Shown here piece by piece: positions 1 through 64,000 of a stretch of 64,000 bases of DNA. The translations under genes were made by a program, and so were the position numbers. The stretch's first letter is position 1, and each line of letters begins with the position of its first letter. Source of the DNA: Bacteroidales bacterium (GTDB lineage Bacteria > Bacteroidota > Bacteroidia > Bacteroidales > UBA932); the NCBI GenBank assembly GCA_017501525.1, contig JAFVWT010000011.1, positions 1-64,000 on the forward strand, given 5' to 3'. The notes beneath the pieces are model-generated. The model had not been told where the DNA came from. It saw only the letters and a program-made list of their open reading frames with translations, and did not search any database.

Positions 1-746
1 GCCTTCTGCTTGTAATTCTCCTTATGCTCATTATAATATGCTTGAATTTCCTTATCAGTTACCACGATTGTAGTATCGTTCTGGAATCCGAAAGGAACCA
101 TTACAAAGTTCACATCAGAAGTAGTGTTATTCTCCTCTACCATTCTGCGCAATTCTACAGGAGTGATAATATTACTTTGAGAAATCAAAGATGTATATTT
201 TGTAAAATATTGCTGATTGGTCATATTTGTCTGAAGGAAGTTCCAGTACATCTCAAGATTGCCTGAAGGATCTGTAGGTATTGCATGGATGAAATCCAAC
301 AACTGTTCTCTGCTGAAAGCTCCGGTTGCAGGATCGATAAATATTGGATCTTGAGCAATAACGGGTGAAATCTCCTTACCCTGGCTCAAATCAATAATTT
401 CTTCCTCACCTACAGCGATTCCTGCAGACTTCATTTGAGGGATAATATACAAATCCGAAATCATACTTTGCCATGCAGTTTCCTTAAGATTCTCCATTGC
501 ACTCTCACTCACTGCCTGATTACCGGTGGTAAGATTATATATGTTTGTGTAATAATCCAATTTGCCTTGGTATTCTTCGTATGAGATTCTATTGCCATCA
601 ATTTTTCCTACGTCATATTTTGAGGAAAAGAATCTGATGGTAGTTTCCAAAGTTCCTGGATCGACAATAAATGATAATAGTGCTAAGCCGATGAGCACTG
701 TGATTAGAACACCGAATTTAACTCGTATTTTCTCTAAGACTGCCAT
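1..746 (-). CDS. PpiD-like SurA N-terminal peptidyl-prolyl isomerase, partial
   Basis: Only the first 248 codons are present; the gene runs off the left edge. The ATG at 746-744 opens a protein beginning MAVLEKIRVKFGVLITVLIG, with one membrane segment near residues 12-28 followed by a periplasmic region rich in helices. This is the layout of PpiD, the inner-membrane-anchored chaperone of the SurA/parvulin family that assists outer-membrane and secreted proteins. The residues seen match the SurA N-terminal-type region; the parvulin domain itself would lie outside the window, so isomerase activity cannot be judged. It follows lptC by about 60 bases on the same strand and probably shares its transcript. 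Confidence 0.8.
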   Translation of the reverse strand, partial: MAVLEKIRVKFGVLITVLIGLALLSFIVDPGTLETTIRFFSSKYDVGKIDGNRISYEEYQGKLDYYTNIYNLTTGNQAVSESAMENLKETAWQSMISDLYIIPQMKSAGIAVGEEEIIDLSQGKEISPVIAQDPIFIDPATGAFSREQLLDFIHAIPTDPSGNLEMYWNFLQTNMTNQQYFTKYTSLISQSNIITPVELRRMVEENNTTSDVNFVMVPFGFQNDTTIVVTDKEIQAYYNEHKENYKQK

Positions 747-805
747 TTTATTAATAATTTATGTAATATTCTGTAAAATAGGGTGCGAAGATAGTAATTT
801 TTATT

Positions 806-1441
806 TTATCTATGATACCTTGGCCCTATAAAATTAACTGTATCCTGATAGACACTCTTTGTAGAGTCATTGGAAATTATAGCATATCCATCAAAAGGTC
901 TTAATAATTGGGCATTGAAAGCACGCTCATCTGAAACAAGACCATACCCCTGCATAAAACCATCAGGAGATGACAACGTAACATAACAATCGGTATAAAT
1001 CTCCTTTTTTTCCCTATCCCAATAAAGGGTATCAGTATTTATCTCCTGACCGTTTATGTAATTAAATATCTTGACGTTGCCGAATGCAGACCACTGCTCC
1101 TTCCTCTTCTTTATAGTGTGTTTTGCCTGATTCGATACTATTTTTGTCTCCAGAAGTCCGTCCTGATTGTATGCCAATACCATAAAACCCTCTGAAAACA
1201 ATTCATACGATTCATCCTCAGGAAGTTCATATCTTTCCATCCTTGGAGCGCGCATCCTCATCATCACCATACCATTCTCAGTCTGTGCAGCATCCATATT
1301 CATAACTACCTGGGTGGGGGCCTCTGATATTTTATCTACCTCTATGCTTTCAAGTTTGTTACCACAAGATACGGCAATGGTAGCAACCCAAAAGATTGCT
1401 ACCATCACACCTGCTATATTTCTAATGGTGCTATTGCACAT
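806..1441 (-). CDS. lptC: LPS export periplasmic protein LptC
   Basis: A 211-residue protein with an N-terminal hydrophobic signal (about residues 5-22) ending in a cysteine (AVSC-GN), so a lipoprotein or bitopic anchor is likely. The rest is beta-rich, with segments such as EGFMVLAYNQDG and a YWDREKKEIYTDCYVTL stretch typical of the LptC/OstA-like fold of Bacteroidetes. LptC links the inner-membrane LptBFG transporter to LptA in lipopolysaccharide export. The start codon lies one base after the stop of the upstream TPR gene, so the two are probably translationally coupled. The family call rests on the fold-like pattern and gene order, not on a single catalytic motif. Confidence 0.75.
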   Translation of the reverse strand: MCNSTIRNIAGVMVAIFWVATIAVSCGNKLESIEVDKISEAPTQVVMNMDAAQTENGMVMMRMRAPRMERYELPEDESYELFSEGFMVLAYNQDGLLETKIVSNQAKHTIKKRKEQWSAFGNVKIFNYINGQEINTDTLYWDREKKEIYTDCYVTLSSPDGFMQGYGLVSDERAFNAQLLRPFDGYAIISNDSTKSVYQDTVNFIGPRYHR

Positions 1442-1442
1442 A

Positions 1443-2765
1443 CTATTTCTGAGTTCTTACTGTAGTAGTTTCTCTCATTCCTCCGCAAGATACGGTGTAC
1501 ATATCACCATCCACTATATCATACATAAATGCATCTGCCTGCATAGGATAGTATTTTCTATAACTTGAAATATGAATTTCAGCCTCCGAAGCAAGATTAG
1601 GATCCAGATTCTTAGCCTTAATCATATAGTCGGTAGCTACCCAGAATGGAGCTCTTGTTTCGATTTCGTTACCTTGACATTTGATGGTGCTCCAAATGGT
1701 TCCGATTAGGAAATATGCTTTGGCTTTATAATCATCAGACAACTCTGCTGCAGATTTTGCTGCTGCAATAGCTTCAACATTATTTCCGAGTTTCTGGAAA
1801 TAATATGTTGCAAGTTCAAATTGATATGCAGCGGCTGAACTTCCATTTGGATCCTCCAAAGAAACAGCTTGTTGCATATATTCAACAGCCTTGTCAGCTC
1901 CTTCAGGAGTTCCTGAATACAATTTATAAAGGAGGTAAGCCGAATTGCTTGATGGCTCTATTTTATGCATACCCTCAACTGCATTTCTAAACAATATCTC
2001 ATCTGTACAGTTGGTAGAAGAGAATAGGGAGATAATAGCTGTCAACACTGATTTGTCTTCAGGATTGCTTTCGTATCTAGGTCCGAATAATTCTACAAGA
2101 CCTTCACAACTTACAACTCCACTTTGTGCAAAAAGATTCTCAACGTCAGCAATAGCGTTAGTCACCATATCTGAAGGTTTTGCTTGTTGAATTGACTCAA
2201 GTACAGAGATACTTCTCTGGAAAGAGTTAAGAACATCCTCTTCAGAAAATTTTCCTGAGTTGTACAAGTCAATTGCATAGTGCATATATCGTACAGGAAT
2301 AGCTACTGAAGATTGTTCTTTTACTGACTCCATCACCTCTGAAAGTACATTGTAAACCTCCAATTCATTTCCTTTTTCAGAAAAGTTCATCATATCCATC
2401 GCATAATTGTTCTTAGCAGGTACAATATAACGTGGATTATTGTAATTTTCTATTCTCAATTGGTGAAGCCACATCAATGAGTCAATCAATTCTTTCTTTC
2501 TGATAGGATTGTGTTTATATGTATTAATCTCCTTTCTAAGAATCTTCATACCATCAAGCAACATATTCTGAGATGCTGTCGGAGGACAAAGAGCTATAGC
2601 TTTACGCCAACTTGGAGCAGCTTCATCGAGATTGCCTTGTTTTACATATTGCTGGTAAAATGACAAGTATTTTACACACTCTGCGCTGTCTGCACCATAT
2701 TTACCTTGTGCAAACGCAAAACTTGCAGAAAAAAGAATTACGATTGATAATAGTACCTTCTTCAT
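1443..2765 (-). CDS. secreted tetratricopeptide-repeat protein
   Basis: A 440-residue protein with a clear Sec signal peptide (MKKVLLSIVILFSASFAFAQ) and then a mostly alpha-helical body. Repeated helix pairs are visible, for example around residues 30-60 (YQQYVKQGNLDEAAPSWRKA) and 285-345 (ADKAVEYMQQAVS, NNVEAIAAAKSAAELS), which fit TPR units. TPR proteins are scaffolds; no enzymatic motif is seen. It sits between an outer-membrane barrel gene and lptC in a tightly packed operon, which suggests an envelope-assembly role in the periplasm, but that is inference. Confidence 0.75.
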   Translation of the reverse strand: MKKVLLSIVILFSASFAFAQGKYGADSAECVKYLSFYQQYVKQGNLDEAAPSWRKAIALCPPTASQNMLLDGMKILRKEINTYKHNPIRKKELIDSLMWLHQLRIENYNNPRYIVPAKNNYAMDMMNFSEKGNELEVYNVLSEVMESVKEQSSVAIPVRYMHYAIDLYNSGKFSEEDVLNSFQRSISVLESIQQAKPSDMVTNAIADVENLFAQSGVVSCEGLVELFGPRYESNPEDKSVLTAIISLFSSTNCTDEILFRNAVEGMHKIEPSSNSAYLLYKLYSGTPEGADKAVEYMQQAVSLEDPNGSSAAAYQFELATYYFQKLGNNVEAIAAAKSAAELSDDYKAKAYFLIGTIWSTIKCQGNEIETRAPFWVATDYMIKAKNLDPNLASEAEIHISSYRKYYPMQADAFMYDIVDGDMYTVSCGGMRETTTVRTQK

Positions 2766-2803
2766 AATTTTATCAGTTGTTATTTTAATATTTTAAAAAT
2801 TTT

Positions 2804-4120
2804 CTAATCGTATCTATATTTTACAAACCAAATGTCGTGGAGATTAAAATTAATCATAAAGTTTACATATCTCTCACGCGCAAGATTGTGCTTAAGTGTT
2901 CCCCTTTGCCCCATATTAACCGCAAAAGTGACTCCGTTATACAACCTCAATATCGGGAATGTAGCACCTAAAGTAATACCAAAAGAGTTTATCTGATGAC
3001 CGTTCAAAGAGATATATGATTGCTCAAAATAAGCTCCTGCACGATAAGTAACTCTCTTCATATAATATCTTACATCATACCTGTTTGGGGTTATTTCAAA
3101 ACCTGCCTTATAATATCTTGCAGTTGCAGGAGTAAAGTTTATGACATCACTATAATCATTAAACACACTGTTGTGCCAATTCTGTTGTATAAAATCAACC
3201 CCTACTGACCACTTGTCCTTCTTCCTGTACGATAAACCGACTCCGAACTCGTCAGCAATATCAAGTCTGATATCGTTTTTTGTCTGAAACAAGACAGTAT
3301 CGACTACAGTTGAAGATTGCGATTGGGACATAGCATATCTGAACACATCCCCCTTGAGAGAATTTCCCATTCTGTATGTAGCTCCAATGACAAGTTCTCC
3401 ATTATTTTTGAACGGCTGGGAATACTGGATACCAAACTTACCTGAGAATGAGTGCACCTTATATTTCCATCCGGTATATATGGTATTATTGGAAACTGAA
3501 GAATTGAAAAGAATATCACTATGTCTGTCGATATATCCAAAATAATAGAGCATCTGCGCCCCTATCGAGAGTCTGTCCCAAAAAGTTACACCTGCCCCAA
3601 AAAATAATTGGTACAAACTTCCTGTACCATATTTCTGGTATTTTACATCCCCAAGTTCGCCCACGATTGCATCCGAATCCTCTATTTCGAGAAATTTATA
3701 TCCCACATCACTAAACGGCGCTATACCAATCACAAATGCAGAACTCTTGTAAATTGGAGCGGTAAAGGCAAAATTCTGCATATTGAAAACATTATATGCT
3801 GAACGGTTCTTGCCATCATAATTATACATGTTCTTTTGAGCTATACCAAAGTCAAGCATAAATGACAAAGTATCTCTTGCGGTAACAGCGGCCGGATTCA
3901 AGTAATTGATAATGCGGTTATCTCTCATCCCTATACCAATTCCTCCCATAGACATATTGTATGAAGTGCCGGCATCGGACAATTGCCCCAAACCATATAA
4001 AGAATAAGGGGTGTAAGTACCCAATGCATCTGTTTTCTGTCCCCTCATTATAAAGACAGAACAAACACATAAAAATAGAGAGAATACTAATCTTTTTCGT
4101 GCCACACTACCCATTTTCAT
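2804..4120 (-). CDS. outer-membrane beta-barrel protein, FadL/PorV-like
   Basis: A 438-residue protein with a signal peptide ending near residue 27 (VFIMRG-Q). After it comes a segment with NPAAVTARDTLSFMLDFG, resembling the conserved start of the FadL/OmpP1 and PorV barrel families, then alternating hydrophobic/aromatic strands through to an aromatic-containing C-terminus (DIWFVKYRYD). It is probably an outer-membrane barrel; the substrate is unknown. The start overlaps the 3' end of coaX by 14 bases. An internal Met at codon 3 is an alternative start. Confidence 0.65.
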   Translation of the reverse strand: MKMGSVARKRLVFSLFLCVCSVFIMRGQKTDALGTYTPYSLYGLGQLSDAGTSYNMSMGGIGIGMRDNRIINYLNPAAVTARDTLSFMLDFGIAQKNMYNYDGKNRSAYNVFNMQNFAFTAPIYKSSAFVIGIAPFSDVGYKFLEIEDSDAIVGELGDVKYQKYGTGSLYQLFFGAGVTFWDRLSIGAQMLYYFGYIDRHSDILFNSSVSNNTIYTGWKYKVHSFSGKFGIQYSQPFKNNGELVIGATYRMGNSLKGDVFRYAMSQSQSSTVVDTVLFQTKNDIRLDIADEFGVGLSYRKKDKWSVGVDFIQQNWHNSVFNDYSDVINFTPATARYYKAGFEITPNRYDVRYYMKRVTYRAGAYFEQSYISLNGHQINSFGITLGATFPILRLYNGVTFAVNMGQRGTLKHNLARERYVNFMINFNLHDIWFVKYRYD

Positions 4121-4832
4121 TCATTTGTACAATATCGGACAAACCATTCAATACTAAATTACAAACTACAAATATGGTGGATTTCAATATTTTTGCAAAA
4201 AAAATTGAATCACCTCCCGTAAAAATAATTTTATGAGAAGGAAATCTCCTTATATACTCTTCAATTTCAAAGACTATGCCTAAAACCACTCCATTATTTA
4301 TGGCTTCAGTGGTAGATTGACCATTAATCTGCTTCGGAAAAGAGGGCTCCACTAAAGGTAATTTATTGGTATAGTGGTGCATAGCCTTAAACCTCATAGA
4401 CATTCCCGGAGATATGTTTCCCCCTTTAAAAAGACCGTTTTTACCTATAAAATCAATAGTTATAGCAGTTCCAAGATCAAAAACAATACAATCATCCTCA
4501 GGAAAAAGTGAATGTGCTCCAACTGCTGCAGCTATTCTGTCAACTCCTAATGTATGAGGAGTATCATATCCGAGCCTTATCGGAAGAGGAGTGTCACAAG
4601 AGAGAATCACTACCTCTATCCCCCTCTTTTCCAACCTTTCTACAATATGCTGATAACCACCCGAAACGGACGAAATAATACATTTGTGAGCATTAGAGCT
4701 ATCTGCAATCTCCCCTATTCTATCATAAGAGTGCTGATGCTCAATACGATATACTTTCAACAACTTTCTTCCGTTACATAAAGCAACCTTACAAAAAGTA
4801 TTGCCAATATCTATAAGAATATAATTCTTCAT
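4107..4832 (-). CDS. coaX: type III pantothenate kinase
   Basis: CoaX phosphorylates pantothenate, the first step of coenzyme A synthesis. The 241-residue protein shows the family's phosphate and substrate motifs: DIGNT at residues 8-12, GVDR at 96-99, DLGTAITID from 119, and GGNISPGMSMR, all of the ASKHA kinase fold. The length is normal for the family. Its start codon lies one base past the mfd stop, and its end overlaps the barrel gene by 14 bases, so mfd, coaX and the envelope genes are likely cotranscribed. Confidence 0.95.
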   Translation of the reverse strand: MKNYILIDIGNTFCKVALCNGRKLLKVYRIEHQHSYDRIGEIADSSNAHKCIISSVSGGYQHIVERLEKRGIEVVILSCDTPLPIRLGYDTPHTLGVDRIAAAVGAHSLFPEDDCIVFDLGTAITIDFIGKNGLFKGGNISPGMSMRFKAMHHYTNKLPLVEPSFPKQINGQSTTEAINNGVVLGIVFEIEEYIRRFPSHKIIFTGGDSIFFAKILKSTIFVVCNLVLNGLSDIVQMNENG

Positions 4833-4833
4833 A

Positions 4834-7800
4834 CTATAACTTTGAAACCAAATTATAAGCTCCTTCTATTGTTCTGACATTCTGAACCGATATATACAAC
4901 TTGTTATTTTGTTCTTTAAGCTGATACCTGTTACTGTCCTTAGATTGGATATTCTTGATAATTTCGGCAAATTTAGCAGTTCTATAATAAGATGACATGG
5001 AATTGCTTATAAAATATAGCACCAACTTTTCATTCTTAAGTACAATCTTTTCAAAACCCCTTTGGCGCGCAGCCATCCTAAGTTTGACAACAAATATAAG
5101 TTGTTTGAACTCAGGTGGCATTTTTCCAAATCTATCCTCAATGTCGCATATAAATCTATTTAAAGAATCCTCATCCCCGATAGAATCAAGTTCCTTGTAC
5201 AACCTGATTTTTTCTGCAGTAATATTTATATATGAATCAGGTATCAACACTTCAAGATCGGTATCGATAAGACAATCGGCACAATAATAACCATTATTAC
5301 TCTCTTCAGAATATGGAGACTCTTCCAAAGTACCTTTTATCTCTTCAAAAGCTTCAGCCAAGATCCTCTGATAAGTCTCTATACCCATCTCAGCAATATA
5401 TCCACTTTGCTCAGCCCCCAACATATTTCCCATACCTCTGATATCCAAATCTTGCATAGCTATATTAAAACCACTTCCCAAATCAGAAAATGCCTCTATA
5501 GCATTCAATCTTCTTCGTGAATCATCTGAGATATTAATCATTTGAGGTACGATAAGATAGCAGAATGCCTTCCTATTGGAGCGCCCTACCCTTCCACGAA
5601 GTTGGTGCAAATCACTCAATCCAAAATTCTGTGCTTGATTAATGATGATTGTATTGGTATTTGGAATATCTATCCCATTTTCTATAATTGTTGTTGCCAA
5701 AAGAATATCATAATCCCCTGACATATAATCCAAAATTTTATTTTCAAGAACTTTTGGTGCCATTTGACCATGAGCCACACAAATTCTCACCCCCGGAACT
5801 ATCCTGCGCAATATATCTTCAACTTCTTGAATATCATGAACACGATTATGCACAAAAAATATTTGCCCTCCCCTTTCCAACTCATCATTTATTATGTCTC
5901 TTATAAGTTCTTCATTGAAATCAATTATCTCAGTCTGAATCGGAAGTCTGTTGGGAGGAGGAGTATTTATTATTGATAAATCCCTCGCCCCAAGCAAAGA
6001 AAACTGTAATGTTCTCGGAATAGGAGTAGCACTTAAAGTAAGAGTATCTACCGATAATTTCAAAGTACGTAATTTCTCCTTTGCCGCAACCCCAAATTTC
6101 TGTTCTTCATCTATGATTAGCAAACCCAGATCCTTGAACACTACATCCTTATTAAGAATTTTATGTGTTCCAATAAGAATATCTATTTTTCCATCCTTCA
6201 ATCTCTGTACAATTGAATTTATCTCTTTAGTAGTTTTTAAACGACTGACAAACTCCACATTACAAGGGAAATTACCCAATCTCTCCATAAAAGTATTATA
6301 GTGTTGCAAAGCCAGGATGGTGGTAGGAACAAGAACAGCCACTTGTTTGCTGTCGGCCACCGCTTTAAATGCTGCCCTGATTGCCACTTCTGTTTTACCA
6401 AATCCAACATCTCCACAAATCAGTCTGTCCATAGGAGAGTTGCTCTCCATATCCTTCTTCACCTGATCTACAGCTTTTATTTGATCGGGGGTCTCCTCAT
6501 ATTTGAAAGAAGACTCTAACTCATGTTGAAGATAAGTATCGGGAGAAAAGGTAAATCCCTGGGAAACCTTTCTCTGGGCATACAATTTAATAAGATCATT
6601 GGCAATATCCTTAACCTTAGATTTAGTCTGATTTTTGAGTTTCTCCCAATTACCTGTACCCAATTTATTTATTCGAGGAGGCTTTGATATATCCCCTGAG
6701 CGATATTTTGAAATACGATGAAGACCATGAACAGATACATAAAGTACGTCATTATCTCTGTAAATCAATTTTATAGCCTCCTGCACTTTCCCATTTATTT
6801 TATTTTTTACCAACCCTCCAAATCTCCCTACACCATGATCTATATGAACAATATAATCACCCTCTCTAAAGGAATTTATATCATTAAGGGTAAGCCTTTC
6901 ACTTTTTTCTACAGTTCTTTTGAGCTTAATTCTTCTGTACCTGTCAAAAATTTGATGGTCGGTATATAGACACACTTTTGTATCTTTATCTATAAATCCC
7001 TCATGAATAGTAAAATCACAATACTCCAATATCAAATCGTAAGAAGAAAATATACTCTTTAGACGATTGATTTGGGAATTGTTTTCACTCATTATATATA
7101 TATGGTACCCCTGATCCCTTTTTGATTTTATATCTTCACTAAGGAGTTCAAAATTTTTGTTGAATACAGGTTGAGGAACTACATTGAATTGCACTCTGGC
7201 ATCATAACACATATCATCCCTTATAGCTCCGAGATACACTTTTTTATTCCTAATCTCATAATCGGGATGTACATATTGCTCAATTCCTGATATCCACAAC
7301 ACACTATCTTCAGGAATATTATCAAAGAAAGGGACTCCTCTTCCATTGTTATCTGAAAAATCGACAATATTCGGATAAACCATTATCTGATTCTGCTCTA
7401 AAATTGTCCTTTGGGTATTCGGGTCAAATATTCTTATACTTTCCACCTCATCCCCAAAGAAATCAACCCTGAAAGGCTTGTCATTGTGATATGAAAACAA
7501 ATCAACAATCCCACCTCTGACTGCAAATTCACCAGGTTGAGATACAAAGTCAACTTTTACAAAACCACTAGAAAACAATATATCTGAAATACTACCAAAA
7601 GGAACCTTATCCCCTATCTTTATTGTCAATATGCTTTCACCTATCGATTTTTCTGAAGGGACATTTTCCAGAAATGAATCGGTATAACCTACAATAACAA
7701 GATATTTACCTTTATATATACCTTTATTATATTCAGAAATTGCACTTATAGCTGATGTTCTTTGGACTTTGGAAGAAACCTCCCTTACAGAACCCTTAGC

Positions 7801-8064
7801 TCTCAAACTTCCGGAAGTTGGGAAAAAAAAGATATTCTCTTCATCAAGAAGACTATACAAATCATTGACAGCTCCTGAAGCATCCTCACGAGTTGGAAGG
7901 ATTACTACATGAACACCTTCAGATATGACCTGGGAAATGGCAAATGCTTTTGAAGATGAATAAAGTCCTGAAACAGAAATATTTGAAATTGATTTATCTT
8001 TAATTAATGATTTTAAATTTTCTATTTTATCACTTATTAACAATTCCCATTTTTTACGGTTCAT
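4834..8064 (-). CDS. mfd: transcription-repair coupling factor
   Basis: Mfd is the ATP-driven translocase that removes RNA polymerase stalled at DNA lesions and recruits UvrA. The 1076-residue protein has the expected order: a UvrB-like N-terminal module, an RNA-polymerase-interacting domain around residue 410 (YIVHIDHGVGRFGG), a superfamily 2 motor with Walker A GDVGFGKTEVA near 550 and DEEQ near 653, the motif TLSATPIPRTLQFSL, and a C-terminal TRCF domain. It is slightly shorter than E. coli Mfd, as is common in this phylum. uvrC lies elsewhere in this window. It is divergent from ruvB, another DNA repair gene. Confidence 0.97.
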   Translation of the reverse strand: MNRKKWELLISDKIENLKSLIKDKSISNISVSGLYSSSKAFAISQVISEGVHVVILPTREDASGAVNDLYSLLDEENIFFFPTSGSLRAKGSVREVSSKVQRTSAISAISEYNKGIYKGKYLVIVGYTDSFLENVPSEKSIGESILTIKIGDKVPFGSISDILFSSGFVKVDFVSQPGEFAVRGGIVDLFSYHNDKPFRVDFFGDEVESIRIFDPNTQRTILEQNQIMVYPNIVDFSDNNGRGVPFFDNIPEDSVLWISGIEQYVHPDYEIRNKKVYLGAIRDDMCYDARVQFNVVPQPVFNKNFELLSEDIKSKRDQGYHIYIMSENNSQINRLKSIFSSYDLILEYCDFTIHEGFIDKDTKVCLYTDHQIFDRYRRIKLKRTVEKSERLTLNDINSFREGDYIVHIDHGVGRFGGLVKNKINGKVQEAIKLIYRDNDVLYVSVHGLHRISKYRSGDISKPPRINKLGTGNWEKLKNQTKSKVKDIANDLIKLYAQRKVSQGFTFSPDTYLQHELESSFKYEETPDQIKAVDQVKKDMESNSPMDRLICGDVGFGKTEVAIRAAFKAVADSKQVAVLVPTTILALQHYNTFMERLGNFPCNVEFVSRLKTTKEINSIVQRLKDGKIDILIGTHKILNKDVVFKDLGLLIIDEEQKFGVAAKEKLRTLKLSVDTLTLSATPIPRTLQFSLLGARDLSIINTPPPNRLPIQTEIIDFNEELIRDIINDELERGGQIFFVHNRVHDIQEVEDILRRIVPGVRICVAHGQMAPKVLENKILDYMSGDYDILLATTIIENGIDIPNTNTIIINQAQNFGLSDLHQLRGRVGRSNRKAFCYLIVPQMINISDDSRRRLNAIEAFSDLGSGFNIAMQDLDIRGMGNMLGAEQSGYIAEMGIETYQRILAEAFEEIKGTLEESPYSEESNNGYYCADCLIDTDLEVLIPDSYINITAEKIRLYKELDSIGDEDSLNRFICDIEDRFGKMPPEFKQLIFVVKLRMAARQRGFEKIVLKNEKLVLYFISNSMSSYYRTAKFAEIIKNIQSKDSNRYQLKEQNNKLYISVQNVRTIEGAYNLVSKL

Positions 8065-8367
8065 AACTATGTAATAACTTTGTTAATATCTTTTGAAAAT
8101 TAAATTATAAAATATGAAATCTCTGTATACAGGAGTTATTTTTTAAACTTACAAGAGTTGTCACTCTCTTTTTTTTATTTTGTTTTCATAACTTATTAAC
8201 AGTTTTTCATCAATATTTTAAAATTTTAAAAATTCTTAATTATCTCAATTTTAGGACGATATAATACTAATAATCCCAAATAATCCATTTTATCAACAAT
8301 ATTGACAACCTATAAATAAAAACATAAATTAAAATAAAAAAGAGATTATATTTGTATTTGTGTTTTT
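8065..8367. promoter_or_regulatory. AT-rich divergent region between mfd and ruvB
   Basis: 303 bases without a gene, very AT-rich. On the + strand TATATTTG at 8347-8354 matches the Bacteroidetes -7 box TAnnTTTG and lies 13 bases before the ruvB ATG, giving a very short leader. No TTTG -33 box is found at the expected spacing. I see no equally good box for mfd. Confidence 0.45.
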
Positions 8368-9399
8368 ATGGCTATGATTTCTGACAACGAAAATTTTGAT
8401 GCAAGAGTTCAAAGCCTCAACAAAGATAACGATTTTGAGGGAAAAATAAGACCTTCCGACTTTGAAGATTTTTCAGGTCAGGAAAAGATTATCGAGAATC
8501 TCAAAATCTTTGTTAAGGCTGCTCTTTTAAGAGGGGAGGCTCTCGACCATATATTATTGCATGGCCCTCCCGGATTAGGAAAGACTACTTTGGCTCATAT
8601 TGTGGCCAGAGAGTTAGGTGTAAATATGAAAATAACCTCAGGTCCCATTTTGGATAAACCGGGAGACCTTGCAGGGCTTCTTACTTCTTTGGATGAGGGG
8701 GATGTTTTGTTTATAGATGAGATTCATCGTCTATCCCACATTGTAGAGGAATATCTCTATTCTGCAATGGAAGATTATACTATTGATATAATGATAGACA
8801 AAGGACCGGGGGCAAGATCTGTTCAGATATCTCTCAATCATTTTACTTTGATAGGAGCTACAACCCGTAGTGGAATGATTACTTCTCCCCTTAGGGCAAG
8901 ATTTGGAATTCAGGCTCACTTGGAGTATTATGATTCTTCTGTGCTGTTTAAGATAATTAAAAGAAGTGCATCCATTCTCAATATTGAGATAGAGGATAGG
9001 GCTGCCACAGAGATAGCGATGAGGAGTCGAGGAACTCCAAGAATAGCCAATTCACTTTTAAGGAGAGTGAGGGATTTCGCTCAAGTAAAGGGCAGCGGTT
9101 ATATCGACCTTGAAATAGCTTCCTATGCGCTTGATTCACTCAATATAGATAAGAGAGGACTTGATGCTGTAGATAATAAGATACTTACTACTATAATTCA
9201 CAAATTCAAAGGTGGTCCTGTGGGAGTTGGAACCATAGCTACTGCTGTAGGTGAAGATGTGGGTACTTTAGAAGAAGTTTATGAGCCATTTTTGATAAAG
9301 GAAGGATATATTCATCGTACCCCAAGAGGTAGAGAAGTTACAGATTTGGCTTATGAGCATCTTGGAATTAATAAATTTGAAACAGGGCTTCTGTTCTAA
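8368..9399 (+). CDS. ruvB: Holliday junction branch-migration helicase RuvB
   Basis: RuvB is the hexameric AAA+ motor that drives branch migration with RuvA. The 343-residue protein shows Walker [11 protein letters not shown] at residues 65-74, Walker B with DE at 117-118 ([10 protein letters not shown]), the RuvB-specific segment [15 protein letters not shown], a [12 protein letters not shown] sensor 2/arginine region and a C-terminal winged helix with [17 protein letters not shown] second Met at codon 3 is an alternative start. ruvA is at 27507-28091, unlinked in this window. The glycosyltransferase gene starts 25 bases downstream. Confidence 0.97.
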
Positions 9400-9424
9400 G
9401 CAACTTCTAATACTTTAATTCATT

Positions 9425-10534
9425 ATGAAAATTTTGATATTGTCGGATGCTCAAAGTATCCATACTAAAAGATGGGTTTACTCTTTATCGCAAAAGGGAT
9501 TTGAGATAATTTTATTTTCACTAAAATCGGTAGCGGATAATTTTTACAGTGAAATAGGAATTAAAGTGTATGTTTATGATTTGTTTACATACAACAAATC
9601 GGGAGGACTCTTTGGTAGAATAAATTCATTTTTGGCTCATAAGAAAGCTGCAAAATATCTTAAACATATCATAACACAAGAGTCTCCTGATATTTTACAT
9701 GCCCATTATGCTACAAGTTATGGCTTCGTGGCAGCCCTCTCACGATTTTCACCATTTATCATATCTGTTTGGGGCAGTGATATTTATAAATTCCCCTTGC
9801 AGTCATTTATAAATAAAAGAGCAGTAAAATATATTCTCAGTAAAGCAGACTGTATTACCTCTACCAGCAATACAATGGCTTGCGAAGTATCCAAATATAC
9901 TTCCAAAACAGTAGAAGTTGTTCCCTTTGGGGTGGATACGTCCCTTTTTGAAGATACTGAAGATATAAGGGATGGAAGATTGGTTATTGGAACTGTAAAG
10001 ACCCTTTCATACAATTATGGAATAGACATTTTGATTAATGCCTATAAAATGTTTGTGGATAGGAATCCTCAGGTCGATTCTGTACTTGAAATTGTGGGGG
10101 ATGGTCCTGATAAAGAAAAACTTGAATTGCAGGCAGATTTTCTTGGAATAGGGGAAAAGGTAATATTCAGAGGTCATATAGATAATCGGAAGTTACCCCA
10201 AGTATATAATTCTTTCGATATAGCAGTATTTCTTTCAAGAATGGATAGTTTTGGGGTTAGTGCAGTGGAGGCTTGTTCTTGTGGTACAGCGGTAATTGCT
10301 TCTGATGCAGATGGTTTTAAAGAAGTTTTGGATAATGGTATATATGGAATAATAGTTCCTAAGGAATCTGCGGAAGAGGCATGCAAGGCTATGGAAGTGT
10401 TGGCTGCTTCACCACAAAGAAGGATGCAATTAGGAAAAGCTGCCAGAGAAAATGTCATTACCAAATACGATTGGAATAAAAATGTTTCACAGATGATCTC
10501 TATTTATCGAAGTTTTCATATATCAAAAGTATAA
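9425..10534 (+). CDS. family 4 glycosyltransferase
   Basis: A 369-residue GT-B enzyme expected to transfer a sugar from a nucleotide-sugar to a growing surface glycan on the cytoplasmic side of the membrane. The N-terminal Rossmann half begins KILILSDAQSIHTKRW; the C-terminal half has FRGHIDNRKLPQVYNSFDI and the E-x7-E type donor-site region near residue 282 (VEACSCGTAVIASDADGFKEV), standard for GT4. The next gene, a flippase, starts at the base after its stop, and a GT2 gene follows. Together they resemble a small polysaccharide or O-antigen segment. Donor and acceptor cannot be told. Confidence 0.88.
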   Translation: MKILILSDAQSIHTKRWVYSLSQKGFEIILFSLKSVADNFYSEIGIKVYVYDLFTYNKSGGLFGRINSFLAHKKAAKYLKHIITQESPDILHAHYATSYGFVAALSRFSPFIISVWGSDIYKFPLQSFINKRAVKYILSKADCITSTSNTMACEVSKYTSKTVEVVPFGVDTSLFEDTEDIRDGRLVIGTVKTLSYNYGIDILINAYKMFVDRNPQVDSVLEIVGDGPDKEKLELQADFLGIGEKVIFRGHIDNRKLPQVYNSFDIAVFLSRMDSFGVSAVEACSCGTAVIASDADGFKEVLDNGIYGIIVPKESAEEACKAMEVLAASPQRRMQLGKAARENVITKYDWNKNVSQMISIYRSFHISKV

Positions 10535-11983
10535 ATGGGGAGTGATTTAAAAAATAAGACAGCTAAAGGAATCAGTTGGGGATTTATTGACAATTTGAGC
10601 AACACAGGGATTATGGCTCTTGTCAATATTATCCTTGCCAATATCCTTTCCCCTGAGCAATTTGGAATAGTGGCAATGAGCACTATTTTTATTACTCTTG
10701 CCAATTCAATAGTAGACAGTGGGTTTACAGGTGCATTGACAAGAAAGCTCGAGGTTACGGAAAAAGATTTCAACACTGTCTTTTATTTTAATCTGATCAT
10801 ATCGATTCTATTGTACGGAGTTTTGTTTTCAGCTGCTCCGTACATAGCTAACTATTTTTCGCAACCTATTCTCTCAGAAATTGTTCGCATACTTTCTTTT
10901 TCATTGATAATCAATGCACTCAGTATTGTTCAAAGAGTTATATTGATTAGAAAATTGGATTTTAAAACACAGGCACTAATCTCTTTGTTTTCATCTCTAT
11001 TGAGTGGTTCAGTAGGAATATATATGGCAGTTGAAGGTTATGGAGTATGGTCTTTGGTGGTGATGCAGATTTTAAGATTGGGAGTCAATTCCCTTCTGTT
11101 ATGGTTATCCTCTAAGTGGTTCCCTACCCTATCTTTCTCAATCAAAAGTTTTAGGGATATGTTTTCTTTTGGAGGGAGACTCCTTATTACATCAATAATC
11201 AGTGTGATATGGAATGAAGTTTATTCATTTATTATAGGAAAGTCATATTCTGCTGCAGTGTTGGGGCAATTTTCAAGAGCAGAAAAGTTTAAGAGTATGG
11301 TAACTTCCAATATAAGCATAGTGATGCAAAGGGTAAGTTACCCTGTCCTATCATCCATCAGAGAGGATGGTGAAAGACAATTAAGGGTATTTAGAAAAAT
11401 CCTTAGAACTACAGTACTGATTTCTTTCACAGCAGTGTTGGGGCTTGCAGCTGCCTCGGAATCAATAGTGATAACATTGGTCGGTTCAAAGTGGATTCCA
11501 TCTGTCGAATACCTGAGAATTTTATGTTTTTCAGGTATATTTATCCCCATTCAAATGACTTCTGTCAATATAATCAATGCAAATGGAAGATCAGATATAA
11601 CCTTAAAACTCGAAATCATCAAGACTATATTGGCCATCTTTCCTGTATTGGCAGGTATATTTTTCAGTGTTGAGGCACTTTTATATGGGATGATAGTAGT
11701 AAATGTAATTTCTTTTTTCATCCACTCCTATTATGTGAACAAAGTTATTGAATATAAAGTGGTTCAACAGTTGAGAGATATTCTCCCATTTTTCTTTATA
11801 GCTTTGATTATAAGTTCAATAGTATTTTTGATTTCATTATTGAATATGCCCCAATGGGCAATTATGTTGCTCCAGCTTTTTATTGGTGCAATTCTTACCA
11901 TAGCTGTCTATCAGTTCATTTACAGATGTGATGAATTTAATGATATTAAAAGCGCTGTTCTTAAGATATTTGGCAGAAAATGA
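10535..11983 (+). CDS. MOP-superfamily polysaccharide flippase (Wzx-like)
   Basis: A 482-residue integral membrane protein with about 12-14 hydrophobic helices spread over its whole length. The opening (KNKTAKGISWGFIDNLSNTGIMALVNIILA) and the segment LSPEQFGIVAMSTIFI are typical of polysaccharide synthase/Wzx transporters that flip lipid-linked oligosaccharides across the inner membrane. It is the middle gene between GT4 and GT2, with zero intergenic distance upstream and a 4-base ATGA overlap downstream, so the three are one translational unit. The transported glycan is unknown. Confidence 0.88.
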   Translation: MGSDLKNKTAKGISWGFIDNLSNTGIMALVNIILANILSPEQFGIVAMSTIFITLANSIVDSGFTGALTRKLEVTEKDFNTVFYFNLIISILLYGVLFSAAPYIANYFSQPILSEIVRILSFSLIINALSIVQRVILIRKLDFKTQALISLFSSLLSGSVGIYMAVEGYGVWSLVVMQILRLGVNSLLLWLSSKWFPTLSFSIKSFRDMFSFGGRLLITSIISVIWNEVYSFIIGKSYSAAVLGQFSRAEKFKSMVTSNISIVMQRVSYPVLSSIREDGERQLRVFRKILRTTVLISFTAVLGLAAASESIVITLVGSKWIPSVEYLRILCFSGIFIPIQMTSVNIINANGRSDITLKLEIIKTILAIFPVLAGIFFSVEALLYGMIVVNVISFFIHSYYVNKVIEYKVVQQLRDILPFFFIALIISSIVFLISLLNMPQWAIMLLQLFIGAILTIAVYQFIYRCDEFNDIKSAVLKIFGRK

Positions 11984-12792
11984 ACAATAAGATTTCAATC
12001 ATAATTGTCAATTACAATACGAGGGATTTGTTACGCAATTGCCTTAAAAGTATTAAGGAGAATATAACAGTCGATTATCAGGTTATAGTTGTCGATAATG
12101 ATTCTCATGACAACTCTGTGTTACAATGTCTTTCTCTTTTTGAAGATGAGAGGTTCATCCTTGTAAAGGCGGGAGAAAATCTCGGTTTTGCGAAGGCCAA
12201 CAATATAGGTGCGGGTGTAGCAACTGGAGGAATTTTTCATTTTTTAAATCCTGACACAGAAGTTGATAATACACTAAATAAAGACTATGAGGAGGTAATT
12301 TTAAATAGAGATAAACTATATGTGAATCCACTAATCAACAGGGATGGTTCTTTGGAAAATGACAAAATGCCTTTGCCGGTTCTCAAGGATTTGTTCAGAT
12401 GGAATTTAAATCGCAGCAAGAGCAGATATTGGTACAAGGGAGCTTCAATCATTATTTCAAAAGAGAACTTTTCATTGATAGGCAAATGGTGTGAGGATTA
12501 TTTTCTGTATGCTGAAGATTTGGACCTCTTTATGTGTGCATGGAACAAAGGTCTCAGAATAGGGATGCTACATTCTCATATATATCATTTGGGTGGAGGT
12601 AGTAGTAGTAATCAATGGTCTGATTTAGAGAGGGAAATAATGGTCCAAAAGTCCAATAGGAAGTTTTATGAAAGACATTTTTCAAAATTACAATTTTTAC
12701 TTGTCAAGATATATTTCTTATTTCACAATTTGTTAAAGAGACCATCTTCTGTTCCATTCTATTTAAAAGCATGGCGACTAAGTGGCAAATAG
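11980..12792 (+). CDS. family 2 glycosyltransferase
   Basis: A 270-residue GT-A enzyme. It opens with the GT2 hallmark ISIIIVNYNTRDLLRNCLKS, has the nucleotide-binding VVDND at residues 37-41, GENLGFAKANNIG near 65-77 and an NPDTEVD acidic metal-binding motif at 90-96. This is the rhamnosyl/GlcNAc-transferase branch of GT2, but the actual sugar cannot be read. It is translationally coupled to the flippase by a 4-base overlap. It ends 79 bases before frdA. Confidence 0.88.
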   Translation: MNNKISIIIVNYNTRDLLRNCLKSIKENITVDYQVIVVDNDSHDNSVLQCLSLFEDERFILVKAGENLGFAKANNIGAGVATGGIFHFLNPDTEVDNTLNKDYEEVILNRDKLYVNPLINRDGSLENDKMPLPVLKDLFRWNLNRSKSRYWYKGASIIISKENFSLIGKWCEDYFLYAEDLDLFMCAWNKGLRIGMLHSHIYHLGGGSSSNQWSDLEREIMVQKSNRKFYERHFSKLQFLLVKIYFLFHNLLKRPSSVPFYLKAWRLSGK

Positions 12793-12871
12793 TTCGATGT
12801 TGGAGTTGTTTAAGTCGCAAAAAGTGAGTAAAATTGCAAGAAATTTCTAAAACAATCATAAATACTATATT

Positions 12872-14815
12872 ATGGAGGAAAAATTAATTTCCAAAGTTCC
12901 CGAAGGTCCTTTGGCTGAGAAATGGACGAAGCACAAAGCTGCCATTAAAGTGGTAAGTCCGGCTAACAAGAGAAAGTTGGATATAATTGTAATCGGTACC
13001 GGTCTTGGTGGAGCATCTGCAGCTGCATCACTTGGTGAATTGGGTTACAATGTTAAAATCTTCTGTATCAGTGATTCACCTCGTAGAGCGCACTCTATTG
13101 CAGCTCAAGGTGGTATTAATGCTGCGAAGAATTATCAAAATGACAACGACTCTGTTTACCGTCTTTTCTATGATACCATCAAAGGTGGTGACTATAGAAG
13201 TAGAGAAGCAAATGTTTACCGTTTGGCAGAAGTAAGTAATCTTATTATCGACCAATGTGTTGCTCAAGGTGTTCCTTTTGCACGCGATTATGGTGGATTA
13301 TTGGATAACCGTTCATTTGGTGGTGCTCAGGTAAGTCGTACATTCTATGCACGCGGCCAAACCGGACAGCAATTGCTTCTTGGTGCGTATGCATCATTGA
13401 ATCGTCAGATTGCCAAAGGTTCTGTGAAATCATATCCCCGTCATGAGATGCTTGACCTTGTAGTTATAGATGGTGAGGCTCGTGGTATCATTGCACGTAA
13501 CCTTGAGACAGGTGCTATCGAAAGATTCGGTGCTCACGCAGTGGTTATTGCGTCAGGTGGATATGGAAATGTTTATTTCCTCTCAACCAATGCTATGAAC
13601 TCAAATGGTTCGGCTGCATGGCAATGTTACAAGAAAGGTGCTTTCTTTGCTAACCCTTGTTTTGCTCAAATTCACCCTACTTGTATCCCGGTTCATGGTG
13701 ACCAGCAGTCTAAATTGACCCTTATGAGTGAGTCGTTGAGAAACGACGGACGTATTTGGGTTCCTAAGAAAATGGAGGATGTGAAGAAACTTCGTGCAAA
13801 ACAGATTAAAGCTTCACAAATTCCTGAAGAGGACAGAGACTACTATTTGGAGCGCCGTTACCCTGCATTCGGAAACTTGGTTCCTCGTGACGTTGCGTCA
13901 AGAGCTGCTAAAGAGAGATGTGATGCCGGTTATGGTGTAAACGAAACAGGTCTTGCTGTATTCCTCGATTTCTCTACAGCTATCAAACGTCTCGGTAAAG
14001 ATGTTATCACAGCCCGCTATGGTAACCTTTTCCAAATGTACGAAAAGATTACAGCTGTTAACCCTTACGAAGAGCCTATGATGATTTACCCCGCTATCCA
14101 CTACACAATGGGTGGTATCTGGGTTGACTATAATCTTCAGACCACTATCCCTGGTCTGTATGCTATCGGAGAAGCTAACTTCAGTGACCATGGAGGAAAC
14201 CGTCTCGGAGCATCTGCTCTAATGCAGGGTCTTGCTGACGGATATTTTATCCTTCCTTATACTATCGGAGATTACCTTTCATCTAAGATTCAGGCTCCTA
14301 AGGTTGATACCTCTCATCCTGCATTTGAACAGGCAGAGAAGGAAATCAAAGATAGAATCAATAAATTGTTCGGAATTAAAGGTAAAGAGACTGTAGATTT
14401 CTATCATAAGAAATTGGGTCATATCATGTGGGAATATGTTGGTATGGCACGTAATAAAGCAGGTCTTGAAAAAGCTATCGTAGAAATTCAGAAACTTCGC
14501 AAAGAATTCTGGTCAGATGTATATGTACCTGGAGAGAATGGAGAGTTCAATCAGGAATTGGAAAAAGCTCTTCGTCTTGCGGACTTTATGGAAATCGGTG
14601 AATTGATGGCTCGCGATGCTCTCAACAGAGAAGAATCTTGTGGTGGCCACTTCAGAGAAGAAATGCAGACTGAAGAAGGTGAAACCAAACGCGACGATGA
14701 AAACTTTATGTATGTAAGTGTTTGGGAATACAAAGGCGAGCAGGCTCCTGTTCTTCATAAAGAAGATCTTAAATTTGAATTTGTTAAACCTTCTACACGT
14801 AACTATAAAGACTAA
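12872..14815 (+). CDS. frdA: fumarate reductase/succinate dehydrogenase flavoprotein subunit
   Basis: The FAD subunit that interconverts fumarate and succinate. The 647-residue protein has the dinucleotide-binding [10 protein letters not shown] at residues 41-50, the FAD-attachment segment [12 protein letters not shown] at 74-85, the active-site region HPTCIPVHG, and a C-terminal capping domain. Residue pattern and length fit the Bacteroidetes and epsilonproteobacterial b558-type enzyme. frdB follows after 12 bases. The membrane cytochrome b subunit that normally precedes frdA in this phylum is absent: only 79 bases separate frdA from a glycosyltransferase. Codons such as GGT, CGT and CTT are more frequent here than in neighbours, which fits high expression. 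Confidence 0.95.
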
Positions 14816-14827
14816 AGGGTTATTATT

Positions 14828-15607
14828 ATGAATTTCACGTTAAAAGTTTGGCGTCAGAAGAACGCAAAAGATAAAGGTCATTTTGAGACTTACAAAGTAG
14901 AAAATATCTCTCCCGATACATCATTCCTGGAAATGATGGATATTCTTAATGAGCAACTTATAAGAGAAGGAAATTCTCCTGTTGCCCTTAACAAAGGATG
15001 CCATGGTTCAGGTCCTGTAGCATTTGACCACGACTGTCGCGAAGGTATCTGCGGTATGTGTTCGTTGTATATTAATGGACACCCTCATGGACCCGACAGC
15101 GAAATTACCACATGTCAGCTTCATATGCGTAAATTTAAAGATGGTGAAACTATCACTATCGAACCTTGGAGAAGTGCCGGTTTCCCTGTTATCAAGGACT
15201 TGGTTGTAAACAGAGGCGCTTTTGACCAGATTCTTCAGGCAGGTGGTTTCGTTTCTGTAAATACCGGTGGAGCGCAGGATGCAAATGCTATCCTTATTCC
15301 TAAGAAGAATGCAGACGAAAGTATGGATGCTGCTTCTTGTGTAGGTTGTGGTGCTTGTGTTGCTACTTGTAAAAACGGCTCTGCAATGTTGTTTGTCGCT
15401 GCAAGGGTAAGTTCATTGGCACTCCTACCTCAAGGTAAAGTTGAGGCTGCACGTCGTGCTAAGAGTATGGTAGCAAAAATGGACGAACTTGGTTTTGGTG
15501 CTTGTACTAATACCCAGGCTTGTCAGATGGAATGTCCTAAAGGAATTACCGTTTCTCATATTGCACGTTTGAACAGAGAGTTTCTTTGTGCTAAATTGAA
15601 AGACTAA
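14828..15607 (+). CDS. frdB: fumarate reductase/succinate dehydrogenase iron-sulfur subunit
   Basis: The 259-residue electron-transfer subunit. An N-terminal plant-type ferredoxin domain carries Cys 70, 75 and 78 ([10 protein letters not shown]) and Cys 96 for the 2Fe-2S cluster. The C-terminal domain has Cys 171, 174, 177 and 181 ([11 protein letters not shown]) and Cys 226, 232 and 236 for the 4Fe-4S and 3Fe-4S clusters. It passes electrons between FrdA and the quinone-reactive membrane subunit, which is not encoded here. A strong hairpin terminator follows the stop. Confidence 0.95.
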
Positions 15608-15623
15608 TAGCTATTTTATATAA

Positions 15624-15676
15624 GGGGAATTTCTATAGTGATCTTTTCAGTGATTTATGGAAATTCCCCATTTTTA
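15624..15676 (+). terminator. rho-independent terminator after frdAB
   Basis: A perfect 10-bp stem GGGGAATTTC / GAAATTCCCC (15624-15633 with 15660-15669) is followed by ATTTTTAT. A second, smaller hairpin GGGGAA / TTCCCC spans 15690-15710, just before the hydrolase gene. Confidence 0.85.
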
Positions 15677-15732
15677 TAAAAATTACAAAGGGGAACTTGT
15701 CAGATTCCCCACAAAACAGTTTTTAATTATAA

Positions 15733-16524
15733 ATGGAGTATTTTGTTACCGCTAAAGGTACTACACTTCATGTTTCCGACTCCGGAAAAGGCGATAAAAC
15801 GCTTTTGTTTTTACATGGATACCTGGAAACATTATATATTTGGGAGGATTTCAGAGAGTTGATCCCTGAATCTTTCCGTTTTATATCTTTGGATTTGCCG
15901 GGACATGGTCTATCCGGCTCCCATCCTACTTCCAATGATATCTCTTTTGTGGCTGATGTCCTTGCCGATTTGATGAAAAAGAAATCCCTAACTGATGTAG
16001 CGGTTATAGGTCATTCCATGGGAGGTTATATCGGACAGATGTGCATAAAGAATCATCCCGATATCTTTACATCGTTGGTACATTTTAATTCCAACCCCTA
16101 TGCCGATTCGCCTGAGAAAAAGGCAGCCAGACTAAAGGAAATAGAGGTTGTCGAGAATGGAAAACTCCTTACACTGGCTCAGCTTTCTATTCCAAATATG
16201 TATGCCAAATCTAATTTGCGCAGAATGGACTTCAAGGTTCAGGAGACAATTGAGATATGTGAAACCCACGATCCTTACGGTATTTCAGCTTCTCTGAGGG
16301 GATTGATGTCAAGAGAGGATAATGTGGAATTTCTAAAATCGACAAAAACCCCTATTCTATTCGTTTTCGGAGACTCTGATAATTTTATGAGTGTTGACTC
16401 GGCTAACGAAATATTACGACTTATACCCAATGCAAAAGGGGTAATAATTCCATCTACAGGACATAATTCGTTTTTGGAAGAGCCTCAGAAGGTAGCACAG
16501 GTGTTATTGGACTTTATCTCCTAA
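15733..16524 (+). CDS. alpha/beta-hydrolase fold protein
   Basis: A 263-residue hydrolase. The oxyanion-hole HG is at residues 28-29 (LLFLHGYLET), the nucleophile elbow GHSMGG places Ser95, the acid is probably Asp in VFGDSDNF, and the catalytic His is in STGHNSFLEEP near the C-terminus. Substrate is not predictable; esterase, dienelactonase-like and haloperoxidase-like members all share this frame. The gene stands alone between terminators and converges on hflX with a 4-base overlap of the stops. Confidence 0.88.
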   Translation: MEYFVTAKGTTLHVSDSGKGDKTLLFLHGYLETLYIWEDFRELIPESFRFISLDLPGHGLSGSHPTSNDISFVADVLADLMKKKSLTDVAVIGHSMGGYIGQMCIKNHPDIFTSLVHFNSNPYADSPEKKAARLKEIEVVENGKLLTLAQLSIPNMYAKSNLRRMDFKVQETIEICETHDPYGISASLRGLMSREDNVEFLKSTKTPILFVFGDSDNFMSVDSANEILRLIPNAKGVIIPSTGHNSFLEEPQKVAQVLLDFIS

Positions 16525-17720
16525 TAAAGCAAATTATTGAAAGGGTATCGTCCGTTGTGAATTTCAGTAACCATTGAGTAGAGATCTGAGCGCAATTTCT
16601 CAATATTAATCTTCTCTTTGGCTGAGATGAAGATGCAATGAGTATTCTCTTTGGCCATCCACATTTTTTGCAATCTCTCAATTGAAATGTTTTCGGCCTT
16701 TTCCTCCTCGAAATCAAATTCGGACTGTTCTACGTGTTTATATGCATCTATCTTATTGAACACCAAATAGATTGGCTTATCCTTAACTCCTAAATCCTTA
16801 AGTGTTTCGTTTACTACCTCTATCTGGTCTTCAAAATAGGGGTGGGATATATCTACTACGTGCACAAGAATATCAGCCTCCCTTACCTCATCAAGGGTAC
16901 TTTTGAACGACTCAATCAGCTGTGTAGGCAATTTTCTTATAAATCCTACTGTATCGGATAGTAGAAAAGGAACATTGTCTATAACTACTTTACGGACTGT
17001 TGTATCTAATGTTGCAAAAAGTTTATTCTCTGCAAAAACCTCGCTTTTCGAGAGCATTGTCATCATAGTACTTTTGCCCGCATTGGTGTATCCAACAAGT
17101 GCGACCCGTACCATTGATCCCCTGTTACCTCTTTGTGAGGCCATCTGGCGGTCTATCTTTTTAAGCTGTTCTTTAAGATAACTGATTTTTGATAGGATAA
17201 TGCGTCGGTCTGTCTCTATCTGACTCTCCCCCGGTCCCCTCATACCAATACCCCCACGCTGCCTCTCAAGGTGAGTCCACATTCTAGTAAGGCGAGGTAG
17301 AAGATACTGGTATTGGGCAAGTTCTACCTGTGTTTTTGCGTATGCTGTCTTTGCCCTTTGTGCAAAAATATCCAGAATAAGATTTGTCCTGTCAAGAATT
17401 CTACACCCAAGTTCCTTTTCAAGATTACGTAATTGTGAAGGGGTGAGTTCGTCGTCAAATAGAACTAATTTAAGTTCCTTTTCCTCTATGAATTGCTTGA
17501 TTTCCTCCAATTTACCGGTCCCTACGTATGTTCTGGAGTTTGAACGTTCCAGTTTCTGTGTGAATCTTTTAATACTTTGGACACCGGCGGTAAGTGCCAG
17601 AAATTCCAATTCATCAAGGTACTCATTTACTGTTCTTTCGTCAGTACCCTGCTCTATAACAGAAACTACAATAGTTCTTTCCATCTCTTCAGTAAGTTCC
17701 TTCTTGCTCTCTTTCTCCAT
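16521..17720 (-). CDS. hflX: GTPase HflX
   Basis: HflX is a ribosome-associated GTPase that splits stalled 70S ribosomes. The protein (399 residues from the chosen start) has the HflX-specific helical N-domain with GMRGPGESQIETDRR near residues 159-173, G1 GYTNAGKST near 210-218, G3 as DTVGFIRKLP and G4 NKID. The frame is open 22 codons further upstream to 17786, but that extension runs through a strong terminator hairpin (17771-17796); the Met at 17720 (MEKESKKEL) is therefore the better start. Confidence 0.95.
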   Translation of the reverse strand: MEKESKKELTEEMERTIVVSVIEQGTDERTVNEYLDELEFLALTAGVQSIKRFTQKLERSNSRTYVGTGKLEEIKQFIEEKELKLVLFDDELTPSQLRNLEKELGCRILDRTNLILDIFAQRAKTAYAKTQVELAQYQYLLPRLTRMWTHLERQRGGIGMRGPGESQIETDRRIILSKISYLKEQLKKIDRQMASQRGNRGSMVRVALVGYTNAGKSTMMTMLSKSEVFAENKLFATLDTTVRKVVIDNVPFLLSDTVGFIRKLPTQLIESFKSTLDEVREADILVHVVDISHPYFEDQIEVVNETLKDLGVKDKPIYLVFNKIDAYKHVEQSEFDFEEEKAENISIERLQKMWMAKENTHCIFISAKEKINIEKLRSDLYSMVTEIHNGRYPFNNLLY

Positions 17721-17763
17721 ACAATCTTTATTCTTTTGTGGTATTCTTACAATTGCAACCTTT

Positions 17764-17796
17764 AAAAAAAGGGTGACCAAAATCATTTAGTCACCC
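17764..17796 (-). terminator. terminator downstream of tonB
   Basis: On the minus strand GGGTGAC (17796-17790) pairs with GTCACCC (17777-17771), followed by seven T. It ends the tonB transcript and separates it from hflX. Confidence 0.88.
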
Positions 17797-17830
17797 AATG
17801 TTTATCTTATATCTTTATCTAATTCCTAAT

Positions 17831-18529
17831 TTAGTTTCTCAACTGGAAGTAAACAGGGAACTGGAAGGTAACGCGTACTGCTTTATCCCTTTGTTTACCA
17901 GGAGTCCATTTTGGAGATGCAGAAACCAATCTGATAGCTTCTTTATCCAATGAAGGGTCAACACCTCTAAGTACTTTAATATTGGTAAGTGAACCATCTT
18001 TTTCTACAGTAAACTGGATGATTACTCTACCTTGGATTCCGTTCTCACGAGCAACCTCAGGGTATTCAAGGTTTTGTGAAATCCATTTTGGGAACTCTTT
18101 ACGAGGGTCACCATTCATGAATTTGGGAAGTTCTTCTACGACTGCAAAAGGAATAGCTTCCTCTTCGATTTCCTCTTCATACACATCAGTAACATAGTCC
18201 ATGATTTCAACACCGAGGTTAGCATCATCTTCCAAGCTGATGAACAGGTCTGTATCAACTACTATATCGTCATCAACGATGTCTATCTGGTCAGAAAGGA
18301 CAGGTACTTTTGGTGCTTCAGGAGGTGGGGGAGGAGCCTCTGTAGTAATAGGAATTGTTTCTACTTCTACTTCTACAGCAACTTCTTCTTGTAGTATTGA
18401 TTCACCTTTTTCTTCAGTGCTCCATTCAAATGCCATTAGCACTATTCCAAGAGAAACGATAAGTCCAATTTCTCTGAAGAACAATTTCTTGCTCTCTAAG
18501 TTAGCTTTTGGAGATTTTTTAACTTCCAT
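17831..18529 (-). CDS. TonB-family energy transducer
   Basis: A 232-residue protein with one N-terminal membrane helix (about 22-36), a proline-rich and acidic periplasmic spacer (TTEAPPPPPEAPKVP near 62-76), and a C-terminal TonB domain (YPEVARENGIQGRVIIQFTV, KWTPGKQRDKAVRVTFQFPV). TonB proteins transmit the proton-motive force via ExbBD to outer-membrane receptors. No exbBD genes are adjacent, so this may be one of several TonB paralogues. Confidence 0.92.
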   Translation of the reverse strand: MEVKKSPKANLESKKLFFREIGLIVSLGIVLMAFEWSTEEKGESILQEEVAVEVEVETIPITTEAPPPPPEAPKVPVLSDQIDIVDDDIVVDTDLFISLEDDANLGVEIMDYVTDVYEEEIEEEAIPFAVVEELPKFMNGDPRKEFPKWISQNLEYPEVARENGIQGRVIIQFTVEKDGSLTNIKVLRGVDPSLDKEAIRLVSASPKWTPGKQRDKAVRVTFQFPVYFQLRN

Positions 18530-18613
18530 TTTGTCTCAAATTAAATCAGGTTGTAAAAGTAGTCATTATTTCTTAAATTTTCCAAAAAATTGTTAAGAAA
18601 TATGTTGAAAACT

Positions 18614-19555
18614 CTAAATTAGACCTAATTCGTGCAGAATTTTGTTAGTATTTCTTTGTTTTTCTGCTCCTTCATGGAATCTTGCTTCCTCTTCTTTGGT
18701 AAGTTCGAGTTTAACGATTTTTTCAACACCTTTCTTACCGATTACGATAGGAACACCAAGACAAATGTCTTCTTCTCCATATTCGCCATTTTGAGGAACG
18801 CTACAAGGGATAATTCTCTTTTCATCCAATAGGATTGCTTTAACCAACGAAGCTGCGCATGCACCGGGAGCATAGAATGCAGAAGTACCTAACAGCTTGG
18901 TAATTGTTGCACCTCCTACCATAGTGTCCGCAACTACTTTTTCTCTTGCAGATTTGCTTAGGAGCTTATCTACTTTTCCACCTCTATAGGTTGCGCTGCT
19001 AATAAGGGGAACCATTGTTGCATCACCATGTGCGCCAATTACCATACCATCTACATCGCACATAGGAGCTTTCAATGCTTTACTCAAATAGTAAATAAAT
19101 CTGCTGCTGTCCAAAGCTCCACCCATACCGATAAGGCGATTTTTCTTGATTCCGCAAGTTTTGTATGCCAAATATGTCATGGTATCCATAGGGTTTGATA
19201 CCATAATTACAAATGCGTTAGGAGAGTATTTCATTACATTTCCAACAACATTTCTAACAATATTTGCGTTGGTTCCGATAAGTTCCTCTCTTGTCATACC
19301 AGGTTTTCTGGGCAGACCTGAGGTAACCACTACCACTTCTGAATTTGCTGTGGCTTTAAAATCGTTTGTAACCCCTGTTATTTTGGTGGTGAATCCATTT
19401 ATTTTAGAAGATTGCTGCAAGTCTATTGCTTTACCTTCTGCAAAACCTTCTTTTACATCGAGCATTACGATTTCTTTTGCAATACCCATAGTTGCAAGAA
19501 CGTTGACACAAGTAGCACCAACATTTCCTACGCCGATAACACTTACTTTTGACAT
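18614..19555 (-). CDS. mdh: malate dehydrogenase (NAD-dependent, LDH-like type)
   Basis: Interconverts malate and oxaloacetate. The 313-residue protein has the Rossmann glycine motif GVGNVG at residues 8-13, Asp33 after the second strand (favouring NAD over NADP), substrate-loop arginines Arg83 and Arg89 (LPRKPGMTREE), Asn121 and the catalytic His176 in GAHGDATMVPL. The Arg in the loop position fits malate rather than lactate specificity. In an anaerobe with FrdAB it would feed the reductive branch to succinate. It is divergent from ybeY with only 52 bases between them. Confidence 0.95.
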   Translation of the reverse strand: MSKVSVIGVGNVGATCVNVLATMGIAKEIVMLDVKEGFAEGKAIDLQQSSKINGFTTKITGVTNDFKATANSEVVVVTSGLPRKPGMTREELIGTNANIVRNVVGNVMKYSPNAFVIMVSNPMDTMTYLAYKTCGIKKNRLIGMGGALDSSRFIYYLSKALKAPMCDVDGMVIGAHGDATMVPLISSATYRGGKVDKLLSKSAREKVVADTMVGGATITKLLGTSAFYAPGACAASLVKAILLDEKRIIPCSVPQNGEYGEEDICLGVPIVIGKKGVEKIVKLELTKEEEARFHEGAEKQRNTNKILHELGLI

Positions 19556-19607
19556 AATACTTATTTATTTATATATTTACATAATAATTTACAAACATTG
19601 GACCACG

Positions 19608-20096
19608 ATGATTCACTTTGAAGTAGAAGATGCGTCCTTTAATTTGCGACGCAAAATTGCAATTAAAAATTGGATAAAAGAAATATTATCCACCAAAAGT
19701 CTATCTGTCGGAGAAATAAATGTCGTTTTCTGTAGTGATGACTATCTCCTGAATATCAATAGACAATTTCTCGGACATGATTATTATACAGATATTATAA
19801 CCTTCGATACTTCAGAGTATAATCCCGTTGAATCAAATAAGCGCGGTCGTATATCAGCAGACATATTTATAAGTCTTGATACTGTTCTTGCCAATGCTGA
19901 CACTTATGATACCACATTCAATCGTGAGCTCTATCGTGTAATTATTCATGGAATTCTTCATTGCATGGGATATGATGATCATAGCCCGCAGGACTTCGAA
20001 AAAATGAAGGCTCTTGAGGAGGAAGCACTTTCTCTTTTGGAGCAACTTTGCGGGGATGATATTTTCTCATCCCAGACTTATACTTCGGGAAAGTAG
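19608..20096 (+). CDS. ybeY: endoribonuclease YbeY (16S rRNA maturation)
   Basis: A zinc-dependent endoribonuclease for 16S rRNA 3' maturation and ribosome quality control. From the ATG at 19608 it has 162 residues, normal for the family; the frame is open further upstream across mdh but that part is not YbeY-like. The zinc ligands are His114, His118 and His125 in HGILHCMGYDDH, one residue wider than the usual HGxLHLxGYDH spacing because of the doubled Asp. mnmG follows 30 bases downstream. Confidence 0.92.
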   Translation: MIHFEVEDASFNLRRKIAIKNWIKEILSTKSLSVGEINVVFCSDDYLLNINRQFLGHDYYTDIITFDTSEYNPVESNKRGRISADIFISLDTVLANADTYDTTFNRELYRVIIHGILHCMGYDDHSPQDFEKMKALEEEALSLLEQLCGDDIFSSQTYTSGK

Positions 20097-20126
20097 TCAT
20101 AGGAGTTCAGCTAAAAATTCCTAATT

Positions 20127-22115
20127 TTGCCAACTATGCGAGAATGTTATGATATTATAGTGGTTGGGGCAGGGCATGCCGGTTGTGAGGCTGCAATGGC
20201 TGCTTCAAAAATGGGTTCTTCTGTCCTTCTGATAACAATGGATATGGGTAAAATAGCCCAAATGTCCTGTAATCCATCTATTGGAGGGATTGCTAAAGGT
20301 CAGATAGTCAGAGAAATAGATGCGTTAGGGGGTTATTCTGGAATTGTTACAGACTCCAGCACAATCCAATTCAGGATGCTCAATAGGTCAAAGGGACCGG
20401 CAATGTGGAGTCCCCGCGCACAATGCGATAGAATAGTCTATTCTCTGCACTGGCGTCATATCCTTGAAAATGCCTGTAACTTAGATATTTGGGCTGATAC
20501 AGTGGTCGATTTTGGCTTTTCAGAATCAAATATTTCAGAGGTACTAACATCTACGGGCGTAAAATTTAAGGCAAAATGCTTCATTGTCACAGCCGGAACC
20601 TTTCTGAATGGTAAAATTTTCGTAGGGCAGACATCAGGAGTTGGAGGAAGAATATCGGAGCCTTCATCAGATACTTTGACAAAGGTTTTGCAGGATAGGG
20701 GAGTATCCACTTCAAGAATGAAGACCGGTACACCTCCCAGAATTGATGTACGTTCTGTTGATTTGTCCAGACTCATCCCTCAGTATGGTGATGACAACCC
20801 TGCTAAATTTTCATTCTTGAATTTCAATTCCCCAATACAGGCCGGAGTCCCTCAGAAGTTGTGTTATATCGCCCACACTTCTCCACAGGTACACGACATT
20901 CTCAAATCAGCATTTCATCTTTCTCCTCTTTTCTCAGGAAAGATTGTAGGTATCGGTCCACGTTATTGTCCAAGTATAGAAGACAAGTTGAGGACTTTTG
21001 CTGATAAGGATAGCCATCAGTTATTCCTTGAGCCGGAGGGATGGAATACAAATGAATATTACCTTCAAGGGTTCTCTTCTTCGCTTCCTTTCGATGTTCA
21101 GTACAACGCATTAAGGATGGTTCCCGGATTTGAAAATGTTCATGTTTATCGTCCTGCATATGCTATTGAGTACGATTATTTTGATCCAACCCAATTGCAT
21201 CCCACTCTCCGTTCTAAAGTAATTCCAAATCTCTTCTTTGCAGGACAGGTTAATGGAACGACAGGATATGAAGAGGCAGCGGCTCAGGGTCTCTATGCAG
21301 GGGTAAATGCCCATAATTTTGTTCACGATAAGGAGGAGTTTATTTTATCAAGGGATTCTTCCTATATTGGTGTGTTAGTTGACGATCTGGTCACAAAGGG
21401 AGTGGATGAACCGTATCGTATGTTCACTTCCCGTGCTGAGTACAGGATTCTCCTTCGTCAGGACAATGCTGATTACAGGCTTACAGAATTGGGTTATAAA
21501 ATTGGTTTGGCGGACAATTACAGGTATTCATTATGTGACCGCAAATACAACAACTTTAACCGCTTATCCAAGGAATTGGAAGTGACTAAACCGTCACTTG
21601 AAGATATTAATCCGGTATTAAGGGTAAAAGGTACTTCTCCTCTTGATTCTGTGAAAAGTCTATCTTCTTTGCTCTTGAGACCTCAGTTGAAATTGAAAGA
21701 TCTTTATTCTTATGTTCCACGTGGAACAAAGGCTTCTGTTTCCCGTTTGTGCAAAATTCCATACAATCCCGATCTCTCATCTGATTTGAATCTTTATTTC
21801 TCACTGCCCCACATCTCGTATCTTGGATCGATACTGAGAAATGATTCAATTTTAAGTGAGGTTCTAGATTCTGTTGAGATTTATGTCAAGTATGCCGGTT
21901 ATATTGATAGAGAGCTTCAGTTAGCAAAGAAAATCAAGCATTTAGAGAATCTTGAAATACCTGAGAATTTTGATTACTCTAAGGTGACATCCCTCTCTAT
22001 GGAATCTCGTTTGAAACTAAATAAGCATCGTCCAAGGAATATTGCTCAGGCATCTCGAATCCCTGGTGTTTCTCCCGCCGATATTTCTGTACTGCTTGTT
22101 TTTTTCGGTAGATAG
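20127..22115 (+). CDS. mnmG: tRNA uridine-34 carboxymethylaminomethyl-modifying enzyme MnmG
   Basis: MnmG (GidA) with MnmE modifies the wobble uridine of several tRNAs using FAD, NADH and methylene-THF. The 662-residue protein has the FAD motif GAGHAGCEAA at 14-23, the CNPSIGGIAKGQIVREIDALGG signature split near 50-70, GTPPRID and a C-terminal helical domain. Met4 (20136) is an equally good start. It carries a perfect parS-like palindrome inside its coding sequence (codons 529-534) and a second one right after its terminator, which fits the known origin-proximal position of gidA in many bacteria. Confidence 0.96.
   Translation: MPTMRECYDIIVVGAGHAGCEAAMAASKMGSSVLLITMDMGKIAQMSCNPSIGGIAKGQIVREIDALGGYSGIVTDSSTIQFRMLNRSKGPAMWSPRAQCDRIVYSLHWRHILENACNLDIWADTVVDFGFSESNISEVLTSTGVKFKAKCFIVTAGTFLNGKIFVGQTSGVGGRISEPSSDTLTKVLQDRGVSTSRMKTGTPPRIDVRSVDLSRLIPQYGDDNPAKFSFLNFNSPIQAGVPQKLCYIAHTSPQVHDILKSAFHLSPLFSGKIVGIGPRYCPSIEDKLRTFADKDSHQLFLEPEGWNTNEYYLQGFSSSLPFDVQYNALRMVPGFENVHVYRPAYAIEYDYFDPTQLHPTLRSKVIPNLFFAGQVNGTTGYEEAAAQGLYAGVNAHNFVHDKEEFILSRDSSYIGVLVDDLVTKGVDEPYRMFTSRAEYRILLRQDNADYRLTELGYKIGLADNYRYSLCDRKYNNFNRLSKELEVTKPSLEDINPVLRVKGTSPLDSVKSLSSLLLRPQLKLKDLYSYVPRGTKASVSRLCKIPYNPDLSSDLNLYFSLPHISYLGSILRNDSILSEVLDSVEIYVKYAGYIDRELQLAKKIKHLENLEIPENFDYSKVTSLSMESRLKLNKHRPRNIAQASRIPGVSPADISVLLVFFGR
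21713..21728. promoter_or_regulatory. parS-like centromere site 1
   Basis: TGTTCCACGTGGAACA, a perfect 16-bp palindrome matching the bacterial parS consensus (TGTTnCACGTGnAACA). It lies inside mnmG and encodes parts of YVPRGT. ParB would bind here for chromosome segregation. Confidence 0.8.
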
Positions 22116-22176
22116 GGAATGTTCCTTTAATTATTGCTCAATCTCCAATCTCCTCCAGTATGTCCCTGATGTGATG

Positions 22177-22223
22177 AAAAAAGTGTGACTAATCAGCCTA
22201 AGACATTTTAGTCACACTTTTTT
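22177..22223 (+). terminator. terminator after mnmG
   Basis: A 16-bp perfect inverted repeat AAAAAAGTGTGACTAA / TTAGTCACACTTTTTT, one arm at 22177-22192 and the other at 22208-22223. It works in both directions by sequence, so may also serve the convergent GNAT gene. The second parS-like site starts two bases after it. Confidence 0.88.
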
Positions 22224-22224
22224 A

Positions 22225-22240
22225 TGTTCCACGTGGAACA
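22225..22240. promoter_or_regulatory. parS-like centromere site 2
   Basis: A second exact copy of TGTTCCACGTGGAACA, 512 bp from the first, in the short gap between the mnmG terminator and the end of the GNAT gene. Two identical 16-bp palindromes this close are very unlikely by chance. Confidence 0.8.
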
Positions 22241-22245
22241 ATCAA

Positions 22246-23109
22246 CTATTCTGCTGTAAAATTAAAGAATGAGTCTGTACTAAATCTTGTGGTATTTGAT
22301 TTTATTACCACGAATTCCTCACTGTTACCTCCCTCAATATCCTTGTATTGTGCTGACGGAGGGAGATATATTGATATTTTTTCTACCTCAGGATAGAGCT
22401 CTTTAATAATGTTCTCTGCATAATATAGTGTAGGAAATCTTAGCATTGAACTGCGGGGGTGGCCCAATTCAAGAATATTGAAACAATGTTTGTCTTCAAA
22501 ATCAGGATGCCCTATAACATATCGGTTGTTGTGAAATTCTAAGGCAATTCCATTGGTGTTCTTAAGGTAACCTAACAGAAAATCGTAGTATTGTGGGTTC
22601 CATGCGAAGTAGTTACTTTGTAGAAAGTATTTCCGGATTGGTACAATGTTATTGTACTTAAGAGGTCTTGTATATATCTTTTCGGTACTTGAGGGTAGGG
22701 GAAGGGTTATTTTTCTTCTATAAAGTGTTTGGTCAAATCCTATATTTCTATAGAAAGTGAATAGATTTGGGTTGGCAGGCCTTGTAATAATATAGTCAAA
22801 ACCCCATTTCTGTGATTCTTGTACGGCATATTCAATTACAGCTTTTGCGTAACCCTTGCCCCGATATTCTGGAAGTGTGCATACCCCATACAAGTATCCC
22901 CCTTTTAGGGGCTTGTCTGATATAAAGTTACTTGTTATAACGGTGGCGCAGGATATTATTTTCCCATCTTCGATTGCAAAATATGTTCTCGAATGTGGGT
23001 AGCATTTGTTGTAGAACAGTTCAAAGTACTCTTCATCGCACTCAAAACATATCTTCCATAACTGGGAAAATTCTTTTTTGTCTTTAGGTGATGCTACTGC
23101 AATATTCAT
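22246..23109 (-). CDS. GNAT-family N-acetyltransferase
   Basis: A 287-residue protein with an N-terminal GNAT domain: acetyl-CoA pyrophosphate loop in LPEYRGKGYAKAVIEYA (about residues 78-94), followed by RPANPNLFTFYRNIGF, the usual alpha4/beta7 segment. The C-terminal 150 residues show no motif I recognise, perhaps a second degenerate GNAT or sterol-carrier-like lobe as in Eis-type enzymes. Substrate unknown. It converges on mnmG. Confidence 0.8.
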   Translation of the reverse strand: MNIAVASPKDKKEFSQLWKICFECDEEYFELFYNKCYPHSRTYFAIEDGKIISCATVITSNFISDKPLKGGYLYGVCTLPEYRGKGYAKAVIEYAVQESQKWGFDYIITRPANPNLFTFYRNIGFDQTLYRRKITLPLPSSTEKIYTRPLKYNNIVPIRKYFLQSNYFAWNPQYYDFLLGYLKNTNGIALEFHNNRYVIGHPDFEDKHCFNILELGHPRSSMLRFPTLYYAENIIKELYPEVEKISIYLPPSAQYKDIEGGNSEEFVVIKSNTTRFSTDSFFNFTAE

Positions 23110-23160
23110 ATATTTAATGACTTTAGGAACTTATAAGTTTTTCGTTTAGAAGTGATTTTA

Positions 23161-23350
23161 AGGACTTTCTATGAAATCCACGTTTAAATGATCAAATTCT
23201 AAAACTTTTGCGTTGTTTATGTTTTTTCTCCGAATCTTCCCTCTTTCTTTTATTCTCATAGCCACGCTATGCTATTTCAAGAAAAATGAAAATCTTATTG
23301 TATAAAGTCCCATAAATATCAGCAAAGTCCTTTATGGAACTTATCCTTTA
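23161..23350. repeat. dispersed ~190-bp MITE-like repeat, copy A
   Basis: This gene-free gap (23110-23502) contains a sequence homologous along its length to 38199-38395. Shared blocks include TTGCGT-GT--ATGT-TTTTCTC, GAATCTT, TTATTCTCATA and AAAATGAAAATCTT. The ends are degenerate inverted repeats (GGACTTTCTATGAAA against the reverse of the CCTTTATGGAACTTATCC end). No ORF. It resembles a miniature inverted-repeat element or an old structured-RNA repeat. Confidence 0.6.
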
Positions 23351-23502
23351 TAAATTGACCTTTTAAAATTTATAACCATTTAGACACCCCTCTGTATGTT
23401 CAGGATATGAATATCCTTCCCTGTGAGGGGTTCTTTCTATATCATACAATGATTCTATACACATTTTATTAACAGGAATAACCTGCAAAACAATTTGTGA
23501 TG

Positions 23503-25278
23503 CTATCCTTTGTATATTTCGTTGATGATATTGTGGTACTTTTTGTGGATGTTTGCTCTTTTTAGTTTAAGGGTCTGTGAGAGCATATTATTTCCGGTAG
23601 TCCATTCTCCAATAACCACTTTTTCACGTTTTATGTGTTCGTGAGGAGCAAGTTTTGCATTTACATTCTCTACTTCTGAGTGTATTTTCGCAAGGAGTTT
23701 AGGATTTTTCACTAACTCTTCGTTATCATTATATGTTACATTGTGTTTTGCTGCCCAGAAGTGAATTCTCTCCATATCGGGGATAATGATTGCTGAAGCA
23801 AATTTCTGATTTTCGCCAATTACTATGCAGTTTTCAATATATGAACTCTCTTTAAGAAGGTTCTCGATAACTTGTGGAGCGATATATTTTCCAAGAGAGA
23901 GTTTGAATATTTCTTTCTTTCTGTCTGTAATCTTAAGGTATTTCCCGTCAACCATTATTCCTATATCTCCGGTATGCATAAACCCTTCTGAATCAATTAC
24001 TTCTTTTGTGGCTTCGGGGTCTTTATAGTATCCTAACATAATATGAGGACCTTTTGTAAGAATTTCTCCATCGTCTGCAATCTTTAGGATTGTTCCTTCC
24101 AGTGGCTTCCCTACGGTACCTATGACATTTATCCCTTCTACAGGGTTATTTACTGCGATTACGGGGGATGTCTCTGTCATGCCATACCCTTCAAAGATAT
24201 GTAGTTTTGCAGCGTTGAACAATCTTACGATTTTTGCCTGGATAGACGATCCACCTGAAACAATAAGCATCTCATGTCCTCCAAGATTCTCTCTCCATTT
24301 ACAATAGACGAGTTTGTCGTAAAGATTTCGTTTATAGTTATATAGCCAATTAGTATTATAATTGTCGTAGTTATTTGCAAAGTTCCATGCCAGATTATAT
24401 ATTTTTTTCTTTATTCCCTTTAGATTTTTTCCGGCAGCTTCAAGTTTTCCATACATCATTTCAAGTACCCTGGGAACTGCACAGAATCCGTCAGCATGGC
24501 AGTCAGATAAATCTTTAGCAATGGTTCCAATGCTCTCAGCATAATAAATGCTGATACCTATGTATTGGTATTCATAGTTCATGCTTCTTTCATATATGTG
24601 GCACAATGGCAAGAAGCTCAACATTTTCTGTTCGGAGGTAACTGTCTGTTTCACAGCATGTCCGTATGCATTAAACATTAGGTTTTCGTGTGACAGCATA
24701 ACACCTTTTGGTGTCCCCGTAGTTCCTGAAGTATAGATGATTGATGCTAACTCATGGGTATCAATTGTCCTTTTATATTCCTCAACTTTTGGTTTTGAGG
24801 TATCGATATGTTTTTCTCCCAGTGTGTAGAGGTCTCTGATACACTCTGTGCTATCAGAGTCATCTATCAGAATAATACGTGCCGGATGGTCCATTTGTCG
24901 TATAATTGGCTCTATTCTGTTGTACATTGATTGGGAATCGAGGAATATGATTTTTGCATCACTATGGTTAAAGATATGGAGGTAATCTTCGTTTCCTAAT
25001 GTAGGATAGACCGGTATATGTACCATATTTGCCAAATTCAGTCCCATATCAATAAAATTCCATTCAGGTCTGTTCTGGCATATTGTTATTGCCTTATCTT
25101 TATTGCCATAACCTAAGTAGACAAGTGCGTAAGCTATTAAATGAGAATTCTTTACATACTCCTTAACACTATACTTAATCCATTGTCCGCTTCTTTTTTT
25201 ACATAGATAATCTTCTTTCTCTGGAAAATTCTGCTCTAATTTGCTTAGAAGGTCAAATGTCCTGGCTACTTGTTCCAT
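23503..25278 (-). CDS. long-chain acyl-CoA synthetase (AMP-binding)
   Basis: Activates fatty acids to acyl-CoA through an acyl-adenylate. The 591-residue protein has the AMP-binding P-loop YTSGTTGTPKG at 182-192, the GYGMTETSPV segment, the adenine-binding TGDIG and the linker DRKKEIFKLSLGKY with the catalytic Lys region near the C-terminus. It is a FadD/FACL-like member. It has its own strong Bacteroidetes promoter and a palindrome over the likely transcription start (25320-25334), so it is probably regulated, perhaps by acyl-CoA or fatty-acid status. Confidence 0.92.
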   Translation of the reverse strand: MEQVARTFDLLSKLEQNFPEKEDYLCKKRSGQWIKYSVKEYVKNSHLIAYALVYLGYGNKDKAITICQNRPEWNFIDMGLNLANMVHIPVYPTLGNEDYLHIFNHSDAKIIFLDSQSMYNRIEPIIRQMDHPARIILIDDSDSTECIRDLYTLGEKHIDTSKPKVEEYKRTIDTHELASIIYTSGTTGTPKGVMLSHENLMFNAYGHAVKQTVTSEQKMLSFLPLCHIYERSMNYEYQYIGISIYYAESIGTIAKDLSDCHADGFCAVPRVLEMMYGKLEAAGKNLKGIKKKIYNLAWNFANNYDNYNTNWLYNYKRNLYDKLVYCKWRENLGGHEMLIVSGGSSIQAKIVRLFNAAKLHIFEGYGMTETSPVIAVNNPVEGINVIGTVGKPLEGTILKIADDGEILTKGPHIMLGYYKDPEATKEVIDSEGFMHTGDIGIMVDGKYLKITDRKKEIFKLSLGKYIAPQVIENLLKESSYIENCIVIGENQKFASAIIIPDMERIHFWAAKHNVTYNDNEELVKNPKLLAKIHSEVENVNAKLAPHEHIKREKVVIGEWTTGNNMLSQTLKLKRANIHKKYHNIINEIYKG

Positions 25279-25319
25279 AATAATGAATTTATAGGTTGTT
25301 AATTTCTCTTCAGTATTTC

Positions 25320-25334
25320 TGTCATATTATGACA
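25320..25334. promoter_or_regulatory. candidate operator over the acyl-CoA synthetase start site
   Basis: TGTCATATTATGACA is a 15-base palindrome (7-base arms around one base). It abuts the -7 box and covers the expected transcription start of the minus-strand gene, a classic repressor position. Confidence 0.5.
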
Positions 25335-25363
25335 AATATACAAAAGTAGAGCAAGAAATCAAA
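25333..25363 (-). promoter_or_regulatory. acyl-CoA synthetase promoter
   Basis: On the minus strand TTTG (25363-25360), 19 bases, then TATATTTG (25340-25333): an exact match to the Bacteroidetes promoter TTTG-N19-TAnnTTTG. The start site would be near 25326, about 48 bases before the ATG. The wider gap 25279-25651 holds this promoter, a terminator-like hairpin at 25358-25380 and otherwise AT-rich sequence up to the serpin gene. Confidence 0.75.
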
Positions 25364-25651
25364 GTTAGCTTTGATTTTTTACAACGATATACACAAGATC
25401 TGATGCATTTTTTATATCTCGTGCATTATAAATTTCTGACCTGCTTCTGAAAGTTAAGAATAACTATAATTTCCTTTGTATTATTTGGTAAATTCTATTG
25501 GGAAATCTTTAAGGTATAGTCCAATGATAAAAAATAATGGTATAATAAACGTCATTAGGGAAAATTGTTATTTCTTTGTATAACAAGAGTTTATTTTTTG
25601 AAATAATTAATTTTTTTTTAAAATTTGCTTGGCATTTTAAATTTAACAAAT

Positions 25652-26944
25652 ATGAAGAACATTCTAAGCTTATTATTTTTGATTCAATTCTGTCTATCTT
25701 CTTGCAGTAAGATAAAAGTTGACGATGGTAACATCTCTGTAGTGGGTCCACAGCCTACTGAACAGATAGAACAAGTATCTCTTACTCCTACTCAGAGGAG
25801 TTATGTTGATTCGGGGAATAAGATGGCATTCAAATTCCTTAGTGAAGTCTTTTCTGATGAAAATATTGTCGTATCACCTCTGAGTTTGCAATATGCTATG
25901 GCGATGGCAGCTAATGGTGCAAGCTCTGAAACTTTGCAAGAAATTGTAGATTTTCTTGGTTATGGCTCTGATGGTATAGCTGCATTAAATGAATATAGTA
26001 AGATATTGTTAGAGCAATTGCCTGCAGTTGATTTGGATGTTACTTTAAATGTAGTCAATGCAATTCTTGTAAATGAGATTTTCCCGGTTTTGCCGGCTTA
26101 TAAAAATCTGGTAGAGACAAATTATTATGCTGCACTTGAGAGTATGAGCTTCTCTGATCCTGGTAAGGTTGCAAATAGAATTAATGAGTGGACCGATAAA
26201 AGTACCAATGGGTTTATTGATAAGATTTTAGAACCGGAAGAAGTAGATCCTAATGTAGCTGCGTTTATTTTGAATGCGCTGTATTTTAAGGCTCAGTGGG
26301 AGGGATATAATAATGATCCAATGTTTTTACCTGATTTCACCGTTGCTGAAGATTTCTTCTTAAGTGATGGAAGTACTGCAAGAGTAAAGATGATGCGCAA
26401 TACTCGTTTTCATCAGTATGCTGAAATGGATGGATATAAAGTACTTGTATTGCCTTACGCGCAAGGCAAATTCAATATGTACATACTTTTACCGGATGAA
26501 AATAATATAGGAGGTCTTATTGAAAAGTTAGAATCTACATCTTGGTGCGATATTATTGAGAATCTTAAGCAGGATGCAAAAGTATATGTTCGTCTTCCTA
26601 AGTTCGAGTTGGAAAACAAATTGAATTTTTCTGATGATCTCAAATCTCTTGGAGTGAATAGAGCTTTTGATATGGGGTCAGCACAATTTGACAGAATGCT
26701 TTCAGGCGGTCAGAATGATTTCTGGATGTCCGGAATTATCCAGAAGACAAGAATAGCTGTCAGCGAGTGGGGTACAGAGGCGGCGTCTGTTACATTTGAG
26801 GGATACGCGTCAAGTGGTGGACCCGGAGGTGATAATGGTGATCCTAAGGAAATTTATTTCTATGCAGATCATCCATTTGTCTTTATAATTGGGGAAGAGA
26901 CTTCCGGAACTATACTCTTTGAGGGTGTTTATACTCATCCATAA
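25652..26944 (+). CDS. serpin-family protease inhibitor, lipoprotein
   Basis: A 430-residue serpin anchored as a lipoprotein: the signal MKNILSLLFLIQFCLSSC ends in a lipobox cysteine. The serpin core is complete: NGASSETLQEI near the shutter, FILNALYFKAQWEG, the breach, hinge GTEAASVTFEG, and C-terminal DHPFVFIIGEETSGTILFEG. The reactive-centre loop between hinge and DHPF is glycine- and acid-rich (SSGGPGGDNGDPKE). The short small-residue hinge suggests an inhibitory serpin. It resembles miropin-type surface serpins of oral Bacteroidetes, which block host or self proteases. The open frame extends nine codons upstream but Met at 25652 gives the proper signal peptide. Confidence 0.93.
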   Translation: MKNILSLLFLIQFCLSSCSKIKVDDGNISVVGPQPTEQIEQVSLTPTQRSYVDSGNKMAFKFLSEVFSDENIVVSPLSLQYAMAMAANGASSETLQEIVDFLGYGSDGIAALNEYSKILLEQLPAVDLDVTLNVVNAILVNEIFPVLPAYKNLVETNYYAALESMSFSDPGKVANRINEWTDKSTNGFIDKILEPEEVDPNVAAFILNALYFKAQWEGYNNDPMFLPDFTVAEDFFLSDGSTARVKMMRNTRFHQYAEMDGYKVLVLPYAQGKFNMYILLPDENNIGGLIEKLESTSWCDIIENLKQDAKVYVRLPKFELENKLNFSDDLKSLGVNRAFDMGSAQFDRMLSGGQNDFWMSGIIQKTRIAVSEWGTEAASVTFEGYASSGGPGGDNGDPKEIYFYADHPFVFIIGEETSGTILFEGVYTHP

Positions 26945-26975
26945 GCAGAATTGCTTTATATAGATGCAAAAGCGA

Positions 26976-27013
26976 AAAGCGGACAACCGATAAATGTTTC
27001 AGTTGTCCGCTTT
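26976..27013. terminator. bidirectional terminator between serpin and gcvH
   Basis: A 12-bp stem AAAGCGGACAAC / GTTGTCCGCTTT between two convergent genes. The flanking T-runs are modest on both strands. Confidence 0.7.
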
Positions 27014-27068
27014 ATGTTTGGGAGTCAGGAGAGTTTTTTTCTCTGTGCTCCTTAGGTTCTTATACTTA

Positions 27069-27443
27069 TTAGATAAGTGCCAAATATCCTTCAGCGTCAA
27101 GAAGTTCTTCAACTTCAGCGGGGTTAGATATTTTGATTTTAATCATCCAACCTTTTCCATAAGGATCAGAGTTAACTGCTTGGGGTTCAGCTTCAAGCTC
27201 TTCGTTAACTTCAATGATTTCACCTGAAAGTGGCATAAATGCATCAGCAACGGTTTTAACAGCCTCAATAGCACCGAAGATTTCTTCTCTTTCAAGAGTC
27301 TCACCCATTGTTTGGATGTCAACGAAAACGATGTCTCCAAGTTGGTCTTGAGCGTAATCGGTAATACCAACGGTTGCAATGTCACCATCTATTTTGACCC
27401 ATTCGTGGTCTTTTGTGTACTTTAGATTGTTAGGAGTATTCAT
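27069..27443 (-). CDS. gcvH: glycine cleavage system H protein
   Basis: The lipoyl carrier that shuttles the aminomethyl group between the P, T and L proteins. The 124-residue protein has HEWVKIDGDIATVGITDYAQ and the lipoylation site Lys63 in AIEAVKTVADAFMP, plus the usual DPYGKGWMIKI end. P and T genes are not adjacent. It has its own promoter at 27472-27501. Confidence 0.96.
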   Translation of the reverse strand: MNTPNNLKYTKDHEWVKIDGDIATVGITDYAQDQLGDIVFVDIQTMGETLEREEIFGAIEAVKTVADAFMPLSGEIIEVNEELEAEPQAVNSDPYGKGWMIKIKISNPAEVEELLDAEGYLALI

Positions 27444-27471
27444 AATTTTTGTATTAAAATTTAATTTTTCA

Positions 27472-27501
27472 CAAATGTAGGAAAAAGTGCTTTAATTCAA
27501 A
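27472..27501 (-). promoter_or_regulatory. gcvH promoter
   Basis: On the minus strand TTTG (27501-27498), 18 bases, TACATTTG (27479-27472): Bacteroidetes -33/-7 pattern with a leader of about 20 bases. Confidence 0.65.
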
Positions 27502-27506
27502 ATAAA

Positions 27507-28091
27507 CTAAAGTACCTTCAGTGCCTTTTTTATAATATCTTCTAAAGAGCAGTCCGGTTCTTTGGCTACAATTGCTGATACAGCCTTCTCGACCGCAGTT
27601 TTTGTAAATCCTAGAAGTATGAGTGCCGATGTCGCCTCTTTGGTAAACTGATTTGCTCCGGTGGGAGAGAGGTCTATCTCAGCTCCTCCACCTTTTGATA
27701 TCTTGTCTTTAAGTTCTATAATCACCTTCTGCGCAGTTTTCAGGCCAATGCCTTTGACCCCCTTGATTTTGTTTACGTCTGAGGTGGTGATGGCTGTAGA
27801 GACTTCATCGGCAGATAGTGATGAAAGCATCATTCTCGCTGTGTTTGGCCCAATTCCTGAAACAGAAATAAGGAGTGTGAAAATTCTCCTTTCATTTTTG
27901 TCCCAAAATCCGTACAAAGTTTCCTCATCTTCCCTAAGGTGATGATAAACATACACTTTAGCCTCTTTAAGAGTGTGGAATTTTTCGTAAGAATTCAATG
28001 AAATTGCCACCTTATAACCTATCCCACCACATTCAATGACCATCTCTGCAGGGTTAAGTTCTTCAATGCTGCCCTTAATATAATCGTACAT
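27507..28091 (-). CDS. ruvA: Holliday junction DNA helicase subunit RuvA
   Basis: RuvA tetramers bind the Holliday junction and load RuvB. The 194-residue protein has the N-terminal OB fold (MYDYIKGSIEELNPAEMVIE), two helix-hairpin-helix motifs (LLISVSGIGPNTARMML and INKIKGVKGIGLKTAQ-like near 105-125), an acidic linker and a C-terminal RuvB-binding three-helix domain (TKEATSALILLGFTKTAVEK). Normal length. Divergent from sufS with overlapping promoters. Confidence 0.95.
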   Translation of the reverse strand: MYDYIKGSIEELNPAEMVIECGGIGYKVAISLNSYEKFHTLKEAKVYVYHHLREDEETLYGFWDKNERRIFTLLISVSGIGPNTARMMLSSLSADEVSTAITTSDVNKIKGVKGIGLKTAQKVIIELKDKISKGGGAEIDLSPTGANQFTKEATSALILLGFTKTAVEKAVSAIVAKEPDCSLEDIIKKALKVL

Positions 28092-28107
28092 CTGTAGATA
28101 ATTTTTA

Positions 28108-28125
28108 CAAATTTAGTTACTTTTG
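28108..28125. promoter_or_regulatory. back-to-back -7 boxes for ruvA and sufS
   Basis: Minus strand TAAATTTG (28115-28108) for ruvA and plus strand TACTTTTG (28118-28125) for sufS both match TAnnTTTG and are only two bases apart. The plus-strand box ends seven bases before the sufS ATG, implying a leaderless or nearly leaderless mRNA. No clear -33 box for either. Confidence 0.5.
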
Positions 28126-28131
28126 CACGAT

Positions 28132-29358
28132 ATGCTAACTAATACAATAGAAAATATAAGAAATCAATTTCCATTCCTTACCAATAAGGTCTCAGGAAAG
28201 GAACTTATATATTTTGACAGTGCTGCAACATCTCAGCGCCCTCAGAGCGTTATTTCTGCCATAAATGAATGGAATAGTTTTGCAAATGCCAATGTCCATA
28301 GGGCAGTACATCATTTGAGCGCTTGTGCCACAGATAATTATGAATCCGGTAGGGAAGCTATTAGAAAATTTGTCAATGCTTCAAAGAGGGAAGAGATTAT
28401 ATTTACAAGCGGAACGACTGCCTCGATTAATCTTTTGGCGAACACTATTGGGGGTGTTTTACTCAAAGAGGGTGAAGCAGTGTTAATAACAGAGGCAGAA
28501 CATCACTCCAATATTGTCCCTTGGCAGATTCTGACCCAAAGGATCGGTGCAAAGCTGATATATCTTCCGGTGGATGAATCGGGTCAATGGGATATGGAGC
28601 AACTTGATACCCTTTTTGAGAGTGAGAATATAAAATTTGTCTCTGCAGCCCATATTTCAAATGTGTTGGGACTGGTCAATCCTATTGAAAGACTTATTCA
28701 GACGGCTCATAAGTATGGAGCAAAGGTTCATATTGATGGTGCTCAAGGGATTGTCCATCAGGAAGTGGATGTCAAAAAGATAGATTGTGATTTTTACTCA
28801 TTCTCGGGTCATAAAATCTATGCTGCGACAGGAATAGGTGTGCTCTATGGAAAAGAATCATTGCTGGATATTCTTCCACCATGGATGGCAGGAGGAGATA
28901 TGGTTGATACTGTGACATTTTATAAGACTACCTATGCAAAACTCCCTTTAAAATTTGAGGCAGGTACCCCTAATTTCATTGGAGGAGCAACTTTTACTCC
29001 CGCTCTCGAGTTTGCCCGCTCAGTAAGGTGTCATCAGGTGGAGCAGAACGAAAGAATGATGAAAGATTTTCTTATTAAGGAACTTACCTCTATTGAAGGC
29101 CTTGAAATCTATGGAATGGGGGAGAACAAATCTCCGGTATATTCGTTTTCAATAGATGGCATACATCATAGTGATATTGCTATGTTGTTGGATCAGATGG
29201 GAATAGCAGTGCGAAGCGGATTGATGTGCGCCGAACCGTTGATAAATAAGTTTGGTAAGACCGGGCTGGTACGAGTTTCGCTTGCACCTTATAACACATT
29301 GCAGGAATGTGAGATTTTTATAGATGCTCTCAATAGGGCAATAAGGATGTTGAGATAA
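28132..29358 (+). CDS. sufS: cysteine desulfurase SufS
   Basis: A PLP enzyme that takes sulfur from cysteine for Fe-S cluster assembly. The 408-residue protein has the PLP lysine in FSGHKIYAATGIGVLYGK, the class V aminotransferase opening ELIYFDSAATSQRPQSV, HHSNIVPWQ and the catalytic Cys in VRSGLMCAEPL near residue 363. A TTG nine bases upstream is open in frame, but the ATG at 28132 gives the usual N-terminus. sufE follows after 10 bases and a SufT-like gene after that. sufB, sufC and sufD are not in this cluster. Confidence 0.95.
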   Translation: MLTNTIENIRNQFPFLTNKVSGKELIYFDSAATSQRPQSVISAINEWNSFANANVHRAVHHLSACATDNYESGREAIRKFVNASKREEIIFTSGTTASINLLANTIGGVLLKEGEAVLITEAEHHSNIVPWQILTQRIGAKLIYLPVDESGQWDMEQLDTLFESENIKFVSAAHISNVLGLVNPIERLIQTAHKYGAKVHIDGAQGIVHQEVDVKKIDCDFYSFSGHKIYAATGIGVLYGKESLLDILPPWMAGGDMVDTVTFYKTTYAKLPLKFEAGTPNFIGGATFTPALEFARSVRCHQVEQNERMMKDFLIKELTSIEGLEIYGMGENKSPVYSFSIDGIHHSDIAMLLDQMGIAVRSGLMCAEPLINKFGKTGLVRVSLAPYNTLQECEIFIDALNRAIRMLR

Positions 29359-29368
29359 TAATTTTGTT

Positions 29369-29779
29369 ATGACTATAAAAGAAGTACAAGACCTCATAGT
29401 TGAGGAGTTTTCCGCTTTCGACGAGTGGATGGATAAATATGAATATATCATTGAACTGGGAAAATCCTTAGAGATGATTGATAATAGCAGAAAGGTGGAG
29501 AATAATCTTATAAAAGGTTGTCAATCAAGAGTATGGCTTGATTGTCAAATCAACGATGGAAAGCTCTGTTTTACTGCAGACAGCGATGCAATCATTACAA
29601 AAGGGATAATCTCTTTGTTGATAAGGGTCTATAATGGTAGAACTCCTCAAGAGATACTATCTTCAGATTTGGATTTTATAGAAAAGATTGGTCTTAAGGA
29701 TAATCTTTCACCTACTCGTGCCAATGGATTAGTATCAATGATTGAACAGATAAAAATTTACGCTAAAGAGAATTTATAA
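29369..29779 (+). CDS. sufE: sulfur acceptor SufE
   Basis: SufE accepts persulfide from SufS and passes it to the SufBCD scaffold. The 136-residue protein carries the acceptor Cys51 in GCQSRVWLDCQ, equivalent to the E. coli SufE CQSQVW motif. Its stop overlaps the next start by one base (TAATG), so translation of the downstream gene is likely coupled. Confidence 0.94.
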   Translation: MTIKEVQDLIVEEFSAFDEWMDKYEYIIELGKSLEMIDNSRKVENNLIKGCQSRVWLDCQINDGKLCFTADSDAIITKGIISLLIRVYNGRTPQEILSSDLDFIEKIGLKDNLSPTRANGLVSMIEQIKIYAKENL

Positions 29780-30090
29780 TGGATAAAAGTACTCTAACCA
29801 GAGATGTTGTTCGTGCTCTTAGGCAGGTTTATGACCCTGAAATACCTGTCAATATATATGAACTAGGATTGATTTACGATATAAATATAGATGAGGAACA
29901 CAAGGTGTTTATAAAAATGACCCTTACAGCCCCTAATTGTCCTATGTCCGATTATCTTTTGGAGGAGGTCAATAATGCAGTTAGAGATGTCCCCGGAGTT
30001 ACTGATGTCGCTTTGGAACTCACTTTTGACCCACCTTGGGACAAATCGAGGATGAGTGATGAGGCGTTATTGGAATTAGGATTACTATAA
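29779..30090 (+). CDS. SufT/MIP18-family Fe-S assembly protein (DUF59)
   Basis: A 103-residue DUF59 protein: VYDPEIPVNIYELGLIYDI at residues 16-34 and TAPNCPMSDYLLEEV with the conserved Cys near 54, then a WDKSRMSDEA end as in PaaD/SufT-like proteins. Family members assist maturation of Fe-S proteins. Position directly after sufS-sufE supports that role. Starts and ends with one-base TAATG overlaps. Confidence 0.92.
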   Translation: MDKSTLTRDVVRALRQVYDPEIPVNIYELGLIYDINIDEEHKVFIKMTLTAPNCPMSDYLLEEVNNAVRDVPGVTDVALELTFDPPWDKSRMSDEALLELGLL

Positions 30091-30566
30091 TGGGAAATAT
30101 ACCTCAAAGAGTTACCCTCATTTTGGGAAGTAATATGGGCAATCGGGAACAAAATATCTCGATTGCCGTTTCTTTATTGGTTACAGAGCTTGCAAGTTGC
30201 ATCTACTCGGATGTGACTGAGACCCTTATGATTGAGACTGCCCCTTGGGGATTTGAGGCAGATACCCCTTTTATAAATCAAGCGATTAGTTTTGTTACAA
30301 CTTGTCCTCCGGAACTTTTGCTGAAAGTTTGTCAATATGTGGAGCAGAAAATGGGCAGGGAGGCTCATTCTCCGGAATATGATACATCAGGAAAAAGGGT
30401 TTATCATTCCAGGATAATCGATATAGATATTGCACTGTATGGGAATCTGGAGATAGACTTACCACAATTAAAAATCCCTCATCCACAAATATGGGAGAGG
30501 GATTATGCCAAGAGGCTTCTTTTAGATTTGCAAAGACTTTTACCTGAAATCCAGGTTCTACCCTAA
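30090..30566 (+). CDS. folK: 6-hydroxymethyl-dihydropterin pyrophosphokinase
   Basis: HPPK transfers pyrophosphate from ATP to hydroxymethyldihydropterin in folate synthesis. The 158-residue protein shows LGSNMGNREQNI at 12-23, TAPWGFEADTPFINQAI and the signature SRIIDIDIALYG with the two metal-binding aspartates. It is translationally coupled to the SufT-like gene and converges with dsbD, overlapping its end by 4 bases. Confidence 0.94.
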   Translation: MGNIPQRVTLILGSNMGNREQNISIAVSLLVTELASCIYSDVTETLMIETAPWGFEADTPFINQAISFVTTCPPELLLKVCQYVEQKMGREAHSPEYDTSGKRVYHSRIIDIDIALYGNLEIDLPQLKIPHPQIWERDYAKRLLLDLQRLLPEIQVLP

Positions 30567-32437
30567 TAATTCAGGAATTCCAAAAATTCTTCTTTGGTGC
30601 AACTTCCAATAGGCCCTGATAGGATATTATATGATGCATCAATTATTGCGTATAGTGGCTGTGAAGCTGACGAGAAAAGCTTCATTTCAATGTCGCGATA
30701 TTTTCTTCCCAAGGTTTTAAATTGTGGGTCTTCTGTTTTGTCGTCGACATAAAGGTTTGCCACTACAAAGTCATTACCTAATTTTGATAAGATTTCTGAG
30801 TCATTTAGAACGGTTGATTCCATTACCTTGCAAACACTACATGTATGGGACTTAAATGATACAAATATAGGCTTGTGACTTTGTGACGAAATCGTAATTG
30901 CCTCATCAAGATTCGTATAGCTATCTAATGAATTGTAGGAAACAGTAGCATCGGAATGGTTGTCATTTTCACTCGCAGAGGTAAAAAAGACAGAATCATC
31001 CATTGCTGGGATGAGTCCTGATATAGATTTCAAGGGGGCTCCAAACAATCCTGGAATCATGTATATTGCAAAAGATATTGAGACAATGGCGCCAATAATC
31101 CTGCCCCATCCAATACCCTCAGATGGAGTGTCATGGGAGGTTCTGTATATACCGAGAAAATATCCCCCGAGCAGCAGAGATAGGGTTATCCATATAGTAA
31201 GAAATCCTGTCCTGGTGAGAATTCCCCATCCGAAGTAAGCATCTATGTTATAGAGGAATTTCATAGCGAATCCTAACATCACAAATGCGAAGACTACTTT
31301 TACTATATTGAGCCATCCTCCCGATTTTGGTAACTTTTTCATGAATCCGGGGAAAAATGAAAGGAGTACAAACGGAAGGGAAAATGCCGCTCCGAATGCG
31401 GCCATTCCTAAAATTGGTTTGAGTGTGACTCCATCCATTACCGCAGCAGCGAGTATAGAACCAACAAAAGGTCCTGTACAAGAGAATGATACGATAACCA
31501 TTGCCACTGCAACGAAGAATGCCGCCAGATATCCTCCTTTGTCTGCCCGTTGGTCAGCTTTGTTTGCAAGTCCATTGGGTAGAGTTATTTCAAATGCTCC
31601 GAGGAATGAGATAGCAAATACTATAAAAAGTAGTGCAAATATCATGTTGGGAATCCAGTGAGTTCCTATTGCATCTGTTGCAGCTGTGCTTTGAAATAGT
31701 GATACAATTAATCCTAAAGCTGTGTAGATCAATGTTATGGATAGACCAAATATGATTCCTTTAATTCTTCCGCTGTTGTTTGAACTGCGCCCTCCGATAA
31801 GGAAACCTACTGTCATTGGTATCATCGGAAATACACAGGGAGTTACAACTCCTGCCAATCCCGCCAATATTGCCACAAGAAGAAAGTTCCAGATTGAGGA
31901 ATCTTCATTTTGACTATCCTTATGTGGGATGGAATTCTCAGCTTCATCTGCAGTTGTTTCAGATACTTGGGCAGTAGTGTTCAGCATGCTGGTCCTGATA
32001 CGTTCCGAAAATTCGTAATCATTTAATATACATTCCTGTCCATCGCAACTCTGGAAACTTAGTAATCCTTCTATCTTGAAGTTCTCTTTTAGTGGTTTGA
32101 TTATTTGGATAAACGTGGCTCTCTCATCAAAATATTCCACTTCAGTATTGAAACCGGGGTCTATTTTGAAATGGGGCTCTTCTCCGTTGACAAGAGTGCC
32201 TATCACTTTGAAATCTGCGCTCTCATCTAATTCAAGAGTGGCCGGCATAGGGCCCCCTTTTACCGGAGTTGCGCCATAAACATACCATCCTGGTTCTATC
32301 TCCATTGCAAATGTAATCTGGACATTTCCATCCTCAAGTGTTTTTGTTTGTGTAGATACATTGATCTGAGGATTGGCAAGTGCGAATATTGTACTTGCCA
32401 GCAGTAGAACTATTGTTGAAAAATGTTTTCTTCTCAT
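30563..32437 (-). CDS. dsbD: thiol:disulfide interchange protein DsbD
   Basis: Moves reducing power from cytoplasmic thioredoxin to the periplasm. The 624-residue protein has a signal peptide, an N-terminal immunoglobulin-like domain with Cys in SCDGQECILNDYEF, a central eight-helix CcdA-like domain with membrane cysteines in TPCVFPMIPM (near 199) and FSCTGPFVGS (near 319), and a C-terminal thioredoxin domain with CSVC near residue 529 (KSHTCSVCKVME). All three Cys pairs of DsbD are present. A TACTTTTG -7 box lies at 32473-32466 on its strand. Confidence 0.93.
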   Translation of the reverse strand: MRRKHFSTIVLLLASTIFALANPQINVSTQTKTLEDGNVQITFAMEIEPGWYVYGATPVKGGPMPATLELDESADFKVIGTLVNGEEPHFKIDPGFNTEVEYFDERATFIQIIKPLKENFKIEGLLSFQSCDGQECILNDYEFSERIRTSMLNTTAQVSETTADEAENSIPHKDSQNEDSSIWNFLLVAILAGLAGVVTPCVFPMIPMTVGFLIGGRSSNNSGRIKGIIFGLSITLIYTALGLIVSLFQSTAATDAIGTHWIPNMIFALLFIVFAISFLGAFEITLPNGLANKADQRADKGGYLAAFFVAVAMVIVSFSCTGPFVGSILAAAVMDGVTLKPILGMAAFGAAFSLPFVLLSFFPGFMKKLPKSGGWLNIVKVVFAFVMLGFAMKFLYNIDAYFGWGILTRTGFLTIWITLSLLLGGYFLGIYRTSHDTPSEGIGWGRIIGAIVSISFAIYMIPGLFGAPLKSISGLIPAMDDSVFFTSASENDNHSDATVSYNSLDSYTNLDEAITISSQSHKPIFVSFKSHTCSVCKVMESTVLNDSEILSKLGNDFVVANLYVDDKTEDPQFKTLGRKYRDIEMKLFSSASQPLYAIIDASYNILSGPIGSCTKEEFLEFLNY

Positions 32438-32465
32438 GCTAAATACTGATTCTCTGGTTAGAATG

Positions 32466-32524
32466 CAAAAGTATTAAAAATTTATTAGGCCATGCATCTT
32501 TTTTGTTTGAGTATTGTATCTTTG
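32466..32524. promoter_or_regulatory. divergent -7 boxes for dsbD and glyS
   Basis: TACTTTTG on the minus strand at 32473-32466 (dsbD) and TATCTTTG on the plus strand at 32517-32524 (glyS), both TAnnTTTG. Leaders would be about 20 and 14 bases. No perfect -33 TTTG for either. Confidence 0.5.
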
Positions 32525-32544
32525 CAATATTAAACCAATAGAAA

Positions 32545-34095
32545 ATGACACAAGAAGAAGTTTTTAAACAGTTGACTGCCCATGCGAAGGAATATGGGTT
32601 TGTATTTCAATCCAGTGAGATTTATGATGGCTTGAGTGCTGTATATGATTATGGCCAAATGGGGGTTGAACTCAAAAATAACATTAAAAAATATTGGTGG
32701 GATGCGATGGTTCGTCTCAATGAGAACATTGTCGGAATCGATTCGGCAATATTCATGCATCCTAAGATCTGGCAGGCATCGGGTCATGTGGGTGCTTTCA
32801 ATGATCCATTGATAGATAATAAGGATTCAAAGAAAAGGTATCGTGCTGACGTCCTTATAGAAGATTATATTGCAAAGATTGAGGAGAAGATAAATAAAGA
32901 GGTAGAGAAAGGACGGAAAAAATTTGGAGAAAATTTTGATGAGGTTCAGTTCAGAGCGACCAATCCCAATGTTCTCCGTAACCAGAAAAAGGCTGATGAA
33001 GTGAATGCCCGTATGGCTGAGGCTCTCAATGCAAATGATCTCAAGGCCCTTAGAGATCTTATTATAGATTGTGAGATTGCTTGTCCTATCTCCGGCTCTA
33101 AGAACTGGACAGATGTACGTCAGTTTAATCTTATGTTCAGTACTCAGATGGGTAGTGTTTCGGATGATGCAGGTACCATTTATCTTCGCCCTGAGACAGC
33201 TCAAGGTATTTTTGTAAATTTCTTGAATGTCCAGAAAACAGGTCGCATGAAAATTCCTTTCGGTATTGCTCAGATAGGAAAAGCTTTTAGAAATGAGATT
33301 GTTGCACGTCAATTTATCTTTAGAATGAGGGAGTTTGAGCAAATGGAGATGCAGTTCTTTGTTCGTCCCGGTCAGGAGCTGGAGTGGTTTGCAAAATGGA
33401 AACAAATGCGTCTTCAATGGCATAAGGCCCTTGGCTTAGGAGATAACAAATATCGTTTCCATGATCATGAGAAACTCGCTCACTATGCAAACGCTGCCAC
33501 TGATATCGAATTTGAATTTCCTTTTGGATTCAAAGAGCTGGAGGGTATCCACTCTCGTACAGATTTCGACTTAAGTAACCACCAGCAGTTCTCTGGAAGG
33601 AAAATCCAATATTTTGATCCAGAGACAAATGAGAGCTATACCCCTTATGTTGTCGAGACATCTATTGGTGTGGACAGAATGTTTCTTGCAGTTCTCTCTT
33701 CTTCTTATTGCGAAGAGAAACTTGAAAATGGAGAGACACGAGTTGTATTGAGAATCCCTCCGGTATTGGCGCCTGTGAAGTTGGCCGTTTGTCCTTTGGT
33801 GAAGAAGGATGGTCTTCCTGAGATTGCCCGCGAGATTATGGATTCCCTGAAATTTGATTTCAATTGCCAATATGACGAAAAGGACAGTATAGGTAAGAGA
33901 TATCGCCGTCAGGATGCTATCGGAACTCCATATTGTATCACTATTGACCACGATACTGTCAATGACAAGTGTGTTACAATTCGTGATAGGGATACTATGA
34001 AGCAGGAGAGAATTCCTATTGAAAATGTTCGTCAATTCATTAGCGACAGAACTGATTTTAGAAATGTTTTTGCCCAATTGGATAAAACTGAGTAG
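32545..34095 (+). CDS. glyS: glycine--tRNA ligase (alpha2 type)
   Basis: Class II aminoacyl-tRNA synthetase charging tRNA-Gly. The 516-residue single-chain form is the archaeal/eukaryal-like dimer used by Bacteroidetes. Visible are GFVFQSSEIYDGLSAVYDYG at residues 18-37, motif 2 region FRNEIVARQFIFRMREFEQME, motif 3 SIGVDRMFLAVL, and a C-terminal anticodon-binding domain (PVKLAVCPLVKKDGLPEIA). DHOD-like gene follows three bases later. Confidence 0.96.
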   Translation: MTQEEVFKQLTAHAKEYGFVFQSSEIYDGLSAVYDYGQMGVELKNNIKKYWWDAMVRLNENIVGIDSAIFMHPKIWQASGHVGAFNDPLIDNKDSKKRYRADVLIEDYIAKIEEKINKEVEKGRKKFGENFDEVQFRATNPNVLRNQKKADEVNARMAEALNANDLKALRDLIIDCEIACPISGSKNWTDVRQFNLMFSTQMGSVSDDAGTIYLRPETAQGIFVNFLNVQKTGRMKIPFGIAQIGKAFRNEIVARQFIFRMREFEQMEMQFFVRPGQELEWFAKWKQMRLQWHKALGLGDNKYRFHDHEKLAHYANAATDIEFEFPFGFKELEGIHSRTDFDLSNHQQFSGRKIQYFDPETNESYTPYVVETSIGVDRMFLAVLSSSYCEEKLENGETRVVLRIPPVLAPVKLAVCPLVKKDGLPEIAREIMDSLKFDFNCQYDEKDSIGKRYRRQDAIGTPYCITIDHDTVNDKCVTIRDRDTMKQERIPIENVRQFISDRTDFRNVFAQLDKTE

Positions 34096-34098
34096 CCT

Positions 34099-35082
34099 AT
34101 GACAGATCTTTCAGTAAAATATATGGGTCTTGATTTAAGAAGCCCAATAATTGCCAGTAGTTGTGGATTAACTGCTGACCTTGAAAAAGTTATGGAGATG
34201 GACAGAAATGGGGTTGGAGCAATTGTGGTCAAGTCCCTTTTTGAAGAGCAGATTCGCAATGAGGTAGAATTCCTATCTGAGGCAGGACATGATTATCCGG
34301 ATATGGATGATTATCTTCATAATTATGTACGTCAATATTCCATAAATAATTATAAAGAAGCTTTGCTCTCTTTTAAAAAGAATTTGAGTGTTCCTGTTAT
34401 TGCGAGTATTAACTGCTATACTCCAGGAGAGTGGGTTAATTATGCAAAAGAGATAGAGCAAGCAGGAGTAGATGCTTTGGAGATAAATCTATATGAACTC
34501 ACGACAAATCCAAAGACCACTTCCGAACAGGTAGAGAAGGGATATTGTGATGTAGTCAGGGATATTGTGAAAAATGTCCGTATTCCTGTCTCAGTCAAGA
34601 TCAGTTCCCATTTTTCAAGTGTTGTATCGTTCGTTGACAAATTGGTGGCTTGCGGTGTTAAAGGGGTGGTTATTTTCAATAGATTTTACACTCCGGATAT
34701 TAATCTGGATTCGCTCTCTATTGTTTCTGCCTCTCCTATGTCATCTCCTGAAGAATACTTGCAAACCCTCCGTTGGACCGCTATAATCTCTTCATCTGTT
34801 AAAAATATAGATATCTCTGTTACGACAGGAATTCATACTTCGAGCAGTGCTATCAAACAGATTCTGGCGGGAGCAGAGACCGTTCAGTTATGTACTACTC
34901 TGTACAAGAATGGCTTAGGTATGATATCTACGATAAATCAGGAGATATCCGAGTTTATGGAAAAAAATAATTTCTCATCAGTGGAACAGATGAGGGGTAG
35001 ACTTAATTACTCAACCATTAAAGATCCTGCCAAATATGAAAGGGTTCAGTTCCTCAAAACTTTTGGCAGTTTTTCAAAGTAA
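34099..35082 (+). CDS. dihydroorotate dehydrogenase-like protein
   Basis: A 327-residue TIM-barrel flavoprotein of the PyrD family. It opens LSVKYMGLDLRSPIIASSCG, has ASINCYTPGEWVNYAKEIEQ, VSVKISSHFS and a C-terminal FMN-phosphate region TTGIHTSSSAIKQILAGAETVQLCTTLYKNG. The usual PyrD active-site loop and substrate residues (NxSCPN-type motif) are replaced (EINLYELTTNP), so it is probably a paralogue with another substrate rather than the pyrimidine enzyme. Coupled to glyS; followed by a strong terminator. Confidence 0.85.
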   Translation: MTDLSVKYMGLDLRSPIIASSCGLTADLEKVMEMDRNGVGAIVVKSLFEEQIRNEVEFLSEAGHDYPDMDDYLHNYVRQYSINNYKEALLSFKKNLSVPVIASINCYTPGEWVNYAKEIEQAGVDALEINLYELTTNPKTTSEQVEKGYCDVVRDIVKNVRIPVSVKISSHFSSVVSFVDKLVACGVKGVVIFNRFYTPDINLDSLSIVSASPMSSPEEYLQTLRWTAIISSSVKNIDISVTTGIHTSSSAIKQILAGAETVQLCTTLYKNGLGMISTINQEISEFMEKNNFSSVEQMRGRLNYSTIKDPAKYERVQFLKTFGSFSK

Positions 35083-35112
35083 CCCGCAATATCCATTAGT
35101 AGCTTAAAATTT

Positions 35113-35153
35113 GGGCAGTTCCCTCTTGTTTTTAAGGGTTCTGCCCTTTTTTT
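35113..35153 (+). terminator. terminator after the DHOD-like gene
   Basis: GGGCAG at 35113-35118 pairs with CTGCCC at 35141-35146, with an inner CCCT/AGGG pair, followed by seven T. Confidence 0.85.
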
Positions 35154-35169
35154 ATTAGATATCTTTATC

Positions 35170-35215
35170 TAAAGGGAACTTCTATAAATTCCACATTTAA
35201 AAGGTCAAATCGCAT
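35170..35215. repeat. partial copy C of the MITE-like repeat
   Basis: The sequence from GGGAACTTCTATAAATTCC to AAAAGGTCAAAT matches the left end of copies A (23161) and B (38199). Only the terminal 45 bases are present. Confidence 0.5.
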
Positions 35216-35270
35216 ATTTGTACATCAACAAACGGGATTCAACTTTATCCATGACTTAATTGATTATAGA

Positions 35271-35659
35271 TGCCCGGTCGATGCCGGGCATGACTTAAAT
35301 GGTAAAGCGGGCAAGATTTAAGCGGCTGAACTAGCATGACTTAAGTGGTCGAACTGGGTATTATATAGCTGGTTGAGCCGGGTATGACGTATGTGGTCTG
35401 GCGGTGTATGACGTAAGTGGTGACCTTGACCTGATAAAGTCATCCCCACTTGACAAAGTCATCCCCCGACCTGACGATTTCATCGTCATCCCCGACTCCG
35501 ATCGGGGATCTCGGGGAACCGGGAATCCAGGGATCTACTCCACTCCAAAGAGACGAAGTAAAAAATCGCTTGCTGAAACAATCAAATACAAGTGGTAAAA
35601 TTTGGCTTAATCGGTTGTTAGCGACATTGATAAATTTAGATACCCGGTCAAGCCGGGTA
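35271..35659. repeat. cluster of short palindromic repeats (CCCGG/CCCCGA family)
   Basis: This 565-base gap (35083-35647) holds no intact gene. It contains hairpins TGCCCGG-6-CCGGGCA (35271-35290), GACGA-TTTCA-TCGTC (35473-35487), ATCCCCGA-6-TCGGGGAT (35488-35509) and TACCCGG-5-CCGGGTA (35641-35659), separated by degenerate repeats of TGACTTAA/TGACGTAA-GTGGT. Related units occur at 56700-56743, 61796-62002 and 62290-62360. The last hairpin forms the 3' end of the truncated gene 35648-35980. Confidence 0.7.
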
Positions 35660-35980
35660 TGACGTAATAAATTCCTGATGGCTGCTCAGCGAATCGATAA
35701 TATGAAGACTATGACCATAGAACTTAGAGTATTCATCACCAATCTCAAGGTCCGCTACATACTCAATATATTTCTTAGTGGTAGTATCAGTCATGAATTT
35801 ACAGTCGTAAAATGCTGTAATATTCACTTTGTCCAAGGTGTCACCTGTAAACAATTCATTTCTCCAACCATACTCCCCGTTTTGAGTAAATATAATATTG
35901 TCGGCATACATTATATCTTCTTGTCCCTTTAATAGATTCGGCACAATGCTCAATATACAAATTATGATTATTTTTCGCAT
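35648..35980 (-). pseudogene. truncated GLPGLI-family secreted protein
   Basis: 110 codons with a signal peptide (RKIIIICILSIVPNLLKGQ) and then a segment YDCKFMTDTTTKKYIEYVAD followed by LEIGDEYSKFYGHS and IIDSL, which resembles the N-terminal part of GLPGLI-family proteins of Bacteroidetes (normally about 200-280 residues). The GLPGLI motif and all downstream sequence are missing. The last five codons (TSYPA and stop) are read from the TACCCGG/CCGGGTA repeat, so a repeat insertion or deletion at the repeat cut the gene. Family assignment is from memory of the pattern. Confidence 0.6.
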
Positions 35981-35989
35981 AATAGATTA

Positions 35990-36178
35990 TTACTCTTGAT
36001 ATATTATAATTATAACGGGAGTTGAATTTTTATCAAATATTTCTATTGAAAACTTTTGGAACTCCCCTTGTTGATGTATAATTGCTATTTGGGTACTTGA
36101 GTAGTATTTCTCAAATGTCCCTATCCGATTGTTAGAGATGAGGGTCATCGTCAGAGGTAATGACAGGGACTTTAACAA
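35990..36178 (-). pseudogene. fragment of an unrecognised secreted protein
   Basis: An open stretch of 62 codons with only a TTG start. Its second half (GTFEKYYSSTQIAIIHQQGE then FQKFSIEIFDKN) reads like real protein, the first part less so. It is frame-shifted by one relative to the broken gene at 36132-36371 and may be its displaced 3' part. It ends nine bases before the truncated GLPGLI-like gene. No function assignable. Confidence 0.35.
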
Positions 36179-36371
36179 GTTTCCAAAGTGTTGGAATTAG
36201 TTCTCCATTTTCAATTCCATGAAAGCAATATGAGTCCTTCTCTGGAAGGCACTTGATTTCATACTCAATTACTTTCTATGCATTTGCAGTTGTTGGGTTT
36301 AGTATAGGGATAAATAGAGAACTTGCAAACATCAGTAATGTTGCAGAGATTGTAATTAATTTAGTTTTCAT
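36132..36371 (-). pseudogene. small secreted protein with amber stop after signal peptide
   Basis: The ATG at 36371 opens MKTKLITISATLLMFASSLF and runs to TTANA, a clean Sec signal of 31 residues. Codon 32 (36278-36276) is TAG, exactly at the predicted cleavage site. The frame then continues for 47 codons (KVIEYEIKCLPEKDSYCFHG onward) to TAA at 36134-36132. The continuation looks like coding sequence, so this is a single-base-inactivated gene, or a stop read through. The family is not recognised. Confidence 0.5.
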
Positions 36372-36511
36372 TAGTAAAAATTTTTAAAATTTGAATGTTT
36401 AGGGATACGACCAATGCTTGCGCATTGTTTACTTATTGCAGATATAATATAAAATTCATTAATCAACAGCTGAAATATAATATGGGGATATATTCCTATA
36501 TTACAATAAAA

Positions 36512-36544
36512 CGGCCACAACCATTATTTTTCTGGTTGTGGCCG
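36512..36544 (-). terminator. terminator of the PepSY-like gene
   Basis: A 12-bp perfect stem CGGCCACAACCA / TGGTTGTGGCCG; on the minus strand it is followed by TTTTATT, right after the stop of 36569-37438. Confidence 0.8.
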
Positions 36545-36568
36545 AAAGTTAACAATATGAAAAAGAGT

Positions 36569-37438
36569 CTAAATTAATGTTCCATTTATGTCTATTTTGA
36601 GGGTGACTTCATGGTCTCTCGTGTCATCCTCAAGTTCTATTTCGTAATAATCAATTTGAGGGGTCTCCACTAATGTGGCATCATCTATCTTGTATGTGCT
36701 ATACTCTGAGTTTGCTATAGCCTCGATTATATTTGAAGGAATTTGACTTAGTTTTAAATCTGTCTCAGTCAGAATCCAGACATTATTCATATCAAATAGA
36801 AGTTCTCTTATGAAATCTCCATCTATAATCTCAACTTCTATTCTTCCATCTTCCCTCTCTATATCAAGAATTCTTGCGTTAGGATAATTTTGGGCAATAA
36901 ATGTTTCGATACCTTGATTTTCTGTTGGGGGCAAATGTTCCTGATAGTCATCATCTATATCTTTCTCCTCTTCTGTCTTTATAAGAGTTCCATCAGGGGA
37001 GTAAAATAAGTCCATCTCAATCTCTTTGCCATCCAAAGTTCCTTCGACTTCAATAATATAGATAGTCTCCATCCCTTCTCTATCCAATCTGTCAACATCC
37101 TCAATTCTCCAAGAAGCATATTCACTTTGGTTGAATGCCTCTTTAACTGCTTGAGGAAGCATATCGAAATTGATATCTATTTCTGTCATTTGCCATTGGC
37201 AATTTCTGTTAAACCACGCTTGATTATCAAGCAGTTGGGTTGAACGGGTTATCGCAGATTTAAATTCAGCAATATGGTAGCTACCCTTAGTGCTCCATCT
37301 GATATCGCTCGCGTCAGGATATCTATCCAATAATGCTGATTCAAATCTACCATCAGCCATTCCATTATTTTTCTCGCATGAAACGAGAGATAACATAATT
37401 ATCCCGAAGAGAACTAAATAATTGAATTGCTTAAACAT
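36569..37438 (-). CDS. PepSY-like (DUF2874) lipoprotein
   Basis: A 289-residue lipoprotein (signal ends LSLVSC-EKNNG). The mature part has repeated units of about 70-80 residues in which a helix resembling LPQAVKEAFNQSEYASWRIED or IPSNIIEAIANSEYSTYKID precedes beta strands ending in an acidic YIIEVEG/YYEIELED segment. This is the layout of the PepSY-like DUF2874 family of Bacteroidetes periplasmic proteins, whose role is unknown; some are thought to be inhibitors or binding proteins. Strongly acidic. A single-domain relative lies immediately upstream on the same strand. Confidence 0.75.
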   Translation of the reverse strand: MFKQFNYLVLFGIIMLSLVSCEKNNGMADGRFESALLDRYPDASDIRWSTKGSYHIAEFKSAITRSTQLLDNQAWFNRNCQWQMTEIDINFDMLPQAVKEAFNQSEYASWRIEDVDRLDREGMETIYIIEVEGTLDGKEIEMDLFYSPDGTLIKTEEEKDIDDDYQEHLPPTENQGIETFIAQNYPNARILDIEREDGRIEVEIIDGDFIRELLFDMNNVWILTETDLKLSQIPSNIIEAIANSEYSTYKIDDATLVETPQIDYYEIELEDDTRDHEVTLKIDINGTLI

Positions 37439-37477
37439 AATTACACCTATTATTAAATAAAATCAAATTTTTACAAC

Positions 37478-37930
37478 TTAGTCATCAATAGCTACAAGTT
37501 TATAGTTGGAATCAAATCGCAGATCCAATCCATTTGAGAGAGATACATCGGTAAATCGTCCCTCCTTTTCTATTGAATTGATGCGGACTCCCATGTAGTT
37601 TGCCTCAATGTATTGGCGAAGCTGAATCGGGATTATTCCGTGTGGCATCTCAAATGTTACATTTGCACTCTCAGCATCTACCTCCTGCCACTCTCCATTT
37701 TTGTAAAATGTCAGCTTCACTCCATTATTAAGCCTGACCTCATATTTGTTTTCAAACAAATCTTTCTCCATTTTGGCATAAGTGATGCTTTCATTTTTAA
37801 AATATGTAGAGATAAAATCATTCGCCTTTGATGGAAGATCTTTAACATCTATTATACGATCATTGTCTGCTTTTAAGGTTATAACACTCATAAGTAGAGA
37901 GGTTATAATTATAAATAATTTCTTTGTCAT
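37478..37930 (-). CDS. secreted PepSY-like (DUF2874) protein
   Basis: About 150 residues with a signal peptide (MTKKLFIIITSLLMSVITLKA) and two short PepSY-like units: LPSKANDFISTYFKNESITYAK then the strand pair KYEVRLNNGVKLTFYKNGEW, and IPIQLRQYIEANYMGVRIN then DVSLSNGLDLRFDSNY. The frame is open four codons further to 37942 (MIRA), but Met5 gives a normal signal. Located 39 bases before the larger DUF2874 lipoprotein gene and likely cotranscribed. Confidence 0.75.
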   Translation of the reverse strand: MTKKLFIIITSLLMSVITLKADNDRIIDVKDLPSKANDFISTYFKNESITYAKMEKDLFENKYEVRLNNGVKLTFYKNGEWQEVDAESANVTFEMPHGIIPIQLRQYIEANYMGVRINSIEKEGRFTDVSLSNGLDLRFDSNYKLVAIDD

Positions 37931-38198
37931 AGCTCGTATCATTTTTATGAAAAAACAACTACTATAATCGTGCCATAATTGTAAAGTGCATAAAATTAGG
38001 GCTGATAATTTATGATTTTAAATCAATATTGCTGCTAATATTATTAGAAAACATAATTTAGCGTTAGCAAAATTTATAAATATTTTGATTTGGGATGGCT
38101 TTTCAATATCTGAAAGTTCTATAATTTAACCGAGATATATCGAAGTTACTCCGGATAAACCATGAAAAATGCAAAAGTTTTAGAATCTGCTACATTAA

Positions 38199-38395
38199 AG
38201 GAACTTCTATTCAATATAGTCCACGTATAAAAGACAGAATGCAAAAACACTTGCGTCGTCAATGTCTTTTCTCGGAATCTTTGCATCCTCCTTTTTGTTT
38301 ATTCTCATATCCCGGCTAAGCTGAATTAAGGAAAATGAAAATCTTCTCGGAGAAATTCCATAAATCCCAGCAACCCCCTTTATAGAACATCCATT
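38199..38395. repeat. dispersed ~190-bp MITE-like repeat, copy B
   Basis: Gene-free gap 37943-38529. This part aligns with copy A at 23161-23350. Ends GGAACTTCTAT and the reverse of CCTTTATAGAACATCC form a degenerate terminal inverted repeat; a further inverted terminus (TTTTATAGAAACTCCCT) lies near 38414-38430. The rest of the gap is AT-rich without evident features except the promoter box at 38451. Confidence 0.6.
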
Positions 38396-38450
38396 AATTT
38401 ACTAAAACCATGATTTTATAGAAACTCCCTATATTGTCAGTAAATTGTTT

Positions 38451-38458
38451 TATATTTG
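38451..38458 (+). promoter_or_regulatory. -7 box for the M50-like gene
   Basis: TATATTTG, exact TAnnTTTG, 71 bases before the ATG. No clear -33 box. Confidence 0.45.
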
Positions 38459-38529
38459 CAGTATCGCTTAACATTTGGAACTATATTTTTGAGTAAGGGA
38501 TGTAAATATCCCGTTATTATATTTTTGTT

Positions 38530-39210
38530 ATGAAAACACTCTTTAGAATTTTGGGTTACCTTATATATATACCCGCTTGTTTGCTCTTTTTTTTCGAACT
38601 CTACCGGACAGTTCTGGTAATTATTCCTCAATATCAAATTTATAAGTGGTTTGTGGTAGGAATGGTTGCCTATTTTGTGCTAGGCTTATTTTTCAGGAAG
38701 AACAGGAAGTTTCTTCAGACATTTTCTCACGAACTTACCCATACTTTGGTCGGAATGCTTTTTTTGAGAAGGATACATTCTTTTACGGCTGAAAGAGGAG
38801 AAGGTGTGATGTCTTATTCTACGGGAAGATTCAAGTTAGGTGATACCATGATTTCTCTGGCTCCATATTTTCTTCCAATCTTTACTATCTTTTTTATGTT
38901 GATTAAGCATGCTGTAGCCGGGGATGCTATTTATATTTTTGACGGTTTGATAGGATTTACATTCGCATTCCATATAGGATGCTTTATTGCTCAGACCGGT
39001 TCATATCAGACTGATATACAAAAAAACGGACTTTTCTACTCCTATCTCATCATTGCGACATTCCTTGCTCTGAATACATCCTTAGTCTTGCTAAGTATTG
39101 ATACTAACCTGATTCCGGCAATTAAAAGTTATTTTATAACCGCTTGGGAGGATTTAAAATTTGCAGTTGAATTCATATATTCAAAAATTTCTGCAATTAT
39201 TTCAAAATAA
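38530..39210 (+). CDS. M50-like membrane metalloprotease homologue
   Basis: A 226-residue integral membrane protein with about six hydrophobic segments. Residues 67-71 are HELTH in FLQTFSHELTHTLVGMLFLR, a zinc-protease HExxH in a membrane context as in M50/M50B site-2-protease-like families. The second metal ligand region (NPDG-like in S2P) is not evident, so activity is uncertain. It stands alone upstream of tRNA-Pro with its own promoter box. Confidence 0.65.
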   Translation: MKTLFRILGYLIYIPACLLFFFELYRTVLVIIPQYQIYKWFVVGMVAYFVLGLFFRKNRKFLQTFSHELTHTLVGMLFLRRIHSFTAERGEGVMSYSTGRFKLGDTMISLAPYFLPIFTIFFMLIKHAVAGDAIYIFDGLIGFTFAFHIGCFIAQTGSYQTDIQKNGLFYSYLIIATFLALNTSLVLLSIDTNLIPAIKSYFITAWEDLKFAVEFIYSKISAIISK

Positions 39211-39239
39211 TTTAATATATTTGCGGCCTAAAAAGAAAT

Positions 39240-39313
39240 CGGGGTGTGGCGCAGTTGGCTAGCGCACCTGCTTTGGGAGCAGGGGGTCCTCCGTTCGAGT
39301 CGGAGTACCCCGA
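39240..39313 (+). tRNA. tRNA-Pro (anticodon TGG)
   Basis: A 74-base cloverleaf: acceptor CGGGGTG pairs with TACCCCG, anticodon stem CTGCT/AGCAG around TTTGGGA gives anticodon TGG, T-loop GTTCGAGTC, discriminator A; CCA is not encoded. A TATATTTG -7 box lies at 39216-39223. Confidence 0.95.
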
Positions 39314-39315
39314 CT

Positions 39316-39347
39316 AAAAGGTTGTTCTGAGAAGGGCAACCTTTTTT
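39316..39347 (+). terminator. terminator of tRNA-Pro
   Basis: AAAAGGTTG at 39316-39324 pairs with CAACCTTTTTT from 39337, with a T-run. Confidence 0.85.
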
Positions 39348-39372
39348 ATTTAGAGAGATTCATCTTAAAATG

Positions 39373-39403
39373 TTGCGGAATCTAATTGCGTCACATTCCG
39401 CAA
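39373..39403. other. perfect 9-bp hairpin downstream of tRNA-Pro
   Basis: TTGCGGAAT at 39373-39381 and ATTCCGCAA at 39395-39403, 13-base loop, no T-run. Function unknown; it sits just outside the REP-like cluster. Confidence 0.5.
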
Positions 39404-39461
39404 GAGCAGCGGATTCTATTTCATAAACATATTTATAAGGAGTATATGTCCTTTCCTAAAA

Positions 39462-39585
39462 CACCTGGAGCGCAAATTGGTGTCAGAGTGGCTTTTGTTG
39501 CTCCAGGTGCTGATGGAAATCGTTACACCTGGAGCGCGAGATGTGGACTATATGTGGCTCTAAGTGGGGATTGCTGCTCCAGGTG
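39462..39585. repeat. REP-like hairpin pair 1
   Basis: Two long hairpins: CACCTGGAGC 39462-39471 with GCTCCAGGTG 39500-39509, and CACCTGGAGC 39526-39535 with GCTCCAGGTG 39576-39585. Loops are 28 and 40 bases. The units are joined by a conserved CTGNTGGAAATCGTTA linker. Confidence 0.88.
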
Positions 39586-39764
39586 GATTTGGGCTTCTCG
39601 GTTATGATTTGGGTTTGTTAGTAGGGATTAGTTCTCGCTGGTGTGGGGATTGGGCTTCCTGTCTTCTCCTTGCTTTGTTGGTATAGCATTGCTGTAATCG
39701 GAAACATTAAATTCTCGGATTTCCGTAATGTTAATTTTTCCTGCTTAGTTTGGCCTTCCAAAAA
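39462..39764. repeat. 303-bp direct repeat, left copy
   Basis: Nearly identical to 41233-41535, about 10 mismatches in 303 bases and only one in the 176-base spacer after the hairpin pair. Together the two copies bracket the transposase gene. Confidence 0.85.
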
Positions 39765-39888
39765 CACCTGGAGCGCAAATTAGCGTTAGAGAGTCATTTG
39801 CTGCTCCAGGTGCTGTTAGGAGTCGTTACACCTGGTGCGCACGATGTGGCCTGCATGTGTCTCTGAGATGAGATTCCTGCTCCAGGTG
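39765..39888. repeat. REP-like hairpin pair 2
   Basis: CACCTGGAGC 39765-39774 / GCTCCAGGTG 39803-39812, and CACCTGGTGC 39829-39838 / GCTCCAGGTG 39879-39888. The second left arm has one substitution. Confidence 0.88.
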
Positions 39889-40048
39889 TTTTTTCCTTAT
39901 TGTATCATTTTCACATATAAAAAGGGTGCTGATGTCATTTCTGAACGCAGCAACTTCAAAAGTGATCTTATACAAGTCCTAAAAGTGTAAACCTACTTGA
40001 ATAAATTGAAGTAAGAAAAAGTTCAGAAAAAATAAGGTGATGTAAAAA

Positions 40049-40172
40049 CACCTGGAGCGCAGATTAGCGTCAGAGAGGCTTTTGATGCTCCAGGTGCTGC
40101 TGGAAATCGTTACACCTGGAGCGCGTGATGTGGACTATATGTGGCTCTGAGTGGGAATTGCTGCTCCAGGTA
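40049..40172. repeat. REP-like hairpin pair 3
   Basis: CACCTGGAGC 40049-40058 / GCTCCAGGTG 40087-40096, and CACCTGGAGC 40113-40122 / GCTCCAGGTA 40163-40172. It lies 145 bases upstream of the transposase ATG. Confidence 0.88.
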
Positions 40173-40232
40173 TCTTTGTGCATGATTGAATTTATATTGT
40201 TTTAAGGTTGCGTATTAGTGAAAAAAGTGTTG

Positions 40233-40240
40233 TATATTTG
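40233..40240 (+). promoter_or_regulatory. -7 box of the RAYT gene
   Basis: TATATTTG with a GTTG 22 bases upstream (40207-40210) as a weak -33 box. Suggests the transposase has its own promoter and a leader of about 70 bases. Confidence 0.5.
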
Positions 40241-40316
40241 TCCTTGTATAAAGGTCGGATTCTTTGAATTTTGTATTTGAGGGTCAGTCATATTGTTAAT
40301 ATAAAGTTCTAATTTT

Positions 40317-41198
40317 ATGGAGGTGCGAGAAAAGAGGGGTTATTATCATCTTTGTACCGATGGTACTAGGATTTCGTCAATATTTAAAGAAGATTCAGAT
40401 TTTATTGCCGGTGCAAACAGGGTTGCTATTTGTAAGCATATTACCGGTGTTTCAGTTGTTTCTTTTACATTGATGGATAATCATATCCATTGTGTTTTGT
40501 ATGGATCACTTGAGCAATGTAGATGCTTTATCTTAAAATATGTTCAGTTGACATCAATGTATAATCAATGTGAGTATAGTGTATCAAAATCTCTTAGGCA
40601 ACTGAAATCTAGTATTATACCTATTTTTGATGAGTCAGTTTTAAGGAAGACAATCTCATATGTTCATAGAAATCCAATTAAAGGTGGTTTTCGTTTTCTT
40701 CCTTCTGAATATATGTGGTCTTCGTCTTATTTAATGTATAAATGTCGGTTGACTGTTGGTAATCAAAAATCGCGGACTATCCAATCTCTTACTTTTAGAG
40801 AAAGGCGTAGTTTGTTGCGGACCCATTTCTCATTGCCGGGAGATTGGATTGTAGACCCAAGTGGCCTCATTGACTATCGCTGCTATGTTGAGTATCCTTT
40901 AGTTGAAAGGCTCTTTAGATCTCCTGCTGGATATATATACTTTCTTTCGCAAAAGAATGAAGGAGAGATAGATAAGACTTTGGGTCAATCTCAAAATGTT
41001 TTTCTTGGAGATAAGGAGTTGAGATGTGTACTGAGCAGATTAATTCGAGAAAAGTATAATGTTGAAGGTATTATATATTTGAATATGCCTCAACGGTTGG
41101 AGGTTGCTCGAATATTGAAGTATGAATATTTCTCAACGCCCAAGCAGATAGCCAGACTTCTCAACATCAAAGTAGAAATGTTAAAGGATTTTATATAA
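40317..41198 (+). CDS. REP-associated tyrosine transposase (RAYT, IS200-like Y1)
   Basis: A 293-residue HUH single-strand nuclease of the RAYT branch. The HUH pair is His56-x-His58 in TLMDNHIHCVLYG; candidate nucleophile tyrosines are Tyr75, Tyr82 and Tyr87 in ILKYVQLTSMYNQCEYSV; the RAYT signature YVHRNPIKGGFRFLPSEYMW follows at about 114-133. The C-terminus (ARILKYEYFSTPKQIARLLN) looks like the helix-turn-helix seen in many RAYTs. RAYTs are usually single-copy, not self-mobile in the IS sense, and act on REP hairpins; here nine matching hairpins flank the gene. The frame is intact. Confidence 0.85.
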   Translation: MEVREKRGYYHLCTDGTRISSIFKEDSDFIAGANRVAICKHITGVSVVSFTLMDNHIHCVLYGSLEQCRCFILKYVQLTSMYNQCEYSVSKSLRQLKSSIIPIFDESVLRKTISYVHRNPIKGGFRFLPSEYMWSSSYLMYKCRLTVGNQKSRTIQSLTFRERRSLLRTHFSLPGDWIVDPSGLIDYRCYVEYPLVERLFRSPAGYIYFLSQKNEGEIDKTLGQSQNVFLGDKELRCVLSRLIREKYNVEGIIYLNMPQRLEVARILKYEYFSTPKQIARLLNIKVEMLKDFI

Positions 41199-41232
41199 AG
41201 GTGCTGTTAAAGTATATGTGTCTTTTCGAAAA

Positions 41233-41356
41233 CACCTGGAGCGCAAATTGGCGTCAGAGTGGCTTTTGTTGCTCCAGGTGCTGCTGGAAATCGTTACACC
41301 TGGAGCGCGTCATGTGGGCTATATGTGGCTCTGAGTGGAGATTACTGCTCCAGGTG
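41233..41356. repeat. REP-like hairpin pair 4
   Basis: CACCTGGAGC 41233-41242 / GCTCCAGGTG 41271-41280, and CACCTGGAGC 41297-41306 / GCTCCAGGTG 41347-41356. Starts 34 bases after the transposase stop. Confidence 0.88.
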
Positions 41357-41535
41357 AATTTGGGCTTCTCGGTTATGATTTGGGTTTGTTAGTAGGGATT
41401 AGTTCTCGCTGGTGTGGGGATTGGGCTTCCTGTCTTCTCCTTGCTTTGTTGGTATAGCATTGCTGTAATCGGAAACATTAAATCCTCGGATTTCCGTAAT
41501 GTTAATTTTTCCTGCTTAGTTTGGCCTTCCAAAAA
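41233..41535. repeat. 303-bp direct repeat, right copy
   Basis: Second copy of 39462-39764, including hairpin pair 4 and the 176-base spacer. The copies are 1771 bases apart start to start. Confidence 0.85.
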
Positions 41536-41583
41536 CACCTGGCGCACAAATTAGCGTTAGAGTGGCTTTTTGTGCTCCAGGTG
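41536..41583. repeat. single REP-like hairpin 5
   Basis: CACCTGGCGC 41536-41545 / GCTCCAGGTG 41574-41583. Only the first half of a pair; the second is missing. Beyond it the sequence runs without features to the tRNA-Ser terminator. Confidence 0.8.
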
Positions 41584-41719
41584 GATTGGGCCTCTGGCAT
41601 TCCCTTTGCTTTGCGTGGAACCTTGCAAAGTCAAAAATCTTTCGGCTATTGCCTCAGATTTCCTTTTTTGCATCATTCTCCTGATTACAAGCAAGCTTGT
41701 GTCAGTAGTATAATGCAAA

Positions 41720-41749
41720 AAAATCGTACAGAAATCTCTGTACGATTTT
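41720..41749 (-). terminator. terminator of tRNA-Ser
   Basis: A 13-bp perfect stem AAAATCGTACAGA / TCTGTACGATTTT with a four-base loop; on the minus strand followed by a run of T. Confidence 0.9.
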
Positions 41750-41756
41750 GACTTTG

Positions 41757-41843
41757 CGGTGAGGGGGGGATTCGAACCCCCGGAACCCTTACGAGTTCGG
41801 CAGTTTAGCAAACTGCTGGTTTCAGCCACTCACCCACCTCACC
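41757..41843 (-). tRNA. tRNA-Ser (anticodon GCT)
   Basis: An 87-base class II tRNA. Acceptor GGTGAGG pairs with CCTCACC; anticodon stem GCAGT/ACTGC around TTGCTAA gives GCT; a long variable arm (CGAACTCGTAAGGGTTCCG region) and T-loop GTTCGAATC are clear. Discriminator G; CCA not encoded. Confidence 0.95.
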
Positions 41844-41925
41844 AATCCAGAGGGCACTTGGCCTTAAGGACTGCAAAGGTAATACAAAAAGAATAAAAAA
41901 CAATAGGCCTCTATTCTATTTTATC

Positions 41926-42879
41926 CTATTTTGCAATATTCTCTCTCATTTCTGTGTCGGCTTGAATGTTTTTGATTTTGTAGTAATCCATTATGCCGAG
42001 GTTTCCTGAACGGAATGCATCAGCCATTGCAAGTGGAATTTCTTTTTCTGCTTCAATCACTTTTGCTCGTGCTTCCTGTGCTTTGGCTTTCATTTCTTGT
42101 TCGAGTGCGACAGCCATTGCTCTTTTCTCTTCTGCGCGTGCTTGGGCAATGTTTTTGTCGGCGTTTGCCTGGTCGATTTGGAGTACTGCACCAATGTTTT
42201 TACCTATATCTATGTCTGCAATATCGATAGATAGAATTTCAAATGCTGTTCCGGCGTCAAGGCCTTTTGCCAAAACGACTTTAGATATTGAATCGGGATT
42301 TTCCAATACTTCTTTATGGGACTCGGCAGAACCGATGCTTGAAACGATTCCCTCACCTACGCGGGCCAAAACTGTTTCTTCTCCTGCTCCTCCTACCAAT
42401 TGTCTGATGTTGGCACGAACTGTTACTCTCGCTTTGGCGATAAGCTGGATACCGTCTTTTGCGACCGCTGTAACGGGAGGGGTGTTGATTACTTTCGGAT
42501 TTACTGACATTTGTACTGCCTCAAATACGTCTCTGCCTGCAAGGTCAATGGCTGCGGCCATTTTAAAGTCGAGGATAATATTAGCTTTGTCTGCAGAAAT
42601 CAATGCATTTACTACATTGGGCACATTTCCTTTTGCAAGATAGTGTGCTTCAAGTGCGTTAGCATCGAGTTTGAGTCCTGCTTTGGTTCCTGTGATCATT
42701 GCCATGACAATTGTGCTGGGGGGGACTTTCCTCCAACGCATAAGAACTAATTGCAATAACGAGATTCTTACTCCGGATATTAGAGCCTGGAACCACAATG
42801 TGATTGGGAAGAACCATAGTAAAATAACCAGGCCAATAAGCGCAATGGCTATCCAAATAATAAAAGTCAATTCAATCAT
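41926..42879 (-). CDS. floA: flotillin-like membrane microdomain protein FloA
   Basis: A 317-residue SPFH-type protein. An N-terminal hydrophobic hairpin (about 5-50) is followed by [21 protein letters not shown], the SPFH domain with [23 protein letters not shown], and an alanine/glutamate-rich coiled coil ([36 protein letters not shown] near 240-280). FloA scaffolds membrane microdomains. It follows an NfeD gene on the same strand with 8 bases between, the standard NfeD-flotillin pair. Confidence 0.95.
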
Positions 42880-42887
42880 AATTAGAT

Positions 42888-43349
42888 TTATTTAAGTTTT
42901 ACATATATTTTATTGTCCGCTAAAAGTGTTACCTCAACAAGGGATTGAGGGTCAATAATTCCGTCTGTTGATATGGCTTCAACACTTTGAGTCCCTATCA
43001 GAACTTTGCCCATCGGGGCCAATCTGGTTAGTGTCAGACCTTCCATCCCGACATTGATTCCTTTCTCAATGGGTGACAGATTGGATTTACTGTCAATATT
43101 TGTGGATAGTGAGAGTTTCCGCCATGTTTTGGATCTGAGTGCAAGGACTAGAAACAGTGAGAGCAATACTATATTTATAATAATAGTGATGATTCCTCCG
43201 GTTTGTCCATATTGTTCCCAACCTACAAAGCAGGATGCCACTAACGATGCCAATCCTATGAGCCCTGTCAGAAATATTCCCGGTATTAGGATGATTTCAG
43301 CAATAATTAGCAGTATTCCGACAAGTATTAATGTGATAATAAGTCCCAT
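42888..43349 (-). CDS. NfeD-family membrane protein
   Basis: A 153-residue protein with three or four N-terminal membrane helices ([53 protein letters not shown]) and a C-terminal OB-fold domain ([22 protein letters not shown]), the short NfeD1b type. It partners flotillin; the first helices carry the characteristic PGxFxxGLxG motif ([11 protein letters not shown]). Confidence 0.92.
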
Positions 43350-43382
43350 TGTTTTATAAAATAAGTAGTTGTCAATATTGTT

Positions 43383-45257
43383 TTATAGAGTGCTCAATGT
43401 AACATTCTCCACTCCTAAATCTTTAAGTGTTTTAATAAGGTATTCAGCTTCATCTTTTTTTGTAAATGGTCCTACCATATATATTGTTTGTCCATTTTGC
43501 GTGCCGCGTGAGATGTCTTTGTCACTGGTCTGTTGTATTATTGTGAGAACAGAGGATGGTAGGCCGTCTTGATATCCATCCAGAATTACTGAATAACCTT
43601 TGTTTTTCCCTTTGTTCTGTTCAATGCTTTTGGCTTTCTTTATAGTTATGCTTTGTCCATCATTATAGGCAATGATAAATGCACTTGAGAACCCTTTTTT
43701 ACGGACTGTGTTCAAATTTGAGAGGGCCTCGGAGTGTGTGCGGAATACTCCAACGGTATGAAGATATTTCCCTGAATTGAGTTTCTTGACGAAAACGGGG
43801 CTGAGTCCTTTTAAATCCTTAACCTTTGCTTTAGATCCCAAAACCGCAATCTGAATCTGGTAGACAAGGCCATCAGGGAGTGAATTATCGGGGGCAAACT
43901 GTCCCTCTTTCAGTACTTTGAAAGAATAGTCAAATTTGGGCTCAGGAATCTCTACCGTGATATATGGAATCTCTCCCATCTGTCTCTTTTCAAATTTGAA
44001 AGATGGGGATTGGAAATTGGTAGATACCTTAATGTCTTCATCTTCTATTTTTTGAGGAATAACTCCTTTTGAGAGAAATTCCATTTCAAGTTTGTGCACT
44101 TCTTTTGAAATTTGCTCCAATTCCTTTTTTATTGTAGCCGCCTCTTCTTCCAAATCTCTTATGATACCTTTGAGAAACTCTTTGTCGCTCTCATTTGCCC
44201 TCTGATACATTTGTCTGCTCTCTGCGAGTTTTTCCCTTTTCTCCCTATAATCCTGTTGAAGGGATTTAATCTTACTGATATGTATTGAATAATTGTCGTA
44301 GGTGTGTTGGAGGGTGCTGTCGATATGAAATTCTGTTGTTTGGTCTATGTCTGTCTGTTGAGGAACTCTTCTTATCGCAAATCGGGCAATGTCTTCAGCC
44401 GATTCATCTGTCCGGAGTGCTGTTTTCACAGGGGTGGCAATAGCTTCCAATACAAAGGCCTCAATCTCTCCCTCAGAAGAGTTCCTGTCTGAAAAAAGAA
44501 TGGTGAAATTACCATCGTATGTGTTGTGATAGATTAAATCGTTGTGGGTGGAGGAGTATGGAAATCCCAAGTTTTCGGGAATCCCCCATTCTCCACTTTC
44601 ATTGTCCCATTCACTTTTGAACAAATCAAATCCTCCGATTCCTGCAAATCCGTTGGATGCGAAGTAGAGGGTTTTGCCGTCAGGACTCAAGAATGGAAAT
44701 ATCTCATCGGCACTTGATGTAGTTGCTTCACTTAATATCTCAGGAGCAGACCAATTGTTTCCTGCTATTTTAACCGAGGAGTAAATATTCCATGCCCCGC
44801 TCTCATCCGGAGCAGAGAAAATTACCTTGTCAGAATTGCCGGTAAAATGAATTGCTGAGTAAAATTGGTGAATGGTTGCAGACTTGTTAAATGGGTTTGG
44901 AAGAGGAATCCAACAATTATCTTCATAATCGGGGATGTAGAGATAGAAGTCTTCTAGACTTAACTTCTTTGAATTCAACAAATTGGGACGAACTATGTAT
45001 TGCAACATATTTATCCCGTTTTCGCAGTTGAGAAGTTTTTTCTCTATTCCACTGATTCTTAATGAGTCTGTTGAGGATTGTAGTGCCTTGTGATATAGTG
45101 TGATAGCTTTCTCAAATTTGTAACTGTGATATAATGAATCTGCATGATACTCATATTGCAAATCTCCCTCAGTGTTTGTAAAGTCTTGACTAACAAGAGG
45201 TAATGAGAATAGTAAAAGTATTGTACCTATAAACAAATTTTTCATCCAATTTTTCAT
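43383..45257 (-). CDS. exported PD40/WD40-like protein with SPOR-type C-terminus
   Basis: A 624-residue secreted protein. Signal peptide to about residue 24 (SLPLVSQ); TPR-like helices 30-85; WD40-like PD40 beta-propeller units 130-270 with FPFLSPDGKTLYFASNGFAGIGGFDLF; coiled coil 310-400 rich in Glu/Lys; then two SPOR-like domains (GLVYQIQIAVLGSKAKVKDL and GYSVILDGYQDG ... VGPFTKKDEAEYLIKTLKD). PD40 plus peptidoglycan-binding domains is typical of PorE/OmpA-like envelope proteins of this phylum; here SPOR replaces OmpA. Likely cell-wall bound. Confidence 0.8.
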   Translation of the reverse strand: MKNWMKNLFIGTILLLFSLPLVSQDFTNTEGDLQYEYHADSLYHSYKFEKAITLYHKALQSSTDSLRISGIEKKLLNCENGINMLQYIVRPNLLNSKKLSLEDFYLYIPDYEDNCWIPLPNPFNKSATIHQFYSAIHFTGNSDKVIFSAPDESGAWNIYSSVKIAGNNWSAPEILSEATTSSADEIFPFLSPDGKTLYFASNGFAGIGGFDLFKSEWDNESGEWGIPENLGFPYSSTHNDLIYHNTYDGNFTILFSDRNSSEGEIEAFVLEAIATPVKTALRTDESAEDIARFAIRRVPQQTDIDQTTEFHIDSTLQHTYDNYSIHISKIKSLQQDYREKREKLAESRQMYQRANESDKEFLKGIIRDLEEEAATIKKELEQISKEVHKLEMEFLSKGVIPQKIEDEDIKVSTNFQSPSFKFEKRQMGEIPYITVEIPEPKFDYSFKVLKEGQFAPDNSLPDGLVYQIQIAVLGSKAKVKDLKGLSPVFVKKLNSGKYLHTVGVFRTHSEALSNLNTVRKKGFSSAFIIAYNDGQSITIKKAKSIEQNKGKNKGYSVILDGYQDGLPSSVLTIIQQTSDKDISRGTQNGQTIYMVGPFTKKDEAEYLIKTLKDLGVENVTLSTL

Positions 45258-45261
45258 TCAA

Positions 45262-45292
45262 CAAATATAGCAAGAAGCGAGTGAAAAGCAAA
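45262..45292 (-). promoter_or_regulatory. promoter of the PD40/SPOR gene
   Basis: Minus strand TTTG (45292-45289), 19 bases, TATATTTG (45269-45262), exact Bacteroidetes consensus. The start site would fall at about 45256, on the annotated ATG, so the mRNA is leaderless or translation starts at Met5 (45245). Confidence 0.75.
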
Positions 45293-45429
45293 CCCTCAAG
45301 GTTTGATTTTTACAACGAGCGCCATAGTATTTTCTTAACAAATCAAAATTCTTACTCAGAAATATCGGGCCAAATTCACTAATTGAGCAAAGAAAATCAG
45401 TAAATACTTTATAAATAAGAAAAAAGTAG

Positions 45430-45437
45430 TACTTTTG
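45430..45437 (+). promoter_or_regulatory. -7 box of secDF
   Basis: TACTTTTG, exact TAnnTTTG, 40 bases before the secDF ATG; the -33 region has only a partial match. Confidence 0.5.
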
Positions 45438-45477
45438 TACCCTTAATTTTTTATGAAAACTCTAAAATTAATTTAAT

Positions 45478-48400
45478 ATGCAAAGTAAAGGAGCGATTTC
45501 ATTTGTGGCTATTTTGATTGCATTGGCGTGTATTTTTCAATTGTCTTATACCGCTGTTTCTTCAATTTATGAGAGCAGAGCTGAAAAATATGCAGAGGCA
45601 GCAGTCGAAGCCGAACAGTTAAAACCCTCATTCGCAGAGGTGTCGGATCTTGATAAGGCTTACCACCTGGATTCGATAAGAAAGGACAAAAGTAGATATT
45701 ATCTTGACTCTATCAGTACAGAGAAAGTCTATCTTGGTAATACCTATAAAGAGGTAAAAGAGAAGGAGATCAATCTTGGTCTGGACTTGAAAGGCGGTAT
45801 GAACGTTATGCTTCAAGTCGAGTTGAGCGATCTTGTGAGAGCATTGGCAGACAACAACACTTCTGCAGAATTTGAAAAAGCTCTTGCATTGGCAAAACAA
45901 TATGAAGTGGAAAACAGAAACGACTTCATTGACAATTTTGCAATAGCTTGGGAAGAGGTGGCTCCCGGACAGAAACTATCTCAAATTTTCGGAACATACG
46001 AAATGCGTGATAGAATTTCACCTGAAAGTACAAATGAAGAGGTCATAAACGTTATCAAGGAAGAGTCAGAGAGTGCAATTGCAAACTCTTTCAATGTTCT
46101 TCGTAACCGTATCGACCGTTTCGGTGTAGCATCTCCTAATATCCAGCGTATCGGTAATACAGGACGTATTCTTGTTGAACTTCCCGGTGTCAAGGAGCCA
46201 GAGCGTGTGCGTAAACTCCTTCAGGGAACAGCTTCATTGGAATTCTGGACAACCTATGAAAATTCAGAGGTGTTCCAATATTTGAGCGAAGCAAATAGAA
46301 TTATTGCCGAAATGGAAAATGAGGCTGAAGTTGTAGAAGCAGTTTCTGCAGATGCACAGGTAAATCAAGAAGATCTTGATAGTCAGCTTGCAGCTATCCA
46401 GGATTCATTGTCAGTAGATGAGTTGAACTATGCTAAGAATAATCCTCTTTTCTATGTGCTCAATCCTTCTATGTACAACGGACAATTGATGAGTGGTCCT
46501 GTTGTAGGTATTGCACATTATAAGGATACTGCAAAAATCAATTCTTGGTTGGAAATGCCTCAAATAAAGAATATCCTTCCTGCAGATATGGTTCCTATGT
46601 GGACAGTAAAACCTTCACAAAATGACGCAAGCGGTTCGTATTTCGAATTGGTGGCAATTAAAGTGAATACCCGTGACGGCAAGGCTCCTCTTGATGGTGG
46701 AGTTGTTACAGACGCACGTGTTTCATACAATAATATGGGAGGTCAGCCTGAGGTAAGTATGTCAATGAATGCTGAAGGAGCAAGAATATGGTCTCGTCTT
46801 ACTGCTGATAACATCGGTAAATCTATCGCAATCGTTCTTGACGGAATGGTATATTCATTCCCTCGCGTAAATGGTGAAATTACCGGAGGACAATCTGCAA
46901 TTTCTGGCCAATTTACTATTGAAGAGGCTGAAGACTTGGCTAACGTTCTTAAATCAGGTAAACTACCTGCTCCTGCTACTATTATCCAGGAACAAGTGGT
47001 AGGTCCTTCTCTAGGTAGTGAGTCTATCAACGCAGGTATGATTTCATTTGTGTTGGCATTCTTCCTTGTACTCCTTTATATGATATTCTTCTATAAGGGT
47101 GCAGGTCTTGTTGCCGATATCGCACTTTTGTGTAATGTATTGTTCCTATTTGGTGCGCTTGCATCATTTGGTGCAGTATTGACATTGCCTGGTATCGCAG
47201 GTCTTGTATTGACACTTGGTATGGCTGTGGATGCTAACGTAATTATCTATGAACGTGTTAAAGAAGAGTTAAGAGCCGGAAAAGCGCTTCGTCTTGCTAT
47301 TGCAGACGGTTACAGAAACGCATACTCAGCGATTATAGACGGTAACTTGACTACTATCATCACCGGTTTCGTTCTATTCTTCTTCGGTTCGGGTCCTGTA
47401 CAAGGTTTTGCTACAACATTGGTAGTAGGTATCATTACATCAATGGCTACATCTATCTTCATTACCCGTTTGATTTTTGAATCAAGACTTTCTCGTGGCA
47501 AAAACATTTCATTCTTTAACAAGTTTACCAAGAATTTCTTGTCAAATACCCGCATTGACTTTATAAGTATGCGTAAGAAGGCATATATCATCTCAGGAGT
47601 AATCATCTTGGGCCTTATCGTATGTATCTTTACTAAAGGCTTTACAATGGGTGTTGACTTCGCAGGAGGTAGAACTTATGTTGTAAGATTTGACAAACCT
47701 GTAACTGCCGAGCAAGTTAGAACTGCTGTAGTTGAAGAATTCAACGAGACAGTTGAGGTAAAACAATTTGGTGGAGAAAGCCAGATGAAGATTACTACCA
47801 AATACAAAATCAATGAAAGCGGAAATGAGATTGATGCAGAGATTGAAGGCAAACTATACAATGCAATAAAGGATATGTTTGCAACACCTCTTTCTTTGGA
47901 AGATTTCACATCTACTTTGGACAATCCTAACGGTATCATATCATCTGATAAAGTAGGTCCTACAGTCGCTAAAGATATCCAGAGAGACGCTGTTATCGCC
48001 GTATTGATCGCTATCATTGCAATCTTTGGATACATTGCTATTAGATTTAAAGGCTGGAAATGGGGTCTTGGTGGTGCATTGTCAACTGTACACGATGCGA
48101 TTTTCGTGATTGGATTCTTCTCATTGTTCTCAGGAATTCTACCTTTCAATCTTGACGTCGATCAGACATTCATTGCTGCAGTACTGACTATTATCGGTTA
48201 CTCAATCAATGACAGCGTGGTTATTTTCGACCGTATCAGAGAGTATACAAAATTGTATCCTAAGCGTGAGTTGCGCCAGAATATCAATGAAGCTCTTAAC
48301 AGTACTCTCGCACGTACAATCAATACTTCAGGTTCGACAATCATCGTTATGTTGGCAATTGCTATCTTCGGTGGTGATGTAATCAGAGGTTTCGCAGTAG

Positions 48401-48507
48401 CATTGTTGGTAGGTATCTTGGTAGGTACTTATTCTTCAATCTTCATCGGAACTCCTATTATGTACGATTTGAACCAACGTGCAGCTAAGAAAGCGTTGAA
48501 AAAATAG
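45478..48507 (+). CDS. secDF: protein translocase subunit SecDF (fused)
   Basis: The 1009-residue fusion of SecD and SecF, an RND-type proton-driven motor that helps pull proteins through SecYEG. SecD: helix at residues 7-25, GLDLKGGMNVMLQV near 102, large periplasmic P1 loop with NVLRNRIDRFGVASPNIQRIG, then five helices with LTLGMAVDANVIIYERVKEELRAGK. SecF begins near 690: GFTMGVDFAGGRTYVVRFD, GPTVAKDIQRDAV and GYSINDSVVIFDRIRE. The fusion is standard in Bacteroidetes. A strong terminator follows. Confidence 0.97.
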   Translation: MQSKGAISFVAILIALACIFQLSYTAVSSIYESRAEKYAEAAVEAEQLKPSFAEVSDLDKAYHLDSIRKDKSRYYLDSISTEKVYLGNTYKEVKEKEINLGLDLKGGMNVMLQVELSDLVRALADNNTSAEFEKALALAKQYEVENRNDFIDNFAIAWEEVAPGQKLSQIFGTYEMRDRISPESTNEEVINVIKEESESAIANSFNVLRNRIDRFGVASPNIQRIGNTGRILVELPGVKEPERVRKLLQGTASLEFWTTYENSEVFQYLSEANRIIAEMENEAEVVEAVSADAQVNQEDLDSQLAAIQDSLSVDELNYAKNNPLFYVLNPSMYNGQLMSGPVVGIAHYKDTAKINSWLEMPQIKNILPADMVPMWTVKPSQNDASGSYFELVAIKVNTRDGKAPLDGGVVTDARVSYNNMGGQPEVSMSMNAEGARIWSRLTADNIGKSIAIVLDGMVYSFPRVNGEITGGQSAISGQFTIEEAEDLANVLKSGKLPAPATIIQEQVVGPSLGSESINAGMISFVLAFFLVLLYMIFFYKGAGLVADIALLCNVLFLFGALASFGAVLTLPGIAGLVLTLGMAVDANVIIYERVKEELRAGKALRLAIADGYRNAYSAIIDGNLTTIITGFVLFFFGSGPVQGFATTLVVGIITSMATSIFITRLIFESRLSRGKNISFFNKFTKNFLSNTRIDFISMRKKAYIISGVIILGLIVCIFTKGFTMGVDFAGGRTYVVRFDKPVTAEQVRTAVVEEFNETVEVKQFGGESQMKITTKYKINESGNEIDAEIEGKLYNAIKDMFATPLSLEDFTSTLDNPNGIISSDKVGPTVAKDIQRDAVIAVLIAIIAIFGYIAIRFKGWKWGLGGALSTVHDAIFVIGFFSLFSGILPFNLDVDQTFIAAVLTIIGYSINDSVVIFDRIREYTKLYPKRELRQNINEALNSTLARTINTSGSTIIVMLAIAIFGGDVIRGFAVALLVGILVGTYSSIFIGTPIMYDLNQRAAKKALKK

Positions 48508-48530
48508 AACTTTTAAAAATAAATTCTCAG

Positions 48531-48568
48531 TAGGGATGGTCAAAAACAATAGACCATCCCTATTTTTT
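48531..48568 (+). terminator. terminator of secDF
   Basis: TAGGGATGGTC at 48531-48541 pairs with GACCATCCCTA from 48552, followed by seven T. Confidence 0.92.
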
Positions 48569-48582
48569 TGATTTTTAATTTG

Positions 48583-48590
48583 TATCTTTG
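48583..48590 (+). promoter_or_regulatory. -7 box of tnaA
   Basis: TATCTTTG, exact TAnnTTTG, about 50 bases before the ATG; -33 box not clear. No TnaC-like leader peptide is visible in the leader. Confidence 0.5.
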
Positions 48591-48640
48591 AAAATTGAAA
48601 TTAAAATCTACAAATTATAACTAACAAAATACTAATAATT

Positions 48641-50014
48641 ATGGAATTACCTTTCTCAGAATCTTGGAAAATCAAGATGGTAGAACCCATCCGTAAAAGT
48701 ACACGTGAAGAACGCGAAAAATGGATTAAAGAGGCTAATTACAACCTTTTCCAGCTAAAATCAGAGCAAGTTTACATTGACTGTCTTACCGACTCAGGTA
48801 CAGGTGCAATGAGTGACCGTCAGTGGGCAGCAATGATGATGGGTGACGAAAGTTATGCAGGTTCATCATCTTTCTTCCAACTTAAAGATACAATTACCAA
48901 GATTACAGGTTTTGAATATGTAATCCCTACTCACCAGGGACGTGCAGCAGAGAATGTATTATTCAGCCACTTGGTAAAAGCTGGCGATATCGTACCCGGA
49001 AACTCTCATTTTGACACTACAAAAGGTCATATCGAGAGCCGTAAGGCATTTGCTTTGGACTGCACAATTGACGAGGCTAAGGATACCCAACTTGAAGTTC
49101 CTTTCAAAGGAAATGTGGATCCTAAGAAACTTGATGCAGCTCTTGCTGAGCACTCAGATAAAATTCCTTTCATTATCGTAACTGTTACTAACAATACAGC
49201 AGGAGGACAGCCTGTTTCAATGCAAAACCTTCGTGAGGTTCGTGCTATCGCAGATAAATATGGCAAGAGAGTGATTTTTGACTCTGCCCGTTTTGTTGAA
49301 AATGCATATTTCATCCGTACCCGTGAAGAGGGATATGCAGATAAGAGTATCAAAGAAATCTGTAGAGAAATGTTCTCACATGCAGATGGTATGACTATGT
49401 CATCGAAGAAGGACGGTCTTGTAAATATGGGTGGATTTATCGCTACCCGTCATGAAGACTGGTTTGAAGGTGCAAAGAGATTCTGTATTCCATTCGAAGG
49501 TTATTTGACCTATGGTGGTATGAATGGTCGTGATATGGCTGCTTTGGCAGTAGGTCTTGATGAGAATACCGAATTGGATAACATCGAAACCCGTATCAAA
49601 CAGGTACAATACCTTGCAGCACGTCTTGACGAGTATGGAATCCCTTACCAACGTCCTGTAGGTGGTCATGCTATTTTCGTGGACGCTGACAGAGTTCTTT
49701 CAAACATCCCTAAAGAGGAGTTCCCTGCTCAAACTCTTGCAATTGAGCTTTATCTTGAAGCAGGTATCCGTGGATGTGAAATCGGTTACATTTTGGCTGA
49801 CCGTGACCCTGTAACCCGCGAAAACCGTTTCGGTGGTCTTGACCTTCTTCGTCTATGTATCGCACGCCGCGTTTACACAAACAACCATATGGATGTTATC
49901 GCAGCTGCCCTCAAGAATGTTTACGACCGTCGTGACCAAATCAAACGTGGTGTGAAAATCGTTTGGGAAACTGAATTGATGCGTCACTTTACCGTTAAAT
50001 TGGAAAGACTATAA
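48641..50014 (+). CDS. tnaA: tryptophanase
   Basis: PLP enzyme splitting tryptophan to indole, pyruvate and ammonia. The 457-residue protein has the PLP lysine Lys257 in MTMSSKKDGLVNMGG. Tryptophanase and tyrosine phenol-lyase are close; the discriminating positions favour tryptophanase: Asp125 in HFDTTKGH (Thr in tyrosine phenol-lyase) and Ile381 in RGCEIGYI where tyrosine phenol-lyase has the phenol-binding Arg381. Position 379 is Cys rather than the Val usual in E. coli. High-expression codon usage. Flanked by terminators as a single-gene unit. Confidence 0.9.
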   Translation: MELPFSESWKIKMVEPIRKSTREEREKWIKEANYNLFQLKSEQVYIDCLTDSGTGAMSDRQWAAMMMGDESYAGSSSFFQLKDTITKITGFEYVIPTHQGRAAENVLFSHLVKAGDIVPGNSHFDTTKGHIESRKAFALDCTIDEAKDTQLEVPFKGNVDPKKLDAALAEHSDKIPFIIVTVTNNTAGGQPVSMQNLREVRAIADKYGKRVIFDSARFVENAYFIRTREEGYADKSIKEICREMFSHADGMTMSSKKDGLVNMGGFIATRHEDWFEGAKRFCIPFEGYLTYGGMNGRDMAALAVGLDENTELDNIETRIKQVQYLAARLDEYGIPYQRPVGGHAIFVDADRVLSNIPKEEFPAQTLAIELYLEAGIRGCEIGYILADRDPVTRENRFGGLDLLRLCIARRVYTNNHMDVIAAALKNVYDRRDQIKRGVKIVWETELMRHFTVKLERL

Positions 50015-50065
50015 TATATAAAAGACTATAATATATAAATATATAGTCATCGGCATAAAATCAAA

Positions 50066-50093
50066 GATGGCTCGGGCAAATGCTCGGGCCATC
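50066..50093 (+). terminator. terminator of tnaA
   Basis: GATGGCTCGGGC pairs with GCTCGGGCCATC (one G-T pair) around AAAT; the T-run is weak. Confidence 0.65.
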
Positions 50094-50198
50094 TTCATTT
50101 ATAGTCAGTTATAATAGCTTTTCCACCGCTCCAAGGGAGATTGCCATAATTGCCGATTAGGGTAATTGATATGGTCTCTCTTAGTTTCTGGAGTTTCA

Positions 50199-53100
50199 CT
50201 ACTCACCGAGAAAAGCTTCAAGTTGCTCTGTATATTTCTCAGCCATTTCAGGAGCGACAGGAGCTATCACCTCTACCGCAAAAGTATATAGATTATATCC
50301 GTTTCTCAGGTCGTATGCTGAAATGATACTCTCTCCGTATGGCGAAGCAAATAATAACATGGACTTATATGTCTCGTCAAGGAATCTTTCTGCCATTGCA
50401 ATGGCTTTATCATTCTCTTCGCACTTGATATATAGCTCAATGGCCTGAATAACCATCATTTCAGATACTGAGTACATCAGTGAGGTGTTGAGGGGGAAAT
50501 TCTTTTCAGGGAATACCTCTTGCATCTTGTCGAGGATTTCTACAGCTTTCTGAATCTCACCTTCGTAATATAGTCCAATGGCAGTCTGGACAAAAATGAA
50601 TCGCTGATTCTGTACCCCGCAGAATGTTCCCAAATTCTGGTAGTCAACGAAGAAATCTTTAGAGAAAGAGTCCCAGCGATATACATTCATAATTTTGTCG
50701 TACATATCAAGAGCATCAATTTGTCCTATCTCTGTCATTGAAGTTTTACTTCTTATGGGAACAAGCTTGTAGATATAACCGTCAAATTGAAGATAATTCT
50801 TCAGACCGATATTCAAATCACCTCCTTGTGTGACAAAATATATTGGACGATCCCAATTGTAATTTGCCAGCATATCAAGAATCATCAGTTCCGGTTTTGT
50901 GAGGTTATTCTTACCCTCAGGGATATCGAGATAAAGAGTATCTACTATATGGTCGTAGTACTGAGGTGATACGATACCATATTTCTTGACATTTTCAATA
51001 TTTACCGGAAGTCTCAGTTTTCTTGACGCAATGAACGATTCATCTTCTCCGTAGATATTGATTTTGTAATCAGGATTGTTGAATACATCAATTGCCTCTT
51101 TTACTGTGATAGGCGTTTTTACTGCATCTATAATGCGGGGCCATTCATTTGTTCCATATAGGTAATCTTTTCTCTTTGTTGTAAATTTGATTGGCTCAGC
51201 CTCATATTGTTTCCATTGCATCTGGTCTATGTACCAGTCTATTCCGAGCAGTGATGTGTTCATCACCCGAGCATCTGTCCTGACCCCTTCCACTTCTTGG
51301 ATATACCACAGAGGGAATGTGTCGTTGTCTCCATGAGTGACAATAATAGCCTGCTCATCAGCTGACATGAAGTAATTGTAGGCCATATCTCTTGCAGTGT
51401 AGCGGTTACTTCTGTCATGGTCGTCCCAGCCTTGGGCAGCCATAAGAATAGGAACACCGAGGAGAATCACGGATACAGATGCGGCAACCGCTCCTTTAGA
51501 ATCTTTTACTCCTTTCTTGTTCAACAGGTTGCAGATACTTTCATATATTGCAATTACTGCTAGCCCAATCCAGATAGTAAATACATAGAAAGAACCTGCA
51601 TAAGCATAATCCCTCTCTCTTACCTGATAAGGAGTCTGGTTAAGATATACAATGATTGCGACCCCTGTAAGGAGGAACAGAAGCATGGTCACCCACCAGT
51701 TTCTCTTGTCTTTTGACAATTGGTATAACAGACCGATGATACCCAAAAGAAGAGGGAGCATATAGAAATGATTCTTTGCCTTGTTGTTTACGATGTAATC
51801 AGGGCCCTCGCTCTGATCTCCAAGCCTGGCTTTGTCTATAAAACCGATTCCCGATTCCCAGTTCCCTTTAAGGGGATCTCCTGGCACATCTCCATGAAGG
51901 TCATTCTGGCGTCCTGCAAAGTTCCACATGAAGTATCTTATATACATCCAATTCAACTGGTAGTCAAAAAAGAATGCCAGATTGTCTCCGAATGTGGGCA
52001 TTTTGTCGTTTGAGCCGGGGATAACCTTTCCTCTGTTTCCCATATAGCTCTTATAGAATCCTATATGTCTCTCGTCCCTGCTATGCATTCTGGGGAATAG
52101 CATTTTGCTTTGTGAGGGGAATACATAATCTATAGGACCCGGAGCCTTGTGGTACTTGTCTCCAAGAGCTGTATAATAAGTGGTCTCAGTATAATCGTTG
52201 GGCATTGAGGCAAATGTAGGACCATATATTAAAGGTGTACTTCCGTACTGTTCGCGTCCGAGATACTTGATAAGGGCAAATGGATTGTCCGGCTGTCCTT
52301 CATTGGTTGGAGTTTTGTTCACAGACCTTATTACAACCACAGAGAATGTAGAGTAGCCGATTACAATCATTGTGAAACACAACAGGATGGTATTCCAAAG
52401 ATATTTCGCTTTTCTTCTTGTAAAATAAATTCCGGCAAAGCATAGAGCCAAGAGCAGTAATATGAAGAAAACTGCTCCACTGTTGAAAGGAAGCCCGAAT
52501 GTATTGACAAACAGAAGGTCGAAGGCTGCTGCAATTTTAGGAAGGTAAGGTATTATACCCCAAAGGATAAGACCAAGTATCGCTGCAGAGATGGCGAGCA
52601 CACCAAAGCTTCTCCAGGTCGAAATGACGGGAGATTTCTTGTAATAATATACAAATGCAATAGCGGGGATTACCAGCAGATTCAACAGGTGGACTCCAAT
52701 GGATAGACCCATTATAAGGGCAATTAGCACTATCCATCTGTCTGCATACTCCTGATCGGCTTCTTCCTCCCATTTCAGAATCATCCAGAATACGACAGCT
52801 GTCAGCAGTGATGACATTGCGTAAACTTCAGCTTCAACAGCCGAAAACCAGAATGTATCTGACCAGCAATATGCCAAAGAGCCGACCACACCGGCACCGA
52901 TTAAGGCAATAGCGTTCCCTATCTCAAGGTAGCTTTTGCCGTTGTTGTCATAAATTCTTCTTCCAAGGTGGACAATAGTAAGGTATAGGAAGAAAATGGT
53001 GAATGCCGAACACATTGCGCTCATAATATTGACAGCCATTGCAGCATTCTCTGGCGAGGCAAACATCGTGAAGAATCTTGCAATCAGCTGGAATACAGGA

Positions 53101-53267
53101 TTCCCTGGTGCATGTCCCACTTCCAATTTGTAAGATGATGCAATAAATTCACCACAGTCCCAAAAACTGACTGTAGGTTCGATTGTCAATAAATATGTAA
53201 CTGATGCAACAATGAGTACAATCGCAGCCGAAATGCGATTAAGAAGTGTAAATTTATTCTGAGTCAT
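50199..53267 (-). CDS. DUF2723 membrane protein, PMT-like glycosyltransferase
   Basis: A 1022-residue protein. The N-terminal half has about 10-12 membrane helices with the DUF2723 opening PTVSFWDCGEFIASSYKLEV and HAPGNPVFQLIARFF, where the acidic DCGE resembles the catalytic Asp-Glu of protein O-mannosyltransferases (GT-C fold). The C-terminal 400 residues are soluble and include a helical repeat part. It may glycosylate exported proteins, but the substrate is not established. Met7 (53267) is chosen over 53285 because it directly precedes the conserved KFTLLNRISA. Confidence 0.85.
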   Translation of the reverse strand: MTQNKFTLLNRISAAIVLIVASVTYLLTIEPTVSFWDCGEFIASSYKLEVGHAPGNPVFQLIARFFTMFASPENAAMAVNIMSAMCSAFTIFFLYLTIVHLGRRIYDNNGKSYLEIGNAIALIGAGVVGSLAYCWSDTFWFSAVEAEVYAMSSLLTAVVFWMILKWEEEADQEYADRWIVLIALIMGLSIGVHLLNLLVIPAIAFVYYYKKSPVISTWRSFGVLAISAAILGLILWGIIPYLPKIAAAFDLLFVNTFGLPFNSGAVFFILLLLALCFAGIYFTRRKAKYLWNTILLCFTMIVIGYSTFSVVVIRSVNKTPTNEGQPDNPFALIKYLGREQYGSTPLIYGPTFASMPNDYTETTYYTALGDKYHKAPGPIDYVFPSQSKMLFPRMHSRDERHIGFYKSYMGNRGKVIPGSNDKMPTFGDNLAFFFDYQLNWMYIRYFMWNFAGRQNDLHGDVPGDPLKGNWESGIGFIDKARLGDQSEGPDYIVNNKAKNHFYMLPLLLGIIGLLYQLSKDKRNWWVTMLLFLLTGVAIIVYLNQTPYQVRERDYAYAGSFYVFTIWIGLAVIAIYESICNLLNKKGVKDSKGAVAASVSVILLGVPILMAAQGWDDHDRSNRYTARDMAYNYFMSADEQAIIVTHGDNDTFPLWYIQEVEGVRTDARVMNTSLLGIDWYIDQMQWKQYEAEPIKFTTKRKDYLYGTNEWPRIIDAVKTPITVKEAIDVFNNPDYKINIYGEDESFIASRKLRLPVNIENVKKYGIVSPQYYDHIVDTLYLDIPEGKNNLTKPELMILDMLANYNWDRPIYFVTQGGDLNIGLKNYLQFDGYIYKLVPIRSKTSMTEIGQIDALDMYDKIMNVYRWDSFSKDFFVDYQNLGTFCGVQNQRFIFVQTAIGLYYEGEIQKAVEILDKMQEVFPEKNFPLNTSLMYSVSEMMVIQAIELYIKCEENDKAIAMAERFLDETYKSMLLFASPYGESIISAYDLRNGYNLYTFAVEVIAPVAPEMAEKYTEQLEAFLGE

Positions 53268-53293
53268 AATTTCTGTTCTATACAAAAGAATTG

Positions 53294-53325
53294 CAAATAT
53301 ACGCTACAAGCGGGCAAGATACAAG
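53294..53325 (-). promoter_or_regulatory. promoter of the DUF2723 gene
   Basis: Minus strand CTTG (53325-53322, three of four -33 bases), 20 bases, TATATTTG (53301-53294). The leader would be about 20 bases to the ATG at 53267, supporting that start. Confidence 0.6.
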
Positions 53326-53558
53326 GTCTGCTTGCTATCTTGCTGCAAGTACCGAAGTTTTTCTGCCCATCAGGACAAATATAATCTATAGCCGGGGAAT
53401 ATGCAAACTTTACTTTGCGTATGGCAAAAGGCAAATCCTCAGATTTTACTCTGATAACATACATCCCGCTACCAGCGTCACTTACAACAATTATGCAAAT
53501 TTGATTTTTTATACATCAGAAATTCTCATAACTTTGTCACCATTAATAATGGAAGAAT

Positions 53559-53876
53559 ATGGGTTTAGTTTACTCTACAAATAAGGATTTGATGGATAAT
53601 GCATCTGCTCCGCAGGTGGTGGAGACCCTTCCGCCGGCAAAGCAGAAACTCGTCGTTGCAATTGACAGACGGAATCGTGGAGGAAAGCAGGTGACACTTG
53701 TCAAGGGATTTGTCGGAAGCGATGAAGATTTGACAACTCTCTCAAAAGTACTCAAAAACAAGTGTGGGGCAGGGGGTTCTGCCAAAGATGGAGAAATAAT
53801 TATTCAAGGGGATTTCAGAGACAAGATTCTCAATATCCTACTCTCTTTAGGGTATGTTGCAAAACGTGGTAACTGA
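53559..53876 (+). CDS. SUI1/YciH-family translation factor
   Basis: A 105-residue eIF1-like protein. The SUI1 core is clear: VAIDRRNRGGKQVTLVKGF then LSKVLKNKCGAGGSAKDGEI and IIIQGDFRDKILNILLSLGY. In bacteria these (YciH) bind the 30S subunit and are thought to influence initiation fidelity. It heads an operon with DUF4271, hemD and rnpA. A TAACTTTG -7 box lies at 53529-53536. The next gene overlaps it by 23 bases. Confidence 0.92.
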   Translation: MGLVYSTNKDLMDNASAPQVVETLPPAKQKLVVAIDRRNRGGKQVTLVKGFVGSDEDLTTLSKVLKNKCGAGGSAKDGEIIIQGDFRDKILNILLSLGYVAKRGN

Positions 53877-54567
53877 CAGAATATCAACTATTGACTCATT
53901 ATGGAGCGGTTCGCAGTTGGCTATTCCATATATACAGGAGGTGGCTGCCGAACCCATTTATGGCGGGAATTTTCTCGTTTATGCAATTCTATTCTTTATT
54001 TGTTTCATATTGCTCTTCAGAAGAGATACTGCACTTTTAATCAAGGACATTGTTAGTTGGATCAAGACACCGGTGAGGTATTCTTACCAGGAAGGTGGAT
54101 TGCACAAAACCCAGCGCAGAATATATATTGCAACTTACATATTGCTCCCTGTACTCGCTTATCTGGTTGCATCCTTTCAAGTTGCCCCTGAATTGAAGTA
54201 TTGGCAGATGTTTGTAACCCTTTTTCTATTATTGATAGTGCAGTTTTCCATTAATTCAATTATAGAGTATGTCTCGACTGATACTCATCTTGCAGGCTTC
54301 CTGAATATGAGTTATTCGATAATGTTAATTGCCATCACAATAGTACTCTTTGTTTCAAAGGTTTTTATATTGTTCTTCCACTTCCCGCAAGTCGGAATAT
54401 TGTCATTATTGCTTTATATAATGATTGGAATCGCAGTACTTGTATATTGCTTCAACATTTTGAGAATATTTTTTTCATTTAAAACATCGCATTTATTTTC
54501 GTTTTTGTATCTTTGCACCCTTGAATTGATACCTCTTGCAATTATTTTTAAAATGGTATCGGGATAA
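53854..54567 (+). CDS. DUF4271 membrane protein
   Basis: A 237-residue protein with about six membrane helices after a short N-terminal stretch. The pattern FLVYAILFFICFILLFRR, GLHKTQRRIYIATYILLPVL and a C-terminal FFSFKTSHLFSFLYLCTLEL matches DUF4271, a Bacteroidetes-specific family of unknown function that is almost always next to hemD. Overlaps SUI1 by 23 bases; hemD starts 12 bases later. Confidence 0.88.
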   Translation: MLQNVVTDRISTIDSLWSGSQLAIPYIQEVAAEPIYGGNFLVYAILFFICFILLFRRDTALLIKDIVSWIKTPVRYSYQEGGLHKTQRRIYIATYILLPVLAYLVASFQVAPELKYWQMFVTLFLLLIVQFSINSIIEYVSTDTHLAGFLNMSYSIMLIAITIVLFVSKVFILFFHFPQVGILSLLLYIMIGIAVLVYCFNILRIFFSFKTSHLFSFLYLCTLELIPLAIIFKMVSG

Positions 54568-54579
54568 AAACAAGAAGGA

Positions 54580-55323
54580 ATGAAAATAAAAAGTATTTTA
54601 GTTTCGCAACCTGCACCGGGCAATACAACTTCTCCGTTCAGAGAGATTTCCGTTAAATATGGTGTAGAGATAGACTATCTCCCCTTTTTCAAAATTGAAC
54701 CTGTTACTGCCAAGGAATTCAGGGCACAGAGAGTAAATATTTTAGATTATACAGCAATTGTTTTCTCTGCTAAATCGTCAATAGATGCTTTTTTTGCGAT
54801 ATGCGAAGAGACCAGGACTGTAGTTCCTGAGACAATGAAATATTTTTGTACTACTGAAAATATAGCATTATATCTGCAAAAGCATATTGTCTACAGAAAG
54901 AGAAAAATCTTCTTCGGTAGCGGTACTACAGATTCTATCATTACTGCAATCGGTACAAAACACAAAAATGAAAAGTTCCTGATTGCTTCAACAGATGTAA
55001 CCCGCCCTGATGTTATAAAGACCTTTACGAAGGCAAACCTTACTTTTGGTACAGCTGTTTTTAGCAAAACAGTCTATAGCGATCTTAAGGAAGTGGACTT
55101 GAAAAAATATCAGATGGTGGTATTCTACAGTCCATCGGATGTGAAGTCTCTATTGGATAATTACCCCGATTTCACTCAAGAGGATTTGTTGTTCGTGACA
55201 TACGGTCCTGCTACAGAAAAAGCTCTGACTGAGGCCAATATTAAGGTTGAGGTAACAGCACCCACACCTCTGGCACCATCAGTATCCAAGGCATTAATGT
55301 TGTACCTTGAGAGCCGACAATGA
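54580..55323 (+). CDS. hemD: uroporphyrinogen-III synthase
   Basis: Cyclises hydroxymethylbilane to uroporphyrinogen III. The 247-residue two-domain protein has the loosely conserved HemD pattern: ILVSQPAPGN at the N-terminus, DYTAIVFSAKSSIDAFF (residues 48-64), ASTDVTRPDVIKTF and VFYSPSDVKSL, ending FVTYGPATEKALTEANIKVE. Position after DUF4271 supports it. Other haem genes are not in the window. The downstream lipoprotein gene overlaps by 4 bases. Confidence 0.9.
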   Translation: MKIKSILVSQPAPGNTTSPFREISVKYGVEIDYLPFFKIEPVTAKEFRAQRVNILDYTAIVFSAKSSIDAFFAICEETRTVVPETMKYFCTTENIALYLQKHIVYRKRKIFFGSGTTDSIITAIGTKHKNEKFLIASTDVTRPDVIKTFTKANLTFGTAVFSKTVYSDLKEVDLKKYQMVVFYSPSDVKSLLDNYPDFTQEDLLFVTYGPATEKALTEANIKVEVTAPTPLAPSVSKALMLYLESRQ

Positions 55324-56126
55324 AGTTAAAGGCGATCTCATACATAAATGTTGTAGTGGCATCTATCCTTATGATGCTCCCATTGCATTCCTGCAACAGT
55401 GAGAATCCTGCATACAATCGCGAAAATGTCAAGGCGACTTGGATAGTCACTCATTACGATGGTAATCCGTTGGATATGAGTGATTTTACTATTATGACAT
55501 TCGATGATAATGCTCAGGTCACCTACTGGGGAGTACAAAGTAAGGGTACAGGGGATTACCAATGGGGAAACAATGTCCTGGGGTATGACATATATTGCTG
55601 TGATTTGGCAATATATGGCTCGTATTCAGGCCTTTTTGGATACATTACGCCCGTAGAGACCCATCAAGAATTTATTTTCTCATCGAATGAGGACTCCCTA
55701 ATGACCATATCCAATGCAATATATCAGATTAATGATGCTTATATTACTCCTCCTTTTTCGGATATGACTATGGTCAAGCTCTCTTCCCATTATGCTTCTG
55801 TAGACTCTCTCTCAGGAATATGGCAGTTTCTGACAAAGGACTCAGAGGAGTATAACGATTTCAGGGTACAGTTCCATGCTGATGGGAAACTTACCTTAAT
55901 GAAGCAAGGGCAACCCGGAGAATGGATACCGATGGGAGAGAATGACTATTACAACAAATACGGGACATTTCTCCCTTTCACACTTTGGGACAATCCTGAA
56001 TTCGGAGAAGTAAACCATTGGGCAGTAAGGTGTTTCAATATAGAGGAGTGTATGCCAAAAATGGGAGTGATGACACTCTCAGACAGACATAGCGAGTACA
56101 GGCTTTCATTTATCTCTTCAAATTAG
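55320..56126 (+). CDS. lipocalin-like lipoprotein of unknown function
   Basis: A 268-residue lipoprotein: signal ends MMLPLHSC-NSENPAYN. The mature part reads as two similar beta-rich units of about 120 residues, each starting with a W-containing strand (VKATWIVTHYDGNPLDMSDF; LSGIWQFLTKDSEEYNDFRV), as in the lipocalin-like DUF families of Bacteroidetes. No ligand residues recognisable. It sits between hemD and rnpA, a position usually empty in relatives, and overlaps hemD by 4 bases. Confidence 0.65.
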   Translation: MKLKAISYINVVVASILMMLPLHSCNSENPAYNRENVKATWIVTHYDGNPLDMSDFTIMTFDDNAQVTYWGVQSKGTGDYQWGNNVLGYDIYCCDLAIYGSYSGLFGYITPVETHQEFIFSSNEDSLMTISNAIYQINDAYITPPFSDMTMVKLSSHYASVDSLSGIWQFLTKDSEEYNDFRVQFHADGKLTLMKQGQPGEWIPMGENDYYNKYGTFLPFTLWDNPEFGEVNHWAVRCFNIEECMPKMGVMTLSDRHSEYRLSFISSN

Positions 56127-56150
56127 CAATCGGCGGGGGCTCTTGACATT

Positions 56151-56474
56151 ATGACATTCGTTGAGCAAATATATAAGCAGGGCAATAAGATTAATTCTTA
56201 TCCTTTCAAATTGTATTACCTCAGTACATCCGGAGAACCCCAGACTGTCATATCAATTCCCAAACGTCTGTTCAAGAGGGCTGTTAAGAGAAATCTACTT
56301 AGGCGCCGTACAAGAGAGGCAATCCGTCATATTCGTGCCAATTATCCTTGTCTTGCCCACTACTCCATATTATTAGTATATATTTCTACAAACCTTCACG
56401 ATTATGAAGCCATCAAACAAGGATTGGAAAATACGTTCGGCAAAATTACGCAAGACCCTGAAGAAAATTCTTAA
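56151..56474 (+). CDS. rnpA: ribonuclease P protein component
   Basis: The protein cofactor of RNase P for tRNA 5' processing. The 107-residue protein has the RNR signature region [19 protein letters not shown] (about residues 41-59) and the SYPFKLYYL strand. It lacks the usual N-terminal element (F-x-K-x-E-R-L-type helix of about 15-20 residues); the frame upstream meets the TAG of the lipoprotein gene, so no longer start is possible. It overlaps yidD by 71 bases. Confidence 0.9.
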
Positions 56475-56679
56475 TTATCCTTTTATTTTTCTTATCAGGT
56501 TTTATCAACTTTGTATATCTCCTTATAAGCCGTCATGTTGCCGTTTTACTCCGACTTGTTCGGCTTATGCAATCCAAGCTTTTAGAAAGCACGGGCCAAT
56601 AAAGGGTCTCTATCTGACAATCTGGAGAATTTTACGATGCAATCCATGGGGAGGCAGCGGCTATGATCCTGTGCCGTAG
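56404..56679 (+). CDS. yidD: membrane protein insertion efficiency factor YidD
   Basis: A small protein that helps YidC insert membrane proteins. The 91 residues contain the near-invariant [20 protein letters not shown] and [20 protein letters not shown], ending GGSGYDPVP. The N-terminal 18 residues from this ATG are extra compared with the family and overlap rnpA; there is no better start codon in frame. rnpA-yidD adjacency is universal. Confidence 0.95.
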
Positions 56680-56699
56680 TATGTGGTCGGAAAAACAGA

Positions 56700-56743
56700 T
56701 CTGGGGATGACTTCGTCAGATCGGGATAATGTTAAATCCCGAT
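56700..56743. repeat. degenerate CCCCGA-type repeat and hairpin after yidD
   Basis: CTGGGGATGACTTCGTCAGA belongs to the short palindromic family of 35271-35659 and 62290-62360. ATCGGGAT (56720-56727) pairs with ATCCCGAT (56736-56743) and may terminate yidD. Confidence 0.55.
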
Positions 56744-56808
56744 TTATTGATGTAAGGGTATGCGATTTGACCGACCTAAACAGGTCCCAAATTTTTCAGA
56801 TTCTCCCT

Positions 56809-58599
56809 TTATGAAAACCGTTTTAGCAGTCTCTCCGGGTCATCACTACCTTTAGTGAGTGATGTAATCTCCTCTACCGGGACATTATCCAGGTTCAGAA
56901 AGATCATTCCGTCAACACAATAGTTGAATTCCTTATCGACATTGAAATCCAAAATCTCAGCATTGAGTTTGATATATTTCTTGATAAGGGTAGGAACTCT
57001 GAACTTGTTGTCGCTCAATCTTTGGATATATTTGTCCAGGAAGTCTATATTGTCTGTTTTCCCTTTCAACAGATGTTTTATGTCACACCTTAGTGTCTGG
57101 TATTGGAAAGGTGTTTTGGCAGTTACAAGATTGTTGTGCTCCTTGTTCTTGTACTCTGAGAGACTTTTCACAAGAAGACCTCTGTAAAATGGTGGAATCC
57201 AGCTTGATATGCTTGCGGGTCCAAATAGATACTTAGTTTGGGGGTAATCTGTTACGGTATATAGCAATCCTTTTATAAGTAGCATTAGAGGGAGTGCTTC
57301 TTTCTTATATTCCACTGAGAGGAATGAACGTCCAAGTTCTATACAGTCGGGCAATTTCTCAATGAATTCATCTGAATAATTGAAGAGTGTCGATGTGTAG
57401 AATCCTTCTACTCCATATTTCTCATATATCTCTTTGCCTATACCGAGCCTATACGCACCTACAACCATTTGTGCCTCGCTATCCCATAGTATAAGATGTT
57501 TGTAGTATTCGTCATATTTGTCGGTATCTATTGCGTGACCGGTTCCTTCGCCTACCTCTCTAAAAGACTCCTCCCGTTTTCGTCCAATCTCTTGCATGGT
57601 GTTTGGAATCATTTGGGTATCAGCAAGGAAACATTCGTATTTGGAAACTTTAAATAGAAATCCGCCATTTGCTCTTACCTGTTCCATCTCCTTTGCAAGC
57701 AGGGAGTAATCGGGTTCGCCGGGGAGAGGCTTTCCGTTTTGGATGATAGGTTTGAGGTTTAGGTTCCTATCCATATTTGCCTCCAATGCGTATGTCCTGC
57801 TACGGAGATATTTGCTAAGTGAGTCGATGTCCTTAAATTTTGACAATTCAGAAATTCCTATTGGTTTGCCTATTTTTAAGGTGATTGTACCAGACTCTCT
57901 TTTGTTCAATTCATTGATCAGATTGACGGTCCTGAGCATAGGGTGGATTTTTCCAACAAAATGGAACCATCTGGAGTTTGTCCCATCAAAGTAGACAGGG
58001 ACAATAGGGACATTGCTCCCCAGGATAAGTTTCATAATGGTTTGTTTCCAACTCTTGTCTGCCGGATATTTTTTTCCGTAGTATGTGGCAACTTCTCCTG
58101 CCGGAAATATTCCGAGAACTCCTCCATTATCCAATACTGATTTGGCATTTTTGATTCCTGAAATGCTACTGCTTAGTGCCTTATTTTCGCTAAAAGGATT
58201 TACAGAGAGAAAATGTTCCTTAAGATTAGGGATATATGATAATAGGAAATTTGTAATTATCTTGAAATCAGGTCTTACTGAGGATATGGCATCAAACAGA
58301 ACTATCCCGTCCCATCCTCCAAACGGGTGATTTGATACGATGATGAAAGGTCCCTCTTTTGGGAGTTTGTCCAGTTGTTCTCTGTCCACTTCGTAATTGA
58401 CATTGTATGCTTTGAGTACCGCAGAAGTAAAGTCTCTGCCGTATTCTTTGTGGCATAAAGCGTAGTGGGAGTTCATCTTGTTAATACCCATTGTCTTCAT
58501 TAGAAATTTGGCAATGAGAGTTCCGAATATATTGTCCATTTTCAGGACTTTTTTAATGTCGGAGATATTAACTAAATTTGTATCAGATTCAGGTTTCAT
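56809..58599 (-). CDS. bifunctional acyltransferase (GlsF/OlsF-like)
   Basis: A 596-residue fusion from Met 58599. The N-terminal half is a lysophospholipid-type acyltransferase: FIIVSNHPFGGWDGIVLF (the family's HxxxxxD motif), FPAGEVATYYGK and VPIVPVYFDG. The C-terminal half (from about residue 320) is a GNAT-like N-acyltransferase of the OlsB/hemolysin type: MQEIGRKREESFREVGEGTG and CIELGRSFLSVEYKKEALPL. In Bacteroidetes the separate proteins GlsB and GlsA make glycine (or ornithine) amino lipids; fused OlsF/GlsF versions do both steps. The frame is open to 58683, into the uvrC region, but Met 58599 fits the promoter layout. Confidence 0.82.
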   Translation of the reverse strand: MKPESDTNLVNISDIKKVLKMDNIFGTLIAKFLMKTMGINKMNSHYALCHKEYGRDFTSAVLKAYNVNYEVDREQLDKLPKEGPFIIVSNHPFGGWDGIVLFDAISSVRPDFKIITNFLLSYIPNLKEHFLSVNPFSENKALSSSISGIKNAKSVLDNGGVLGIFPAGEVATYYGKKYPADKSWKQTIMKLILGSNVPIVPVYFDGTNSRWFHFVGKIHPMLRTVNLINELNKRESGTITLKIGKPIGISELSKFKDIDSLSKYLRSRTYALEANMDRNLNLKPIIQNGKPLPGEPDYSLLAKEMEQVRANGGFLFKVSKYECFLADTQMIPNTMQEIGRKREESFREVGEGTGHAIDTDKYDEYYKHLILWDSEAQMVVGAYRLGIGKEIYEKYGVEGFYTSTLFNYSDEFIEKLPDCIELGRSFLSVEYKKEALPLMLLIKGLLYTVTDYPQTKYLFGPASISSWIPPFYRGLLVKSLSEYKNKEHNNLVTAKTPFQYQTLRCDIKHLLKGKTDNIDFLDKYIQRLSDNKFRVPTLIKKYIKLNAEILDFNVDKEFNYCVDGMIFLNLDNVPVEEITSLTKGSDDPERLLKRFS

Positions 58600-58601
58600 G
58601 G

Positions 58602-58638
58602 TTTTGTACAAAATGGTATTTCTGTTGTTGTACAACAA
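58602..58638. promoter_or_regulatory. twin GTAC-centred palindromes between the GlsF-like gene and uvrC
   Basis: TTTTGTACAAAA (58602-58613) and TTGTTGTACAACAA (58625-58638) share the core TTGTACAA, centres 24 bases apart. They sit in the 67-base divergent gap. On the minus strand TATATTTG overlaps 58643-58636 as the -7 box for the acyltransferase gene. Confidence 0.55.
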
Positions 58639-58666
58639 ATATAGTGAAATTTTACAATATAGCAGA

Positions 58667-60487
58667 ATGGAAGTCTCTGACAAGTTAAAAATGTTGCCTC
58701 ACAGCCCTGGAGTTTACCGCTTCAAAGATTCTCAAGGTACTGTTATCTATGTAGGTAAGGCAAAAGATTTGAAAAATAGGGTTTCGCAGTATTTCCACAC
58801 CGGCACTGCCAAAAACCGCAAGACAACGGTTATGGTTTCAAAGATTGCAGACATTGAACACACTGTTGTATTGAGTGAGGAGGATGCCTTTCTTTTAGAA
58901 AACAATCTTATTAAGGAATATCAGCCCAAGTACAATATTTTACTTAAGGACGGGAAGACTTATCCATGGATTTGCCTAAAGAATGAGCCATTTCCACGGG
59001 TGGTCATTACTCGTCAGTTTAAAAGGGACGGCTCCATGTATTTCGGACCCTATAGTTCCTCGGCTCATGCTCATTCGTTGATAGAACTGATACATTCCTT
59101 ATACAAACTCAGAAGTTGCAAACTCTCCTTATCTTCTGAATCCATATCTCAAGGGAAATTTAAAGTTTGTCTCAATTATCATATATCAAAGTGCAGCGCA
59201 CCTTGTGTCGGATATATCTCCCAACAGGAATATAAAGAACAGATTGCGTCTGTAACAGAGATTCTTAAAGGAAACTCTTCTGCCCTTATCAAGGAATTTG
59301 ATTCCAAAATGAGGATATATGCCGGCCGACTGGAGTTTGAGAAGGCGCAACTCTATAAGGAGAAGAAGGATCTACTTGAGAAGCATTATGCCAAATCGAC
59401 AATTGTAAGTACCACTCTCTCTGACTTGGATGTGTTTTATGTTGTCTTTGATGGGGAAGATGCCTTCGGCTCTTTTCTGAGGGTAAACAACGGATCGATT
59501 GTCAAATCTGTCTCAATGGAGATAAAATGTAAAATTGAGGAGCTTCCCTCAGTGGTTTTAAGTCGCTTTATCTCAGGTGTATATGATAAACTCTCAGAGT
59601 ATGGTACAGAGGTGCTTCCACAAGAGATTCTGGTTCCATTTCCCCCTGATGGACCAGTAAGCGGACGAGCTGTGAAAATCACAATTCCGACAAAAGGGGA
59701 GAGACTTTCTCTTATGGAACTTGCCCGAAAAAATGCAGCCGCAATGAAGTTTGAGAAACTCAAACACGAGGAGATAGTATCTCCGGTAGAACATGCAAAC
59801 AGGGTAATGGAAAATCTTAAGAATGAGCTCTCCATGGAAAGACTTCCCTACCATATCGAGTGTTTTGATAACTCCAATATTCAGGGTACTAATCCTGTGG
59901 CCTCTTGTGTGGTTTTCAAAAATGGAGCCCCTTCGAAAAAGGATTACAGACATTTCAATATCAAGACTGTAATTGGGGCAAATGACTTCGCCTCAATGAA
60001 AGAGGTAGTCAACAGACGCTACTCAAGGCTATTGGCTGAGGGAGAGTCCTTGCCCGACTTAGTAGTAATAGATGGGGGAAAAGGTCAGGTAAGTAGTGCT
60101 TACGAGGCACTTATGGAACTTGGTCTTTTGGATCGGATAAAATTGATAGGGATTGCCAAAAGATTGGAAGAAATAATTATACCTGGAGAAAGGTATCCTC
60201 TGTTTATTGATAGAAATTCCACTTCCTTAAGGTTGATTATGCACTTGCGGGACGAAGCTCATCGTTTCGGTATTACTCATCATCGTAACAGGCGCAGCGC
60301 ATCCCAATTGCAGTCAGAGCTTGATACAATACCCGGAGTCGGTGCAGTATCGCGGGAGAAACTTATAGCCAAATATAAGACTATCAGTAAGATGAAAAAA
60401 GCCCCTTTTAGAGAAATGGTGAATGTCATAGGTCGTAAAAGTGCTAAGGCCCTCTTTTTATTCTGGGGACTTGATATAGCAGAGTGA
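58667..60487 (+). CDS. uvrC: excinuclease ABC subunit C
   Basis: UvrC makes both incisions in nucleotide-excision repair. From the ATG at 58667 it has 606 residues: GIY-YIG nuclease (SPGVYRFKDSQGTVIYVGKA, residues 12-31), cysteine pair region SKCSAPCVGYIS, a UVR domain (YAGRLEFEKAQLYKEKKDLL near 220), the RNase H-like C-terminal nuclease with Asp in ECFDNSNIQG near 397 and VVIDGGKGQ near 467, and tandem HhH (LDTIPGVGAVSREKLIAKY). The frame is open further upstream but not UvrC-like there. Confidence 0.97.
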   Translation: MEVSDKLKMLPHSPGVYRFKDSQGTVIYVGKAKDLKNRVSQYFHTGTAKNRKTTVMVSKIADIEHTVVLSEEDAFLLENNLIKEYQPKYNILLKDGKTYPWICLKNEPFPRVVITRQFKRDGSMYFGPYSSSAHAHSLIELIHSLYKLRSCKLSLSSESISQGKFKVCLNYHISKCSAPCVGYISQQEYKEQIASVTEILKGNSSALIKEFDSKMRIYAGRLEFEKAQLYKEKKDLLEKHYAKSTIVSTTLSDLDVFYVVFDGEDAFGSFLRVNNGSIVKSVSMEIKCKIEELPSVVLSRFISGVYDKLSEYGTEVLPQEILVPFPPDGPVSGRAVKITIPTKGERLSLMELARKNAAAMKFEKLKHEEIVSPVEHANRVMENLKNELSMERLPYHIECFDNSNIQGTNPVASCVVFKNGAPSKKDYRHFNIKTVIGANDFASMKEVVNRRYSRLLAEGESLPDLVVIDGGKGQVSSAYEALMELGLLDRIKLIGIAKRLEEIIIPGERYPLFIDRNSTSLRLIMHLRDEAHRFGITHHRNRRSASQLQSELDTIPGVGAVSREKLIAKYKTISKMKKAPFREMVNVIGRKSAKALFLFWGLDIAE

Positions 60488-60623
60488 CTCTGATGTAATT
60501 TGAGAGATTATAATCGGAAAAAGTCACTATAACAATACAAGAGGTCACTTTAGTTATAATATCTGATTTTCATTGAATGTAAATTTGCCTCAAAGAGATT
60601 TAGTATTATTAAAGTTTAGCGTT

Positions 60624-61763
60624 ATGAAAAGTATTGTTAAGTTGGCTTTTTTATGTTTCGCTTTGTTACTGCTTTGGAATTGCAGTAAGGAGGAGCCTCA
60701 AAATCATACTACTCTTGAGCTTGAGTCTATTGAGTTCACAAATATCGAGGGGAGTAGTTTGACTTTATATCCGGGAGATAGATTTCGTGTCAAATACAGC
60801 TTGGATCCCGAAGAACTTGAGGATATAATTGAATTGGAGTGGAGTAGCAGTAAAGAGGATGTAGCGGAGGTGGATGAGGATGGTAAGATTACAGCTTTGG
60901 ACCTTGGTCGCACCGAAATTACCGCTTCGTACGGCGATGTGGAGGCATCATTTTTTGTAGATGTTGTGGAACTGACAGTTACAGACTTTGCCATTCCTGA
61001 GATAGTAGAAATAATGGAGGGTGAAGTAGTTGAGATTTCGGTAACCGGTATTGAGCCCGCCGGAGCATCGCTTTCCACCATAGATTGGGAAATTTCAAAT
61101 GACTCTTATGCTGAATGTTATGTAGAGAATAATAAATTGTATGTCAGAGGATTGGCTGCGGGAATCGTCACATTGTATGGTCGGTCTGGCGAGGTTACTC
61201 GAAGTTGTGAGGTGGAGGTAAGTGGTGCTATCTCGGGCCGCGCGTATGTTGATTTGGGTTTGCCGAGTGGATTGAAGTGGGCGACATGTAATGTTGGTGC
61301 AGAAAATCCTGAGGATTATGGTAATTATTATGCATGGGGTGAGACAAGTACCAAATCGGAGTATACTGAAGAGAATTCATTGACCTATGGGGAAAATATG
61401 TCAGATATATCCGGTAACGATACATACGATGTGGCCCGTAAGGAGTGGGGAGGCAGTTGGCGTATGCCTACTGAATCAGAGTTTGAAGAACTCTTAGAAG
61501 AATGTGAATGGATATGGACAACACAAGGAGGAATTGAGGGGTATGAAGTAATAGGTCCAAGCGCAAAAAGCATTTTTCTCCCTGCTGCGGGCTGGCGCGG
61601 GTCGTCCCTCCACGGTGCGGGAAAGTCCGGTCTCTACTGGAGTTCTACGCCTGACGGTACGAACGGTGCGTACGCGTACTACCTGCACTTCGATAGTTCC
61701 CTCCACTACATGCTTCGGGGCTACCGCGACTACGGGCGAAGTGTCCGTCCTGTTTCAGAATAG
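60624..61763 (+). CDS. lipoprotein with Ig-like repeats and DGR-type variable C-terminus
   Basis: A 379-residue surface lipoprotein (signal LAFLCFALLLLWNC-SKEEP). Residues about 30-125 form a BIG2-like Ig domain (YPGDRFRVKYSLDPEE; GKITALDLGRTEITASYGD), 130-205 a second one, and 210-379 a Fib_succ_major/C-type-lectin-like domain (RAYVDLGLPSGLKWATCNVG, WGGSWRMPTESEFEELLEEC, IFLPAAGWRG). The end, SGLYWSSTPDGTNGAYAYYL ... DYGRSVRPVSE, has fixed residues interspersed with NNC codons at positions that are Asn in template-like relatives. That is the signature of a DGR target. The last 170 bases are much richer in GC than the rest. A start at 60573 is possible but lacks a signal at the terminus. Confidence 0.85.
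   Translation: MKSIVKLAFLCFALLLLWNCSKEEPQNHTTLELESIEFTNIEGSSLTLYPGDRFRVKYSLDPEELEDIIELEWSSSKEDVAEVDEDGKITALDLGRTEITASYGDVEASFFVDVVELTVTDFAIPEIVEIMEGEVVEISVTGIEPAGASLSTIDWEISNDSYAECYVENNKLYVRGLAAGIVTLYGRSGEVTRSCEVEVSGAISGRAYVDLGLPSGLKWATCNVGAENPEDYGNYYAWGETSTKSEYTEENSLTYGENMSDISGNDTYDVARKEWGGSWRMPTESEFEELLEECEWIWTTQGGIEGYEVIGPSAKSIFLPAAGWRGSSLHGAGKSGLYWSSTPDGTNGAYAYYLHFDSSLHYMLRGYRDYGRSVRPVSE
61594..61757 (+). other. candidate DGR variable region (VR)
   Basis: From GGCTGG to the GAA before the stop, GC-rich in a low-GC gene. Between 61653 and 61739 the codons GAC, AAC, TAC, TAC, TAC, CAC, TTC, TCC, CTC, CAC, TAC, GGC, TAC, CGC, GAC and TAC alternate with fixed residues, fitting AAC template codons mutated at their two adenines. 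The non-mutable tail AGTGTCCGTCCTGTTTCAG would be the initiation-of-mutagenic-homology side. Confidence 0.7.
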
Positions 61764-61795
61764 AAGCGTAAGCGTATTTGACCTTGATGAATTTA

Positions 61796-62002
61796 GATAC
61801 CCGGTCGGGGCCGGGTATGACGATGAAATCGTCATGTCGGGGATGACTTTGTCAGGTCGGTGATGACGTTAGGTTCCTGTTAAGACGGTGAGGATATTTG
61901 ATTTTGATTAAGGTCGTGAATGAGGTTAAGTTTCGTTTACGTCGTGGATGATGTTGGTTTTGTTACCTATTACGTCATGACCGGCTTAACCGGTCATCTC
62001 AA
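61796..62002. repeat. short palindromic repeats after the DGR-type target
   Basis: TACCCGG-6-CCGGGTA (61798-61817), GATGA-AATCG-TCATG and CGGGGATGAC units, and TGACCGG-CTTAA-CCGGTCA (about 61978-61996). Same family as 35271-35659. The whole stretch 61764-62570 has no intact gene. Confidence 0.65.
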
Positions 62003-62074
62003 TTTATTGGGGTGGTGTGATTGTAATATCTTTCTCCTTGGTTTTATCTGGGTGGTTTTGTGTTCCTATGGTGG

Positions 62075-62229
62075 TGGTTGGCGGGAGAGAGGTGGTTTTA
62101 CCTTGGAGGTTGTGGTTGGAATGGAGGGTGGTGGTATTGGGCTTTTCGAAGGGTCGCGGCTTTGCCGCTTCCTTCTCTTTTGACAACCCCCAGACCCCCT
62201 TTTAAGGGGGCTTTGGTCGCTGGCGCTCC
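62075..62229. repeat. 155-bp duplicated repeat, first copy
   Basis: From TGGTTGGCGGGAGAGAGG to TGGTCGCTGGCGCTCC, about 85-90% alike to 62407-62566. Centre carries the perfect palindrome CCCCCTTTTAAGGGGG (62195-62210). Open frames across it are shadows. Confidence 0.8.
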
Positions 62230-62289
62230 TGTGTTCCTAAGTTCCTATGTCTTGCTTTTGGGTTTGTATGTAGGTGGTCACTTAATGTG

Positions 62290-62360
62290 ACGTTGTCATC
62301 CCCGACTTGACGAAGTCATCCCCGACCTGATCGGGGATCTCTGGAATCTCAGGGATCTCT
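62290..62360. repeat. CCCCGA-family palindromic repeat
   Basis: TCATCCCCGACTTGACGAAG then TCATCCCCGACCTGATCGGG with GATCTCTGGAATCTC tail; the second unit folds as CCCCGA/TCGGGG. Closely matches the unit at 35480-35525. Confidence 0.7.
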
Positions 62361-62406
62361 GAATAATAGAAATCAAACCTATAGCGGCCCATTTTCTTTT
62401 GGTATC

Positions 62407-62566
62407 TGGTTGACGGGAGAGAGGTGGTTTTACCTTTAGGACAGTGGTTGGAATGGAGGGTGGTGGTATTCTGCTTTTCGAAGGGTCGCGGCTTTGAATA
62501 GCCGCTTCCTTCTCTTCTTACAACCCCTAGACCCCCTTTTAAGGGGGCTTTGGTCGCTGGCGCTCC
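62407..62566. repeat. 155-bp duplicated repeat, second copy
   Basis: Second copy of 62075-62229 with a five-base insertion; palindrome CCCCCTTTTAAGGGGG at 62532-62547. It abuts the reverse-transcriptase-like fragment, so its arrival may have removed the upstream part of that gene. Confidence 0.8.
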
Positions 62567-62572
62567 GAAGAT

Positions 62573-62836
62573 CCATTGTATAAGGATGTCAGACAAGTAG
62601 AATGTGCCATTAATTCATATTTAGGTGTTTTTTCTCATTATAATAGTTACTTTCTGAGAAGAGAATTATTCGGTTATATGGCAAGATTGAGTAAATATGG
62701 GTCTTTTTCAGAAGATTATCTGAGGTTCGTTCCATATTTTAAGGATGAGGTATTTAGAAATATATATATCTTTGTCCTTTTAATGGTTATATTGATTTTT
62801 AAATTTTATAAATATCTTCAGAAACTTTGTAAATCT
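62573..62836 (+). pseudogene. C-terminal fragment of a DGR/retron-type reverse transcriptase
   Basis: An open frame without a start codon (open from 62543, after a TAA in the repeat). It reads KDVRQVECA then INSYLGVFSHYNSYFLRR, the thumb/C-terminal motif seen at the end of DGR-type and related bacterial reverse transcriptases (NSYLGxxxHxxSYxLRxK). After that FGYMARLSKYGSFSEDYLRF continues in kind; the last 25 codons are hydrophobic and may be decayed. The polymerase core, with YADD-type motif, is absent. The frame joins the next gene without a stop. Assignment is by motif memory, not by alignment. Confidence 0.6.
62767..62774 (+). promoter_or_regulatory. -7 box for the LPP20-like gene
   Basis: TATCTTTG, exact TAnnTTTG, 62 bases before the ATG at 62837, inside the reverse-transcriptase relic. 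It argues that the downstream gene is expressed separately rather than as a fusion. Confidence 0.5.
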
Positions 62837-64000
62837 ATGAAAAGAGCATTATTTCTTGCAGTGTCGCTGTTGTGGGCTTTTGTTGGTGTGTGGGGACAGG
62901 AGATAGATTTGAGTAATAATACTGTTTATACTTCTGATAAAAATTATTGTGGCGTCGGATATGGTAAGACTGTCGCTGAGGCTAAGGATGCAGCTTTGGC
63001 TGATCTGATTAGAAGTATCGCAGTGAGTGTCAAGCATGAGTTTGTAAATCTTGGTGTACAGGAGGGTAAGGATGGAGAAGTGGAGTATGAGCAAAAGGTG
63101 GAGAGTTGTCTTCGCACCTACTCTCAGGCGACTCTTACAAATGTGGAGTTTATGATGCTCAGGGAGGAGAAGGACAATGTGGCTGTGTTGTGTTACATTG
63201 AACGTTCGGAACTGCATCGTATATATGAGGGGAGGATTAATAAGGCTAAGGCTTTGGCATCGAGGGCAGATGAGTGTCTTGCTGAGAAGAGGCTTGATAT
63301 GGCACTTCAATATTATTATGCCTCTTATTCTTTGATTCGTTCAGTGCAGCATCCCAATGAGGTTCTCGATGACAACGGCAAAATGTTGATTGCCGAGATT
63401 CCTATGAAAATCAGGGATATTCTTCAAGGTATTACTGTTACTTTTAAGGAAAAGGAGGATGATATTTATGTTGATTTGTTGTTCTTTTACAAGGGGGAGC
63501 CTATTTCAAGTCTTGATTTTGAATATAATGACGGCAGGTCATTCTGTCCGTCAAGGGTAAATAGAGGTAATGGTAGTCTGCAGATGATAGAGGGTTATCA
63601 GGGTGATTTTTATCACATAAGAATCGAGTATGAGTATATGGGTCAGTGGCGTGGTGACGAAGAGATGGAGAGTGTGATGAATGTCCTTACAAAGAGGGTG
63701 TTTAAGGAGGCAACTCATACAATCAAGGCTCAGCCGGGAGCTCATTCGCAAAGGGAGACGGGCGATGTGACTGTTTCATCAAAAAGAAAACATACCGCTT
63801 CACAACTCTCTTTCGAACAGATGCAGAGTGCTGCTCAAGTGCAGCTTAATCCATCTGAATCCCAATTGGTTAGTGAAAAATATAGTTACGAACAGACCTA
63901 TAATCAGGTTCTTTCTGCCATAAAGGCAAGGAAGTACAGTGATGTGATGGATTGTTTTACTATTGAGGGATTGGATGTGTTCAACAGATTGATTGCTTAT
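62837..64000 (+). CDS. LPP20-like secreted protein, partial
   Basis: 388 codons are visible and the gene runs off the right edge. A signal peptide (MKRALFLAVSLLWAFVGVWG) precedes an LPP20-like alpha/beta domain: VGYGKTVAEAKDAALADLIR near 41-60, then VKHEFVNLG and an ERSELHRIYEGR helix. A helical TPR-like segment (KALASRADECLAEKRLDMAL) and further beta-rich domains follow. Such proteins are envelope-associated in Bacteroidetes; function unknown. The frame continues upstream into the reverse-transcriptase fragment, but the signal peptide and the promoter box favour the ATG at 62837. Confidence 0.75.
   Translation, partial: MKRALFLAVSLLWAFVGVWGQEIDLSNNTVYTSDKNYCGVGYGKTVAEAKDAALADLIRSIAVSVKHEFVNLGVQEGKDGEVEYEQKVESCLRTYSQATLTNVEFMMLREEKDNVAVLCYIERSELHRIYEGRINKAKALASRADECLAEKRLDMALQYYYASYSLIRSVQHPNEVLDDNGKMLIAEIPMKIRDILQGITVTFKEKEDDIYVDLLFFYKGEPISSLDFEYNDGRSFCPSRVNRGNGSLQMIEGYQGDFYHIRIEYEYMGQWRGDEEMESVMNVLTKRVFKEATHTIKAQPGAHSQRETGDVTVSSKRKHTASQLSFEQMQSAAQVQLNPSESQLVSEKYSYEQTYNQVLSAIKARKYSDVMDCFTIEGLDVFNRLIAY

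Follow-up and report, generated by a model that had tools for sequence, protein, structure and literature searches.

Background

Proteins with the type of C-terminal domain considered here have been described before as targets of diversity-generating retroelements (DGRs). According to the accessible part of the human-microbiome survey, DGR targets in that habitat include 9 Fib_succ_major, 47 DUF1566 and 9 Big_2 proteins, one of the Fib_succ_major targets is a predicted lipoprotein, and in an Ig-like target all 15 substitutions fall at template adenines (PMC4159848). Most DGR targets of Treponema denticola carry lipoprotein signals, and the excerpted report describes isolates of this species with targets whose variable regions (VRs) are mostly adenine-limited and for which no reverse transcriptase (RT) or template was identified, which its authors read as leftovers (PMC4891356). 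Diversification at incomplete loci has been reported and action in trans explored, as the available sections state (PMC10907252). Surveys have mined DGR-like RT genes near imperfect repeats; a large one among them acknowledges, in its accessible text, that remote targets would escape it (PMC8144416).

The locus analysed here lies in the window, i.e. the whole stretch of 64,000 nucleotides under study, which is part of contig 9 of a Bacteroidales genome of 1.53 Mb (82.8% complete). Its product shares the C-terminal domain type with the human-microbiome DGRs, but these keep their template and RT, as far as the accessible text goes, whereas the window has an RT relic of 53 aa in cis only and a template was not found (PMC4159848). 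Unlike the T. denticola leftovers as excerpted (PMC4891356), the lost core is marked here by a physical RT fragment, beside a repeat block. Pseudogulbenkiania sp. NH8B, in the part of the report available, resembles the window in having a dead RT near distal targets; a remaining RT was inferred by the authors in that case, whereas none was found in the genome of the window (PMC3521204). FISUMP-type DGR targets and leftover targets are already known, and what the window locus adds is the RT fossil; a literature search on DGRs in general returned no description of the locus. The locus shows that paralogues which contrast in the codon positions at which they differ can reveal a DGR target even where RT and template are missing, and that the former site of an engine may still be marked by the decayed end of its RT. 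In addition, it makes testable whether DGR-made diversity is retained and stays in use after the engine has died.

Results and discussion

A putative lipoprotein with a variable tail

The target gene (Table 1) encodes a protein of 379 aa in which a lipobox-like LLLLWNC was noticed by eye. The protein contains Big_2 domains (Pfam, E=9.6e-13) and a C-terminal domain whose Lcl_C match (E=3.2e-8, 34.3 bits) is 0.6 bits short of the Pfam cut-off of 34.9, and whose TIGR02145 FISUMP match (E=4.5e-5, 24.2 bits) lies below the cut-off of 41.65. The domain-alignment profile (A4) matched no PDB sequence at E<=0.01.

Reading by eye placed the first variable codon at 61593-61595 and the last at 61737-61739, in agreement with the location that a first-pass annotation of this DNA had given for a diversified C-terminal stretch; SVRPVSE and the stop follow at 61740-61763. 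The annotation's description of this tail as GC-rich and built mostly from NNC codons holds as well: the GC content is 0.619, versus 0.437 in the remainder of the gene, and 23 of the 49 VR codons are of the NNC type, versus 42 of the 323 upstream codons of the same gene (Fisher p=1.9e-7). When stop-to-stop frames of at least 150 aa on both strands of the window were scanned, at least 23 NNC codons occurred in 39 of 17,193 sliding 49-codon stretches; among the per-frame maxima listed two frames reach 23, namely that of the VR gene and a minus-strand frame at ~63091 that overlaps the next gene (62837) on the opposite strand. That fixed residues alternate with free ones, as claimed, is confirmed by the consensus of 58 aligned domains (PAAGxRxGSSLxxxGxxGxYWSSTPxESxxxxAYxLxFxSxxxxxxWxxRxxGxSVRPVSE), except that the methionine listed as fixed is a variable position (ATG in the window, ACG in the paralogue on contig C18).

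Table 1. Features of the target locus and its downstream region (positions in the window)
Feature	Position	Strand	Basis
DGR target gene, putative lipoprotein with Big_2 and C-terminal Lcl_C/FISUMP-like domain	60624..61763	+	Pfam, TIGR02145 matches
Variable region (VR), 49 codons, NNC-rich	61593..61739	+	Codon composition, paralogue and template comparisons
Constant 3' end of VR (SVRPVSE and stop), probable homing-anchor (IMH-like) side, role inferred	61740..61763	+	
59 bp past the stop, 97% identical to the sequence after the C18 VR	61764..61822	+	
Intergenic repeat block, 83% identical to the block downstream of the C18 VR	62063..62574	+	
Relic of a DGR RT C-terminus, 53 codons, no stop	62576..62734	+	Homology to L186 RT
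Next gene, weak LPP20-like match	62837..64000 (to ~64738 on contig)	+	LPP20 E=0.0019, below cut-off

Codon-position signature among paralogues

As a DNA query against its own genome (E<=1), the VR recovered itself and the coding tails of two other genes, at C18:24869-25082 (77% identical) and C4:101875-102087 (68%), and no template. The template repeat for which the first-pass annotation had suggested a genome-wide search was thus not found in the 82.8%-complete assembly. More diverged members of the family are present at C7:141372-141902 (40% identity) and C10:2986-3216 (E=0.007); both were inspected as candidate templates and neither is template-like, the one on C10 being coding.

Between the window and C18 copies, codon positions 1, 2 and 3 differ 14, 14 and 4 times over 47 VR codons, versus 13, 12 and 29 times over 90 codons upstream (Fisher p=0.00018), which corresponds to a third-position identity of 0.91 in the VR and 0.68 upstream; a protein-guided alignment gave 16/17/8 in the VR and 13/14/35 upstream. 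The upstream pattern is that of ordinary divergence. Changes at positions 1 and 2 with the third position kept point to overwriting from a single template with errors at chosen bases; amino-acid selection does not produce them. Three of the four third-position differences (TGG/TAT, TAC/AAT and CGA/CAT) could reflect template adenines or gap placement, and the simplest account of the fourth (TAC/TAT) is an ordinary mutation. The SVRPVSE codons are without difference between the two copies (7/7), and the stop codon that follows them differs (TAG in the window, TAA in C18). Three further VR codons sit in gaps between the copies, for which DGR copying provides no explanation and which therefore count against the explanation favoured below. 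For the C4 copy the signature is weaker (16/19/17 versus the window, p=0.01; 15/15/16 versus C18, p=0.018). In a congener, G010, the three copies differ 14/11/3, 16/14/6 and 17/16/7 times in the VR, with matching upstream differences of 17/19/35, 17/17/30 and 25/27/50.

Cassettes in relatives and the adenine test

The absence of template-like copies from related genomes had been named beforehand as an argument against a DGR; templates are, in fact, present in relatives. Within the family, G544:C9 (locus L115) and G597:C42 (L105) each hold a cassette that combines this tail domain with a template and an open RT; another such cassette, L186, derives from the MAG 'Prevotellaceae bacterium AH.B5_2' (G694). 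In the case of L186 the order on one strand is target (Pkinase and Lcl_C), MutS-like ORF, Avd, template and RT. The Avd, for which the family search covered L186 alone among the FISUMP cassettes, matches phrog_3206 (E=5e-22) and, both below cut-off, NF033474 (E=4e-14) and PF22296 (E=1.7e-8); the MutS-like ORF is so labelled since its truncated homologue in G010 weakly matches MutS domain I. All three cassettes are like the window locus in their tail domain and have target, template and RT in this order on one strand; they are unlike it in that the RT is open and the template present and, for L186, in that the target is a protein-kinase fusion.

As observations on the side, the target of the L186 cassette (L186:6588-11091) is a protein kinase fused to a FISUMP variable tail, and the extra ORF between target and Avd (8639-9127) has relatives in L152, L170, L180, L084, L057 and L066. 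An IMG/VR contig (L045) holds a FISUMP-type pair of a template-like and a variable stretch (1702-1882 and 3526-3706; 181 bp, 75%), together with an ORF that looks integrase-like by eye.

In the cassettes of G544:C9 and G597:C42, which served as positive controls, all differences between template and target fall at adenines (17/17 and 22/22) and none at third positions. As the genome of the window gave no template, the adenine test was carried out with the templates of relatives only. The differences between the window and C18 copies fall at 26 of 46 adenine sites versus 16 of 119 other sites with the L186 template, at 28/52 versus 14/113 with that of L234, and at 20/37 versus 22/128 with that of G544; the alignment near the two-codon gap probably inflates the non-adenine counts. 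For the C18-C4 differences and the G544 template adenines, p=0.24. Judged from these alignments, the VR differences are concentrated at template adenines with third positions kept, as would be expected of a DGR target. A VR on another contig of G694 (L157) differs from the L186 template 17/5/2 times at positions 1/2/3, with 21 of the 24 differences involving A (p=0.006 versus upstream), a signature which indicates that remote targets with the FISUMP tail domain occur.

An RT relic downstream of the target

At 0.8 kb downstream of the VR lies a same-strand stretch, continuous in frame with what leads into the next gene, that is 53-54% identical to residues 443-495 of the 498-aa L186 RT ORF. A comparison of the DGR-type RTs gathered in this analysis with the final 14 kb of the window gave a match from 62579 to 62734 (52 residues, 54% to the L186/L235 RT, E=1.2e-13), and the L186 ORF as a query against the whole genome recovered the relic at E=7.9e-13 and no further RT piece in the 82.8%-complete assembly; the template part of the L186 query found the three VR genes and, weakly, C10 (E=0.007). 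Among 1260 frames, real and reversed, a profile of 22 RT C-termini ranked the relic-bearing one, which is open from 62543, first (E=4e-10), followed by a reversed decoy (0.059). The relic has no Pfam, PHROG or NCBIfam match. Compared with the usual cassette order, the template and accessory genes are missing between VR and relic, and the RT ends 0.97 kb after the target stop, versus ~2.56 kb in L186. The gene that follows (62837) is regarded as a mere neighbour, and we do not claim it as a member of the system.

The repeat block between VR and relic occupies the place that the accessory genes, the template and most of the RT have in L186, and its alignment with the C18 block stops one base short of the relic match. 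The block holds two copies of a G-rich sub-repeat (62075-62229 and 62407-62566; 90-95% identical), which is also present downstream of the C18 VR gene. Separately, a dispersed palindromic intergenic repeat of this 1.53-Mb genome is found at 61780-61870 and 62288-62340. The palindrome at 61797-61818 was considered as a DGR target hairpin and rejected, being part of the dispersed repeat and not DGR-specific: a 107-base query (61764-61870) yielded 63 own-genome matches at E<=10, many of them over the palindrome part.

Search for an engine elsewhere

The 82.8%-complete assembly has no RVT_1 match and, at E<=0.01, no match to the DGR-RT profile; the relic was missed by both, presumably because it is merely the C-terminal end. 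Thus, neither an RT of the DGR clade nor a template for the VR is found in the same assembly, the RT being represented by the relic only. RVT_1 matches occur in 7 of the 18 congeners, and those of G011 and G001 are RTs with an SQ motif that have other targets, the one in G001 being located beside genes that are phage-like by eye. On the latter contig (G001:C61; L083:5874-14000), a DGR-type RT, an N-rich template-like stretch, an open-ended target of 2055 aa and phage-like genes (by eye) were observed. A search for a viral origin of the VR in 50,697 phage records gave no match at E<=1e-3; the pattern GGNNNCTACTGGAGTTCTACGCC has 0 matches in IMG/VR, and contig L045 from that collection, with 1 match to a template-like pattern, was discarded as a source of the VR for being too different. 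A looser form of the template-like pattern has 0 matches in 393 genomes of the order, which carries little weight, since the pattern would also miss the L186, G544 and G597 templates.

Origin and fate of the variable region

Taken together, the VR is very probably DGR-made, its cis core having been lost by deletion or replacement, and it would now be frozen unless an RT elsewhere acts in trans. The first-pass view of the tail as a diversified target, in former times if not now, is supported by the shift in codon positions, the concentration at template adenines, the cassettes of relatives and the RT relic. A template repeat would have been reverse-transcribed with errors at adenines and copied over the VR and its C18 paralogue, AAC template codons thereby turning into NNC codons that give scattered residues. 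The diversified residues may form the binding surface, probably of the C-type-lectin type, of a surface-anchored protein. The cassette would formerly have been located directly downstream, with target, accessory genes, template and RT on one strand, until a deletion or replacement, in the place of which we now see the repeat block, left just the last ~53 RT codons; the order of these events is conjectural. With the local engine presumably dead, the VR would be a draw that no longer changes, provided that no RT acts in trans from an unbinned element or from the ~17% of the genome that is missing.

Ordinary positive selection combined with gene conversion among FISUMP paralogues, i.e. without any DGR, might be invoked because the tail is common in the family, because fast evolution is expected of binding surfaces and because the C7 and C10 members show that the domain also occurs without an evident VR. 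Selection on residues, however, would not fix third positions while positions 1 and 2 change, in genes of which the flanks diverge mainly at the third position, and neither the gathering of differences at template adenines nor a DGR-RT relic downstream would follow from it, so that we regard this reading as highly improbable. The RT peptide could also be unrelated to the VR, being a chance neighbour or a fragment of another retroelement, as it counts just 53 residues and the interval between VR and relic is rich in dispersed repeats. Yet its four best sources (L186/L235, L234, L233 and L109/L115) are RT ORFs that also come with a FISUMP-type template, it lies on the same strand, in the usual order and at 0.8 kb from the VR, and it is the sole RT match of the L186 query in the 82.8%-complete assembly; an unrelated origin seems very improbable.

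Much closer to the favoured explanation, and differing from it solely in whether diversification continues, is the possibility that only the local cassette is dead and that an RT and template on an unassembled, unbinned or mobile element still diversify the VR and the C18 VR. The assembly is merely 82.8% complete, the L157 VR of G694 shows that remote targets of this domain occur, the six VRs of RGIG6243 (see below) have 0-2 third-position differences while the genome has a single RT-profile hit without SQ motif, and the distal targets in Pseudogulbenkiania lie beside a strongly mutated RT with another RT kept, according to the available part of the report (PMC3521204). Against it stand the absence of RT and template from our searches of the assembly and the situation in G010, which likewise gave no RT and has a truncated MutS-like homologue and a transposase gene near its VRs. 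We consider continued diversification in trans possible but rather doubtful, and keep to a DGR-made VR that has lost its core in cis.

Tails and engines in related genomes

The 64-aa tail was matched in 100 of the 299 family genomes, and the DGR-RT profile at E<=1e-40 in 35 of the 299, a number that counts profile matches and not proven DGRs: a scan of 30 DGR-profile loci (L046, L047, L087-L114) revealed an SQ-type RT motif in 19 of them. The comparison of paralogues was limited to copies that fit the tail pattern, with repeated VRs dropped, and covered 4 of 7 loci in RGIG6243, 4/6 in RGIG6215, 4/9 in RGIG9059 and 2/3 in AH.B5_2. In RGIG6243, a sheep rectum MAG (L146, L149, L159, L176), at least six VR copies are present, the six compared have 0-2 third-position differences in 15 of 15 pairs, and no DGR-type RT was found by our searches, which gave one DGR-RT profile hit (E=8.6e-12) in a frame without SQ motif. 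The six pairs of RGIG6215 keep 4-9 third-position differences and the ten pairs of RGIG9059 keep 11-25 (p<0.03 in 16 of 16 pairs), from which we infer that the RGIG9059 VRs are old or derive from several templates. Some nearly complete genomes with FISUMP tails gave no RT by either search, G661 (95% complete) being one example; the signature is present in 6 of the 10 paralogue pairs of G661, and the 4 pairs with the L140 copy are without it (p 0.15-1). Likewise, no signature was seen in 2 of the 3 G680 pairs, for which 3 copies out of 5 listed were compared, or in the single G658 pair (p 0.15-1).

With the signature present and no DGR-type RT found, RGIG6243 and G661 are the sharpest cases of tails without an engine. 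It is conceivable, though we put it forward as a tentative idea, that in this group of gut Bacteroidales FISUMP tails made by DGRs survive the loss of their engines or are no longer tied to them. Sets of diversified paralogues would then be either frozen binding repertoires, retained after a core loss mediated by repeats or insertion sequences, or refreshed in trans by an RT on a mobile element that escapes binning.

In G010, RVT_1 and the DGR-RT profile recovered no RT, the MutS-like ORF of L186 has a truncated homologue beside one VR, and an IS256/IS1249-like transposase gene lies between two VR genes, as if the cassette were likewise broken. A further observation concerns G010:C28 (L085:1113-3581 and 4485-5771), where a TPR-caspase gene (Peptidase_C14, E=1.4e-22) has a DGR-type FISUMP target on its downstream side, two genes away, a layout that recalls the DGR-diversified sensors of conflict systems, as these are described in the available sections of PMC10907252.
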